Positions 1 to 48,619 of a stretch of 48,619 nt of DNA are shown here, one piece after another. Below the pieces are notes generated by a model. The model did no database searches. It worked only from the letters and a program-made list of their open reading frames with translations, and was not told the origin of the DNA. Position 1 is the stretch's first letter; every line of letters begins with the position of its first letter. Source of the stretch: an uncultured Synechococcales cyanobacterium (GTDB taxonomy: Bacteria; Cyanobacteriota; Cyanobacteriia; CAIUCS01); NCBI GenBank assembly GCA_903897715.1, contig CAIUCS010000148.1, positions 1 through 48,619 on the forward strand, in the 5' to 3' direction. The position numbers and the translations under genes are program-made.

Positions 1-462
1 GGACAACGGTTGGAATATGCTGGTATTCCCTGTTTCTCCCCTGAATTATTTGCCTATTTGCGTAACCCAAATCCATCTAAATTTAAGCAATTCCGGAAGG
101 GTGTGGCAGAGTTACAAGAGGAAGGAGCCATTCAAATCATGCACTCAGTGGATGAAGCAAAACGAGACCCAATTTTAGCTGCCGTTGGGCAATTACAGTT
201 TGAAGTGGTACAATTTCGAATGCAAAATGAATATGGAGTTGAAACCACCTTGGAGTTATTACCCTATTCCGTTGCTCGCTGGGTGGATGGAGGGTGGGAT
301 GCTTTAACAGCAGTGGGGCGTTTATTTAATAGTATTACTGTCAAAGATTTGTGGAATCGTCCTGTTTTATTATTTCGAAATGAGTGGAATTGTCATCAGG
401 TTCAGTCTGATCATCCTGACCTTCAGTTAAGTGCCATCGCCCCAGTATTAACCATTATTTAG
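1..462 (+). CDS. prfC: Peptide chain release factor 3 (RF3), C-terminal part
   Basis: This is the last ~150 residues of the translational GTPase RF3, which recycles RF1/RF2 from the ribosome after termination. The gene enters from the left edge, so the GTPase domain is outside the window. The reading frame is open from base 1. Recognition rests on the C-terminal domain: the FSPELF stretch, the [17 protein letters not shown] segment and the [20 protein letters not shown] segment are typical of RF3. The 3' end overlaps the convergent ubiX gene by 8 bases, so there is no intergenic terminator. Family assignment is firm; only the fragment is visible. Confidence 0.93.
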
Positions 463-1081
463 CTTCACCCGTCCATCGTCGTAACGGAACACAATCAATA
501 TTCAATTGATCAAATGCACGGGCAATGACAAAATCCACCAAGTCTTCAATGGTTTGGGGATGATGATACCAGGCTGGAATGGCAGGTACAATCCTTGCTC
601 CTGCTTCTGCAAGTGTGGTTAAGTTACGGAGATGGATGAGACTGAATGGGGTTTCTCGAGGGACTAAGACCAATTTCCGTCCCTCTTTCAGTTGAACATC
701 GGCGGCTCGTTCTAATAAATCTGAGCTTAATCCAGTTGCCAGCTTTGCCACTGTACTCATACTGCACGGCATTACAACCATACCTAGGGTGCGATAGGAA
801 CCACTGGCGATCGCTGCCCCCACATCACCTGAATGATGACAGATTAGGTGACCTGCTTCTGCCACCTGGGCATAATGCCGCCAAAAAAGGCTTTGCTGGT
901 TCAGGTCCACGGGCATACGAACTTGCCTTTCTGCTTGCCATACACGATAGCAGGCACGGGAAGCAACTAACTCCACAGTATAATCAGACTGGAGTAAAAA
1001 CTTAAGTGCCCGTACTGCGTAGATTAAACCAGAAGCACCGGAAACACCTAAAATCAACGGACGAGATGGGGGGGAGTCCAT
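455..1081 (-). CDS. ubiX: Flavin prenyltransferase UbiX
   Basis: UbiX attaches a dimethylallyl group to reduced FMN, making the prenylated flavin used by UbiD-type decarboxylases. At 208 residues it has the family's usual length. The N-terminal [15 protein letters not shown] is the flavin-binding Rossmann start, and [19 protein letters not shown] and [18 protein letters not shown] are family signature segments. It lies 8 bases downstream of the RNase II/R-family gene on the same strand, with no visible Shine-Dalgarno of its own, so it is probably co-transcribed and translationally coupled. No ubiD is visible in the window. It is convergent with prfC. Confidence 0.93.
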
Positions 1082-1089
1082 GATTCACA

Positions 1090-3501
1090 TTAACGACGAC
1101 GACGGATATAACGTTCCGTTGTAGGCATATAGGAATCTAAGGAAGAATTGGGGTCTATATCCAGGGGAGATAGGTCATCCAAGTCATCCTCATTCCCTTC
1201 ACTGCCCCCCCCAACTGCAGCCAGATCAATTTGCTGGCGATAATAGTCTACACTTTTAACCTGTACTTCAACCAGATCTCCTAAACAAAACTGACGACGG
1301 TACTTACGACCAACCAGCCGTTGTTGACGAGAGCGATATTCATACCAATCATCTTTGAGGGAGCTGACATGAACCAATCCTTCCACTAGGAAAGTTTGAA
1401 TTTCGACAAAAAAACCATAGGATTGGACGCCCGTAATCAATCCTTGGAAAATACCTCCTGTGTGAACCTTCATGAATTCAGCTTTTTTTAGCCCAATTAA
1501 GTCAGATTCTGCCTCTTGTCCAATTTTATCCCGCTCACTCAAATGAACTAGAGAACTGGAAATTTGTAAATCCAACTCATGGTGAATATCAGGGGGGAGA
1601 ACATTCCAGTTGATTTTTCCATGGCAAGATTGGTGACGCAGGTTAACAGTCTCCTTCACCCTAGCATTCCGACGATCCCGCCCTTCATTGAATAGAGTAT
1701 GAAGAATTCGTTGGATTACCAAATCGGGATAACGGCGCACGGGAGACGTGGCATGGACATACCCCTGAGAAATCCCTAACCCAAAATGATCGCCTAATTC
1801 CCGACTATAGGCTGGTGGTTTAAGGGTATTTAATAAAAGGTAAGTGAGGACTCGCTCCTTGGGATGATTTGCAAATTGACGAAGAAACCGTTGGTAATCT
1901 TCTGGTAAGACTTCATCTTCATTTTTTAATTCAAGGTCTAAATCCATGCCACCCACTAAATTGATTAAACGAATCAAGTCTTGGACATCCTGTAAATCAG
2001 GGGACCGCTGTACCCGAAAGATGGTGGGTAAATTTAATGCACTGAGATGACTGCCAATCAACTGATTGGCTAAAACGGTTAGTTCTGTAACAATTGCACG
2101 AGCATAGTAACGACGACTACTTAAAATGATTCCTGCATTACCTTCCTGGTCATATTGAAACCGAGAAAATAAAGCATGGAACGAAGCGAAGAGAGGAGAG
2201 GATGGTTCCTGCAGTGTGAGCTGGGGAATGAGTTGTTCAGGAAGGTCCACATCAAAGGCACCCCGAAGGAACCGCTGGGTTTGCAATGCCTGAAATACTT
2301 GATGATACCGATGTACTTCATCAAAAACCGGGAGTAAATCAGGAAGGTTCCTATCCTCTTCACTTGCCAAGATAGATTGAACGTGATCGTAAGTAAGCGC
2401 ATAATCAACCCGAATCACGGCGGGCTGTAGTTCAAACTCCAATACCTGACCCGATTCATCCAAGGTGATTAATACGGAAATTGTAAGGCGGTCTTGATCG
2501 GGAAGCAACGCACAGAGGTGGTCACTGATGGCTTCGGGAAGAATGGGAATGATGCGATCGCCCAAATACACAGTACTCCCCCGTCGAATGGCTTCTTGAT
2601 CTAAAGGGGAATAGGAGGGGACATAATAGGCAACATCAGCAATATGAACCCCTAGTTGCCAATGACCCTCCTCGGTTTTTTGTAAGGAAAAAGCTGTATG
2701 TAAAGACTGGGCATTCAGGGCATTATCATGACCAATGGTCAAAGTGAAAAGGTTGCGTAGGTCCTGACGATGCTTCAGGTCAGTTTTACGAACTTTATTT
2801 GGTAAAGACTTAGCAGCCTCTAAGACAGAATGGGGAAAGTTTAGACGTAACCCGTGTTTACAACAAACAACATCCGTGTCCCGTGCTGTTTCTGCGTCTG
2901 TACCTAAAACCTGACTGACTTGTGCCAACGGCGGGAGAATTCCAAGGGGATAGCGAAGGATTTCGGCACTGACTAGATGATCAATGGCTGCCTCTAAATC
3001 AACTCCATTGTCGATGAGATCCAGTTCAAATAATAACCGATCGTCTAAGGGTACGGCTCGATAGTGTTCTTCCTCTCTTTTGACCCGAGCCAGTAAAGAG
3101 GTATTTGCCCGTTCTAAAATTAAACGAACCTCACCCTCCGGACTTTTTCGCCGACTCCCATCTTTAGTCACCCGCACTAAAACGCGATCGCCATTCCAGG
3201 CAGTATTTAAGTGACATTCCCGAATATATACATCATCTGTTCCTTCTTCATCCTGAATAGCAAAGCAAAAGCCCTTACTAGAGCATCGTAGCCGACCTTC
3301 CACCAGCCCCTCCTCCGGAACTCGGCGATATCGACCATGATCTTTCGCTAAAACTCCAATGCGTTCCAAAGCATCTAAGGTAATTTGTAATTGACGGAGG
3401 CTGACCTCATCTAGGCATCCCAGTTTTTTTTCGAGAACCTTGGGTGCAATTAATTTTTCATCTGCAAAGTTGGCGAGTAGCGCGCCGATCGAAAATTCCA
3501 T
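1090..3501 (-). CDS. RNase II/R (VacB/Zam-like) family protein with altered catalytic site
   Basis: This 803-residue protein has the architecture of RNase R: an N-terminal winged-helix-like region and cold-shock domains (about 1-240), the RNB domain (about 245-600) and a C-terminal S1 RNA-binding domain (about 690-770). Family segments such as DLRNLF, GVHIADVAYYV, IPILPEAISDHLCALLP and HATSPVRRYPDLVIQR are clear. The four catalytic aspartates expected in the motif DGxDAxDFDDA appear replaced: residues 255-266 read TIGHDNALNAQS. The RNA-binding frame is therefore intact, while Mg-dependent exonuclease chemistry is doubtful. Cyanobacteria carry an RNB protein called Zam (acetazolamide resistance), and this may be that paralogue; I infer this from memory of the family. 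The start ATG is followed downstream by ubiX in one transcription unit. Confidence 0.85.
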   Translation of the reverse strand: MEFSIGALLANFADEKLIAPKVLEKKLGCLDEVSLRQLQITLDALERIGVLAKDHGRYRRVPEEGLVEGRLRCSSKGFCFAIQDEEGTDDVYIRECHLNTAWNGDRVLVRVTKDGSRRKSPEGEVRLILERANTSLLARVKREEEHYRAVPLDDRLLFELDLIDNGVDLEAAIDHLVSAEILRYPLGILPPLAQVSQVLGTDAETARDTDVVCCKHGLRLNFPHSVLEAAKSLPNKVRKTDLKHRQDLRNLFTLTIGHDNALNAQSLHTAFSLQKTEEGHWQLGVHIADVAYYVPSYSPLDQEAIRRGSTVYLGDRIIPILPEAISDHLCALLPDQDRLTISVLITLDESGQVLEFELQPAVIRVDYALTYDHVQSILASEEDRNLPDLLPVFDEVHRYHQVFQALQTQRFLRGAFDVDLPEQLIPQLTLQEPSSPLFASFHALFSRFQYDQEGNAGIILSSRRYYARAIVTELTVLANQLIGSHLSALNLPTIFRVQRSPDLQDVQDLIRLINLVGGMDLDLELKNEDEVLPEDYQRFLRQFANHPKERVLTYLLLNTLKPPAYSRELGDHFGLGISQGYVHATSPVRRYPDLVIQRILHTLFNEGRDRRNARVKETVNLRHQSCHGKINWNVLPPDIHHELDLQISSSLVHLSERDKIGQEAESDLIGLKKAEFMKVHTGGIFQGLITGVQSYGFFVEIQTFLVEGLVHVSSLKDDWYEYRSRQQRLVGRKYRRQFCLGDLVEVQVKSVDYYRQQIDLAAVGGGSEGNEDDLDDLSPLDIDPNSSLDSYMPTTERYIRRRR

Positions 3502-4139
3502 CTAGTGATTTGTCCTTGTAGTTCTGATTCAGTTTGGACGGGCGTTGAGCTAGGCAGGCAAGATAATGTAAAGGGGTAAAGAGGGAAAATTGACTGATTG
3601 AGCCTTTAAACTGTAGACATTGACTGCCATTGTGAATGGGAAGAGCCGTTCACATGGGAGATTAAAAGGCTGTTGATCACCCTAAACTGACTAATTTTAG
3701 CATAAACCCAGCTAAGATTGAGCGATTCAAAATAAAAAGTCCTAGGGGCTGAAACCCTTCATGTTTCCTTAAATCAAGCTCCCTGGATGGGAATTGACCG
3801 ATTGAAACGGTTTAAGCTGGTTTAATAGGTCTAGTTTCTAGTTAAGCTTATTGAATAAATGCCCAATACCACAATATACCAATTGAGTAGAGTGGGTCAA
3901 CTCTACCCACACCAGCGATAATTTGCCCCATGGTTTGCAGAGTCTTAGCTAGGATTACATTTCCGGGCATCTACTGTTAGATTCCGTAAATGTTAAGACA
4001 GGCTACCCCTAGGATTACCTGGTTGACCTAAGATGCCTCTAGGTTCTGGCTAAAGGATGTGTTAATATAATCATTAATTTCAATGTTCATTCTTCCTGAC
4101 CTGACTGACTGAGAAAACTTCTCAGCCAAAACCCCGAAA

Positions 4140-4237
4140 GCCCTCACCCTAGCCCTCTCCCGATGGGAGAGGGAACCGGAGGGGTGGATCGGTTCCCCTC
4201 GCCCCCTGGGAGAGGGGTTGGGGGTGAGGGTGAGGGC
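4140..4237. repeat. Dispersed G/C-rich inverted repeat (MITE-like)
   Basis: An imperfect inverted repeat: the left arm begins GCCCTCACCCTAGCCCTCTC and the right arm ends GGGGGTGAGGGTGAGGGC. It belongs to the common bacterial repeat class whose reading gives the peptide TLTPNPSPRGRGE. It occupies the middle of the long gap 3502-4375 between the RNB gene and the SPFH gene. Elsewhere in that gap I see only ordinary A/T-rich sequence and no supported gene. A related copy lies at 9805-9892. Confidence 0.8.
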
Positions 4238-4375
4238 GTACAACTTTTGTCAGTCAACCAGCTTCCTAACAGGGAGATTATTTCGTTGGTCTCTTCCTTA
4301 GGCAAGGGAAAAAGAAGGATTCTCTGGCAGGGTAGCTTGCTTTCAACTGAGACTTAATTTACGAAGGAAACGGGT

Positions 4376-5329
4376 ATGGATGTTTTTGGATATTTAATTG
4401 CCTTAATTTTAGGCGGTTCTACCCTCGTGGGTTCGGTAAAAATAATCAACCAAGGAAACGAGGCTTTGGTTGAAACATTAGGAAAATACAACGGGAAAAA
4501 GCTTGGTCCGGGTCCAAATTTTTTGCTCCCCTTTTTAGATCGAGTTGTCTATCAGGAAACAATTCGTGAAAAAGTCTTAGATATTCCTCCTCAGCAATGT
4601 ATTACCCGAGATAATGTTTCAATTTCTGCTGATGCAGTGGTTTATTGGCGTATTTTAGACTTGGAAAAAGCATTTTATAAAGTTGAAAACCTTCACTCAG
4701 CTATGGTGAATCTGGTTCTGACACAGATTCGTTCTGAAATGGGTAAACTGGAGCTTGACGAAACTTTTACTGCACGTTCCCAAATAAATGAAATGCTATT
4801 GCAAGAGTTGGATGAATCCACTGATCCTTGGGGAGTGAAAGTAACTAGGGTTGAACTTCGTGATATTGTCCCCTCTCCAGCAGTTCAAGAGTCTATGGAG
4901 CTTCAAATGTCGGCAGAACGACGGAAGCGGGCAGCAATCCTTACATCTGAAGGGGAGCGGGAAGCTGCCGTTAATTCTGCTCGGGGTAAAGCAGAGGCTC
5001 AGGTACTAGAGGCTGAAGCCCAACAAAAAGTATTAGTTCTGAAGGCTGAAGCAGAACAAAAAGCTATTGTCTTAAAGGCACAAGCTGACCGTCAACAACA
5101 GGTATTACAAGCTCAGGGTACGTCAGAATCTTTGCAAATAGTATCCAAAATCCTTAACTCTGATCCCCATTCTCGGGAAGCGTTACAGTTCCTTTTAGCC
5201 CAGAGTTATTTGCAAATGGGAACAATGATTGGTAGTAGTGATAGTAGCAAGGTATTATTTCTAGACCCTAAGTCTATTCCTGCCACTCTGGAGGGAATTA
5301 AGGCAATTGTTTCAGATGGAAAGGGGTAA
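4376..5329 (+). CDS. SPFH/band 7 (stomatin-prohibitin) family membrane protein
   Basis: A 317-residue protein with an N-terminal membrane segment (about 3-25), a band 7/SPFH domain (about 25-190) and a long helical, Ala/Glu/Gln-rich coiled coil (about 185-260). Diagnostic stretches are [36 protein letters not shown] and [20 protein letters not shown]. Bacterial members such as QmcA form membrane-bound oligomeric rings and help protease or lipid-domain organisation; the exact role here cannot be told. The start is backed by GAAGGAAA about seven bases upstream. It is followed by PhoH after a 273-base gap that holds no convincing gene. Confidence 0.9.
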
Positions 5330-5602
5330 AAACCCCTAGTATTTTTACACTATCAAGCGAAACAACTCCATACTCCCTTAATTTCTATTGGTCACATCTG
5401 GAGTGATTGAATCCACTGGGCTAGACAATATATGGGAGATGTGGAACTAACCATGGCTGATGCTGCCGATTTTGCCATTCCTTCCTGTGTAGAAAACATG
5501 AAAATGGCTATCCACCCTACCACGGCAAGCCCATCTTCAATGGCAACAGTAACATCAGACTGGATCTTATAAGAGAACCTTGGCACCTACCCGTCACCCT
5601 AA

Positions 5603-6934
5603 ATGATCAAAAAAGTATTTGTTCTAGATACCAATGTTTTGCTCCATGATCCCAATGCGATTTATCGATTTGAAGATAATGACATTGTTTTACCCATCAC
5701 CGTCATTGAGGAATTAGATCGATTCAAGAAGCAACCGGAAATGATTGGTCGTAATGCCCGCCATGCTTCTCGTCAACTTGATACGATGCGTCAGAAAGGT
5801 CATCTCCCTGATGGGATTTCCCTTGGTCAAGGGAGCGGGTCTCTGCGGGTTGCCCTTTGCCATCGGGAAACATTACAAAAACTCCCAGCAGAGTTGGAGG
5901 GAGACCATGGGGACAATGCTATTTTAGCAGTCGCTCTAGACTTAAAGCAGCAGTGCCATTGTCCTGTAATTGTGATTAGTAAAGACATTAACCTCCGCAT
6001 CAAAGCTGATGCCTTGGATTTACAGGCACAAGACTATGAAACAGACAAGGTGGATGTTGAAGGTTTATATACGGGTATTGCTGAGGTCTTGGTAGAGTCT
6101 GCTCAAATTAATGAGTTTTACCAAACCGGTACCATGGTTGTTCAGGGCAATTACTGTGCAAATCAAGCCCTTACGTTAATTGATCAAACTAATCCCTCCC
6201 ATACTGCCCTGGCAACCTATCATCCAGCCCATGGTCAAGCTGTTTCCTTAGTTAAATTACCTACGTTTGGGGTCTCTCAAATCCGTGCCCGTAATCGAGA
6301 ACAAAAATTTGCATTTGAACTCTTACTCCATGACGCTATCCCCTTGGTAACACTAGTCGGACGGGCAGGGACAGGTAAAACATTATTGGCGATCGCCGCC
6401 GGGTTGCATAAAGTAGCAGATGAACGGGAGTACAGTCGCCTATTAATCTCCCGTCCTGTCATTCCGATGGGTCGAGATTTAGGTTATTTACCCGGCACAA
6501 TTAATGAAAAATTAACCCCTTGGATGCAACCATTGTACGACAACTTTGACTTGATTTTTGGCACCCAAGAGGCAACTGGCAAACCCGGGTACTGGCGGCG
6601 GGGATACGAGGAACTGATTGAGCGGGGATTGTTGCAAATTGAACCACTCACCTATATCCGCGGGCGCAGTTTGCCAAATGAGTTTTTGATTGTCGATGAG
6701 GCACAAAATCTTACCCCCCACGAAGTTAAAACCATTCTAACTAGGGCTGGAGAGGGTACAAAAATTATACTAACGGGAGATATCGATCAAATTGATAACC
6801 CTTATGTTGATGCTGCCAGTAATGGATTAACCTATGTAGTAGAGCGGTTTAAGGATGATGCATTGGCTGGTCATATCACACTATTAAAAGGGGAACGTTC
6901 AAAATTAGCCGAGCGGGCAGCAGAACTTTTGTAA
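5603..6934 (+). CDS. PIN domain-PhoH ATPase fusion (PhoH2/YlaK type)
   Basis: At 443 residues this has an N-terminal PIN nuclease domain (about 1-140; FVLDTNVLLHDP with the metal-binding acidic residue, and VIEELDRFKK) and a C-terminal PhoH helicase-like ATPase (about 230-443; Walker A GRAGTGKT, Walker B FLIVDEAQN, then ILTGDIDQID). PIN-PhoH proteins act as ATP-dependent sequence-specific RNA-cleaving helicases in the members studied. The gene is free-standing between the SPFH gene and a convergent oxidoreductase gene. Domain assignment is secure; the RNA target is unknown. Confidence 0.92.
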   Translation: MIKKVFVLDTNVLLHDPNAIYRFEDNDIVLPITVIEELDRFKKQPEMIGRNARHASRQLDTMRQKGHLPDGISLGQGSGSLRVALCHRETLQKLPAELEGDHGDNAILAVALDLKQQCHCPVIVISKDINLRIKADALDLQAQDYETDKVDVEGLYTGIAEVLVESAQINEFYQTGTMVVQGNYCANQALTLIDQTNPSHTALATYHPAHGQAVSLVKLPTFGVSQIRARNREQKFAFELLLHDAIPLVTLVGRAGTGKTLLAIAAGLHKVADEREYSRLLISRPVIPMGRDLGYLPGTINEKLTPWMQPLYDNFDLIFGTQEATGKPGYWRRGYEELIERGLLQIEPLTYIRGRSLPNEFLIVDEAQNLTPHEVKTILTRAGEGTKIILTGDIDQIDNPYVDAASNGLTYVVERFKDDALAGHITLLKGERSKLAERAAELL

Positions 6935-6973
6935 ACCGTAAATCATGGATTCAAAACTAGATTCAAAACTATT

Positions 6974-8062
6974 TCAATCATTCAGAATGGAAATCGGATC
7001 AATGGGGCAGGAAAGTTCAGGGTTAATAGCAGTTCCCTGCCCATCCGTTGCCATTTGTTCAATAATACTCGCCAGATAAAGTGCTTTGAGGGCTTGTTCA
7101 CCCCCAACGGAAGGTTGACTTCCTCCCCGTACACATCCAACAAAATGCTCTAACTCGGCATGTAATGGTTCAATATTACTAGTGTATACTTTCTCGATTA
7201 AGCCATCCTGGCGGTAAAGAACCTGTCCATAATCAGTCAAACAATTGGCAGTGGTTTGCCGATGGATTAAAATTTCATTTTTTAGGAAATCCGCTTCGGT
7301 GAGAGAATTTCGGCAGTGGGCGGCAATTCGTCGAATTTTACGATGGGTGACCTTACTGGAGGTGAGAGTGGCCACAATCCCGTTTTTGAAACCCAGTGTG
7401 GCGGTCACATAATCAAGACGAGAGGGGATTTGTGGTTCTTGACCACTGTGAGCCCGACTCCCGCTCGCTGTCAGACGGATTACGGGTGAGTTAGCTAGTT
7501 CTAGCAATAGGTCTATATCATGAATCATTAAATCCAAGACCACTGATACATCGTTGGCTCGATCAGAATAAGGACTCATGCGATGGGCTTCTAATGCCAA
7601 AAGTTCCTCAGTTTTCAATACCTTATGTAATTCTTGGAAGGCTGGATTAAATCGTTCGATATGTCCAACTTGCAAAATCAAGTCTTCCTTGGCTGCCTTA
7701 TTAACCAAAGATTCAGCCTCAGTAATATTGGCAGCAATGGGTTTTTCAATTAGGGCATGAACCCCCGCATCCAGACAGGTCATCCCCACACTATGGTGCA
7801 AGCGGGTAGGAACCGCAATGCACACAGCATCTACATATTCCAACAAAAGATGATAATCTTCAAAGAAACGAACCCGATGTTTGCCTGCTGTATTCAGACC
7901 CCGTTCAACGTTAACATCCGAAATACCCACCAATTGTACATCCTTCAGTAGGCTGAGTACCCTGGTGTGGTGCTGCCCCATGCTACCCACTCCGATAACC
8001 CCAATGCGGATGGGTTCCGGATGCGGTCGAGTTGGATTGGATTCTGAGTGCCCGTTTGCCAT
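6974..8062 (-). CDS. Gfo/Idh/MocA family NAD(P)-dependent oxidoreductase
   Basis: A 362-residue protein with an N-terminal Rossmann fold (IGVIGVGSMGQHHTRVL, about 20-36) and the EKP motif (LIEKPIAAN) that places the catalytic lysine. The C-terminal sheet domain contains HIERFNPAF and DLMIHDIDLLLEL. The family oxidises sugars, sugar nucleotides, inositols or biliverdin; the residues seen do not define the substrate. A UDP-sugar dehydrogenase such as a GnnA-like enzyme is possible but not shown. It is convergent with phoH and divergent from gatB across about 200 bases. Confidence 0.85.
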   Translation of the reverse strand: MANGHSESNPTRPHPEPIRIGVIGVGSMGQHHTRVLSLLKDVQLVGISDVNVERGLNTAGKHRVRFFEDYHLLLEYVDAVCIAVPTRLHHSVGMTCLDAGVHALIEKPIAANITEAESLVNKAAKEDLILQVGHIERFNPAFQELHKVLKTEELLALEAHRMSPYSDRANDVSVVLDLMIHDIDLLLELANSPVIRLTASGSRAHSGQEPQIPSRLDYVTATLGFKNGIVATLTSSKVTHRKIRRIAAHCRNSLTEADFLKNEILIHRQTTANCLTDYGQVLYRQDGLIEKVYTSNIEPLHAELEHFVGCVRGGSQPSVGGEQALKALYLASIIEQMATDGQGTAINPELSCPIDPISILND

Positions 8063-8259
8063 AGTTGGTGGATGTTGCTGGGGTTCCCTTACATATTAAC
8101 TAAAATCTTCAACTTAAACGAATGATTATTGTATTTCAGGATTAATCCCCCAGAGACTTAGGGTATGAAGCACGTTTTTCCGTTTCATTGTACATGACTA
8201 GGATAAGTGAATATAATGGGGTTTGAAGCACCTTTGGGCAACTCTTTATTTACATCCCT

Positions 8260-9747
8260 ATGAACATTGCCACTCCAACTAAAATCCAGTATGAAGCCAT
8301 CATTGGACTGGAAACCCATTGTCAATTGAGTACCCACACCAAAATATTCTGTGGATGTTCAACAGCCTTTGGGACTCCCCCAAATACTAACATTTGTCCC
8401 GTTTGTATGGGAATGCCAGGAGTTTTGCCAGTGCTAAATCAAACAGTACTAGAATATGCAGTCAAAGCGGGATTAGCACTCAATTGTCACATTTCACTAT
8501 TTAGTAAATTTGATCGTAAACAATACTTTTATCCTGACTTGCCGAAAAATTATCAAATTTCCCAATATGACTTGCCTATTGCCGAAAACGGCTGGCTGGA
8601 AATTGAATTAGTTGATGAAAGTGGTCTTAACCCGGTGCAAAAGCGTGTTGGGATTACACGACTCCATATGGAAGAAGATGCGGGTAAATTAGTTCATGCA
8701 GGAAGCGATCGCCTTGCTGGCTCTAGCTACTCCCTGGTAGACTACAACCGCACCGGAGTGCCATTAATTGAAATTGTCTCAGAACCTGATATCCGCTCTG
8801 GCAAGGAAGCAGCGGAATATGCTCAGGAACTACAACGGATTATCCGCTACCTAGGAGTGGGCGATGGTAATATGCAAGAGGGGTCATTACGGTGTGATGT
8901 GAATATTTCCGTCAGACCCATTGGGCAGCAAAAGTTTGGCACCAAAGTCGAAATTAAAAATATGAACTCGTTTAGTGCCATTCAACGAGCCATAGACTAC
9001 GAAATTGAGCGACAGATCCAGTCCATTGAAACGAATATTCCAGTTATCCAAGAAACTCGACTATGGGATGAAAGTAATCAATGCACCATGAGCATGAGGC
9101 GCAAGGAAGGTTCCAGTGATTATCGTTATTTCCCTGAACCCGACCTTACTCCCATTGAACTCTCCTCTGGACAACTGAAAAATTGGCAAGGGGATTTACC
9201 AGAGCTTCCGGCACAGAAACGGCATCGCTATGTATCTAGCTTCGGTTTATCTGCCTATGATGCAAGGGTCTTAACGGAGGATCGCCCCATGGCAGAATAT
9301 TTTGAATCGGTCATTGCTGCCGGTGCTAACCCGAAGCAATCAGCGAATTGGATCATGGGTGATATTACTGCCCACTTGAAAACAACAAAACAATCCATCT
9401 CACAACTCAGTATCAACCCCTCTGATTTGGCAGAGTTAATCCATTTGATTGAGGCAAATACCATTAGTTCAAAGATTGCGAAAGAGATTCTTCCAGAATT
9501 ACTAGTTCATGGGGGGTCTCCCCAGTCCTTAATTGACCAAAAAGGATTGACACAAATTTCTGATACGGGTCTGTTGATGGCAGCTATTGACAAGGTTTTG
9601 ACAGCCAATCCTCAGGAATTGGAACAATATCGACAAGGTAAGACTAAATTACTGGGCTTTTTCGTCGGTCAGGTGATGAAACAAACTGGGGGAAGAGCTG
9701 ATCCTAAGTTAACCAATCAACTTTTGATGCATAAGTTAACAGATTAA
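8260..9747 (+). CDS. gatB: Asp-tRNA(Asn)/Glu-tRNA(Gln) amidotransferase subunit B
   Basis: GatB forms the kinase/transamidation core of GatCAB, which converts Glu-tRNA(Gln) to Gln-tRNA(Gln) in organisms lacking GlnRS. At 495 residues it is full length. [19 protein letters not shown] and [17 protein letters not shown] carry the zinc cysteines. [10 protein letters not shown] and [17 protein letters not shown] are family signatures, and the C-terminal tRNA-binding (YqeY-like) tail is present. It is a single gene here; gatA and gatC are not in the window. Confidence 0.97.
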
Positions 9748-9804
9748 CCCTGTTTACTGAAGAAATAACGTCAATTGTGAGAGAGTATCCAATTTTATAC
9801 GTTT

Positions 9805-9892
9805 GCCCTCATCCCCTAACCCCTTCTCCCAAAAAAGAGAAGAGGAACCGGATTCAAAGTCCCTCTCCTGTTTGGGAGAGGGATGCACCCAA
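9805..9892. repeat. Second copy of the GCCCTCA...GGGAGAGGG repeat
   Basis: The start GCCCTCATCCCCTAACCCCT and the later GTTTGGGAGAGGGATG match the repeat at 4140-4237. The right arm is truncated, so this is a decayed copy. It lies in the gap between gatB and the acyltransferase-like gene. The small open frame across it is not a gene. Confidence 0.7.
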
Positions 9893-10034
9893 TCGTGATG
9901 CTTTCCCTTTATCCGATTGGGGTCGTTGGTTTAGGAGAAGGCTGAGCCATGCAGCATCGGATTTTTTAGGATGGCGGTATGCATAACATTATTGTACTCT
10001 AACCACTTCACTATCCGTAATTCAACAGGATGAC

Positions 10035-11390
10035 ATGATGGCAACTATTGATCACGTTCAAACACCCTTAGAATTTATTGCCCCAAAATTTAATCGATGG
10101 GTTTATCGCGTTGTGAAAGCTTGTTTGCCAGCTTGGCGAAAATTCCAAACCCCCATTGCCAATCTTCAAGGGGTCAATTTAGACACGTTGGTTAACTTTT
10201 ATGATCAATTTCAACATAATAAAATTCGGTTCTTGATTGCCTTTCGACATCCTAGTACCCATGACCCCTTTACCATTGCTGAATTGATGTGGTACTTGGT
10301 TCCTCAAATGGCAAAGCAACAACAGATCAAACTCCGTACTCCCATTCATTCTCACTTTATCTATGACCGAGGGATTCCCTTATGGGCTGGAGCTACGATT
10401 GGCTGGTTGTTTTCCCGACTAGGTGGTGTTCCTTTACATCGGGGTAAATTAGACCGACTAGGGTTAAAGACTGCCCGTGAATTGCTTGTTAATGGACAGT
10501 TTCCCATTGCCGCCTCCCCAGAGGGTTGTACCAATGGTCATAATGAAATTATTAGCCCCTTGGAACCGGGCATTGCATTGATGGGGTTTTGGTGCGTAGA
10601 AGATTTGCATAAAGCGAACCGTAATGAACAAGTTTGGATTTTGCCTTTAGGAATTAAATATCACTATCACAAGGATAATTGGTCTGCAATCGCCACCCTA
10701 TTGACGGAGATGGAGAGGGACTGCGGCATTACAAATTTAAATGTGGATTCATCCTTGCCAGCAAATGCAACCACCCTATACCCCCGACTCATTGGAGTAG
10801 CTCATCGATTACTGGGTCTAATGGAAACCTTTTACCAACGTTTTTATCATCAACAGTTATCAACTCATGAAAATAATGAATTGTCTGAGCGACTGCCAGC
10901 TATTTTAGATGTTGCCTTAAATGTGGCGGAAAACTATTTTAATATTCAACCCAAGGGTAGTTTAACGGACCGTTGCCGTCGCTTAGAGCAGGCGGGTTGG
11001 GATTGGATTTATCGAGAAGATATTGCTGACGTGGATAAACTATGTTCCATAGAGCGATCGCTGGCCGATCGTATCGCTGAGGAAGCTAGTTTCCGTATGT
11101 GGCATATGCGTCTGGTGGAAAGTTTTGTTGCAGTAACCGGAAACTATATCCGGGAAAACCCCTCATTTAACCGTTTTGCAGAAACAACTTTATTAGTTTG
11201 GGCAACCATGAATCGAATGAAAGGACACCAGAATACTAAACTGCCCCATTTAGGAAAACAAACAGCTCAAATTACTGTGGGGAATCCGATTGGAGTCTCC
11301 CAACGTTGGGAGGCTTATCAATCCAATCGCCGGGGAGCAGTAACTAGTCTGACTACTGATTTGCACCTGTCTTTGGAACAAATGATTTAA
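10035..11390 (+). CDS. PlsC-like glycerophospholipid acyltransferase family protein
   Basis: A 451-residue protein. Residues about 70-200 form an acyltransferase (PlsC/LPLAT) domain with the HX4D catalytic motif in FRHPSTHDPF and a second block, PEGCTNGHNEI, in the place of the acyl-acceptor EGxxN element. A hydrophobic segment, PLWAGATIGWLFSRLGGVPL, lies between them. The C-terminal half (about 230-451) is mostly helical and not recognised. The family transfers acyl chains to lysophospholipids or similar acceptors at the membrane; the acceptor here is unknown. Two adjacent ATGs are possible starts, with AGGA just upstream. Confidence 0.8.
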   Translation: MMATIDHVQTPLEFIAPKFNRWVYRVVKACLPAWRKFQTPIANLQGVNLDTLVNFYDQFQHNKIRFLIAFRHPSTHDPFTIAELMWYLVPQMAKQQQIKLRTPIHSHFIYDRGIPLWAGATIGWLFSRLGGVPLHRGKLDRLGLKTARELLVNGQFPIAASPEGCTNGHNEIISPLEPGIALMGFWCVEDLHKANRNEQVWILPLGIKYHYHKDNWSAIATLLTEMERDCGITNLNVDSSLPANATTLYPRLIGVAHRLLGLMETFYQRFYHQQLSTHENNELSERLPAILDVALNVAENYFNIQPKGSLTDRCRRLEQAGWDWIYREDIADVDKLCSIERSLADRIAEEASFRMWHMRLVESFVAVTGNYIRENPSFNRFAETTLLVWATMNRMKGHQNTKLPHLGKQTAQITVGNPIGVSQRWEAYQSNRRGAVTSLTTDLHLSLEQMI

Positions 11391-11641
11391 CGATTCATAA
11401 CTCTCGCAGTGAACTGAACTATCTATTTCCGTCTCACTGTGGTTTTTTGAGACCATGTGACCTTTAAGTTTTACAACACAATCTACGGATTAGAAGCTAA
11501 ACAACTTGTTTCAAACTGAAGGGACTGACGATTGACATCATCACTTCCGTCCGACAGTAATGCGAAAGATCTAGTAAAGATGCCAGTCTAGTATTCGTCG
11601 GAGTTTTAACAGTTGAAATCTAAGTAGTGTTATTGTTTTCC

Positions 11642-12544
11642 ATGATGATCAGTCAAATTCCAACCACTCTCACCTCCATTGGGGTATTTACCTTATTCGG
11701 AAGTACAACTGTCCCCCCCCAACCCGTCCCCCTTGCTGTAACAATTCCCCAAACTCGTTGCCACTCCCATGGGGTCAACTGTTTTACACCCCAGCCAATT
11801 CATTTGTCCCCAGTTAATCTGGAAAATCGAATGGAAGATTTTTCCCATTCTCTGACCTTAAAATCCGTGTCAAACCAAGCTGCCATCAATCAAGAGGGTG
11901 AACAAAATTTTTCTGAAGCCTATAATGGGGCGATCGCCGACGTTTCAGCGTTTATGCGTTTAGCCCCCAAGAGTGATGAAGTTTACATCCAGCGGGGGTT
12001 GGAATATTACAAATCCGGTGACTATGAAAAGGCGATCGCTGTTTTCACCCAAGCAATCCGTATTGACCCCACCAATGCCCTTTCTTATAGTGGACGGGGA
12101 AACGCATACTTGGCTTTGGGTGAGGGCTTCAGTGCGGTTCGTGACCTGACGCAGGCAATAGAATTAAGCTCTAATCCAGGACCAATTTACTACAATCGAG
12201 GTAATGTGTATCTGCGGTTGAAAAAATATTCAATGGCCATCGCTGACTATAATCAATCTATCCAAATGAATCCCCACCATACCCATGCTTATAACAATAG
12301 GGGCTTGGCACGACAACAATTGGGGGATTTGCAAGGTGCATTAATTGATTGGGATAGAGCCATAGAAATCAGCCCCACTGACCCCTACGCTTATAGTAGT
12401 CGGGGCATTGTCCGTCTTAATGGGGGCGATCGCCCCGGTGCAATTGCCGATCTCACCCAGGCAGCCAAGTTATTTTCTAGTCAGGGAAATAGGGAAAGTT
12501 ACCTTCAAGTTATTCAACAACTCAATGCTATCCAATCCCCTTAA
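11642..12544 (+). CDS. Tetratricopeptide repeat protein, probably exported
   Basis: A protein of about 300 residues with a hydrophobic N-terminus (ISQIPTTLTSIGVFTLFG) followed by a Pro-rich stretch, consistent with a signal or anchor. About five tandem TPR units follow, with recurring YYNRGNVYLRLKKYSMAIAD- and AYNNRGLARQQLGD-type helices. TPR arrays mediate protein-protein contacts; no catalytic domain is seen. An in-frame GTG five codons upstream (11627) is an alternative start, and neither site has a strong Shine-Dalgarno. A hairpin follows the stop. Function unknown. Confidence 0.8.
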   Translation: MMISQIPTTLTSIGVFTLFGSTTVPPQPVPLAVTIPQTRCHSHGVNCFTPQPIHLSPVNLENRMEDFSHSLTLKSVSNQAAINQEGEQNFSEAYNGAIADVSAFMRLAPKSDEVYIQRGLEYYKSGDYEKAIAVFTQAIRIDPTNALSYSGRGNAYLALGEGFSAVRDLTQAIELSSNPGPIYYNRGNVYLRLKKYSMAIADYNQSIQMNPHHTHAYNNRGLARQQLGDLQGALIDWDRAIEISPTDPYAYSSRGIVRLNGGDRPGAIADLTQAAKLFSSQGNRESYLQVIQQLNAIQSP

Positions 12545-12562
12545 CGTTCTACTTAGGAACTT

Positions 12563-12585
12563 AGTGGATACGTTTTGTATCCACT
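12563..12585. terminator. Perfect 9-bp hairpin after the TPR gene
   Basis: AGTGGATAC and GTATCCACT form a perfect 9-bp stem around the loop GTTTT. It lies between two convergent genes, the TPR gene and the 55-residue gene. There is no T-run on either side, so it is either a weak bidirectional terminator or an RNA 3'-end stabiliser. Confidence 0.5.
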
Positions 12586-12602
12586 GACTCTCTCCAAAAT
12601 CC

Positions 12603-12770
12603 TTAAGAGTGATGCCAACCCATGTATTGGGCTTCAGCCTCCAATTGCCGAATCAGGGATTCATCCCCATTGGTTCGGGCAGTAGCCAATCTCCGCTCAA
12701 AGTTCTTACGGAGATTTTCAATGTGGACTTGACGAACCTGTTGCCGAGAGTGTGAATGATGTAGATTCAT
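12603..12770 (-). CDS. Small conserved-looking protein, 55 residues
   Basis: An open frame of 55 codons starting MNLHHSHSRQQVRQVHIENL and ending in QYMGWHHS. It is strongly charged and predicted helical in the middle (ENLRKNFERRLATAR, then ESLIRQLEAEAQY), the look of the many small helical cyanobacterial proteins of unknown function. The His-rich N-terminus and C-terminus are notable. It is convergent with the TPR gene and lies downstream of pcrA on the same strand, about 150 bases from pcrA's stop. No strong ribosome site is visible. The composition is protein-like. Confidence 0.6.
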   Translation of the reverse strand: MNLHHSHSRQQVRQVHIENLRKNFERRLATARTNGDESLIRQLEAEAQYMGWHHS

Positions 12771-12920
12771 AGTAACAGATACCCAAAATTTGTTAATTGG
12801 CGATATTTATAATTTAATTATACACAAATGGTAGTCTTTGTTACCGAATATCCCATTACGTTATTTATTCAAGCGGAATGGGACGAGTTGACAAAAGTGG
12901 AAAAGTTTCCATCGGGCAAG

Positions 12921-15326
12921 CTAAGACTCCACTTTTTTTACCATCGTTGTTTTAGGGTCAACCACCTTTTGTCCAATACTTGGAAATTTAATGGCTAAAT
13001 TCAGCTTATCCCCAGTTCCAAACACATGGGTAACCTGACCAATGCCCCAATTGGGATGGACAACCCGATCCCCTACTGTCCAGCGATCGCCTTTGGAATC
13101 TGACTGGTTTTTGGGGGGTGATAGGGGCTGAGGTGAAGCCCTCCCATCGGGCACTTGGGCTGAAGCAGGGGATGGTTGTGAAACGGAGAAATGAGTTTTT
13201 TTACCCTGATTGTTGTTTGGTTTTTTGACTCCTTCCCCCAATAAATAATCTTTAGGTAATTCCGTCAGAAACATAGAAGGAATTGACATTTCCCGGTTCC
13301 CATACAACCGTCGTTCCTGGGCATGGGTGATAAATAAGCGTTCCTGAGCTCGGGTAATACCCACATAACACAGTCGTCGTTCTTCCTCTAAAGCCGCTGG
13401 GTCAGCCATGGAACGAAAGCTAGGAAATAAGCCTTGTTCCAAGCCCACTAAAAAAACAATTGGAAATTCCAAGCCTTTGGAAGCATGTAAGGTCATCAGG
13501 GAGACTTTAGCCTGGTCACCAGCAAGGTTATCTAAATCAGAGGCAAGGGAAGCACGGCTAAGAAAGGCAAGCAGGGTTGGGTCTTCGGCTTCCTCCTCGA
13601 ACTGCAATACCGCATTATATAGTTCTTGTACGTTGTTCAGTCGGTCTTCTGCTTCCTCGGTTCCCTGGCTTTTTAAATCTGCAACATAACCAGACTCTTC
13701 CAATATTCCCTGAACAATGGCTGAAGCAGCTACATCCTCCACTTTCGTCTGCCAGCGTTGAATCAGATGCACAAAGCCAAGTAAGGACTTAGTATTCCGT
13801 CCACATAAAGTTTCCAACGATGGCTGATCCTGAAGTAGCTCCCACACTGATAGATCCATCTGTTGGGCAGCGGTAGTGATGCGATCCAATGTTGTTTTAC
13901 CAATTCCGCGACGGGGAGTGTTGATAACTCGCAGTAAACTCAATGTATCGCGGGGATTACCAATTAATCGTAAGTAAGCTAACACATCCTTAATTTCTTT
14001 GCGGTCATAAAACCGTAACCCCCCCACAATATTGTAATGCACATCCCATCGTAACAGGGATTCTTCCAACGCTCGGGATTGGGCATTTGTACGATATAAA
14101 ATGGCACAGCTACCCCAGTTTAATTCCGGATTATTTAAGGTTAATCGGCGGATTTGTTGTACGACAAACTCTGCCTCTGCCAATTCATCAGTAGCACGAT
14201 ATAAATGAACTAGTTCTCCCTGGGACCGGGTCGGACGTAGAATTTTATCAATCCGTTGAGTATTGTGGTCAATTAGTCCATTGGCGACGTGAAGAATAGT
14301 TGCAGTGGATCGGTAGTTTTCTTCTAGTTTCACCATAGTACGGGTATCCTTGTCAGGTAACCCATCTCCGAAATCTTGTTGAAACCCCATTAAAATGGTG
14401 AAGTCAGCCGCCCGGAAAGAATAAATGGACTGGTCTGCATCCCCAACTACAAATACTGAACGCTCTCGCCACTGCTGAGATGAATGGGGAAGGGAGTTAT
14501 TGGTTGATAATAGTCGGATTAGTTCGTATTGGGTCTGATTAGTATCTTGATACTCGTCGACTAAAATATGGTGGAAGCGTTCATGCCAATAATTCAAAAT
14601 ATTAGGGTTTTGGCGAAATAACTGAACTGGAACCCAAATTAAGTCATCAAAATCCAAGGCATTGTTTGCCAGTAAACTTTCCTGATAGGTTTGATAAACA
14701 TTAGCAATGGTGCGTCCACGTAAGTTAGGTTGGGATTGTTCTAAGTCCGCTGGGGTTTGACCACGATTTTTAGCATTACTGATCGCATACCGCACTGAAC
14801 GAGGCTCAAATTTCTTCTCGTCTAGGTTCAATCGGGTGGTCACAATTTCTTTAATTAAACTTTGAGCATCTGATTCATCAAAAATGGTAAAGTTTTTACT
14901 CCAGCGTTTACCATTGGGTTCAAATTTTTCGATATCATACCGCAGGATACGACTGCAAAGGGCATGAAAGGTACCAATCCATAAGTGTTTAGTATAGCGA
15001 TGGTAAACGTGGGACTGAATTTGTGTTTTTTCATCTGCCCTAAGTTTATCAAAAGGGTGATCCCTATCAACCTGGGTTTGTTGATGGGCAAATAATGTCT
15101 CAATGCGGTCCTTCATTTCCCGAGCCGCTTTGTTGGTAAACGTCACGGCTAAAATGTTCTCTGGTTCTACTTGATGGGTTAAAACTAAATTAACAATCCT
15201 ATAGGATAAGGCACGGGTCTTACCAGAGCCCGCTCCAGCTACCACTAGTAAAGGACCACAAAAATGTTCTACTGCTTGCCGTTGGGAAGGATTAAGAGAA
15301 TCAAGAAAATTGGGTTTAACAGTCAT
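12921..15326 (-). CDS. pcrA: ATP-dependent DNA helicase, PcrA/UvrD family
   Basis: An 801-residue superfamily 1A 3'-5' helicase for repair and replication-fork processing. It has the Q motif LNPSQRQAVEHF, Walker A GAGSGKT (about 31-37), the motif Ia region FTNKAAREM, IGTFHALCSRILR, Walker B ILVDEYQDTN, VGDADQSIYSFRAAD, LEENYRST, MTLHASKGLEFPIVFLVGLEQGLFP and YVGITRAQERL. The C-terminus ends in a small Tudor-like domain (VGDRVVHPNWGIGQVTHVFG) typical of PcrA, which contacts RNA polymerase. Residues 90-98 carry HPFDKLRAD (see findings). The gene is divergent from the dihydroorotase-like gene; the 346-base gap between them shows no gene. Confidence 0.95.
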   Translation of the reverse strand: MTVKPNFLDSLNPSQRQAVEHFCGPLLVVAGAGSGKTRALSYRIVNLVLTHQVEPENILAVTFTNKAAREMKDRIETLFAHQQTQVDRDHPFDKLRADEKTQIQSHVYHRYTKHLWIGTFHALCSRILRYDIEKFEPNGKRWSKNFTIFDESDAQSLIKEIVTTRLNLDEKKFEPRSVRYAISNAKNRGQTPADLEQSQPNLRGRTIANVYQTYQESLLANNALDFDDLIWVPVQLFRQNPNILNYWHERFHHILVDEYQDTNQTQYELIRLLSTNNSLPHSSQQWRERSVFVVGDADQSIYSFRAADFTILMGFQQDFGDGLPDKDTRTMVKLEENYRSTATILHVANGLIDHNTQRIDKILRPTRSQGELVHLYRATDELAEAEFVVQQIRRLTLNNPELNWGSCAILYRTNAQSRALEESLLRWDVHYNIVGGLRFYDRKEIKDVLAYLRLIGNPRDTLSLLRVINTPRRGIGKTTLDRITTAAQQMDLSVWELLQDQPSLETLCGRNTKSLLGFVHLIQRWQTKVEDVAASAIVQGILEESGYVADLKSQGTEEAEDRLNNVQELYNAVLQFEEEAEDPTLLAFLSRASLASDLDNLAGDQAKVSLMTLHASKGLEFPIVFLVGLEQGLFPSFRSMADPAALEEERRLCYVGITRAQERLFITHAQERRLYGNREMSIPSMFLTELPKDYLLGEGVKKPNNNQGKKTHFSVSQPSPASAQVPDGRASPQPLSPPKNQSDSKGDRWTVGDRVVHPNWGIGQVTHVFGTGDKLNLAIKFPSIGQKVVDPKTTMVKKVES

Positions 15327-15672
15327 GGGGGGTGAGGCGATCTCTGTATAAATGAACCAGTGGACAGGGTGGTCTTTTCATTAACCTCTGGCATCCCATT
15401 GGGTGTTTCTCCTGAGCATTAAGAACCACATAAACCTATACGTTTCATTTTATAGTGATTGTTGAATATTGATCACAGTCCAGCATTAGTTGGACAGTTG
15501 TTGGATAGGACAGTTCCCTATTAAATCGGATTGAGCACCAAACATGCTAAACAAGAACCCCTTTTCCGCAGGGGAGTGGCAACAGTTGTCCAAGCCTAGT
15601 CAAGTAAGCGTAGTCAATTAATAGTATGATTTGACCACCAAAGTGTGTTCATATCATCATTTTTCCTGATTC

Positions 15673-17013
15673 ATGTCTGCCCAACTGTTGCGTCAAATCC
15701 GTGTGATAGATCCCCTGTCCAATGGGGATCAGATGAATGATGTTCTACTCATTGATGGAACCATTGGCGCAATTGCCCCCCACATCCATACCTATCCTGA
15801 TTCCACAACAATTATAAATGGTTCGGGGTTAATACTCGGACCAGGGTTGGTCGATTTATATAGCCACTCGGGAGAACCAGGGTTTGAAGAACGGGAAACC
15901 CTGGATTCCCTTTGCCGCGCCGCGGCATCAGGGGGGTTTACTCGGATTGCATTATTACCCACAACGAACCCTGTCATTGATTCACCCAGTGTGGTTCGTT
16001 ACTTAAATGGGATTCATAGGAACCTCCCCCCTGATTTAGATGGTTATCCTAAGCCAAGCCTATCCATCTGGGGTGCCTTAACCCGTTCAGCCCAGGGAGA
16101 GCAACTGGGGGAATTATCAGAATTAGCCACCGCCGGGGTTGTGGGTTTCACCGATGGTCAACCGCTTGCCAATGGTTTTCTCTTACCCCGTATCCTTGAC
16201 TATGTGCAACCATTGAATTTACCCATTGCATTCGTTCCCTGCGATCCCAGACTGACTGGTGGTGGAGTATTGAGGGAAGGGGCATTATCGACGCGTCTTG
16301 GATTAGTTCCCAACCCAACTATTGCTGAAACTGTAGCCATATCCACCCTCATTGAATGTGTGGCAGCCATGGCTACCCCAATTCATTTGATGCGTATTTC
16401 CACCGCACGGGGTGTTTTTTTGATTGAACAAGCACAAAAACAAGGTTTACCCATTACCGCAAGTACCAGTTGGCTCCATTTGCTGTTCAATGAAACCGTC
16501 ATTGCAGGCTCACCTATGAATCCTGCTGGCTCCCTCCCCCATTTGCATACTTTAATGCCCTATGACCCTAATCTACGGTTAGACCCACCACTGGGTAATT
16601 CCAATGATCAAAGGGCTCTCCAAACTGGGGTTAATGAAGGTGTGATTCAGGCAGTTGCCATAGACCATCGCCCCTATACCTATGAAGAGAAGACTATTGG
16701 GTTTGCATCTGCTCCACCAGGGGCAATTGGATTAGAATTGGCTCTACCCCTTTTATGGGAAAGTTTAGTAGAAAGGGGAATTTGGTCAGCTCTAACGCTA
16801 TGGTATGCCTTAAGTACAGCTCCGGCTCGATGTTTGCACCAGCTCCCTCCCCAAGTCAAAGCAGGTTTTCCATCTGAATTTATTTTATTTGATCCCTCTG
16901 TTCAGTGGCAGGTTACGTCCAGTTCACTCCAATCCCGTTCCCTCAATACGGTATGGCGCGATCGCCAGATAAAGGGAAAAGTTATCCCTTTAAGTTCCCT
17001 AGGGTGTGACTAG
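15673..17013 (+). CDS. Dihydroorotase-like protein (probable non-catalytic PyrC homologue)
   Basis: A 446-residue amidohydrolase of the type I dihydroorotase family. The fold is recognisable from GPGLVDLYSHSGEPG at the position of the DxHxH metal motif, TTNPVID, IHLMRISTARGVFLI and AIDHRPYT...FASAPPGAIGLE. Key ligands are changed: the first His of DxHxH is Tyr63 (only His65 remains), the region that should read H-A/C-E-D is VPCDP, and the later His-containing segment is STSWLH. Asp331 of the DH motif is kept. Similar degenerate PyrC proteins elsewhere bind aspartate transcarbamoylase as scaffolds, so a structural pyrimidine role is plausible. Annotation as active dihydroorotase would be unsafe. 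Confidence 0.8.
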   Translation: MSAQLLRQIRVIDPLSNGDQMNDVLLIDGTIGAIAPHIHTYPDSTTIINGSGLILGPGLVDLYSHSGEPGFEERETLDSLCRAAASGGFTRIALLPTTNPVIDSPSVVRYLNGIHRNLPPDLDGYPKPSLSIWGALTRSAQGEQLGELSELATAGVVGFTDGQPLANGFLLPRILDYVQPLNLPIAFVPCDPRLTGGGVLREGALSTRLGLVPNPTIAETVAISTLIECVAAMATPIHLMRISTARGVFLIEQAQKQGLPITASTSWLHLLFNETVIAGSPMNPAGSLPHLHTLMPYDPNLRLDPPLGNSNDQRALQTGVNEGVIQAVAIDHRPYTYEEKTIGFASAPPGAIGLELALPLLWESLVERGIWSALTLWYALSTAPARCLHQLPPQVKAGFPSEFILFDPSVQWQVTSSSLQSRSLNTVWRDRQIKGKVIPLSSLGCD

Positions 17014-17099
17014 ACGATCCCACCTGACTTTAATATTCACCAAAGTCAACCCAGAAGGGGTTAGGAGATGAGGGCTGTAAAATTGGGCTCTCGTTCCAT

Positions 17100-17876
17100 T
17101 TATTGGGGTTGAGTTTGGCTGGGAATTAGAATCAGTGACCAATAGGGAACCTCAACCGGATCTAATTCAGTGATTGGGACTATACGTTGATTGGGTTGGG
17201 TAGCACGTTCAATATAGAGGGCTCGATGGAGGAGCCCAAGTTCATTCAGAATGGTGCGTACCTTGACAAAGTGTCTGCCCAACTTAATAATGACGGCAGC
17301 ATCAGCAACAGCAAGGCGATCCCGCAAGGTCTTACCGTCTAAGGTTGCAGGCATGATAGATAGAACATCATTCCTAAATGTAATCGGTACTCCTAGCATG
17401 GCTGCACTTGCCATGGTGGAAGATATACCCGGCACAATTTCAGCAGGAAACCGGGATGCCAGCCGTTGAAATAGATACATAAATGTACCATATAGCATTG
17501 GCTCTCCTTCGCATAGTACCGCTACATCTTGCCCATTAGAGAGATATGCAGCAATTTTCTGGGCAGCAATATCATAGAAAGGCTGGGAGGAACGTTCCAC
17601 ACTAAAAGGAAGGGGCATGGCAATTTCAACCTGTTGTGAACCAATGAAGTCTGCGACAATCGCCCTTGCTAAAACCTTTCCATTTTCTAAACTGGGATAG
17701 GCAATGACAGGCACAGTGGTTAAAATTCGGTATGCCTTTAGGGTAAGTAGTTCTGGGTCTCCTGGTCCCACTCCAATGCCATATAACTTGCCAGGGGAGA
17801 TAGTGGTTGGAGATAGTAGATTTGTGAAGAATGTAGCTTCATTGTTGGGTTGTTCCTGATCCATACCACCATTCAT
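17100..17876 (-). CDS. cobI: Precorrin-2 C(20)-methyltransferase
   Basis: CobI/CbiL adds the C-20 methyl group from S-adenosylmethionine to (cobalt-)precorrin-2. The 258 residues form a full tetrapyrrole methylase: the glycine-rich N-terminal KLYGIGVGPGDPELLTLKAYR (about 33-53), AVLCEGEPMLYGTFMYLF and EIVPGISSTMASAAMLGVP are the SAM-binding loops. It overlaps the stop of cobH by 4 bases (ATGA), showing translational coupling, and is the last gene of the riboswitch-led cobG-cobH-cobI unit. Alternative ATGs exist near the N-terminus. Confidence 0.93.
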   Translation of the reverse strand: MNGGMDQEQPNNEATFFTNLLSPTTISPGKLYGIGVGPGDPELLTLKAYRILTTVPVIAYPSLENGKVLARAIVADFIGSQQVEIAMPLPFSVERSSQPFYDIAAQKIAAYLSNGQDVAVLCEGEPMLYGTFMYLFQRLASRFPAEIVPGISSTMASAAMLGVPITFRNDVLSIMPATLDGKTLRDRLAVADAAVIIKLGRHFVKVRTILNELGLLHRALYIERATQPNQRIVPITELDPVEVPYWSLILIPSQTQPQ

Positions 17877-18502
17877 AATTCATTCTCCTTGGCTAAAGCA
17901 TTCACCGCAGCAGCAGCAATAGCACTCCCGCCCCGTCGTCCATGTAACGTGATGAAGGGAACCCCACGACTATTAGCCGCTAATTCTGCTTTCGACTCTG
18001 CAGCCCCGACAAAACCAACGGGAAAGCCTAAAATCAAAGCAGGTTGGGGAGCTCCCTCGTCTAATAATTCCAATAGACGGTAGAGTGCTGTTGGGGCATT
18101 ACCAATGGCAACCACTGCCCCAGCTAAGTAGGGGTTCCACAGGTCAACTGCGGCGGCAGACCGGGTATTATCAATGCGTTGGGCTACCTCCACAACCTCT
18201 GGATTCTGGAGGGTACAAATCACTTTATTGTCTACCGGCAGACGTTTACGGGTAATGCCATTAGCCACCATTTGGGAATCGCATAGAATTGGAGCACCCC
18301 CATTCAAAGCATGACGACCAGTGTGTACCGCTCCTGGAGAAGCTTCAAGACTGGGGATAATCTCTATCATGCCGCAAGCATGGATCAACCGCACTGCGAC
18401 CTGTGCTAAATCATCGGGTAAATGGGTTAAATCTGCCTCGGCACGAATGATGGAAAATGATTGGCGATAAATCGCTTCACCGTTGCGGATGTAATCAAGC
18501 AT
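17873..18502 (-). CDS. cobH: Precorrin-8X methylmutase
   Basis: CobH/CbiC moves the C-11 methyl group to C-12, forming hydrogenobyrinate. At 209 residues it is full length. Family motifs are DLAQVAVRLIHACGM, PILCDSQMVANGI, DLWNPYLAGAVVAIGNAPTA and PALILGFPVGFVGAAESK. The catalytic histidine lies in RLIHACGM. It is the middle gene of cobG-cobH-cobI on the minus strand, 133 bases from cobG and overlapping cobI. Confidence 0.95.
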   Translation of the reverse strand: MLDYIRNGEAIYRQSFSIIRAEADLTHLPDDLAQVAVRLIHACGMIEIIPSLEASPGAVHTGRHALNGGAPILCDSQMVANGITRKRLPVDNKVICTLQNPEVVEVAQRIDNTRSAAAVDLWNPYLAGAVVAIGNAPTALYRLLELLDEGAPQPALILGFPVGFVGAAESKAELAANSRGVPFITLHGRRGGSAIAAAAVNALAKENEL

Positions 18503-18635
18503 GGATTGGAAATAAAAAAGAACGAACGAAAGGGTAAATCATCAAGGTGCTAACTATCCATCCCTATCCACTAATAGTTACCAAGACAGAATGGAGTTGG
18601 GATGACACCCATCGCTTCCTGTGGGGGAGGGGATA

Positions 18636-20147
18636 TCAACCACCATCCTTCCACTTCCCAAATCGAAGGGCAAATGCTCCAAAGGTTTCCTCCGCTGTTG
18701 TTCGATGGCGTTGATAGGTGGTTAGTAAACTTGCTATTTGATTAGGTAGCTCAAATGCGGGGATTAGACCAAGATAGCCCTCCATCCTCGTTATTTCAAC
18801 AGTATCGGGTAGGTGTGAATTAATCAGAATATGATACCCTTCTACCGTTTTACCTAAATGTTCGACTTCCGTGCCCAAGAGCATGATTTCTGCCGGACTA
18901 GGTTGAGCACATGTTTTTGTACATCCGGTTAGGTGAATGTTAACTGGTAATTCCAACTTCAGGCGTTGGTGAAGACATGCGGCAAGGGTAAGTCCATGGG
19001 ATTGGGTTTGGGTTGCCGCCGCCGTACATCCAGGTTTGCCCCCACAGGCAACGACTTGGGCTTTAAACCCATCTTGATGGTTAGGAACGAACAGCCCCAG
19101 TGAAGAAATGTACTCCACCACTTCAGGCACCTGTGAATTAGGAATGTGGGGCAATACAATAGTTTGCCACGGGGTTAGGCGCAGTTCGCCGTTGCCAAAA
19201 TTCCGACATAATTCTACTAAGCCCCTGAGGTGTTTCACCGTTAATTGTCCTAAGCTTAAGTGTATTCCAATATAAGATAGACCGGCTTGCAGTTGAGGAT
19301 GCACTCCCAAATAGGCATATGGGGAGATTCCCAGGGAAGTTGGAGTGTGGCATCCGATGGGAAGGGGAAATGACAATGAATCATTGACCCGCTGAAGATA
19401 GTCCTGTAAACCCCAATCTTGTAATAGATGCTTCATTCGGGGTTTTTTCTGGGAATGTGGAAACTGATGTAGGTAATCGCCATAGACTTTTAACAATGCT
19501 GTGATAACAGGGATGCATTCCTGAGGATGAATCAGTACTTGTGTATCCCATAACTGATGATCTCCTCCCAAGGACAGATGCAGGTAAACGTTTTCTAGAC
19601 TTGGGTTGGGTTGGGCTGAATTGATTCCTTGTTTTACTAATACGGCTGATAATTGAATTTCATTATACCGATGCTCCCAGGGTATTTCCGAAGCCGTGCC
19701 AATTCCCACACGTCCTCCACCATCAATACCAATACTCAACTTAGGGGGTAATTGGGCAAGTTGTGGGCTGCTTTGGATGTAAGTATGGACTGCATCAACC
19801 AATGGACGGGTATCAATTAATTCTTGTGGATCAATGCCAGCAGTGGGGCTTGCCATTATATTACGTAGATGATCCACCTGGGGATTGTGGGCAGCTAATC
19901 CTAGCTTTTGGAGAGATACTAATGCCGAAGGGGGGAGTAAAGGCTGAATGGATCGGAGTTGTAAATTTGCCCGGTTGGTCACTTGGATGGTTTCGCCGTT
20001 CCATTCTTCGGCTAGGGAGGCGATCGCCTCTCCCTGTTGATCAGTTAAGATGCCGCCGGGGGTTCGGATACGCATTAAAAATCCATCTTGGCATGGTGTG
20101 CCATAAAATAATCCCGGACAAACAGTTGGTGTAGATAACCAGTTCAT
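18636..20147 (-). CDS. cobG: Precorrin-3B synthase CobG (oxygen-dependent ring contraction)
   Basis: CobG hydroxylates precorrin-3A to precorrin-3B with O2 using an Fe4S4 centre, the hallmark of the aerobic cobalamin route. The 503 residues contain duplicated ferredoxin-like half domains of the nitrite/sulphite reductase family. The cluster cysteines are visible as CGGKPGC and GCTKTC. The N-terminal CPGLFYGTPCQDGFLMRIR and EWNGETIQVTNRANLQLR are typical. It is longer than some CobG proteins (about 400-460 residues). It is the first gene after the cobalamin riboswitch, and AGAGGGG six bases before the ATG serves as ribosome site. Confidence 0.9.
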   Translation of the reverse strand: MNWLSTPTVCPGLFYGTPCQDGFLMRIRTPGGILTDQQGEAIASLAEEWNGETIQVTNRANLQLRSIQPLLPPSALVSLQKLGLAAHNPQVDHLRNIMASPTAGIDPQELIDTRPLVDAVHTYIQSSPQLAQLPPKLSIGIDGGGRVGIGTASEIPWEHRYNEIQLSAVLVKQGINSAQPNPSLENVYLHLSLGGDHQLWDTQVLIHPQECIPVITALLKVYGDYLHQFPHSQKKPRMKHLLQDWGLQDYLQRVNDSLSFPLPIGCHTPTSLGISPYAYLGVHPQLQAGLSYIGIHLSLGQLTVKHLRGLVELCRNFGNGELRLTPWQTIVLPHIPNSQVPEVVEYISSLGLFVPNHQDGFKAQVVACGGKPGCTAAATQTQSHGLTLAACLHQRLKLELPVNIHLTGCTKTCAQPSPAEIMLLGTEVEHLGKTVEGYHILINSHLPDTVEITRMEGYLGLIPAFELPNQIASLLTTYQRHRTTAEETFGAFALRFGKWKDGG

Positions 20148-20153
20148 AATAGA

Positions 20154-20173
20154 CCCCTCTGTGCAACGCAGAG
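20154..20173 (-). promoter_or_regulatory. Hairpin masking the cobG ribosome binding site
   Basis: On the minus strand CTCTG (20173-20169) can pair with CAGAG (20161-20157) around a 7-base loop. The second arm overlaps the Shine-Dalgarno AGAGGGG (20160-20154). It sits between the riboswitch aptamer and the cobG ATG. I infer it is the expression platform and that control is translational; this is not proven by the sequence alone. Confidence 0.5.
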
Positions 20174-20200
20174 AATGGATAATAACAGTGATCAGAAGTT

Positions 20201-20361
20201 ACACTTGAAGCTGGTATTCTGACTCGTTCGATTTTAGTTTTTGAATATCAAATAGGTTGAATCCCTGTATTTCAGCCTAAACCCTCAATTCATTCCTTAA
20301 AATCACCTTACAGTTGCGGCACAGTACCGGGATTTCACCGGACTTTCCCAATATCAAGTGT
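20201..20361 (-). promoter_or_regulatory. Cobalamin (adenosylcobalamin) riboswitch
   Basis: Read on the minus strand, the leader has the conserved core: GGGAAAGTCCGGTGAAATCC, then GCCGCAACTGTAAGGTG, and the 3' element GAGTCAGAATACCAGC. The closing P1 stem is perfect: ACACTTGA (minus strand, + coordinates 20353-20360) pairs with TCAAGTGT (20201-20208). It heads cobG-cobH-cobI and would reduce their expression when cobalamin is plentiful. The divergent cobL is not under this element. Confidence 0.95.
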
Positions 20362-20427
20362 TTGTACTGTACCATGGTTCGTGGGTCAAACTAAATTCTT
20401 AGAATCTTTATTTTAACAAGGGTTGCT

Positions 20428-21678
20428 ATGGAAACGTGGTTATCAGTGGTGGGGGTGGGAGAAGATGGGTTAAATGGAATCACACCCGTGGGAAGAACCC
20501 TCCTGCACCAATCTAGGATTATTGTGGGTGGAAAACGTCATCTTGGGTTGTTACCGACAGAGGATAAACGGAAGAAACTAACCTGGACTTCCCCCATTTC
20601 CGATGTCATCCATCAGATAATCCAACATCGGGGAGAATCGGTTTGTGTGTTGGCTAGCGGTGATCCCATGTGTTATGGAATTGGAGTTACCCTCATCCAG
20701 CATATTCCATTTACGGAAATGAGGATTATTCCTGCTCCCTCTGCCTTTAGCCTAGCCTGTGCCCGTCTTGGCTGGTCAGTGACTGAAGTTGAAACCCTTA
20801 GTCTTTGCGGTCGGGATCTAGCCCTCCTCAATGCCCTACTGTATCTGAAGGCAAAAATCCTTATCCTGAGTGGGGATAAAACCACCCCAGGTAAGGTGGC
20901 TCAATATCTGACCCGTCAAGGGTATGGGAATAGCCAAATTACGGTACTGGAGCGGATGGGTGGACCTAACGAACGGGTTACTACGGGTGTAGCTTCCTCC
21001 TGGACCCTCACTGACCTTGCCGATCTCAACACGATTGCCCTAACCGTATTACCCACGGATCCTTTCTCCACCTCCCATTCTCCCCATATCCCTGGATTGC
21101 CAGATTCAGCCTATCAACATGATGGACAATTAACTAAAAAAGAGGTTCGCGCCATCACCCTATCTGCCCTTGCGCCAACCCCTGGACAGTTATTATGGGA
21201 CGTGGGGGCTGGGTGTGGCTCCATCGCCATTGAATGGATGCGGAGCGGGCGGGGATGTAGGGCGATCGCCATTGACCATCATCCCATCCGTTGCCAGTAT
21301 ATTACGGATAATGCCGTCACCCTTGGTGTTCCCCATCTCACCATCGTGGTGGGGGATGCCCCCCAAGCTCTTCAAAACCTGCCAGAACCCGATGCTATTT
21401 TTATTGGGGGAGGACTGACTACACCAGAGTTGTTAACAACTTGTTGGCAGTTTTTGCGCTATGGCGGTCGCCTAGTTGCCAATGCCGTGACGGTTGAAGG
21501 GGAGTCTTTACTTTACCAATGGCATCATCAGTGGGGAGGTAGCCTAACCCGAATTGCCATTCAACGGGCTGAACCAGTGGGTCAATTTTTGGGTTGGAAA
21601 GCTCTAGCCCCCATCACTCAATGGACGGCAACCAAGCCACCCCATTTGTTGTCACCTAATTCATGCCCTGCCCAATGA
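20428..21678 (+). CDS. cobL: Precorrin-6Y C5,15-methyltransferase (CbiE-CbiT fusion)
   Basis: CobL methylates C-5 and C-15 and decarboxylates the C-12 acetate of precorrin-6B. The 416 residues have two parts. Residues 1-200 form a CbiE-type tetrapyrrole methylase (VVGVGEDGLNGITPVGR, VLASGDPMCYGIGVTL). Residues about 235-416 form a CbiT-type methyltransferase (LTKKEVRAITLSAL, LLWDVGAGCGSIAIEWMR, DAIFIGGGL). The fused form is usual in the aerobic pathway. It is divergently transcribed from cobG, so the two flanks of the same pathway share one regulatory region, but the riboswitch covers only the cobG side. Confidence 0.95.
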   Translation: METWLSVVGVGEDGLNGITPVGRTLLHQSRIIVGGKRHLGLLPTEDKRKKLTWTSPISDVIHQIIQHRGESVCVLASGDPMCYGIGVTLIQHIPFTEMRIIPAPSAFSLACARLGWSVTEVETLSLCGRDLALLNALLYLKAKILILSGDKTTPGKVAQYLTRQGYGNSQITVLERMGGPNERVTTGVASSWTLTDLADLNTIALTVLPTDPFSTSHSPHIPGLPDSAYQHDGQLTKKEVRAITLSALAPTPGQLLWDVGAGCGSIAIEWMRSGRGCRAIAIDHHPIRCQYITDNAVTLGVPHLTIVVGDAPQALQNLPEPDAIFIGGGLTTPELLTTCWQFLRYGGRLVANAVTVEGESLLYQWHHQWGGSLTRIAIQRAEPVGQFLGWKALAPITQWTATKPPHLLSPNSCPAQ

Positions 21679-21838
21679 AAACCGATTAAGGTTCAGGGTG
21701 GCATTGGCTGTGTTGGATGAATGTACAAAGAGTAGGTTCATACCCGTCATGATCCATCAAACTAAGTACACAAGCCTAAAGACGTAATTCATTGATGATT
21801 TAACTGGGTCTGGACATTCCTAAAATAGACCACACAAA

Positions 21839-22099
21839 TTAAACCACAGCGTGCTGAAGAACTGAGATAGGGGTGACAAAATCTGCGGTAATGGGTTGTA
21901 AACTATATCCTACCACGGGTACACCGTGACAGGAAAAGCCCAGTTTGGGATGGAATACAAAGGCAGCGGAACGATTGTGCAACCATTCTTGTTCAGATAG
22001 AACTTGAAATCCCTTAGTCCCACCAATTAACTCTACTGGAACCTGTTTGGTGCGAGAAACTAATAAATGGGTTGGTTGAAATGAAGTAGTTGGAACCAT
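21839..22099 (-). CDS. Small hypothetical protein, 86 residues
   Basis: I chose the ATG at 22099 because AAGGGG lies seven bases upstream; an ATG 45 bases further up lacks a ribosome site. The protein is soluble, with alternating beta-like stretches (HLLVSRTKQVPVELIGG, AFVFHPKLGFSCHGVPVVGY), suggesting a small beta domain. No family is recognised. It follows the flavoprotein gene on the same strand after about 360 bases, a stretch that holds no other supported gene. Confidence 0.6.
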   Translation of the reverse strand: MVPTTSFQPTHLLVSRTKQVPVELIGGTKGFQVLSEQEWLHNRSAAFVFHPKLGFSCHGVPVVGYSLQPITADFVTPISVLQHAVV

Positions 22100-22461
22100 G
22101 ACTAAACCCCTTACATGAACTAGAAAAATGAAAATACATAACATTAAGAAATTGAACTGCCGTCAGACTTCAAGACCATTCCTGTCCATGAATGGTGAAT
22201 GAAACTGTAATCATGGACTTAGATTACGCCCCGATGGCAGGACTCCAAACAGGGGGATGGCAACGGTGCCAACCATTGAATGAAGAACTGGCACTGCTGA
22301 CAAACTACTCAAAGGAGCGAGTGCCCATAAAGTCATAACTAGAATCAAATTTTCATTAATTCTCAATAACAAATTAAGAACCATGTAAAGTAATGTAAAC
22401 AAAATACAATTACTCGCCAAGTCGTGAGAACCGTCATCAGGATGGAGGGTTTCGATTGTCG

Positions 22462-23736
22462 CTAGAACTGCCCCATTCCCTTTCCAGCCATCCATCCAGT
22501 TGTCCAGGCACTTTGAAAATTAAACCCACCGGTTATGCCATCAATGTCTAAAATTTCCCCAGCAAAAAAAAGTCCTGGACATAAACGACTGGTCATGGTC
22601 TTAAAATCCACTTCTTTTAAGTCAATGCCACCACAGGTGACAAACTCTTCCTTAAATGCTCCTTTCCCATGGACTTGATACTCGCCACAGGTTAGTTCTG
22701 TTACTAGGTAATGGAGGAATGGTTTAGAAATCTGTGCCCACTGGATCTGTGGATCTAGGGTGAGTCGGTTGGTGAGATGAATGATGAGGGACTGCCACAC
22801 CCGTCGGGGAAGGGGAAAAGGACAGTGGGAGGTAATGGTTCGTTTCCCTGATTTTTGTTTGCATTCCTCCAATCGTTGTTTTACCTGTTCTGGAGAGATT
22901 TGAGGCAGCCAATTCAGATGCAAAGTTGCCTGATAGTTGCATGCATACAGTTCTCTGGCAGCCCATGCCGACAGCCTAAGGACAGCGGGACCACTGATGC
23001 CCCAGTGGGTAATCAGTAAAGCACCGGTTTGCACCCAGGTTTGACTCCGAATATGGAGGGTGAGTTGTACCGGATTAATAGCCACACCCCCTAAGCCTTG
23101 TAATCGAGGGTCGGAAAGATTAAATGTAAATAATGAAGGGACAATGGGAATAATTTGATGACCGATTTGTTTTGCTAAATGATGACCAGTAGGACTGCCG
23201 CCAGTGGCTAGTAATAAGCGATCGCAGTAAACCTGTTCTCCATTCCTTAAACTTACTTCAAATCCCCCGGTTTGGTTTAAGGTGGGATTGATATTCAGCG
23301 GTTGAACATGGGTCACCATCGCCTTGGTTCGTAATTCCACCCCATACCGTTGGGCAGTTTGTAGCAAACAATCAACAATGGTTTCCGAATTATCCGTTTC
23401 AGGAAACATGCGTCCATCCAATTCAGTTTTTAGTCTCACCCCATGGCGTTGGAACCACTGAACCACATCTTTGACCTGAAAGCGGCTAAAGGCTCCCCGC
23501 AATGCCTGACCACCCCGGGGATAATTCTCCACCAACAGCGCTGGTTCATCACAAGCATGGGTTACATTACACCGTCCACCTCCAGAAATTCGCACCTTGG
23601 ATAAGAGTTGGGAACTGCCTTCTAAGATGATTACCTGGATTTGGGGGTTGGATTCAGCACAAGCGATGGCGGCAAAACATCCCGCCGCCCCGCCTCCAAT
23701 GACAACAATACGACGACACAAGGAGAAATTACTCAT
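22462..23736 (-). CDS. HI0933/YhiN (BaiN)-family flavoprotein
   Basis: A 424-residue FAD protein. The N-terminal dinucleotide-binding motif IVVIGGGAAGCFAAIACAE, the following VRISGGGRCNVTHA, LLLATGGSPTG in the middle, and the C-terminal CGGIDLKEVDFKTM with PGLFFAGEILDIDG are characteristic. One distant member is reported as a bile-acid pathway reductase, but in most bacteria the substrate is unknown. It stands alone; a 156-base gap separates it from the rightward small membrane gene. Confidence 0.9.
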   Translation of the reverse strand: MSNFSLCRRIVVIGGGAAGCFAAIACAESNPQIQVIILEGSSQLLSKVRISGGGRCNVTHACDEPALLVENYPRGGQALRGAFSRFQVKDVVQWFQRHGVRLKTELDGRMFPETDNSETIVDCLLQTAQRYGVELRTKAMVTHVQPLNINPTLNQTGGFEVSLRNGEQVYCDRLLLATGGSPTGHHLAKQIGHQIIPIVPSLFTFNLSDPRLQGLGGVAINPVQLTLHIRSQTWVQTGALLITHWGISGPAVLRLSAWAARELYACNYQATLHLNWLPQISPEQVKQRLEECKQKSGKRTITSHCPFPLPRRVWQSLIIHLTNRLTLDPQIQWAQISKPFLHYLVTELTCGEYQVHGKGAFKEEFVTCGGIDLKEVDFKTMTSRLCPGLFFAGEILDIDGITGGFNFQSAWTTGWMAGKGMGQF

Positions 23737-23892
23737 GAATTTGTGGATAAAAAGAACGTAGGGGGTTGGTCATTCAGCTTTATACCATTCCGTTGGGGGA
23801 AGGTGAATCCATAATTAGTACGGTTCACCTCAAGTCGGGTTATAATACACTAAATTTCCCTCCTAAGCCTATATTGAAGTGAGTCAATACCC

Positions 23893-24204
23893 ATGGCTAT
23901 ACCTGAAAAACAAGATTGGGCAAGTAAGTTAAAAGATTTTGAAGCCAAAATCAATCAACTTGGTTTAGACCCTACCAATTCCCAACCTTTAACCGAACAG
24001 GGCAAGTCGAACGAATGGATTACCGGATGGTTTGCGCGCCTGCCACCCGTTGCCAAATGGATTGCTGGAGGGCTAGGGGTGATACTAATGTTGGCACTAC
24101 TCCGGACCGCAGTAGATTTCATTGCCTTGGTCGTTAGTGTGGCAGTGTTTGCTGGATTAATTTATATTGTTTACAAGCTATTTTTCTCGTCATCTGATTC
24201 ATAA
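23893..24204 (+). CDS. Small membrane protein of unknown function
   Basis: A 103-residue protein: a polar N-terminal half (1-45) with helical charged character, then a hydrophobic region (about 54-98) long enough for two closely spaced membrane helices (WIAGGLGVILMLALLR and FIALVVSVAVFAGLIYIVYK), and a Ser/Asp tail. No enzyme motif is seen. It is likely cyanobacterial-specific. It is convergent with the Rieske gene over a 205-base gap that contains nothing I can name. Confidence 0.7.
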   Translation: MAIPEKQDWASKLKDFEAKINQLGLDPTNSQPLTEQGKSNEWITGWFARLPPVAKWIAGGLGVILMLALLRTAVDFIALVVSVAVFAGLIYIVYKLFFSSSDS

Positions 24205-24409
24205 TTGCACCCCATGGCTCTGATCTGTGTCTAAGAACTCCTAATGAATTGGGTTGACAGGGTCTATTGCCCACAGTGATATAGTCCATGAACTATGTTA
24301 AATCCAAACAACCCATCGTAGACCACGGGGATGTCTTTACTCTGCCATAGTTAGATGAACGGAAATTAGTATTTGTGGGATGCCGTCACTTGCTGTGGAT
24401 AGAATGACC

Positions 24410-25468
24410 TCAAGCAGCAGTTTGTTCTGTTTCTCCATACTCCTTTAAGAGAGCAGCAATTTTCTTTCGCATGAGTAAACCCGGCTTATCAGTAAATATA
24501 TGCTGCTCCCGACTGGAAATTAAGGGTACATCGTAGTCAGTAGTTTCTAGAATACGTTTATCTTCTAGGGTAACAGCACGATCAAATGCGATCACATCCC
24601 TACTTGGAGTTTCAGATTCAGAATCATTGCGTAAACAAAACTGTACCATTTGGGATGTACCGTCGCTAATAGGGGTCATTGTGTTAACGATAATATGGAC
24701 AAGACCATTGGGGTATCCGATGCGTAGTTTGACAGTAAACGGCATGAACCAAACCATATCTAGGGTGCGATAGGTTTGGGCAGAATTCATTTTTAAGTTT
24801 TGCTGTTGTAATTCAGGGTTGACCACACCTAAAATACCGCGAGCCTGTAAGCCTTCTGGGGTTTCAGTTATCTCTAACCGATCCGGGGTAGGATGATCGG
24901 CACTTCCAAAGGTTGAGGGATGAACAAATGTGGGATGAGCCAGATCCAGTTCATTTTCCATAACCCGTAATCCGGCACAATTCCATGTTTCATAAAACTC
25001 ATGAATCAACCGAAAATCCGAGGACAGTGCTTCTGTAATATTGGGTATGTCGGCAATTGGTTCTTCTAAACAAACCCAGGCATAACCATACCGCTCCCTA
25101 CATTCATAGACACAAATGCGGGATGTCCCTGGTATAGTTCCTTTTTGTAATTGGGGTACATGGATACAGGCACCCGTGCCATCAAACTGCCAGCCATGGT
25201 AAGGACAGGCAATGGTACCATGGACTACCCGTCCTAAGGAAAGTTGAGCAGATCGATGACAGCATCGATCCTGGGCAGCAACTGGTTTACCCCAACTATC
25301 GAGCCATAGAACCATGCGTTCACCTAACAAGGTAAATGAACAAAGGGTTGTGGTTAGTTGGGACATGGGTACAACCGGATACCAAAATCTACGGAATATG
25401 GGCTGTTTTGTGACTAACATAGGGGACGATCCCTTGATAACAACTGATTGAACCAAACTATTTTCCAT
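24410..25468 (-). CDS. Rieske non-haem iron oxygenase, alpha subunit type
   Basis: A 352-residue protein with an N-terminal Rieske 2Fe-2S domain (ligands Cys69-x-His71 and Cys88-x2-His91 within CPYHGW) and a C-terminal mononuclear iron domain (Asp175, His178 and His183 in NELDLAHPTFVH). It has no fused reductase. It lies 53 bases downstream of hpxO on the same strand, so the two probably share a message. In the Klebsiella hpx cluster a Rieske protein, HpxD, is tied to hypoxanthine oxidation beside HpxO. By analogy I infer a purine substrate here; a ring hydroxylase or O-demethylase for another compound is the alternative. No HpxE-like reductase is nearby. Confidence 0.85.
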   Translation of the reverse strand: MENSLVQSVVIKGSSPMLVTKQPIFRRFWYPVVPMSQLTTTLCSFTLLGERMVLWLDSWGKPVAAQDRCCHRSAQLSLGRVVHGTIACPYHGWQFDGTGACIHVPQLQKGTIPGTSRICVYECRERYGYAWVCLEEPIADIPNITEALSSDFRLIHEFYETWNCAGLRVMENELDLAHPTFVHPSTFGSADHPTPDRLEITETPEGLQARGILGVVNPELQQQNLKMNSAQTYRTLDMVWFMPFTVKLRIGYPNGLVHIIVNTMTPISDGTSQMVQFCLRNDSESETPSRDVIAFDRAVTLEDKRILETTDYDVPLISSREQHIFTDKPGLLMRKKIAALLKEYGETEQTAA

Positions 25469-25521
25469 TGCTGGAAATGACTGTAAATCTTTACCCTCAT
25501 CTTCTGAGACTAAGGCTATAT

Positions 25522-26685
25522 CTACTTGAATGGACCGGATAGAATCACCTTAGCTAAAGCATCCACCACATCCTCTTCACTTTCTAGACTCAGGTGTTCA
25601 TACCACTGCTGTGTAACTTGGGGGTCTTTGGCATAGATCACATCAGCCCGTTTACGTGCTCTTAAAACCAGGGAGTGGGTGCGTTCCAGGCGATCGCGTT
25701 CATAACGGTGAAGGGCATCACTGACCCCCAAATTGGTCGTGACCAGGAAACGACAGAGAATTTCAGCATCTTCCATTGCTTGACATCCCCCCTGACCTAA
25801 GGTAGGGGTAGATGCGTGGGCTGCGTCACCCAATAATACCACCCGACCTCGAACAATGGGAGTGAAGGGATCTAGGTCACAAATATCTAAACGGTTAATT
25901 TCCAGTGGATTTAGGTGGTTGATTAAATGTTGTACCGGAGTAGCCCAACCCGTAAAATAATGAGCTAACTCATTTTGGCGATCCTTTGGATCCACCCGTG
26001 TCCCCTGTGCCATGGGAACACCAAAAAAATAATAAAAACGGTGATCACCCACCGGCATCATTGATGCCCGTTTCCCCTCCCCAACATAAATCTGCCATAC
26101 ATCATGGGGAGCAATGTCTGTAGAGGCTGGAACTAGACCATTCCAGTTGACATAATCAGCATAGCGTGGAGTAATTTCTGTACCTGCCACATAGGAACGT
26201 AAGCCAGAATGAATACCATCCGCCGCAATGAGTAGGTCACCAGTGGTCTGATGTCCATTTTCAAAGATGGCGGTAACTTTTACATCATCCTGTTCCACCC
26301 CGACCCACTTGAATCCAAGCCGTACGTCATCCTCCCCAAATCCCTTGAGTAGAATCCGTTGGAGGTCAGTGCGGGCAACTGGGTAGGGACGTTGTCCAAC
26401 GCGCTCCACCAAAGGTTGTAGATCGATATGATTGAGCCGTTTTCCCTGGGGATCAAGGTACTCCATCCGGTTCATGGAACCACCAATTGATGCCATTTCA
26501 TCCCCCAATCCCAGCCAGTTGAGCACCTTTACCCCATTAGACCAAAGGGAAATCCCTGCACCGGCAGGACGTAACTCATTGACTTTGTCATAAATTTCAA
26601 CTGTATATCCCGACTTTTGTAAGGCGATTCCAGCAACTAAACCACCAATGCCAGCACCAATAATGACGACTTTAAGGTTGTACAT
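25522..26685 (-). CDS. hpxO: FAD-dependent urate hydroxylase
   Basis: HpxO is a flavin monooxygenase that turns urate into 5-hydroxyisourate using NADH and O2. The 387 residues show VVIIGAGIGGLVAGIALQKSG at the N-terminus, RPAGAGISLWSNGVKVL, the internal LLIAADGIHSGLR, and GDAAHASTPTLGQGGCQAME for FAD binding. Similar monooxygenases act on salicylate, but the divergent genes for hydroxyisourate hydrolase and OHCU decarboxylase identify urate as substrate. The start lies about 50 bases from the NtcA-like site. Confidence 0.9.
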   Translation of the reverse strand: MYNLKVVIIGAGIGGLVAGIALQKSGYTVEIYDKVNELRPAGAGISLWSNGVKVLNWLGLGDEMASIGGSMNRMEYLDPQGKRLNHIDLQPLVERVGQRPYPVARTDLQRILLKGFGEDDVRLGFKWVGVEQDDVKVTAIFENGHQTTGDLLIAADGIHSGLRSYVAGTEITPRYADYVNWNGLVPASTDIAPHDVWQIYVGEGKRASMMPVGDHRFYYFFGVPMAQGTRVDPKDRQNELAHYFTGWATPVQHLINHLNPLEINRLDICDLDPFTPIVRGRVVLLGDAAHASTPTLGQGGCQAMEDAEILCRFLVTTNLGVSDALHRYERDRLERTHSLVLRARKRADVIYAKDPQVTQQWYEHLSLESEEDVVDALAKVILSGPFK

Positions 26686-26737
26686 GAAATTTTTAGAGTC
26701 TTTAGTAATTTTTTATCAAAGGGAATGATTTAATTCT

Positions 26738-26779
26738 GTGCAACTTGCTACACAATAATGGGAAGGATCTCATTAAACT
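26738..26779 (+). promoter_or_regulatory. Putative NtcA-activated promoter for the purine-degradation genes
   Basis: GTG-N8-TAC at 26738-26751 fits the GTN10AC/GTAN8TAC nitrogen-control consensus. It is followed after 22 bases by TAAACT (26774-26779), a TAN3T -10 box; 22-23 bases is the canonical spacing. A start near 26786 would leave a leader of about 30 bases before uraH. Because the site is symmetric, it could also serve hpxO: 22 bases away on the other strand is TAAAAA, a poorer -10 box. Sequence match only. Confidence 0.55.
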
Positions 26780-26817
26780 GGGTCTAATCCAGTTGTTATG
26801 CTTCATGTGTTAGGACT

Positions 26818-27171
26818 ATGTCAGGCAAGCTCACCACCCATGTGTTAGATACAACCAGAGGTCAACCCGCATCGGCGATCCCCATTGAAGTCTGGTTCAT
26901 TGATTCACCCACTCGTTTGACTACTTTATTGAAAAGCATCTGCACCAACTCGGATGGACGGGCTGTTTTATTAACAGATAGAGACTTTAAGGCAGGGGAA
27001 TATGAGTTGATTTTTGAAGTTGGACCCTATTGGAGGGATTTTTATCCAGTTGATACGATGCCATTTCTAAATCGTATCCCTATCCGTTTTGGTATTACCG
27101 AACCCAATGGATCCTATCATATTCCCTTATTAGTATCCCCATGGGCTTATAGTACCTATCGGGGAAGTTAA
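26818..27171 (+). CDS. uraH: 5-Hydroxyisourate hydrolase (transthyretin-like)
   Basis: UraH hydrolyses 5-hydroxyisourate to OHCU. The 117 residues include the N-terminal LTTHVLDTTRGQPA with the active-site His, PFLNRIPIRFGI, YHIPLLVSPW, and the classic C-terminal YRGS tetrapeptide that ends the protein. It is the first gene of a three-gene rightward unit, 11 bases before uraD. Confidence 0.97.
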   Translation: MSGKLTTHVLDTTRGQPASAIPIEVWFIDSPTRLTTLLKSICTNSDGRAVLLTDRDFKAGEYELIFEVGPYWRDFYPVDTMPFLNRIPIRFGITEPNGSYHIPLLVSPWAYSTYRGS

Positions 27172-27182
27172 CCGGAACCACC

Positions 27183-27698
27183 ATGATGTCTACCTATCCC
27201 CTGTCTGAACTCAATCAGATGGATCAATGCACATTTACTACCACCTTAGGGGCGATTTTTGAAAACACCCCCTCCATTGCCCATCGGGCATGGGAAAAGT
27301 TGCCGTTTGATAGTTTGGATCATTTGCATGAAGTCATGGTTTCCATCCTTTTAGCAATGAGTAATGGGGAAAAATTGGCATTAATCTGTGCCCATCCTAG
27401 TTTAGGCGATCGGGTCAAAATGGCACCTGCCTCGGTTAGGGAACAAGCCAAGTTAGGCTTAGATTGCCTGCCACCGGAAATATATACCCGCTTTCAATCT
27501 CTAAACCAAGCTTACCGGGAACGGTTTGGTTTCCCCTTTATTATTGCCGTGGGGAATCATACCATTCATAGTATTTTAGAAGCGTTTGAATTACGGAGAC
27601 ATAACTCAGTGGAATCTGAATTGAACCAGGCAATTGTTGAAATTGCTCAAATTGCCCGGTTCAGACTTCTGGATATCATCGGGGATGATCACTTTTAA
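27183..27698 (+). CDS. uraD: 2-oxo-4-hydroxy-4-carboxy-5-ureidoimidazoline decarboxylase
   Basis: UraD decarboxylates OHCU to S-allantoin. The 171 residues carry CAHPSLGDR with the catalytic His, the Glu of SVREQAKLGLD, and YRERFGFPFIIAV with the C-terminal ExxxAxxEIxxIxxxRL-like helix. It is closely spaced after uraH (11 bases) and 65 bases before puuE, consistent with one operon. Two ATGs occur in tandem at the start. Confidence 0.95.
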   Translation: MMSTYPLSELNQMDQCTFTTTLGAIFENTPSIAHRAWEKLPFDSLDHLHEVMVSILLAMSNGEKLALICAHPSLGDRVKMAPASVREQAKLGLDCLPPEIYTRFQSLNQAYRERFGFPFIIAVGNHTIHSILEAFELRRHNSVESELNQAIVEIAQIARFRLLDIIGDDHF

Positions 27699-27763
27699 AA
27701 CCTACTACTGATGGGGATTTCCCTAGTTTTTCCACCACTGACTTCACATCCTTTCACTGAACC

Positions 27764-28690
27764 ATGACTACCGACCTTTATCCCAGAGATTTAACCGGTT
27801 ACGGATCCCACCCACCCCATCCCCAATGGCCCAGCCAATCGCGAATTGCGGTGCAGTTTGTCATTAACTATGAAGAGGGTGGTGAGACCTGTGTCTTACA
27901 TGGAGATAGCAGTTCTGAGACATTTTTATCTGATATTGTTGGTGCGGATCCATTTCCGGGTACCCGTCACATGAATATGGAATCCATGTATGAGTATGGA
28001 AGCCGAGCTGGTTTCTGGCGACTCCATCGCTTATTTACGGAACGACACATTCCGGTCACAGTCTATGGTGTTGCCATGGCTCTTGGTCGTAATCCGCAGG
28101 CGGTGGCAGCTATGGTGGCTGCAGACTGGGAAATTGCCAGCCATGGCTATCGTTGGATCGACTATCGATACATCCCCATAGAAGTAGAACGGGAACACTT
28201 GATGAAGGCGATCGCCATTCATACCCAAGTAACTGGCAGTCGCCCCTTAGGATGGTATACCGGGCGTACCAGTGTGAATACTCGGCAATTAGTAATGGAA
28301 GAAGGGGGGTTTCTCTATGATGCGGACAGTTATGCTGATGATCTGCCCTACTGGGTTTGGCATCATTCTTCAGGTCGCCGAAAACCCCATCTGGTTATTC
28401 CCTATACCCTTGACAATAATGATATGCGCTTTGCGACAGCCCAGGGATTTAATAGTGGCGACCAGTTTTTCGCCTATTTACGGGATGGATTTGACCTTTT
28501 ATACACTGAAGGTAAAACTGCTCCTCGAATGATGAGTATTGGTCTCCATTGTCGACTGGTAGGTCGTCCAGGACGAGCCGCCGCTCTAGGGCGATTCCTC
28601 GACTACATTCAAAGCCATGACCAAGTATGGCTTTGTCGTCGGATTGATATCGCCCGTCATTGGCATTCCATCCATCAGCCAGTCTTCTAA
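27764..28690 (+). CDS. puuE: Allantoinase PuuE (polysaccharide-deacetylase fold)
   Basis: PuuE opens allantoin to allantoate without the metal site of AllB amidohydrolases. The 308 residues show [46 protein letters not shown] and [10 protein letters not shown], all typical of PuuE. It completes urate to allantoate with hpxO, uraH and uraD. Enzymes for allantoate breakdown are not in the window. The stop overlaps the convergent rpsR stop by 4 bases. Confidence 0.95.
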
Positions 28691-28902
28691 CCCTCCTGAT
28701 TAATAAATGGCAATAACGCCAGGATGCGGGCTCGTTTGATGGCAATTGTGAGGTCTCGCTGTTGTTTTGCAGTTAGCCCAGTGATGCGTCGGGGAAGAAT
28801 TTTACCTCGTTCGGTAATAAATTTTCGTAGCAAGTCAATGTCTTTATAATCAATGGGATCAGTGGGTTTAATGGGAGAAACTCGACGACGAAAGTAGGTC
28901 AT
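28687..28902 (-). CDS. rpsR: 30S ribosomal protein S18
   Basis: A 71-residue S18 starting [13 protein letters not shown]. The core [19 protein letters not shown] and [20 protein letters not shown] is diagnostic. The frame is open 11 codons further upstream, but that extension is not like S18, so I place the start at 28902. It follows rpmG by about 110 bases on the same strand, the usual cyanobacterial pair. Confidence 0.97.
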
Positions 28903-29014
28903 GGGAAAGAAGGAGTAATGAAAAAAAGGACACATTAACCGCGATAGAGAAGAAAGATGAGGAATAACGTTTGAGTAAAACGCTATTTCACCGACTTGGG
29001 CTCAGAACTCGGAT

Positions 29015-29209
29015 TCATTTAATTTCTTTATGAACAGTGTGTTTATTACAGTGGGGACAGAATTTTTTTAATTCTAACCGACCTGTGGTATTACGACGAT
29101 TTTTGGTCGTTGTGTAACGGGATACACCCGCAGAGCGTTTATCCGGATTGGTGCGACACTCGGTACATTCAAGTGTAATCACAAGACGAACATCTTTTCC
29201 CTTAGCCAT
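29015..29209 (-). CDS. rpmG: 50S ribosomal protein L33
   Basis: A 64-residue L33 with both cysteine pairs of the zinc-binding form (CTEC and CPHC). [12 protein letters not shown] and [20 protein letters not shown] are typical. It starts MAKGKDVR and precedes rpsR. Confidence 0.97.
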
Positions 29210-29271
29210 AGTTGTTAGCCATAGTAAATTTCTAAATCAACGCAAAATGCAATATTTCGCACAAATACTAA

Positions 29272-29868
29272 TTATCTCATACGACGGCTCCCTAGAGCAA
29301 GTAACCGCTTAATTTTCAAGTCGAGGGAATAACCCCGACGACTAGCCACAACTACGGTGGCTGCCCACCGATCATGGAGAGTGGGTAACTCTTGAGGGTC
29401 GGAAAGGGCAAATCCAAAATCGAACGCAATGGGAAGTAAAAGTAAAATCCCCCCACCGTTGGTGGGATTGATGGTGGTTAGTGCCAGCATCACAAGCATG
29501 GATTCTAATCCTAAAACAGATTCCCGTTTTGTTAATTCTATCAATCCAGGGGTTCGATTCATGCGTGTACTAATCACCCGCATGTCAAAAGCCCAACGTC
29601 CCAAACTTTGACCTTGGGTTCGGGTCACAACTAACACTCTGGAAAATAACCAAAACAGAACAAATAAAATTGCCTGGAATGTACCGGTAGCAAAGGAGGT
29701 GAAAATCCATGCCCCCAAAAAGTCTAATGCCCAAGCAGCAGTGCGCCGCCAAAGGGGGACTCTGGGTATACGCATCGGCTGCACGGATTCACGCATGGGG
29801 GTAGGAAGGGGTAGGTTAGGGATGGGAATTAAATCTATTTTCAGCGTTGAGTTGAAATTCATTAACAT
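29272..29868 (-). CDS. RDD-family membrane protein
   Basis: A 198-residue protein. After a polar Pro-rich N-terminus comes RIPRVPLWRRTAAWALDFLGAWI, with the Arg and Asp that name the RDD family, then about three to four hydrophobic helices (FATGTFQAILFVLFWLF, LESMLVMLALT, GGGILLLLPIAFDFGFAL). TQGQSLGRWAFDMRV is the family's second conserved block. Role unknown, possibly transport. It lies 3 bases downstream of panC/cmk, so it is probably co-transcribed. Confidence 0.85.
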   Translation of the reverse strand: MLMNFNSTLKIDLIPIPNLPLPTPMRESVQPMRIPRVPLWRRTAAWALDFLGAWIFTSFATGTFQAILFVLFWLFSRVLVVTRTQGQSLGRWAFDMRVISTRMNRTPGLIELTKRESVLGLESMLVMLALTTINPTNGGGILLLLPIAFDFGFALSDPQELPTLHDRWAATVVVASRRGYSLDLKIKRLLALGSRRMR

Positions 29869-29871
29869 TAA

Positions 29872-31467
29872 TTACAATTGTCTGTACAGGTTAACAATTT
29901 TTTCCACCACCTGGTCAATTGTGTAATCATCCGTGATGAATTCAATTCCACCTGCAGCTAATCTGAGGGGGGAAACACGACGGGTACTATCTTGCCGATC
30001 CCGTTCAGCAATGGAATGTTCCAATTCTGATAAATGCTGGATAGGTTGACCTCGGGACAGTAGGTCAGCGTGACGCCGACGAGCACGTTCGGCAACGGAT
30101 GCGGTGAGGAAGATTTTTAATTCTGCATCTGGAAAGACATGGGTTCCCATATCCCTACCCTCAGCTACTAATCCCCCCTGTTCTCCAAAGCGCTGCTGTT
30201 GTTTAACCAAGGCTTTTCGAACAGCGGGCTGGGATGCAATCGTTGAAACGTTGGCTGTTACTTCCCTACTACGGATGGCTTGGGTGACATCGTGCCCATT
30301 GATCCCTATCCTCATTTCCCCTTCCCCCTCTAGTTGATTGAGGGGAGGGTGAAATTCAATTTCACAGTGATGAATTAATTCGGCTATGGTGGGTTGGTCG
30401 GTCATCTCCACCTGGGACTGCATAACCCACCATGTTACAGCTCGATACATGGCTCCAGTATCGAGATGAAGCAAGTTCAGTGCCTTGGCAACCCTTCGGG
30501 TAACGGTGGATTTCCCAGCTCCCGCAGGTCCATCAATGGCAATGATGGGTTGACGGGTTTGTAATAGGAGATTGTCAATTAATCGAGTTGAACCAAGATG
30601 GGCAGCGATCGCCAGTAGTCCACGGTTTTGAATGGTCTTTATAGGTTTTAATTGGTCGGGATCAACCAATTCCACGTATTCTAATTGAATGAAAGGTTTT
30701 TCCTCTAATTGACTTTTGACCTGGTTAACCAACACCTGGGTGCTCCGTTCACCTTTCTTAAACAATTCCTCAGCAGCGTTGAGGCTTTGGTACAAAGCAC
30801 TTGCCATAGGACGTTCCGTTGCGCTGAGATATTGATTCCGGGAACTCAGTGCTAACCCGTCAACTTCTCGTATGGTAGGACAGGGAATAACCTCCACTGG
30901 CAAGTTCAAATCCATTACCAGTCTTTGAATGATTGCCAGTTGTTGAGCATCCTTTCGACCAAAGTAAGCTCGATCGGGTTGGATGATCTGGAACAATTTG
31001 GTGACAATGGTAGCTACCCCTGGAAAATGGTTAGGACGGCTGCGCCCACATAACCCACGGGTTAACTCTTGGGGTGGAATTACCATGGTGATGTCACATA
31101 ACTCAGATGGGGCATCCTGAATTCCTAATTCTTCCGGACTTGGGGCAAAAATAATATCCACCCCCGCTTGTTGACAAAGTTGGCGATCGCCCTCCATGGG
31201 ATGAGGATATCGGTCTCGGTCTTCATTGACTGAAAATTGCAATGGATTCACAAAAATACTCACCACTACAACCCGATTATCCCGACGAGCCTGACGAATC
31301 AAACTCAAATGTCCTTGGTGTAGTGCCCCCATAGTGGGCACCAGCCCAACTCCCCCATCCATAGGAACTGATGTTGGATTAGTAACGGGATCAATCAAAT
31401 CTTGGTTGCCCGACCGATACAACTCCAGATAACATGTCAACGCAGGGATGGTCTTAAACAAACGCAC
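29872..31467 (-). CDS. panC/cmk: Bifunctional pantoate-beta-alanine ligase / CMP kinase
   Basis: The 531 residues fuse PanC (about 1-280; PTMGALHQGHLSLIRQARRD with the HxGH motif, GRKDAQQLAIIQRLV) to cytidylate kinase (about 290-531; P-loop AIDGPAGAGKSTVTRRVA, GRDMGTHVFPDAELKIFLTA). PanC makes pantothenate; Cmk makes CDP. The fusion is characteristic of cyanobacteria and is one reason for the assignment of the organism. The RDD gene follows directly. Confidence 0.97.
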   Translation of the reverse strand: MRLFKTIPALTCYLELYRSGNQDLIDPVTNPTSVPMDGGVGLVPTMGALHQGHLSLIRQARRDNRVVVVSIFVNPLQFSVNEDRDRYPHPMEGDRQLCQQAGVDIIFAPSPEELGIQDAPSELCDITMVIPPQELTRGLCGRSRPNHFPGVATIVTKLFQIIQPDRAYFGRKDAQQLAIIQRLVMDLNLPVEVIPCPTIREVDGLALSSRNQYLSATERPMASALYQSLNAAEELFKKGERSTQVLVNQVKSQLEEKPFIQLEYVELVDPDQLKPIKTIQNRGLLAIAAHLGSTRLIDNLLLQTRQPIIAIDGPAGAGKSTVTRRVAKALNLLHLDTGAMYRAVTWWVMQSQVEMTDQPTIAELIHHCEIEFHPPLNQLEGEGEMRIGINGHDVTQAIRSREVTANVSTIASQPAVRKALVKQQQRFGEQGGLVAEGRDMGTHVFPDAELKIFLTASVAERARRRHADLLSRGQPIQHLSELEHSIAERDRQDSTRRVSPLRLAAGGIEFITDDYTIDQVVEKIVNLYRQL

Positions 31468-31597
31468 GGAGTCTCATTCCTCAATAATGTCCTATGAACC
31501 TATATAAAATTTACTGTATCAACTGGGGCAAAAGTCATTTTCTTAAGGTATTGCTTTGAACAGTTATTACATACCATCATTGACTAGGAAATACCTT

Positions 31598-31648
31598 AAA
31601 ACCGAAAGGGAATGGTAACTCAGGGGATCACCATTCCCTCTCGGTTTT
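31598..31648 (-). terminator. Intrinsic terminator of the rlpA-like gene
   Basis: AAAACCGAAAGGGAATGGT and ACCATTCCCTCTCGGTTTT form a 19-bp stem with one mismatch and a 13-base loop. Read leftward, the stem ends in a TTTT run. It lies about 60 bases after the rlpA-like stop and before the panC/cmk promoter region. The symmetric stem would also slow rightward read-through. Confidence 0.8.
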
Positions 31649-31707
31649 CAATTCTAAGATACTGGGAACAGCAACACTGCCACCTGGATATCTCACAAAG
31701 CCTAGGA

Positions 31708-32967
31708 CTATTGACCTAAAACTTCCAAACGGACGGGAGCAATGCCACTGGCAATCAAACCAATAAACCGAGCTGCCCCCGCTGATAAATCAATCACACG
31801 GTTCCCAACAAATGGTCCGCGGTCATTAATGCGCACAATGACGGAACGACCATTATCTAAGTTGGTGACGCGTACTCTGGTGCCAAAGGGAAGATGGCGA
31901 TGGGCTGCAGTCATTTGATTTTGGTTGTAAACTTCTCCGTTAGCGGTGAAGTTGCCATGGAATCCAGGTCCATACCATGAAGCCATTCCATTGAATCGGA
32001 AACGGACTGGACCCAAAGCGTACTCCTGAACCTCTGGGGACTGCCGTCCCTCAACCCCAGTTAAGGGAGGGGCATCCCCTAGTAACCGTCGTAATCGATT
32101 AGTGGCTTGCAAAACATCAACTTCTCGGTTACGAGTGGAATTGGGCACAATGACTTCAGAAGTAAAAGGAATGAGTGGATCATTATTAAATTGGATCACA
32201 TACCTATTCTGAGCATTGTTCCACTTTACAGTAATTTTGTTAGCATCAATCTGGTCGCGACTGAACTGATTCAGTTTAGCGGCAAGTTCAGAAGCCTGCC
32301 ACAGAGGATGGGTGGAATTTTCACGGCTGGAGGCAACTTTGCGGTCAGATGACTGCTGGATACTAGAAGAATTCAGGTTGCTAATTCCCGTACCTTGGGA
32401 ATCAGAGTTGGAATAGCGGTTATTTAGGTTCAAGTAGGGTTGCTCATTGGCAACATTGGAGGATTTCACTGCCGTTGAAGAAACCCCAGGTTGAGTTTTT
32501 GAAGTAGAAGACAGCGGAGTAGGAGGAAGTACCCGGTCTCCTAGAAAGGTGACAATGGGAAGATTGCGTAAGTAAAGGGTTACCGCTGTACGACCATGAC
32601 TCTGATGGGCATAAACCCTGGCAATGGTTGTTGGTTCCCCCAAAGAGGAAGTTTGGGATCGGGTTTTCCCTATTTTTTGGACATTGGCAATAACAAATTC
32701 GTCCTGACCAGAGACTTTAGTTGATTTTCGGTCGAATGGAGATTGGGGTTGAAGGAATTGGATATCGTCAGTTACTTGGTTTGAGGGATCACCAAAGGAA
32801 CTACTCTTGACAGAAGTAGGATCAATTCCCGTTGAGTGAATCACATTAGTCAGAACTAGACGATTGCTCACAGGTTGTTCGGCGCGAGTACTGGAGGAAA
32901 CCCCAAACGCAGTAGTCAGAACAATAGCCGTGAAGCTGGTTAACGTTTTTCGAGTCATAAGATCCAT
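31708..32967 (-). CDS. RlpA-like septal ring protein (double-psi beta-barrel)
   Basis: About 419 residues. An N-terminal signal peptide (RKTLTSFTAIVLTTAFGVSS) is followed by a long Ser/Asn/Gln-rich low-complexity region (about 30-300). The C-terminal RlpA barrel follows: FNGMASWYGPGFHGNFTANGEVY, AAHRHLPFGTRVRVTNL and INDRGPFVGNRVIDLS with the catalytic Asp. RlpA proteins cleave or bind denuded peptidoglycan strands at septa. There is no lipobox Cys, so the protein is probably soluble in the periplasm. The start is uncertain: ATG at 32967 or 32958 is preferred over a TTG at 32991. Confidence 0.85.
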   Translation of the reverse strand: MDLMTRKTLTSFTAIVLTTAFGVSSSTRAEQPVSNRLVLTNVIHSTGIDPTSVKSSSFGDPSNQVTDDIQFLQPQSPFDRKSTKVSGQDEFVIANVQKIGKTRSQTSSLGEPTTIARVYAHQSHGRTAVTLYLRNLPIVTFLGDRVLPPTPLSSTSKTQPGVSSTAVKSSNVANEQPYLNLNNRYSNSDSQGTGISNLNSSSIQQSSDRKVASSRENSTHPLWQASELAAKLNQFSRDQIDANKITVKWNNAQNRYVIQFNNDPLIPFTSEVIVPNSTRNREVDVLQATNRLRRLLGDAPPLTGVEGRQSPEVQEYALGPVRFRFNGMASWYGPGFHGNFTANGEVYNQNQMTAAHRHLPFGTRVRVTNLDNGRSVIVRINDRGPFVGNRVIDLSAGAARFIGLIASGIAPVRLEVLGQ

Positions 32968-33175
32968 CGTAAAGGGCAGTTCGGAATTCAAAGAAATGAC
33001 ATTGCTTCATAAAAAGCAAGAATTGGTGTGAATGAAACTGGCGAAAGAAACCTAAATAAGGCAGTCAACAAAACTAAAACCTTAAAAGAACCTCATCCAG
33101 TCCCACACTCCAACTATTCCGATTAGTCTTTCATTTTGGGACTAAACCACTATATCACAGATTTTCTGAGATTGG

Positions 33176-33196
33176 GATCATTGCCTGGCAACGATC
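33176..33196. promoter_or_regulatory. 21-base palindrome between divergent genes
   Basis: GATCATTGCC-T-GGCAACGATC is a 10-bp-arm palindrome with one mismatch. It lies in the roughly 600-base region between the rlpA-like gene and purM, where it might be an operator. I cannot link it to a known regulator. The rest of this gap holds an A/T-rich stretch and a short open frame at 33386-33508. Confidence 0.3.
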
Positions 33197-33385
33197 TTAA
33201 TGTGAAACTAGAAATCTTGTCATAAGACTTGTTAAAAAAAGATAATGAAAATAAGGGTTTCGGCACCCTGTTGTGAAGAAATATTTTTTCATAACCTCAT
33301 CAAAACTTTACAATTCTTGGGTGTTTTTTTTCGGTGTTGATGGGCATAAAAGATAAAGTGATTTAAGGGAATTGTTCTGGTTCTC

Positions 33386-33508
33386 ATGTCTAAGGGAATT
33401 GATCAATCAACATCCATGGAAAGATTTATGGAAAAGTTGACTTCAGATCCATATCCCAGTGCCCTCTTCAATCGGAACAGTTCAGGTGCTGCCGGGGATC
33501 AAGCTTGA
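33386..33508 (+). CDS. Possible 40-residue protein upstream of purM
   Basis: An open frame of 40 codons beginning MSKGIDQSTSMERFMEKLTS. The composition is plausible for a small soluble peptide, but no family is recognised. The nearest AAGGGA is too far from the ATG to act well. It could be a real small gene or chance; it is listed for comparison with relatives. Confidence 0.25.
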   Translation: MSKGIDQSTSMERFMEKLTSDPYPSALFNRNSSGAAGDQA

Positions 33509-33573
33509 ATCCTTTTTCTGGTGCGAGAGTGTAGATGGTTACCCTCAATGAATTTCTTAAGGAGAAGCAAGGA

Positions 33574-34632
33574 ATGGACTACCAACAAGCGGGGGTAGAT
33601 GTGAAATTAGGACGGTCATTTGTTGATGGGATTCGGCAAATGGTTGAATCCACCTTTCGACCGGAAGTGATGGGACGATTAGGCGGCTTTAGTGGTTGTT
33701 TTGGGTTACCAACCGGTTATCAAGAACCAGTATTGGTGTCTGGTACAGATGGAGTGGGTACGAAATTAAAATTAGCCTTTGCAATGGATTGTCATCACAC
33801 TGTGGGAATCGACTTGGTGGCAATGTGTGTCAATGATGTTTTGACATCCGGCGCCGAACCCTTATTTTTCTTAGATTATTTAGCCACTGGTAAATTAACT
33901 CCGTCACAACTAACTCAGGTGGTGTCCGGAATCGCCCAGGGTTGTCGCCTGGCAGGGTGTGCACTGCTGGGGGGAGAAACAGCAGAAATGCCTGGGTTTT
34001 ATCACTCCAATGAATATGACATGGCTGGCTTCTGTGTTGGCATGGTTGAACGAAGCCAATTGCTGGATGGTAGCCGGGTTTTAGTGGATGATGTGGCGAT
34101 CGCCCTTGCCAGTAGTGGTGTTCATAGCAATGGTTTCAGCTTAGTTCGTAAGGTATTGGCAGATTGCATTTTTCCTGAACAATCGGTTCCCTTATCCGTC
34201 ATTTTGAATGAACACCATCCTGACAGTTTGGGGGGGGCATCCCTTGGGGAAGTGTTACTAACCCCAACACAGATTTATGTTCAACCTGTCCTGGCTGCTC
34301 TGGGGAGAGGATTAGAAATTCACGGGATGGCTCACATTACCGGGGGTGGGTTACCCGAAAATTTACCCCGATGCCTGGGAGTTCATCAGTCAATTGTCAT
34401 TGATCCCGCCCGTTGGTCGGTACCACCTATTTTTCAATGGATAGAGGATACTGGTACAATATCAAAGGTGGAAATGTATCATACCTTTAATATGGGAGTA
34501 GGATTTGTCATCATCGTTCCTGCCAATCAACAATTACAAGCGGTGAAATGGTTCCAGAATCATGGGATTCTGGCATTTGAAATCGGAAAGGTTATTGCTG
34601 GTTGTGGAGAATTGGTCGGTTTACCCTCTTGA
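33574..34632 (+). CDS. purM: Phosphoribosylformylglycinamidine cyclo-ligase
   Basis: PurM (AIR synthetase) closes the imidazole ring in purine synthesis. I chose [14 protein letters not shown] because AAGGAG lies nine bases before this ATG and PurM proteins usually start here; an in-frame ATG 39 bases earlier lacks a ribosome site. The roughly 352 residues include [57 protein letters not shown] and [12 protein letters not shown]. Confidence 0.97.
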
Positions 34633-34651
34633 TGGTCTCTCAGCTACCCAT

Positions 34652-35317
34652 ATGAACCCAAGTCCTTCCATGGATAATTCCCAGTCCTCTGCCGAAGAAC
34701 AGTTTCAAATCTGTAAAAACGATTTAACAGATGATCGTTTAACGTTGTATTTACAAGAATCCATGATTGCAGTTGATACTGAAACCATGGGTCTTATCCC
34801 CGGGAGAGACCGGCTCTGCCTGGTACAGTTGTGTGATCCCAAAGGGCGGGTGACGGTGATTCCCATTCAACAGGGACAAACAAGTGCCCCCCACCTCCAG
34901 CTACTGCTGGAAAATATCCAGATAGAAAAAATCGCTCATTTTGCCCGGTTTGATATGGCAACTTTGCGATACCATTTAGGCATCAGGGTTAATCCAATTT
35001 TTTGTACCAAAATTGCAAGTCGACTTGCTCGCACCTATTCGTCTCAACATGGATTAAAAGCGTTAGTTCAAGAATTAATCCAAGTCGAATTAGATAAAAC
35101 ATCACAAAGTTCTGACTGGGGAAGTACCACAAACCTTACTGAGCATCAACTTCGTTATGCTGCCAATGATGTACGTTACTTGGCTAGGGTACGGGATCAC
35201 CTATCCATGATGTTAAAGCGAGAGGGACGCTGGCAGTTGGCTCAAGAGTGTTTTCAATGTTTACCCACCTTGGTTTCATTGGACTTATTACAATACAATG
35301 GAGTGTTTGACCATTGA
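34652..35317 (+). CDS. RNase D-like 3'-5' exonuclease
   Basis: About 221 residues of the DEDDy exonuclease family. Motif I AVDTETMGL, motif II HFARFDMATLRYHLG and motif III RYAANDVRYLARVRDHL carry the acidic residues and the Tyr. It lacks the HRDC domain of full RNase D, matching the short cyanobacterial form. It begins just after the purM stop; an upstream in-frame ATG inside purM is not credible. A role in tRNA 3' trimming or RNA turnover is inferred. Confidence 0.88.
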   Translation: MNPSPSMDNSQSSAEEQFQICKNDLTDDRLTLYLQESMIAVDTETMGLIPGRDRLCLVQLCDPKGRVTVIPIQQGQTSAPHLQLLLENIQIEKIAHFARFDMATLRYHLGIRVNPIFCTKIASRLARTYSSQHGLKALVQELIQVELDKTSQSSDWGSTTNLTEHQLRYAANDVRYLARVRDHLSMMLKREGRWQLAQECFQCLPTLVSLDLLQYNGVFDH

Positions 35318-35431
35318 ATCGTCAGTTGATTGGGTAATATGCCCCATCATAGTACCCTTGCAGAAATTGAACGTTTCCCTCTCCAATCATGGAGCAATAT
35401 ATAATCCACTATTGACTGTCCACTAGTACCC

Positions 35432-36457
35432 GTGTTTTCCACCCTATTCCCCCATATGTTCAATTTGGGAATCTCACTAGTTAGCTTTTCCGTGAGTTAT
35501 GGATTAGTGGGTTTTCTAAGACAGTTCTGGCAGCATCATTTCCTAGATTTACCCAATGAACGCAGCTCCCACAGTCTTCCCACCCCCCGCCATGGTGGGT
35601 TGGGTTTCATCCTATCCTTTGTCTTGACGTTGGGGATTGTATCATTTTTTAATTCTACTGTTCTTGTTCCTTTCCCTAGTACTTTATGGCTTTCTCTGGT
35701 TCCTTTAGTTGCCATTGGCTTAATGGATGACTTCCTTGAAGTACCTGCCCTAGTACGCTACCTGGTGCAATTATTGAGTGCCAGTCTCATTGTTATTCAA
35801 TGTGGAGTATTCCCTCAACCATGGCTGGAGCCACTTGGCACACCAGCAAGTGCATTCCTAGGGGTGGGGATGACGGTTATTGGTATCACCGCCCTCATTA
35901 ATTTTTATAATTTTATGGATGGCATGGATGGTTTGGTGGGTTTGGTTACAGCCATTCAATTAACTTTTTTTGCGATATGGTCTGACCAACCAATTTTAGG
36001 TTTTGCAGTCGCCAGTATTTTGGGATTCTTGTGCTGGAACTGGACCCCCGCTAAAATTTTTATGGGAGACTGCGGGAGTACCACATTAGGGTGTGTCATG
36101 GCGATCGCGGTGCTAAAGCAACCTGATCCCATCCACAACGGTCTGACAAGTCTATTCATACTATTACCTCTTGTGGGGGATGCTATCTATACGCTGATTA
36201 GGCGACAAATCAACCACGAAAATGTATTGAAAGCTCACCGTACCCATGTCTACCAGCGGCTACATCATCAAGCAGGCTGGTCCCACAGTCAGGTATCCCT
36301 TGTTTACGGAGGGCTCACCGTACTGTCTGCTATCACTCTTTACCAGTTTAAAGTTTTTGGTTCTTTCCTGACATTAGTTATGAATGGTGGATTAGTCGTT
36401 TGGGTTGAGTGGTACTTGAATGAAACATCAAAAAAAAAGAAGATTACTAAACTCTGA
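35432..36457 (+). CDS. Glycosyl-phosphate transferase of the MraY/WecA family
   Basis: About 341 residues with nine or ten hydrophobic helices. Family signatures are ERSSHSLPTPRHGGLGF, the Asp pair in GLMDDFLEVPALVRYLVQL, NFYNFMDGMDGLVG, KIFMGDCGSTTLG and KAHRTHVYQRLHH. Such enzymes move a sugar-1-phosphate from UDP-sugar to undecaprenyl phosphate at the start of O-antigen or exopolysaccharide synthesis; MraY proper is unlikely in this context. GTG at 35432 or ATG at 35456 could start it. The C-terminus ends in Lys-rich KKKKITKL. Confidence 0.9.
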   Translation: MFSTLFPHMFNLGISLVSFSVSYGLVGFLRQFWQHHFLDLPNERSSHSLPTPRHGGLGFILSFVLTLGIVSFFNSTVLVPFPSTLWLSLVPLVAIGLMDDFLEVPALVRYLVQLLSASLIVIQCGVFPQPWLEPLGTPASAFLGVGMTVIGITALINFYNFMDGMDGLVGLVTAIQLTFFAIWSDQPILGFAVASILGFLCWNWTPAKIFMGDCGSTTLGCVMAIAVLKQPDPIHNGLTSLFILLPLVGDAIYTLIRRQINHENVLKAHRTHVYQRLHHQAGWSHSQVSLVYGGLTVLSAITLYQFKVFGSFLTLVMNGGLVVWVEWYLNETSKKKKITKL

Positions 36458-36573
36458 TGTAGAAGAATTCACTATAATCAGAGCCCCTGTAGACAATGTA
36501 AGCCTTGTTTTGAAATGATGTGTGACCCTCCTAGTCGTACCTCATCTCAACAAAATCCACTCTATATTAGGAT

Positions 36574-36617
36574 GACCGCACACAAAATTTAATATATCAA
36601 TAAAAGCCAATTTCCAT
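36574..36617. repeat. 44-base repeat matching the left end of the tnpB remnant
   Basis: ACCGCACACAAAATTTAATA continuing to TATCAATAAAAGCCAATTTCC is nearly identical to 46358-46401, which sits just upstream of a broken tnpB. It is probably an orphan left end of an IS200/IS605 element. It is followed directly by a 40-base imperfect palindrome (36618-36657). No transposase gene is present here. Confidence 0.5.
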
Positions 36618-36657
36618 AAACGGTTCCCACTCCTGCAGGAAGTCGAGAACCACGTTT
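36618..36657. repeat. 40-base imperfect palindrome
   Basis: AAACGGTTCCCACTCCTGCA and GGAAGTCGAGAACCACGTTT pair as an imperfect hairpin centred on CTGCAG. It abuts the orphan element end at 36574-36617 and lies in a 291-base gap between the glycosyl-phosphate transferase and zinc-ribbon genes. It may be the hairpin of a non-autonomous element, or a terminator. Confidence 0.5.
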
Positions 36658-36748
36658 GTATCCATCAAAACTCCCATTGATTCAATCGATTGCAGCGAGA
36701 TTATCGTATCAAACTGTCTGAAAGCCTAGGAGTATTATATTATAGGTC

Positions 36749-36940
36749 TTAGTCATCGGACAAATGGTCACGGACTCTAAAGGTTCTACCGCAATGCTGA
36801 CAGTAATATCGAAGGCGAATCTGACCATTCTTCAGGTAGTTATAACCATTTTTGTTCGTTTTAATTGAACCACACCGAGGACATACTAACCGGGATATAA
36901 CTTCGTTTTGATCAATTGGCTCTTGGGGGTTTGAACTCAT
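36749..36940 (-). CDS. Orphan zinc-ribbon protein, transposase-like N-terminus
   Basis: A 63-residue protein with two CxxC pairs: LVCPRCGS and YYCQHCGRTF, spaced by KTNKNGYNYLKNGQIRLR. This matches the DNA-binding zinc ribbon at the N-terminus of IS1/IS1595-type transposases, but no catalytic DDE domain follows. It may be an IS remnant or a domesticated small DNA-binding protein. I prefer the ATG at 36940 over an upstream TTG. It precedes, but does not adjoin, an IS605-like end. Confidence 0.6.
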   Translation of the reverse strand: MSSNPQEPIDQNEVISRLVCPRCGSIKTNKNGYNYLKNGQIRLRYYCQHCGRTFRVRDHLSDD

Positions 36941-37006
36941 AGGGATGAAACCCAGAATCAATGTTTTCTTTCTTTCATTGTATCGTTAACCGCGGTTTAC
37001 CCATTG

Positions 37007-38059
37007 TTACCGCATATTTTGTTTTCGTTCAGCCTTTGGATCGCGACTGCCAGCCATTGCTAATTCTGCGTCCATGAGGGTTCGTCCAGTGGCAGCAAGG
37101 TATACGTCATCTAAACTAGGGCGGGATTGGGTAATACTAAAGATAGGCAATGCAGACTGTCCCAGTATGTGTTGAATTTGGGTAAGGGTATCCGGTTGGC
37201 TAGTAACGACTAAATTTAGGGAGTTTCCTTGGGCAGCATTAATGATCACATCTTGAACCCAATCGAAGGACCGGAGAATTGTTTGGGCTTGATTTGCTTC
37301 GTCAAGAGTTGCAAATTCCCGTAAACGAAGGGTAATGCGATCTCCCCCTACCCGGTTCTTCAGTTCACTGGGAGTACCGGTGGCAATTACTGTCCCCTGA
37401 TCGATAATTGCCACCCGGTTTGCTAAGGCATCCACCTCCTCCAGGTAATGACTGGTGAGTAGTACCGTCATCCCTTCATCCCGTAATTGACGCAGAAAAT
37501 TCCATACCGTCAACCGACTTTCAATGTCTAAACCAACAGTTGGTTCATCTAACACTAACACTACAGGTTGATGTAACAATCCCGCCGCCAGATCCAGTCG
37601 TTTGCGTAATCCTCCGGAATAGGTGCCAATCCGACGATGAATCCAATCCTCCAAGCCTAGCAATTGGATGGATTTATGGATCCTCTCGGCTGCGATCGCC
37701 CCCGATAAATGGTAGAGGGAAGCTTGTAATTGCAGTAATTCATGACCAGTTAATACTTTATCCAACGCAACTTCTTGGGCGACATACCCCAATAATTGTC
37801 GAGCCATCCGGGGAAAATTTAATACGGAAACGCCAGACACTTCAATGTGTCCACCATCAGGGATCGTTAGGGTGCATAGACAACGAATGGTTGTTGTTTT
37901 CCCTGCTCCATTCGGTCCAAGCAACCCAAAAATTTCCCCTGGCTGGATATGCAAGGATACATCTTTAAGAGCGGTGACATTGCCATAGCTTTTTCTTAGA
38001 TTTTGAATGGAAACAGCTAAAGATGGAATAGACATAGAAGGTACTCTGACTGTAGTCAT
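37007..38059 (-). CDS. ABC transporter ATP-binding protein (DrrA/NatA type)
   Basis: A 350-residue ATPase. It has Walker A GLLGPNGAGKTTTIRCL, Q-loop region GYVAQE, signature YSGGLRKRLDLAAGL, Walker B VLVLDEPTVGLD and H-loop LTSHYLEEVD. The roughly 100-residue C-terminal extension after VIATGTPSELKNRVGGDRI is typical of daunorubicin-resistance-type exporters. The ABC-2 membrane partner is not next to it in the window. Substrate unknown. Confidence 0.92.
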   Translation of the reverse strand: MTTVRVPSMSIPSLAVSIQNLRKSYGNVTALKDVSLHIQPGEIFGLLGPNGAGKTTTIRCLCTLTIPDGGHIEVSGVSVLNFPRMARQLLGYVAQEVALDKVLTGHELLQLQASLYHLSGAIAAERIHKSIQLLGLEDWIHRRIGTYSGGLRKRLDLAAGLLHQPVVLVLDEPTVGLDIESRLTVWNFLRQLRDEGMTVLLTSHYLEEVDALANRVAIIDQGTVIATGTPSELKNRVGGDRITLRLREFATLDEANQAQTILRSFDWVQDVIINAAQGNSLNLVVTSQPDTLTQIQHILGQSALPIFSITQSRPSLDDVYLAATGRTLMDAELAMAGSRDPKAERKQNMR

Positions 38060-38165
38060 AATTGAACTGAAAATGTATTATATTTAACATTTCTCATATC
38101 AGACTGTTCTTGAACTTGCCCCATCCTTTCTCAACAGCTTTGGAGGAGTTTCTTCACGGTCTCTG

Positions 38166-38195
38166 GTTCCCCTGTGGAGAGACAATGAGGGGAAC
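38166..38195. repeat. Hairpin upstream of the ABC gene
   Basis: GTTCCCCT and AGGGGAAC form a perfect 8-bp stem around a 14-base loop, between the SRPBCC gene and the ABC ATPase gene. No T-run follows on either strand. It may slow read-through from the SRPBCC gene or be a decayed repeat. Confidence 0.4.
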
Positions 38196-38260
38196 GTTTA
38201 GGTTTGCACCCCATTTGTGAATAGTTGATGGAAAAGGTATTCAGTTGTGAAAAACTATCT

Positions 38261-38890
38261 TCAAACCGCAACTGATTGTAAAGCCACCTGTTGACGAATG
38301 GCTAAAAGGTTCACAGGTAAGTCCATTCTAAGCCGACATTCTATCAATCTAATCGGAGTTGTTAGTTTAGGTAAAATATCAACGGTGTAGGTCAACGCAG
38401 TGCCTGCACCTGCCTCAGTGGAGGCTAACAGCCATGCACCGGTAAAACTCTTAAAATCTCCTTCCACCATCTGAAACCGGATAGCATTGGGAAAATCTTC
38501 CTCCATCGCCAATACCACCCTAGCTGAAAAATTGACGTTAAATACCGTTTGTTGCCCCACTTGTTCAATCAGAATCTTTCCATTTTGTCCAGATAATTGA
38601 CGACTTAAAACCAAATTGGGAATAAACTGGGGTAGGGCTTCGTACTGGGTGATCACTGACCAAACCGCTGACATGGGAGAAGGGATTTGAATGGTAGCAG
38701 AGATACGACGCTCTCGCCCCTGTAGTTGGAGTGTTTCAATACTCACTTGATCCGATGCTGCCGGGTGGTTGCACCGGGTTAATTCAAAGTCCAAGTCAGT
38801 CGCGTCTGAAGTCATGCAAGTATCGACTGAAGAAGTAACAGAAGCAAGATTGAACTTGCCATCCGTTATCTGACTCAATTCGTTGTCCAT
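38261..38890 (-). CDS. SRPBCC/START-like (polyketide cyclase-type) protein
   Basis: About 209 residues. I chose MDNELSQITDG because GGAGG lies eight bases before this ATG. The C-terminal 150 residues look like a SRPBCC hydrophobic-ligand barrel: IQIPSPMSAVWSVITQYEALPQFIPN is the classic start and GDFKSFTGAWLL the central strand. An N-terminal Ser/Thr/Asp-rich stretch (about 10-45) is disordered-looking. Ligand unknown. It lies 79 bases downstream of the double phosphatase gene. Confidence 0.8.
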   Translation of the reverse strand: MDNELSQITDGKFNLASVTSSVDTCMTSDATDLDFELTRCNHPAASDQVSIETLQLQGRERRISATIQIPSPMSAVWSVITQYEALPQFIPNLVLSRQLSGQNGKILIEQVGQQTVFNVNFSARVVLAMEEDFPNAIRFQMVEGDFKSFTGAWLLASTEAGAGTALTYTVDILPKLTTPIRLIECRLRMDLPVNLLAIRQQVALQSVAV

Positions 38891-38969
38891 GAAATATACC
38901 TCCATTTCCAATGTAACCCATCTTTCAATAGACTTCAACAACGTGGAGAGTTTAATCGACTTGGGATCA

Positions 38970-40319
38970 CTATAATGCCCCAGCGGCAGTACGGTCTAAT
39001 ACCCCTCCAAGATGACTGGTAATATTCATGGCTTGCAAACTTGGTAAACCAGACGCTCCATCTAAATAGTCAACGACCGTTACCGCACCATTTCCCTGTT
39101 TAATCGACCAAAAACTATCCATGGGCAATCCCAGCAAGGAACACAAAATCACCTTATTGGTGGCATCATGGGCAACCACCAGTCCCGTACTACCTGATGG
39201 AGCGGATGTTACCACTTCCGTCCAAGCGGCTACAGCCCGTTCCCATACTTGGTGCAGATTTTCACCCTCTGGCATTTGCACGGTGGCAGGGGCGGATTTC
39301 CATGCTTGGAGGGATTGGGGAAACAAGTCTTGAATTTCTGACTCGAGTCTTCCTTCCCATTGTCCATGACTAATCTCCCGTAACCCCTCCAAGTAAGATA
39401 AAGGGACATGGGGATGGGGTTTGAGAATAATTTCTGCAGTTTCCTTGGGACGCAGTAAAGGACTGGTGACAGCAAAGTCGATGGGGACAGGCTGAAGCAA
39501 CTCGGCAGCTTTCTGAGCCTGTAGGCGACCATTGGAGTTGAGTGGCACATCAATCTGTCCCTGGAACCGCTGATCTCGATTCCAATCGGTTTCGCCATGG
39601 CGTACTAACAATAATCGGACACGCTGATGAGATTTAGATTGGGGTAGGGGGTGACCAAGGTGACCAGTGAGATTCATGGATTCTAACTGTGCACCAAACT
39701 CCCAACCATTGGGGAAATTGAGAATGTTGATACAACAATTGGACTGGAGAATAGTGTGATACCGTTGGGGGCTAATTCCAATGGCGGTGCTCAAAAGACA
39801 TCGGTTTATTCCATTATGGGCGACGACTAATACGGTTTGATGGGGGTGACGACCCAATAGATCAATCCAAAATTCTACCGCTTGCTGCCGTAAACTTAAA
39901 ACTGGAAAAAATGGCTCATTTTTGTCCCCATGGGTCATTTCCAGCCTCTCTGGGGAAGAATGCCAGGTTTGATAAAGCTCTCCGTAGGATGATTCAACAG
40001 CTTGGCGAGATAACCCCTCCCATAGTGGTAAGTCGATCTCTAGTAATTGTTCATGAGCAATGACTGGTGGTAGGGGCGGTGCATCTCTTTCAGGAAGGGC
40101 ATTGAGTTTTTCTTGAATGATAGTGGCAGTGATGAAAGCCCGTTGTAATGGGCTACTGTAAATTGCGTTTATGGGAACCTGTTGCAAAGCAAGAGCCACT
40201 TGTTCAGCAGCAGCACGCCCAATTTCAGTTAATGTTGAAGCATTGCTTCGTCCCTGGATTTTACCCTCAGCGTTATAACTACTGAGTCCATGACGAACCA
40301 GAATTACACGAGTAGTCAG
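38970..40319 (-). CDS. Two-domain histidine phosphatase, apparently starting at CTG
   Basis: About 449 residues made of two tandem histidine-phosphatase (phosphoglycerate mutase-like) domains. The first has VILVRHGLSSYN (RHG at 9-11), SSPLQRA and VVAHNGINR; the second has LLLVRHGETDWN (RHG near 240), TSPLLRPKETA and VVAHDATNK. Both domains have the phospho-accepting His. The first RHG lies upstream of every in-frame ATG, GTG or TTG, but a CTG at 40317-40319 has GGAGG eight bases before it, and the frame is closed by a stop a few codons further up. Starting at the GTG at 40199 would cut off the active site. Substrate unknown. Confidence 0.8.
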   Translation of the reverse strand: MTTRVILVRHGLSSYNAEGKIQGRSNASTLTEIGRAAAEQVALALQQVPINAIYSSPLQRAFITATIIQEKLNALPERDAPPLPPVIAHEQLLEIDLPLWEGLSRQAVESSYGELYQTWHSSPERLEMTHGDKNEPFFPVLSLRQQAVEFWIDLLGRHPHQTVLVVAHNGINRCLLSTAIGISPQRYHTILQSNCCINILNFPNGWEFGAQLESMNLTGHLGHPLPQSKSHQRVRLLLVRHGETDWNRDQRFQGQIDVPLNSNGRLQAQKAAELLQPVPIDFAVTSPLLRPKETAEIILKPHPHVPLSYLEGLREISHGQWEGRLESEIQDLFPQSLQAWKSAPATVQMPEGENLHQVWERAVAAWTEVVTSAPSGSTGLVVAHDATNKVILCSLLGLPMDSFWSIKQGNGAVTVVDYLDGASGLPSLQAMNITSHLGGVLDRTAAGAL

Positions 40320-40499
40320 AGCTCTATCCTCCAGTGGTGATCAAATGGGTTTCCCCGTTTATAATAATGGGGTTTTATCCCTTATTCATAATGAATTATG
40401 TTTATGATGAATACAATCATATACTCATGTATATCGACTAATTTTGAACTGGCTTGCATTCAAAATTCGATGTGTATTTTCATGGATTAGATTTATTGT

Positions 40500-42176
40500 A
40501 TGACCCTCCTCAATCAAGCTACCTGTCATCGGTTACAAAAATTACCACAAACTGCGAACGTTTGGGAGGGCGATCGCTTACCAATTGGCAACAAAATAGC
40601 AGAAAGTTTACTGGTTCATCATTCTAATGACGAAGAATGCATCCTATGGGTTGATGGAAGTGATGGCTTAATTCGATCCATCGATTCCGTATCTACTGCC
40701 TCTGGACTGGAATCCATGGTAAGAACCCTAATTAAAGCAATGGAAAACCCCAGTGGATTTGCAAAACCATCTCGCCCTCAGAAAATAGTAGTTCGGAGTC
40801 GAGAGGCGCAATTTTTTCTGAGAGGGGTACTGCAAGACCTAAATATAAAAGTGGAATATGAGACTACCTTACCCATGATTGACGGTCTGTTGCATGAATT
40901 TCAATCTTTTTTACACAATCAAACTCCTGCCATTCCCCCTCATTATGCCACGGCTTTAGAAGAAGTGGCGGCTGAAGTTTGGAAAGTTGCACCATGGCAT
41001 AGTATAGAAGAACATCAAATATTAGGAATTGAAATCAATCAGTGGGGAATACAGACGTTATATATTTCCATATTAGGCATGTTAGGAATTGAGAGGGGGA
41101 TTTTACTTTACCGGACTAAAGAATCATTAGGGACATTTCGTAAACGGATTTTCGCCGATGATTCCCATGACAATATGCAGGAAGCTTTTCTTCTACAGGA
41201 CTGTTATTTCTTGATGTTTGAAAGTGAGCATGCTGATGACGGGAATGAACTTGAAGACTACTCCCAGTACACCCCTTGCTACGGTTCCATTCATCCGTTG
41301 GAGGGTCTGTCTCAAGTGTTGTATCAGGAGGATGCATCTGTAGTTTTAGTTGCCCTACAAGCCCTATGCCGATTCATTCGTCAAAACCAAAAGACCTTCA
41401 ATCAAGGGGTATTCCCACCCATTACATCCCGCTATAACTTGCCCGATCCAGAAAAAACGTTGGAACCAACTAAAAGTCCTCTGAACCTTGCTAAAAACCT
41501 GAATAACCGAAAAGTGGCAGATAGGAACCAAAAGACCACCCGCTCTCACAAAAAACAGTCCACACTCCCAGTTATTATCTCTACACTGCCTGAACTAACA
41601 AAGGAACTCGCAGAATTAATTCCTGACGACGACAGTGATTCTCCCCTGGAGACTGAAATTATTTTTGGTGAAATTATTCCTTTAAACTCATTATTCAGTT
41701 TAGGTATGCTACCGTGGGACTTGGTTAATGATTTGTGTAACAAAATGGGAAGAACCACTTTAGAACCTACCTTACCAGACAACTGTGATGGACTCCCAGC
41801 TTTTTTAATCCAAACTTCATTACCGAAAGCCAAACAACTCATTCAAGACATTCATAGTGCAGGGGGGATTTCTGCAATTAGTTTTTATTGTCCTGATGAG
41901 CCATCCCCAGACCTTCCTGAGTTCGGTATATTTATTACTGAAGATGGACATTTTCACCTCATTGGACGGTTTTCCAGAATTGATACAAACCATCAAAATG
42001 CTCGCATCAAGTGGAATGAACGCTGCCAAAAGACAGGAGGCAGTTGTGGATTAGTAATTGCAAAGGGAGTGACTGGCAGTAATCGGGGGCGTCCTGATGT
42101 TAATGATTTAATTTATTTATTTGAAACTGACTATATTTCCCCAGATCAATTGGATGAGGATAATCTAAATAGATGA
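40500..42176 (+). CDS. Conserved-looking protein of unknown function (DUF6930-like)
   Basis: A 558-residue soluble protein; I see no catalytic motif. The N-terminal half (PQTANVWEGDRLPIGNKI, ECILWVDGSDGLIRSID, KIVVRSREAQFFLRGVLQDL) has the look of a cyanobacterial uncharacterised domain I associate with DUF6930; this name is from memory. A Lys/Ser-rich linker (about 325-365) is followed by a C-terminal domain of about 190 residues. The promoter side is A/T-rich. No operon partner. Confidence 0.6.
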   Translation: MTLLNQATCHRLQKLPQTANVWEGDRLPIGNKIAESLLVHHSNDEECILWVDGSDGLIRSIDSVSTASGLESMVRTLIKAMENPSGFAKPSRPQKIVVRSREAQFFLRGVLQDLNIKVEYETTLPMIDGLLHEFQSFLHNQTPAIPPHYATALEEVAAEVWKVAPWHSIEEHQILGIEINQWGIQTLYISILGMLGIERGILLYRTKESLGTFRKRIFADDSHDNMQEAFLLQDCYFLMFESEHADDGNELEDYSQYTPCYGSIHPLEGLSQVLYQEDASVVLVALQALCRFIRQNQKTFNQGVFPPITSRYNLPDPEKTLEPTKSPLNLAKNLNNRKVADRNQKTTRSHKKQSTLPVIISTLPELTKELAELIPDDDSDSPLETEIIFGEIIPLNSLFSLGMLPWDLVNDLCNKMGRTTLEPTLPDNCDGLPAFLIQTSLPKAKQLIQDIHSAGGISAISFYCPDEPSPDLPEFGIFITEDGHFHLIGRFSRIDTNHQNARIKWNERCQKTGGSCGLVIAKGVTGSNRGRPDVNDLIYLFETDYISPDQLDEDNLNR

Positions 42177-42312
42177 GGGAGCAGCAAAGTTGAAAATCAC
42201 CCCGTTCAATGATTAAAGAACCCTCTAGGCAACTAAGTTGGCTGAAACAATGAAGCAAATGTTTGAACCAGAACGTTGTTGATGATAAATTAACATTCCA
42301 GACAATATTCGT

Positions 42313-42609
42313 TTACTCATCTGGCTCAATTGTACTGGTTAAACCATGGTTGTTTAGGGTTTCGCAGTAAAACTCAGCATGTTCTTGAGTACAGGTAATG
42401 ACCAGAGCAACACCATTAGTATGTGCTTCCATCATTATACTAACTGCTTGGGGTTGAGTTAGTCCTGATACGGTTTGCATTAGAACCTGGACAACGTACT
42501 CCATGGAATTAAAGTCATCATTATGGAGAAGAACCCGATAGTTGGGGGCAAGCTTACGAACAGTGGCAGGCTTAGAGAGGGTTTCGATGGACAAAGTTAT
42601 ATCCTCCAA
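42313..42609 (-). CDS. clpS: ATP-dependent Clp protease adaptor ClpS
   Basis: ClpS delivers N-degron substrates to ClpAP/ClpCP. The 98 residues contain YRVLLHNDDFNSMEYVVQVL and the core MMEAHTNGVALVITCTQEHAEFYCE, including the acidic pocket that holds the substrate N-terminus. Cyanobacteria have two ClpS forms, ClpS1 and ClpS2; I do not assign one. It is a single gene. Confidence 0.93.
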   Translation of the reverse strand: MEDITLSIETLSKPATVRKLAPNYRVLLHNDDFNSMEYVVQVLMQTVSGLTQPQAVSIMMEAHTNGVALVITCTQEHAEFYCETLNNHGLTSTIEPDE

Positions 42610-42846
42610 ATGTAGTAAGTTTATGATGGACAGTTCAGTGCTAGGGAAACTAAAACATCCTGAGATATAGATTGTAAATCTTTAATGACCAAAAAGTAAT
42701 GGGTTCCAAGCTCTGCCCTTTAGGGTATAAAATAATAAAATTATACTAGCAGGTGGGCGAGCCAATTTTAATGGATGTGTGAGCCCAGTGTAAGGCTTCA
42801 ACCGAGGTAGTTGGCAATGATCCCCTTGCCCATCGGGAGTTGGATT

Positions 42847-42881
42847 GGGAATCCTTATCCTTCAGTCGAAGAAGATGTCAA
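42847..42881. mobile_element. IS200/IS605-type right-end remnant
   Basis: GGGAATCCTTATCCTTCAGT continuing to CGAAGAAGATGTCAA resembles the right-end pattern of cyanobacterial IS605 elements: the last codons of tnpB run into a small hairpin and ATGTCAA. No transposase gene is intact. It lies in the 495-base gap 42610-43113, which otherwise shows no supported gene. This is a weak match from memory of the pattern. Confidence 0.35.
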
Positions 42882-43113
42882 TAACTGCCCCATACCCATA
42901 TCCGAGTAGAATAGGTTGGGTATGGTCACGCCGACGTTTCTCTGGGGATGGATATTGTTTATTCGGGTATTGAGGCAAGATTTTGCCTCAATAGTAGCCC
43001 TGTCACAGAAAAGTCTAAAATTCAGGGTACTGTATTTTTCTAGCACCTTATTCTAACGGCATACCTAGACACGAACCCTACTTATTTCAAATTAACAAAG
43101 AACAGTGAAGCAA

Positions 43114-43836
43114 ATGGATACCCCCCAAACCTTCAAATCTGATCCCTATCTTTGGCTCCACCTCTGTGGCATGGCAACTGTACCCTTATGGTTGGAAATT
43201 TCCTTTATTGCATTATCCACGGGTGATCCTCAACTGCCTGCTTTCTTGGAGTTTTTAGTGATAGTAACCATCGGTATCCTCCCTATTTTATGGATGCAAT
43301 GGCAGCGACCTTTTTATATTTATAGTCTTTTATTGGTCGCCATTCATCCAAACCAACTGACCCTTCAACAACAAACGACACTTACTTTTTTACGGAGTGA
43401 ATTCCGTCGGGTTTTGGCGGTGGCAGCAGCCATACTCTTGACCATCACGGCATTTCTGTTGTATCAGTTTGCTCCCATTGCCAGTTTGGTGAATCCTCTT
43501 CCCCCCTCTCTTCATTTCTTGGGGCTTATGATCGCCATTGTTACGTTCTTTCTTGCCAACCTATTTTTTCAAGTTTCCTTAAGTGTCTTGTGGGTAGTAT
43601 TCAACAATGGTTCAGTTTTAACGTCTGCCCACCCTCTAACAGAAACAGAAATCAACGAAGGGTTTACCATAGCAGGATTCCGGGTTAAAACGATTTTACC
43701 TGATTTTTCCACAAGACCATCCACTATCAATGATGCGCCACAATTAAATTTTGAGGTTCCAAGCACTTCCATCCCTTCTTCATCAGAAATGACCAATTCT
43801 GCCATAGAAGACCATGGCATTGAGAATGATGATTAA
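43114..43836 (+). CDS. Low-complexity tail membrane protein
   Basis: About 240 residues. I start at MDTPQTFKSDPYLWLHLCG, three codons after an in-frame GTG. Hydrophobic helices occur at about 16-36, 42-58, 100-118 and 132-165, with the conserved loop ILWMQWQRPFYIYSLLLVA. The C-terminal 60 residues are Ser/Pro/Thr/Asp-rich, which fits the cyanobacterial family with this name. Function unknown. It is followed by the WD40 gene on the same strand, 76 bases apart. Confidence 0.8.
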   Translation: MDTPQTFKSDPYLWLHLCGMATVPLWLEISFIALSTGDPQLPAFLEFLVIVTIGILPILWMQWQRPFYIYSLLLVAIHPNQLTLQQQTTLTFLRSEFRRVLAVAAAILLTITAFLLYQFAPIASLVNPLPPSLHFLGLMIAIVTFFLANLFFQVSLSVLWVVFNNGSVLTSAHPLTETEINEGFTIAGFRVKTILPDFSTRPSTINDAPQLNFEVPSTSIPSSSEMTNSAIEDHGIENDD

Positions 43837-43912
43837 CCCTATTCAATCGGCTATGGTTTTTTTAAGCAAGTCCCTTTTCCTCGGATAGAGTGTAGTGATT
43901 GGAACCCTGCCC

Positions 43913-45535
43913 ATGACCATCAATCCCCAACTTTTAGTGATAGCTGAGCTTATCACTTTTTTATTTGTAATCATTGGATCGTTAATAGCGATTTTAACCC
44001 AACAACTGACTTTTTTCATTCTTTCCCTGTTATTAAGTTTGGGGTTTGGTTTATGGAACCGGCTATGGCAACCTGATTTATCCCGACAAGGGGGAGCGGT
44101 TCAAATCCAACGCTTTCATCGTCAAATTAATGGAGATTTACAACGATTTCGGCAACAATTAGCCCAACAGGAAGGACAAATCCATCAACTATTGTCTGGT
44201 ATGGAAGGGACAGATAATAAAGGTTCAGATTTTGTGAATCCAGAGGGGGGTGATCCTGAAAATTTATCAGTTTCCCTTGCACAACTTCAGCAAAATTATC
44301 AAACATTGGAGCAGACATTAAACCGCGTCATAAGTTATTTAAATCAGGTTTTGTCCCCTGCTCGTATTCAACGATGGGAACGCCACATGGAACAGGTGTC
44401 CCACGAATCCCCATCCCAGGTTCAGCATGCCATCATCGAAAGTGGCACTAGGGAGCCAAGCTTACCTAATTTTTTCAAGTCAGGGGCTATGGAACCAGGG
44501 GATAAGGAAGAATTATCCCTTCTAACATCACCCTTGCCATCCTCATCGTTCAGCAATCCTCCCTCCCCAGTTCTTCAGCCCCCGCTACTCGAGAATCAAG
44601 AATCGAAGCCAAAGGTTACCCCCCCTAATGCTCCAAAGACTTGGGACTGCCGGTTCAGCCTGACTGGACACAGTGGTTGGGTAAGTACGGTTGCCATCGC
44701 TCCCGATAACTCTTTCATTGCCAGTGGCAGTTTTGATAAAACAATTCGACTATGGGACTTAAAGACGGGAGAATTAATCCGTTCTTTGTCTGGACATGCA
44801 GCTTCTGTTGTTTCACTGGACATCAGTCCAGATGGACATACCCTTGCCAGTGCCAGTTTTGACCGTACAATAAAACTTTGGCACCTCAGTTCCGGTGATA
44901 TTATCCATACGTTTTCAGGTCATGTTGATTCAGCCCGGTCGGTGGTTTTTAGTCCGGATGGGATGAAACTTGCTAGTGGCAGTTTTGATGCAACCGTGCG
45001 ATTATGGGACTTAAATTCTTGGCGGGAACTGAATGTTTTAGAGGGTCATAACGGGTCAGTTAGGTCTGTTGCCTTTAGTCCAAATGGAAGGGTGCTTGCA
45101 AGTAGTGGAGATGATGGACTAATCCATTTGTGGGATGTTGGTACGGGAGAGTTATTTAATACCCTTTCTGAACCAGGCTTGGAAGCAACGGGCTCAGTGG
45201 TAGCGATCGCATTTAGCCCAGATAATCACATTTTAGCCAGCGGAAGTAACGATAAGACCATTCGGTTATGGAATTTACATGATTATCGTTTAGTGCATAC
45301 CCTGGCAGCCCATACAGGCACGGTTACGTCTATTGTGATGAATCGGAAAACCCCAACCCTATATTCAGCCAGTACTGATGGTACTATTCATTTGTGGGAT
45401 TGGCGAACGGGAACATTACAAACGAAGCTGGATAAGGGTCAGGGACTGATTTTATCCATTACAATTAGTGGAGATGGACAACTATTAGCAAGCAGCGGTG
45501 CGGATGGGAACATCCAAGTATGGCACCAGACTTGA
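43913..45535 (+). CDS. Membrane-anchored WD40 repeat protein
   Basis: About 540 residues. Residues 1-55 hold two membrane helices (LLVIAELITFLFVIIGSLIA, FFILSLLLSLGFGLW). Residues 65-165 are Gln-rich coiled coil, then a Pro/Ser linker. The C-terminal 290 residues form seven WD repeats (IRLWD, IKLWH, VRLWD, IHLWD, IRLWN, IHLWD, IQVWH), enough for a full propeller. It probably acts as a scaffold. ATG at 43913 is chosen; a GTG six codons upstream is possible. Its stop abuts the convergent aroQ stop. Confidence 0.88.
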   Translation: MTINPQLLVIAELITFLFVIIGSLIAILTQQLTFFILSLLLSLGFGLWNRLWQPDLSRQGGAVQIQRFHRQINGDLQRFRQQLAQQEGQIHQLLSGMEGTDNKGSDFVNPEGGDPENLSVSLAQLQQNYQTLEQTLNRVISYLNQVLSPARIQRWERHMEQVSHESPSQVQHAIIESGTREPSLPNFFKSGAMEPGDKEELSLLTSPLPSSSFSNPPSPVLQPPLLENQESKPKVTPPNAPKTWDCRFSLTGHSGWVSTVAIAPDNSFIASGSFDKTIRLWDLKTGELIRSLSGHAASVVSLDISPDGHTLASASFDRTIKLWHLSSGDIIHTFSGHVDSARSVVFSPDGMKLASGSFDATVRLWDLNSWRELNVLEGHNGSVRSVAFSPNGRVLASSGDDGLIHLWDVGTGELFNTLSEPGLEATGSVVAIAFSPDNHILASGSNDKTIRLWNLHDYRLVHTLAAHTGTVTSIVMNRKTPTLYSASTDGTIHLWDWRTGTLQTKLDKGQGLILSITISGDGQLLASSGADGNIQVWHQT

Positions 45536-46033
45536 TTACGCCTTCTTTGTTAAATAACCTACTAACGCCCGTAAACCTAGACGATAACTATCTTCCCCAA
45601 AACCACTAATCTGTCCTATGGATACTGGAGCAATAAACGAGTGGTGGCGGAAGGATTCCCTCTGATAGATATTACTAAGATGTACCTCTACAGCAGGAAT
45701 GGAAACAGCAGCGATGGCATCCCGAATCGCAACACTAGTGTGGGTAAAAGCCCCTGGATTGATGAGGATACCATCATGGATGGTAGGGGATTGTTGAATC
45801 TGATCAATAATTACCCCTTCATGGTTGGATTGAAATAGGGTTACTAAAACATTGAGGCTAGTTGCCTCCGCTTCAATCAGAGCATTCACATCACTTAAGG
45901 TTGCTCGTCCATACACTGTTGGCTCTCGGTACCCTAATAAATTTAAATTAGGACCATGGATAACTAATATAGTAAACAAAAAGATACCATGTTTTTTTTG
46001 AAATAGGCTAAGGGTTTCGACGACTACGGTCAT
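45536..46033 (-). CDS. aroQ: 3-Dehydroquinate dehydratase, type II
   Basis: AroQ dehydrates 3-dehydroquinate to 3-dehydroshikimate in the shikimate pathway. [51 protein letters not shown] and [18 protein letters not shown] are diagnostic. The family usually begins a few residues before [10 protein letters not shown]; here the only in-frame ATG (46033) adds about 20 residues, and a TTG just before FTILV is an alternative. The ATG overlaps the 44-residue gene by 26 bases, suggesting coupling. Confidence 0.93.
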
Positions 46034-46142
46034 CTACGGGGATAGTAACAGGCTCAGGTTCAGGTTGAGGACCAAGTATGGCATCAGTTAAACGACGCAC
46101 CCATTCCCTAAGCTTTTCCAGCATTTTATCGATGAAGTCCAT
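46008..46142 (-). CDS. Small protein upstream of aroQ, 44 residues
   Basis: An open frame of 44 codons beginning [21 protein letters not shown] strong AAGGAG lies 11 bases before the ATG, and an amphipathic helix (1-22) is followed by the Pro/Glu stretch [14 protein letters not shown]. The helix plus PEPEP tail looks like a small cyanobacterial protein family, but I have no name for it. The stop overlaps the aroQ start region, so both are probably one transcript. Confidence 0.75.
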
Positions 46143-46229
46143 TCGACAAACAACTCCTTAAAGCTACCATATTGACAAGTTATCGCCCTAAAGCAACGAG
46201 ATTCCCCATAGGGATGAGATAAGACTTAC

Positions 46230-46262
46230 CTCCCCTGTTAAAACAATTACTTATCAGGGGAG
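46230..46262. repeat. Inverted repeat CTCCCCTG...CAGGGGAG
   Basis: CTCCCCTGTTAA and TTATCAGGGGAG pair with one mismatch (11 of 12) around a 9-base loop. It lies upstream of the 44-residue gene and aroQ, before the IS remnant. It may be a regulatory or terminator-like hairpin, or a scar of past insertion; no T-run. Confidence 0.4.
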
Positions 46263-46357
46263 ACAATTTGTTCTTAACAGGTTGACAAGGAAACCATAAT
46301 TTTAATTTTATGATGGGCGAAGAATATTTTCAACTACTTAACCAGAGTTTTCAGGGC

Positions 46358-46752
46358 AACCGCATACAAATTTAATATATCAATAAGAGCTATTTTCCAG
46401 TAGCTTATTACGAAAATTCTCATTAGTTAAGGCTTGCTGAGTATCACAATCGTCTACTCTCAGACCCTCAATGAAAGAGGGATATAAATTCCGTTTCTAT
46501 CCCACTGACCAACAGCGACAGAGCTTAGATCAGTTGTTTGGTTGTGTGCGGGTGGTTTGCCAATGCCTTAGCTTTCAGCATGTCTAGCAAATACCATGGA
46601 CATAATGGGTTATCTAAATTAGACTTACTTAAAGGAAAACGAAAAGGTCGAAAAGTTGGTCAACCCCGATGTAAGACTACCTCGGTAGGGTCAGTGAGTG
46701 AAGCGTCAAGAATCACCGCGGCTTCAGCCCAATGAGTATGTCAACTGTCCAA
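46358..46752 (+). mobile_element. Degenerate IS200/IS605-family element
   Basis: The left end (46358-46401) shares a 44-base repeat with 36574-36617. A broken tnpB lies inside (46471-46735), and the right side has ATCACCGCGGCTTCAGCCCA followed by ATGAGTATGTCAAC, matching the GTATGTCAA right-end pattern of such elements. No tnpA is present, so the element cannot move by itself. Boundaries are approximate. Confidence 0.6.
46471..46735 (+). pseudogene. Frameshifted, internally deleted tnpB remnant
   Basis: The first frame begins MKEGYKFRFYPTDQQRQSLD, like the MKxGYKFRIYPTPEQ start of TnpB, and continues to FGCVRVVC before a stop at about 46585. The next frame carries on with FANALAF (the FVYNxAL block) and then GRKVGQPRCK, like the RKVGYPKFK block. 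The central catalytic RuvC part is missing: the remnant is about 265 bases against roughly 1.2 kb for a full tnpB. The C-terminal tail runs into the right-end sequence. Confidence 0.75.
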
Positions 46753-46806
46753 GTCTGGACATTTAATCTGGATCTTTAAATTGTGTAATTGTTAAAGGAA
46801 CAAAGT

Positions 46807-48132
46807 ATGGCTATTTCCACTGAAACAATCACCGAGGTCAAACTATATCGGATGTGGACTCCCGATCACGAATGTCCCTGGGGGCGACGAGCTGTTCATT
46901 TACTCAACGAACACGGAATTCCATTTGAGGATATTCACCTGGGAACGCCAGATGAAATTGCAACTTTCAAAGCTAAGTATGAGGTGACAACTACCCCCCA
47001 GATTTTCATTGGAACAGAACGGATTGGCGGCTATACTGATTTGGCAACCTATCTCAAGGTAAACGCCGAAAAAAACCACTATTCCTACACCCCAGTCATC
47101 GCTCTGTTTTCCACCGCTGGGTTGATGACCTTAGCCACCTCCCTGGGAATGACAGGGTTTATGGGGATTTCCCTATCCATGTTGGCTTCCCTAAAGCTAA
47201 TGGATCTTAAATCTTTTGCAGAGAGTTTTGAGAAATATGACTTGATCACAAAGTACTTTAAGCCCTATGGTAAAGGGTATCCATTTATTGAATTGGCGAT
47301 CGCGTTGGGGTTTCTCTCCGGCATTGCTCCACTGGGCACTGGTATAGGGGCATTAGGGGTTGGGGTGAGTGGTATAGTATCCGTATTTAAGGCAGTTTAC
47401 ATTGACAAAAAGGCACTCAACTGTGCCTGCGTGGGAGGTAACTTAAACGCACCTTTGGGTATGGTTAGCATTGCAGAAAATGCAATGATGGCAGCAATGG
47501 GAGTAATGCTGACTTTCTCCTCTTTAACCGCAACTACCCTAGAATTTGGTAGACCTGCCGTGGACTTACCTGCTAACGTTTCCATCACTCCCAATAGGAT
47601 GGATCACAATGGTGCAATGAATCATAGTTTAATGGATTTAGGTCCAGCTGGTAGTGATTATGATCTAGGCTTCATTGATGGGATGATTCTGCACCATGAA
47701 GGAGCAGTTATCATGGCAAGGGCTGTATTAGAGCACTCCAAAAGGTCAGAATTGAGGCAGCTAGCAACTAAAATTATCAACGCACAAGACCTAGAAATTA
47801 CTCAAATGGTTCAGTGGAGAAAAGTTTGGTATCCTAAAGCGCCAGATACACCAATAGCTTGGAATGATCCAATGAAGCATAGGATGGCGATGTCTCCAGA
47901 ACAAATCAGTGGGATGAGAATGGATGTTGATTTGGGCACCGCCGATGCAGAGTTTGATCTACGATTCCTGAATGGGATGATTCCCCATCATGAAGCGGCT
48001 GTAATCATGGCAAAGGATTTACGCCAAAAGTCTACGCGTTCTGAAATGAAAAGAGTAGCCCTAGATATTATGACCTCACAGCAAGCTGAAATTGAGCAAA
48101 TGAAAAAATGGCGTAGGGATTGGTATCGATGA
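46807..48132 (+). CDS. Glutaredoxin-MauE-DUF305 membrane fusion protein
   Basis: A 441-residue protein; the start at 46807 has AAAGGA seven bases upstream, and a TTG 18 bases earlier is rejected because it would contain that site. Domain 1 (about 10-90) is glutaredoxin-like with a single-cysteine motif C23-P-W-G and the cis-Pro TTTPQIFIG. Domain 2 (about 96-245) is a four-helix MauE/DoxX-type membrane domain with CACVGG (Cys206, Cys208). Domain 3 (about 262-441) is a full DUF305 with two HHE blocks (296-298, 394-396) in MILHHEGAVIMA and MIPHHEAAVIMA, and Met/His-rich flanks. DUF305 includes cyanobacterial CopM, a copper-binding protein, so metal or thiol homeostasis is inferred. Confidence 0.85.
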   Translation: MAISTETITEVKLYRMWTPDHECPWGRRAVHLLNEHGIPFEDIHLGTPDEIATFKAKYEVTTTPQIFIGTERIGGYTDLATYLKVNAEKNHYSYTPVIALFSTAGLMTLATSLGMTGFMGISLSMLASLKLMDLKSFAESFEKYDLITKYFKPYGKGYPFIELAIALGFLSGIAPLGTGIGALGVGVSGIVSVFKAVYIDKKALNCACVGGNLNAPLGMVSIAENAMMAAMGVMLTFSSLTATTLEFGRPAVDLPANVSITPNRMDHNGAMNHSLMDLGPAGSDYDLGFIDGMILHHEGAVIMARAVLEHSKRSELRQLATKIINAQDLEITQMVQWRKVWYPKAPDTPIAWNDPMKHRMAMSPEQISGMRMDVDLGTADAEFDLRFLNGMIPHHEAAVIMAKDLRQKSTRSEMKRVALDIMTSQQAEIEQMKKWRRDWYR

Positions 48133-48214
48133 ACTTTGGAGAATGACAAGTACCTGTCAGAGGGTTGTCTGATGTAGCATTTTCTTTAGGGTTCTTACAC
48201 TGGCTCAACGCCCA

Positions 48215-48334
48215 TTAAACTTGGTTTGCCGCCCAATCGATTACCACCCGGGAGACGGCTAAGCTACCCTGAAACCAGTGGTTAGTGCTGACATTGGGTT
48301 GAAAAAGTTTAGCAGCAGTACGGGTGAGATTCAT
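48215..48334 (-). CDS. Possible 39-residue protein
   Basis: An open frame of 39 codons beginning MNLTRTAAKLFQPNVSTNHW and ending DWAANQV. No ribosome site is evident and no family is recognised. The gap between the DUF305 gene and the tRNA holds nothing else. This may be chance. Confidence 0.3.
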   Translation of the reverse strand: MNLTRTAAKLFQPNVSTNHWFQGSLAVSRVVIDWAANQV

Positions 48335-48386
48335 AACAAATAATGAGTTTAGTGTCGTTACATCGTTAGAACCAACACAGATAAAA

Positions 48387-48457
48387 AGCGGGCGGTGGGA
48401 ATCGAACCCACATCATCAGCTTGGAAGGCTGAGGTTTTACCACTAAACCACGCCCGC
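48387..48457 (-). tRNA. tRNA-Gly (anticodon UCC)
   Basis: On the minus strand the acceptor GCGGGCG pairs with CGCCCGC, followed by a U discriminator as expected for glycine. The D-loop GTTTAGTGGTAAAAC, the anticodon stem-loop TCAGC-CTTCCAA-GCTGA with anticodon TCC, and the T-arm TGGGTTCGATTCCCA are all in place. The 3' CCA is not encoded. Confidence 0.97.
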
Positions 48458-48619
48458 AACTAAATGAACAACAGTTAGTTATGAAAGAACTATTACTAAC
48501 AATAACTTTCTAAGCTTCTATCATAATATACCTAAAATGAGTTTTGGACTCTAAATTAATAAATGAAAGTTGATATAGTTGGTGACCTGGTTAACTGACA
48601 AAAGTTGTGCGCCCTCACC

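Follow-up and report, generated by a model that had tools for sequence, protein, structure and literature searches.

A rare glutaredoxin-MauE-DUF305 fusion in a cyanobacterial genome, its likely role in metal resistance and a candidate route for Cu(I)

A single reading frame in an uncultured cyanobacterium joins a glutaredoxin, a MauE-type membrane domain and a DUF305 domain, raising the questions of whether these parts are genuinely one protein and what such a protein might do at the membrane. The gene is located in a window of 48,619 nucleotides (the whole stretch of DNA analysed), an entire contig of a 2.86-Mb cyanobacterial genome whose closest relatives among the genomes searched share only its class.

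Architecture and predicted topology of the fusion protein

The fusion gene (46807..48132, forward strand) begins with an ATG at 46807 preceded by AAGGA, ends in a stop codon at 48130-48132 and encodes a complete protein of 441 aa, with no internal stops. Three mutually non-overlapping Pfam matches, each above its curated cut-off, were obtained for Glutaredoxin (PF00462; residues 13-73, E 3.1e-8, 34.1 bits against a cut-off of 22.9), MauE (PF07291; residues 114-236, E 8.7e-10, 39.4 bits against 27, model positions 7-126 of 128) and DUF305 (PF03713; residues 286-435, E 7.9e-35, 120.6 bits against 27), bearing out the initial annotation, in which these families had been recognised in one polypeptide. 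A frame-join through sequencing or assembly, which that annotation had kept in view, is ruled out by a full-length homologue (453-aa frame, 78% identity) with the same three parts in a second genome, G713 (L081), which belongs to a different order of cyanobacteria. Phage records hold at most one of the domains each, and these only weakly, and a phage origin was likewise set aside.

The glutaredoxin (Grx) module covers residues 1-88 (46807..47070, +) and includes a CPWG motif with C23 (46873-46875), a cis-proline in TTTP and a GG glutathione motif, while its fold is visible in the N-terminal part of the AlphaFold model. C23, P24, G26, T63, P64, G74 and G75 are each at least 97% conserved among 61 homologues. 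The CPWG glutaredoxin read from the sequence was thus confirmed, with C23 as its sole active-site cysteine; the only other cysteines in the protein are C206 and C208. All NCBIfam equivalog models for named glutaredoxins (Grx3, the monothiol CGFS-type Grx4 and GrxA) score below cut-off. Human Grx1 binds Cu(I) and passes it on to other copper proteins, but does so through two cysteines (PMC7057996), whereas the Grx of the fusion has one.

The AlphaFold model (mean pLDDT 80.9, pTM 0.55), from whose underlying alignment five rows from annotated plasmid records were left out, consists of the Grx fold followed by five long hydrophobic helices and a pair of helical hairpins; its confidence is low in the linker, in the loop with CAC and in the central part of DUF305. 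The membrane domain had been described as four-helix; the model instead gives five helices, namely an extra N-terminal helix, TM0 (residues 95-111; 47089..47139, +), which is also apparent from hydropathy and precedes the MauE profile, and the MauE domain itself (47146..47529, +; helices at residues 114-132, 153-171, 175-199 and 217-241, with a K/D-rich loop at 133-152), as delineated by Pfam, the AF2 model and a positive-inside count. The CxC pair noted in this domain is present as CAC (C206-A207-C208; 47422..47430, +), at least 97% conserved among the 61 homologues, in the loop between the fourth and fifth membrane helices. Family-wide, K/R residues average 4.2 and 2.0 in the loops that follow helices 2 and 4, against 0.1 and 0.0 in those that follow helices 1 and 3. 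On the model and this charge rule, an N-in arrangement is probable, with Grx and CAC in the cytoplasm and DUF305 in the periplasm. Five helices entered from the inside would place the C-terminal DUF305 on the periplasmic side, in agreement with the location first proposed for it, and, since the first helix falls outside the MauE profile, the prediction puts CAC on the cytoplasmic face alongside Grx.

The MauE of methylamine utilisation is needed, together with MauD, for assembly of the disulfide-containing methylamine dehydrogenase. It shares its Pfam family and a CxC loop with the membrane domain of the fusion, but lacks the extra N-terminal helix and the fused Grx, and the CxC of canonical MauE is taken to differ in its side from the predicted cytoplasmic CAC. 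Small genomes of 1.6-1.7 Mb (family f2, L047-L055; G203, G205, G246 and others) keep a MauE-like protein of ~150 aa in which the extra first helix is present and glutaredoxin is absent.

A linker of residues 242-282 (47530..47652, +), of low confidence, with some His and Met and the least conserved part of the protein, leads to the CopM-type DUF305 domain (residues 283-441; 47653..48129, +), which was delimited by profiles, the model and structural matches. This domain forms two helical hairpins with an HH motif in each repeat, and the two HHE blocks of the complete DUF305 reported initially are found at residues 296-298 and 394-396 (47692-47700 and 47986-47994, +). The NCBIfam CopM model (NF049983) matches at 115.7 bits (cut-off 90), CopM itself supplies the closest solved structures (5fej/5ffa/5ffc) and Foldseek comparison of this part of the model with CopM structures (E 3e-6 to 1e-5, TMt 0.80-0.87) indicates a CopM fold. 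CopM (sll0788/slr6038 of Synechocystis PCC 6803) is periplasmic, without cysteine, and binds Cu(I) with a KD of about 3.7e-16 (PMC4335983); the C-terminal 159 residues of the fusion resemble it in their two HH hairpins and in their composition, with 6 His, 13 Met and no Cys. CopM is, however, a separate secreted protein encoded in a copMRS operon, whereas the copy in the fusion is C-terminal to a membrane protein, follows a membrane helix and has no N-terminal signal peptide of the CopM type, and no copRS two-component genes adjoin the fusion among the neighbouring reading frames in the window or G713.

Distribution, descent and upstream region

The architecture search across cyanobacteria recovered the three-part protein in two of the ~900 distinct genomes sampled, namely the window genome and G713. 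No further fusions were found in additional draws of cyanobacterial genomes, one of them made up mostly of genomes already covered, or in a scan of genome contigs, in which DUF305 was encoded by separate genes, and the window genome holds no second match to the fusion protein. Two-part Grx-MauE proteins are encoded in about 57 genomes of the cyanobacterial sample (a hand count from search tables), in open frames of about 245-350 aa, and separate DUF305 genes are found in many. The two fusions group as sisters in the tree of Grx-MauE and again in that of DUF305, so that a single fusion event accounts for both copies, and since their host genomes are related at class level only, horizontal transfer or widespread loss is indicated after the fusion. 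The dN/dS between them, which averages over both lineages, is 0.16 overall, with values of 0.23 for Grx, 0.10 for MauE, 0.13 for DUF305 and about 0.5 for the linker. The window protein departs from none of the columns that are at least 95% conserved in cyanobacterial Grx-MauE, and its branch in the Grx-MauE tree (0.35, against 0.08 for the sister) indicates that it has evolved faster than the G713 copy.

An intact merR directly precedes the fusion in G713. Upstream of the window copy lies a relic of an IS200/IS605-type tnpB (46471..46745, +), the middle of which is deleted, with an HTH_OrfB_IS605 match at its N-terminus (E 3.7e-12) and about 78-82% DNA identity to cyanobacterial TnpB genes at both ends, confirming the decayed transposon first noted beside the gene. 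Abutting this relic is a 27-bp stretch (46740..46766, +) which reads VNCPSLDI-stop and resembles the VICPNLQI-stop end of the G713 merR; as 8 of 5000 random stretches equalled this similarity, it is graded, on its sequence, as a probable 3' stub of merR. It seems that the tnpB relic has taken the place of most of a merR corresponding to the one ahead of the sister fusion. No metal-type MerR was found elsewhere in the window genome, the sole MerR_1 match being another type of regulator by sequence, so that the regulator of the window copy is probably gone. Because of this probable loss and its faster evolution, the window copy may be poorly expressed or heading to loss. Upstream of it, no promoter match rose above chance, and within the window none of its immediate neighbours was recognised as another metal gene. 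The perfect palindrome TGTCCAAGTCTGGACA (46746-46761) was considered as a MerR operator or terminator and set aside as a likely by-product of coding sequence, given its position inside the probable merR stub. The transposon had also been taken to fit an accessory acquisition; the accessory character of the gene stands, its kind being often plasmid-borne and MerR-linked, but the relic more plausibly reflects damage to the regulator of the fusion gene than the way in which the gene arrived. Just downstream of the fusion lies a tRNA-Gly(TCC) gene (48387-48457, -); accessory DNA often inserts at tRNA genes.

Genomic neighbourhoods of Grx-MauE and DUF305

The cyanobacterial two-part Grx-MauE proteins, annotated as 'glutaredoxin' or 'MauE/DoxX family redox-associated membrane protein', correspond to residues 1-258 of the fusion at about 60-73% identity (e.g. 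LEP3755_63600 of Leptolyngbya sp. NIES-3755). They share its CPWG and CAC motifs and, in its nearest relatives, adjoin a merR, but lack the DUF305 domain. When stretches of 12-20 kb were compared with controls from the same genomes, with DUF305 left out of the counts, MerR-type regulators were found at 12 of the 18 cyanobacterial Grx-MauE loci, mostly directly adjacent, and in none of the 17 control stretches. Many of these 18 loci also encode CopRS-like proteins, multicopper oxidases, CopB, DUF411 proteins, P1B-ATPases or HME-RND proteins, few of which occur in the controls. Copper genes accompany Grx-MauE in plasmid records of Leptolyngbya, Gloeocapsa and Picosynechococcus. The two-part protein nearest to the fusion is encoded on a Leptolyngbya plasmid; a merR of close similarity lies a short distance upstream of it, and a DUF305 gene is found some 10 kb away.

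The same two proteins are encoded by adjacent genes, mostly in a copper/heavy-metal context, in plasmid records of the proteobacteria Agrobacterium (pDG3-1d), Shinella, Paracoccus and Alteromonas, although as separate polypeptides and with a Grx-MauE of about 40-48% identity to that of the fusion. The DUF305 gene follows Grx-MauE after 15 bp in Agrobacterium and Shinella. Alteromonas has DUF305 first, overlapping with Grx-MauE, and Paracoccus has a run of cueR, DUF411, Grx-MauE, DUF305 and P1B-ATPase. Given such adjacent genes in metal-resistance operons, the most fitting view of the fusion is that an operon pair has been joined. In a heavy-metal RND cluster of another genome (L006:950-2061, G034), Grx and MauE occur in two frames 110 bp apart, which makes this a divided or broken form of the two-part protein.

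Metal-resistance genes around the relatives of the fusion, together with the CopM match, support the membrane redox/metal protein of the initial annotation, and a role of the fusion in metal resistance is very likely. A wholly new system, as was also suggested, is not supported, since Grx-MauE recurs in known copper/heavy-metal resistance clusters, with a DUF305 gene adjacent in several; the three-part fusion is rare, while its component parts are already familiar. As had been supposed, no role for the three-part architecture is described in the papers searched, which covered few subscription journals, and within the same coverage the literature on MauE with copper, glutaredoxin or DUF305 held nothing on point and gave no function for Grx-MauE. 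We infer copper to be the metal of the fusion. The MerRs beside cyanobacterial Grx-MauE (L105:9983-10393; L106-L121) retain a Cys ahead of the dimer helix (in PC) as well as one in a C-terminal ICP, and lack the CueR cysteine/serine pattern, and the G713 MerR scores about equally with the MerR, CadR/PbrR and CueR models, all below cut-off. Since the pattern is absent and the scores are intermediate between models, the inducing metal may be other than copper.

A candidate Cu(I) hand-off and its rivals

The favoured reading, to which a probability of roughly 0.5 is given, is that the fusion is a membrane copper (or soft heavy-metal) resistance protein in which Grx-MauE and a CopM-type DUF305 have been joined, with Cu(I) hand-off as the likeliest mechanism. 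Its ancestral parts would be the products of two side-by-side genes, a Grx-MauE membrane protein under MerR control and a periplasmic DUF305 of the CopM type that binds Cu(I), with the fifth helix bringing DUF305 into the periplasm in place of the signal peptide of separate CopM proteins. Either C23 of Grx or the CAC cysteines would accept Cu(I)-glutathione in the cytoplasm; Cu(I) would then travel along the helices of MauE, or between them, until trapped at His/Met sites in the tethered DUF305, from which efflux pumps would remove it. Direct hand-off of metal within the fusion, in both the transfer and its direction, is put forward tentatively, at somewhat less than even odds. A single-chain, ATP-independent route, along which the cytoplasmic Grx would pass glutathione-bound Cu(I) through the MauE bundle to the tethered periplasmic CopM domain, is an unlikely elaboration; if it held, the widespread separate Grx-MauE and DUF305 genes would do the same job, and Grx-MauE would gain its first function.

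The main rival to Cu(I) hand-off, itself rather doubtful, is a redox module with a tethered metal binder, in which Grx and glutathione would keep CAC reduced or glutathionylated, protecting or repairing membrane or periplasmic thiols under copper stress, while DUF305 would be an independent membrane-anchored Cu(I) sponge, the genes having fused because they were co-transcribed. The role of MauE alongside MauD, the intact and conserved glutathione-binding motifs of Grx and the long, low-confidence, poorly conserved linker, as for a loose tether, are consistent with this, but the single membrane Cys pair is predicted to be cytoplasmic, leaving electrons without an obvious route to the periplasm. 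The initial annotation had proposed that electron or thiol equivalents cross the membrane to DUF305; such transfer might, for example, reduce Cu(II) bound there. The order of Grx, membrane and DUF305, the CAC pair and a predicted orientation from cytoplasm to periplasm would suit this transfer, which is nevertheless improbable: no cofactor-binding site was recognised, and a relay of thiols with DUF305 as its end point is unlikely because this domain is cysteine-free and CAC, holding the only membrane cysteines, is predicted on the Grx side, so that Cu(I) hand-off, or a redox module tethered to a metal binder, fits better. That the fusion is of no special benefit and the window copy a decaying gene, barely expressed after merR loss, would explain the tnpB relic and probable merR stub, the missing metal-type MerR, the chance-level promoter match and the long branch, but is very unlikely given the intact frame and conserved sites, the low dN/dS over all modules (averaged over both lineages) and the intact merR-fusion operon of G713.

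The fusion suggests, without proving, that Grx-MauE and CopM-type DUF305 function as a pair across the membrane. For Grx-MauE, recurrent beside copper-resistance genes in cyanobacteria and proteobacteria, it points to CopM-type DUF305 as the partner and suggests a membrane side for each part, turning a gene-neighbour link into a testable two-protein model of Cu(I) movement or buffering across the inner membrane. Elsewhere in the window genome (L136, G000:C188) are a heavy-metal-type RND pump and an adaptor-like gene, a possible acceptor for periplasmic copper.
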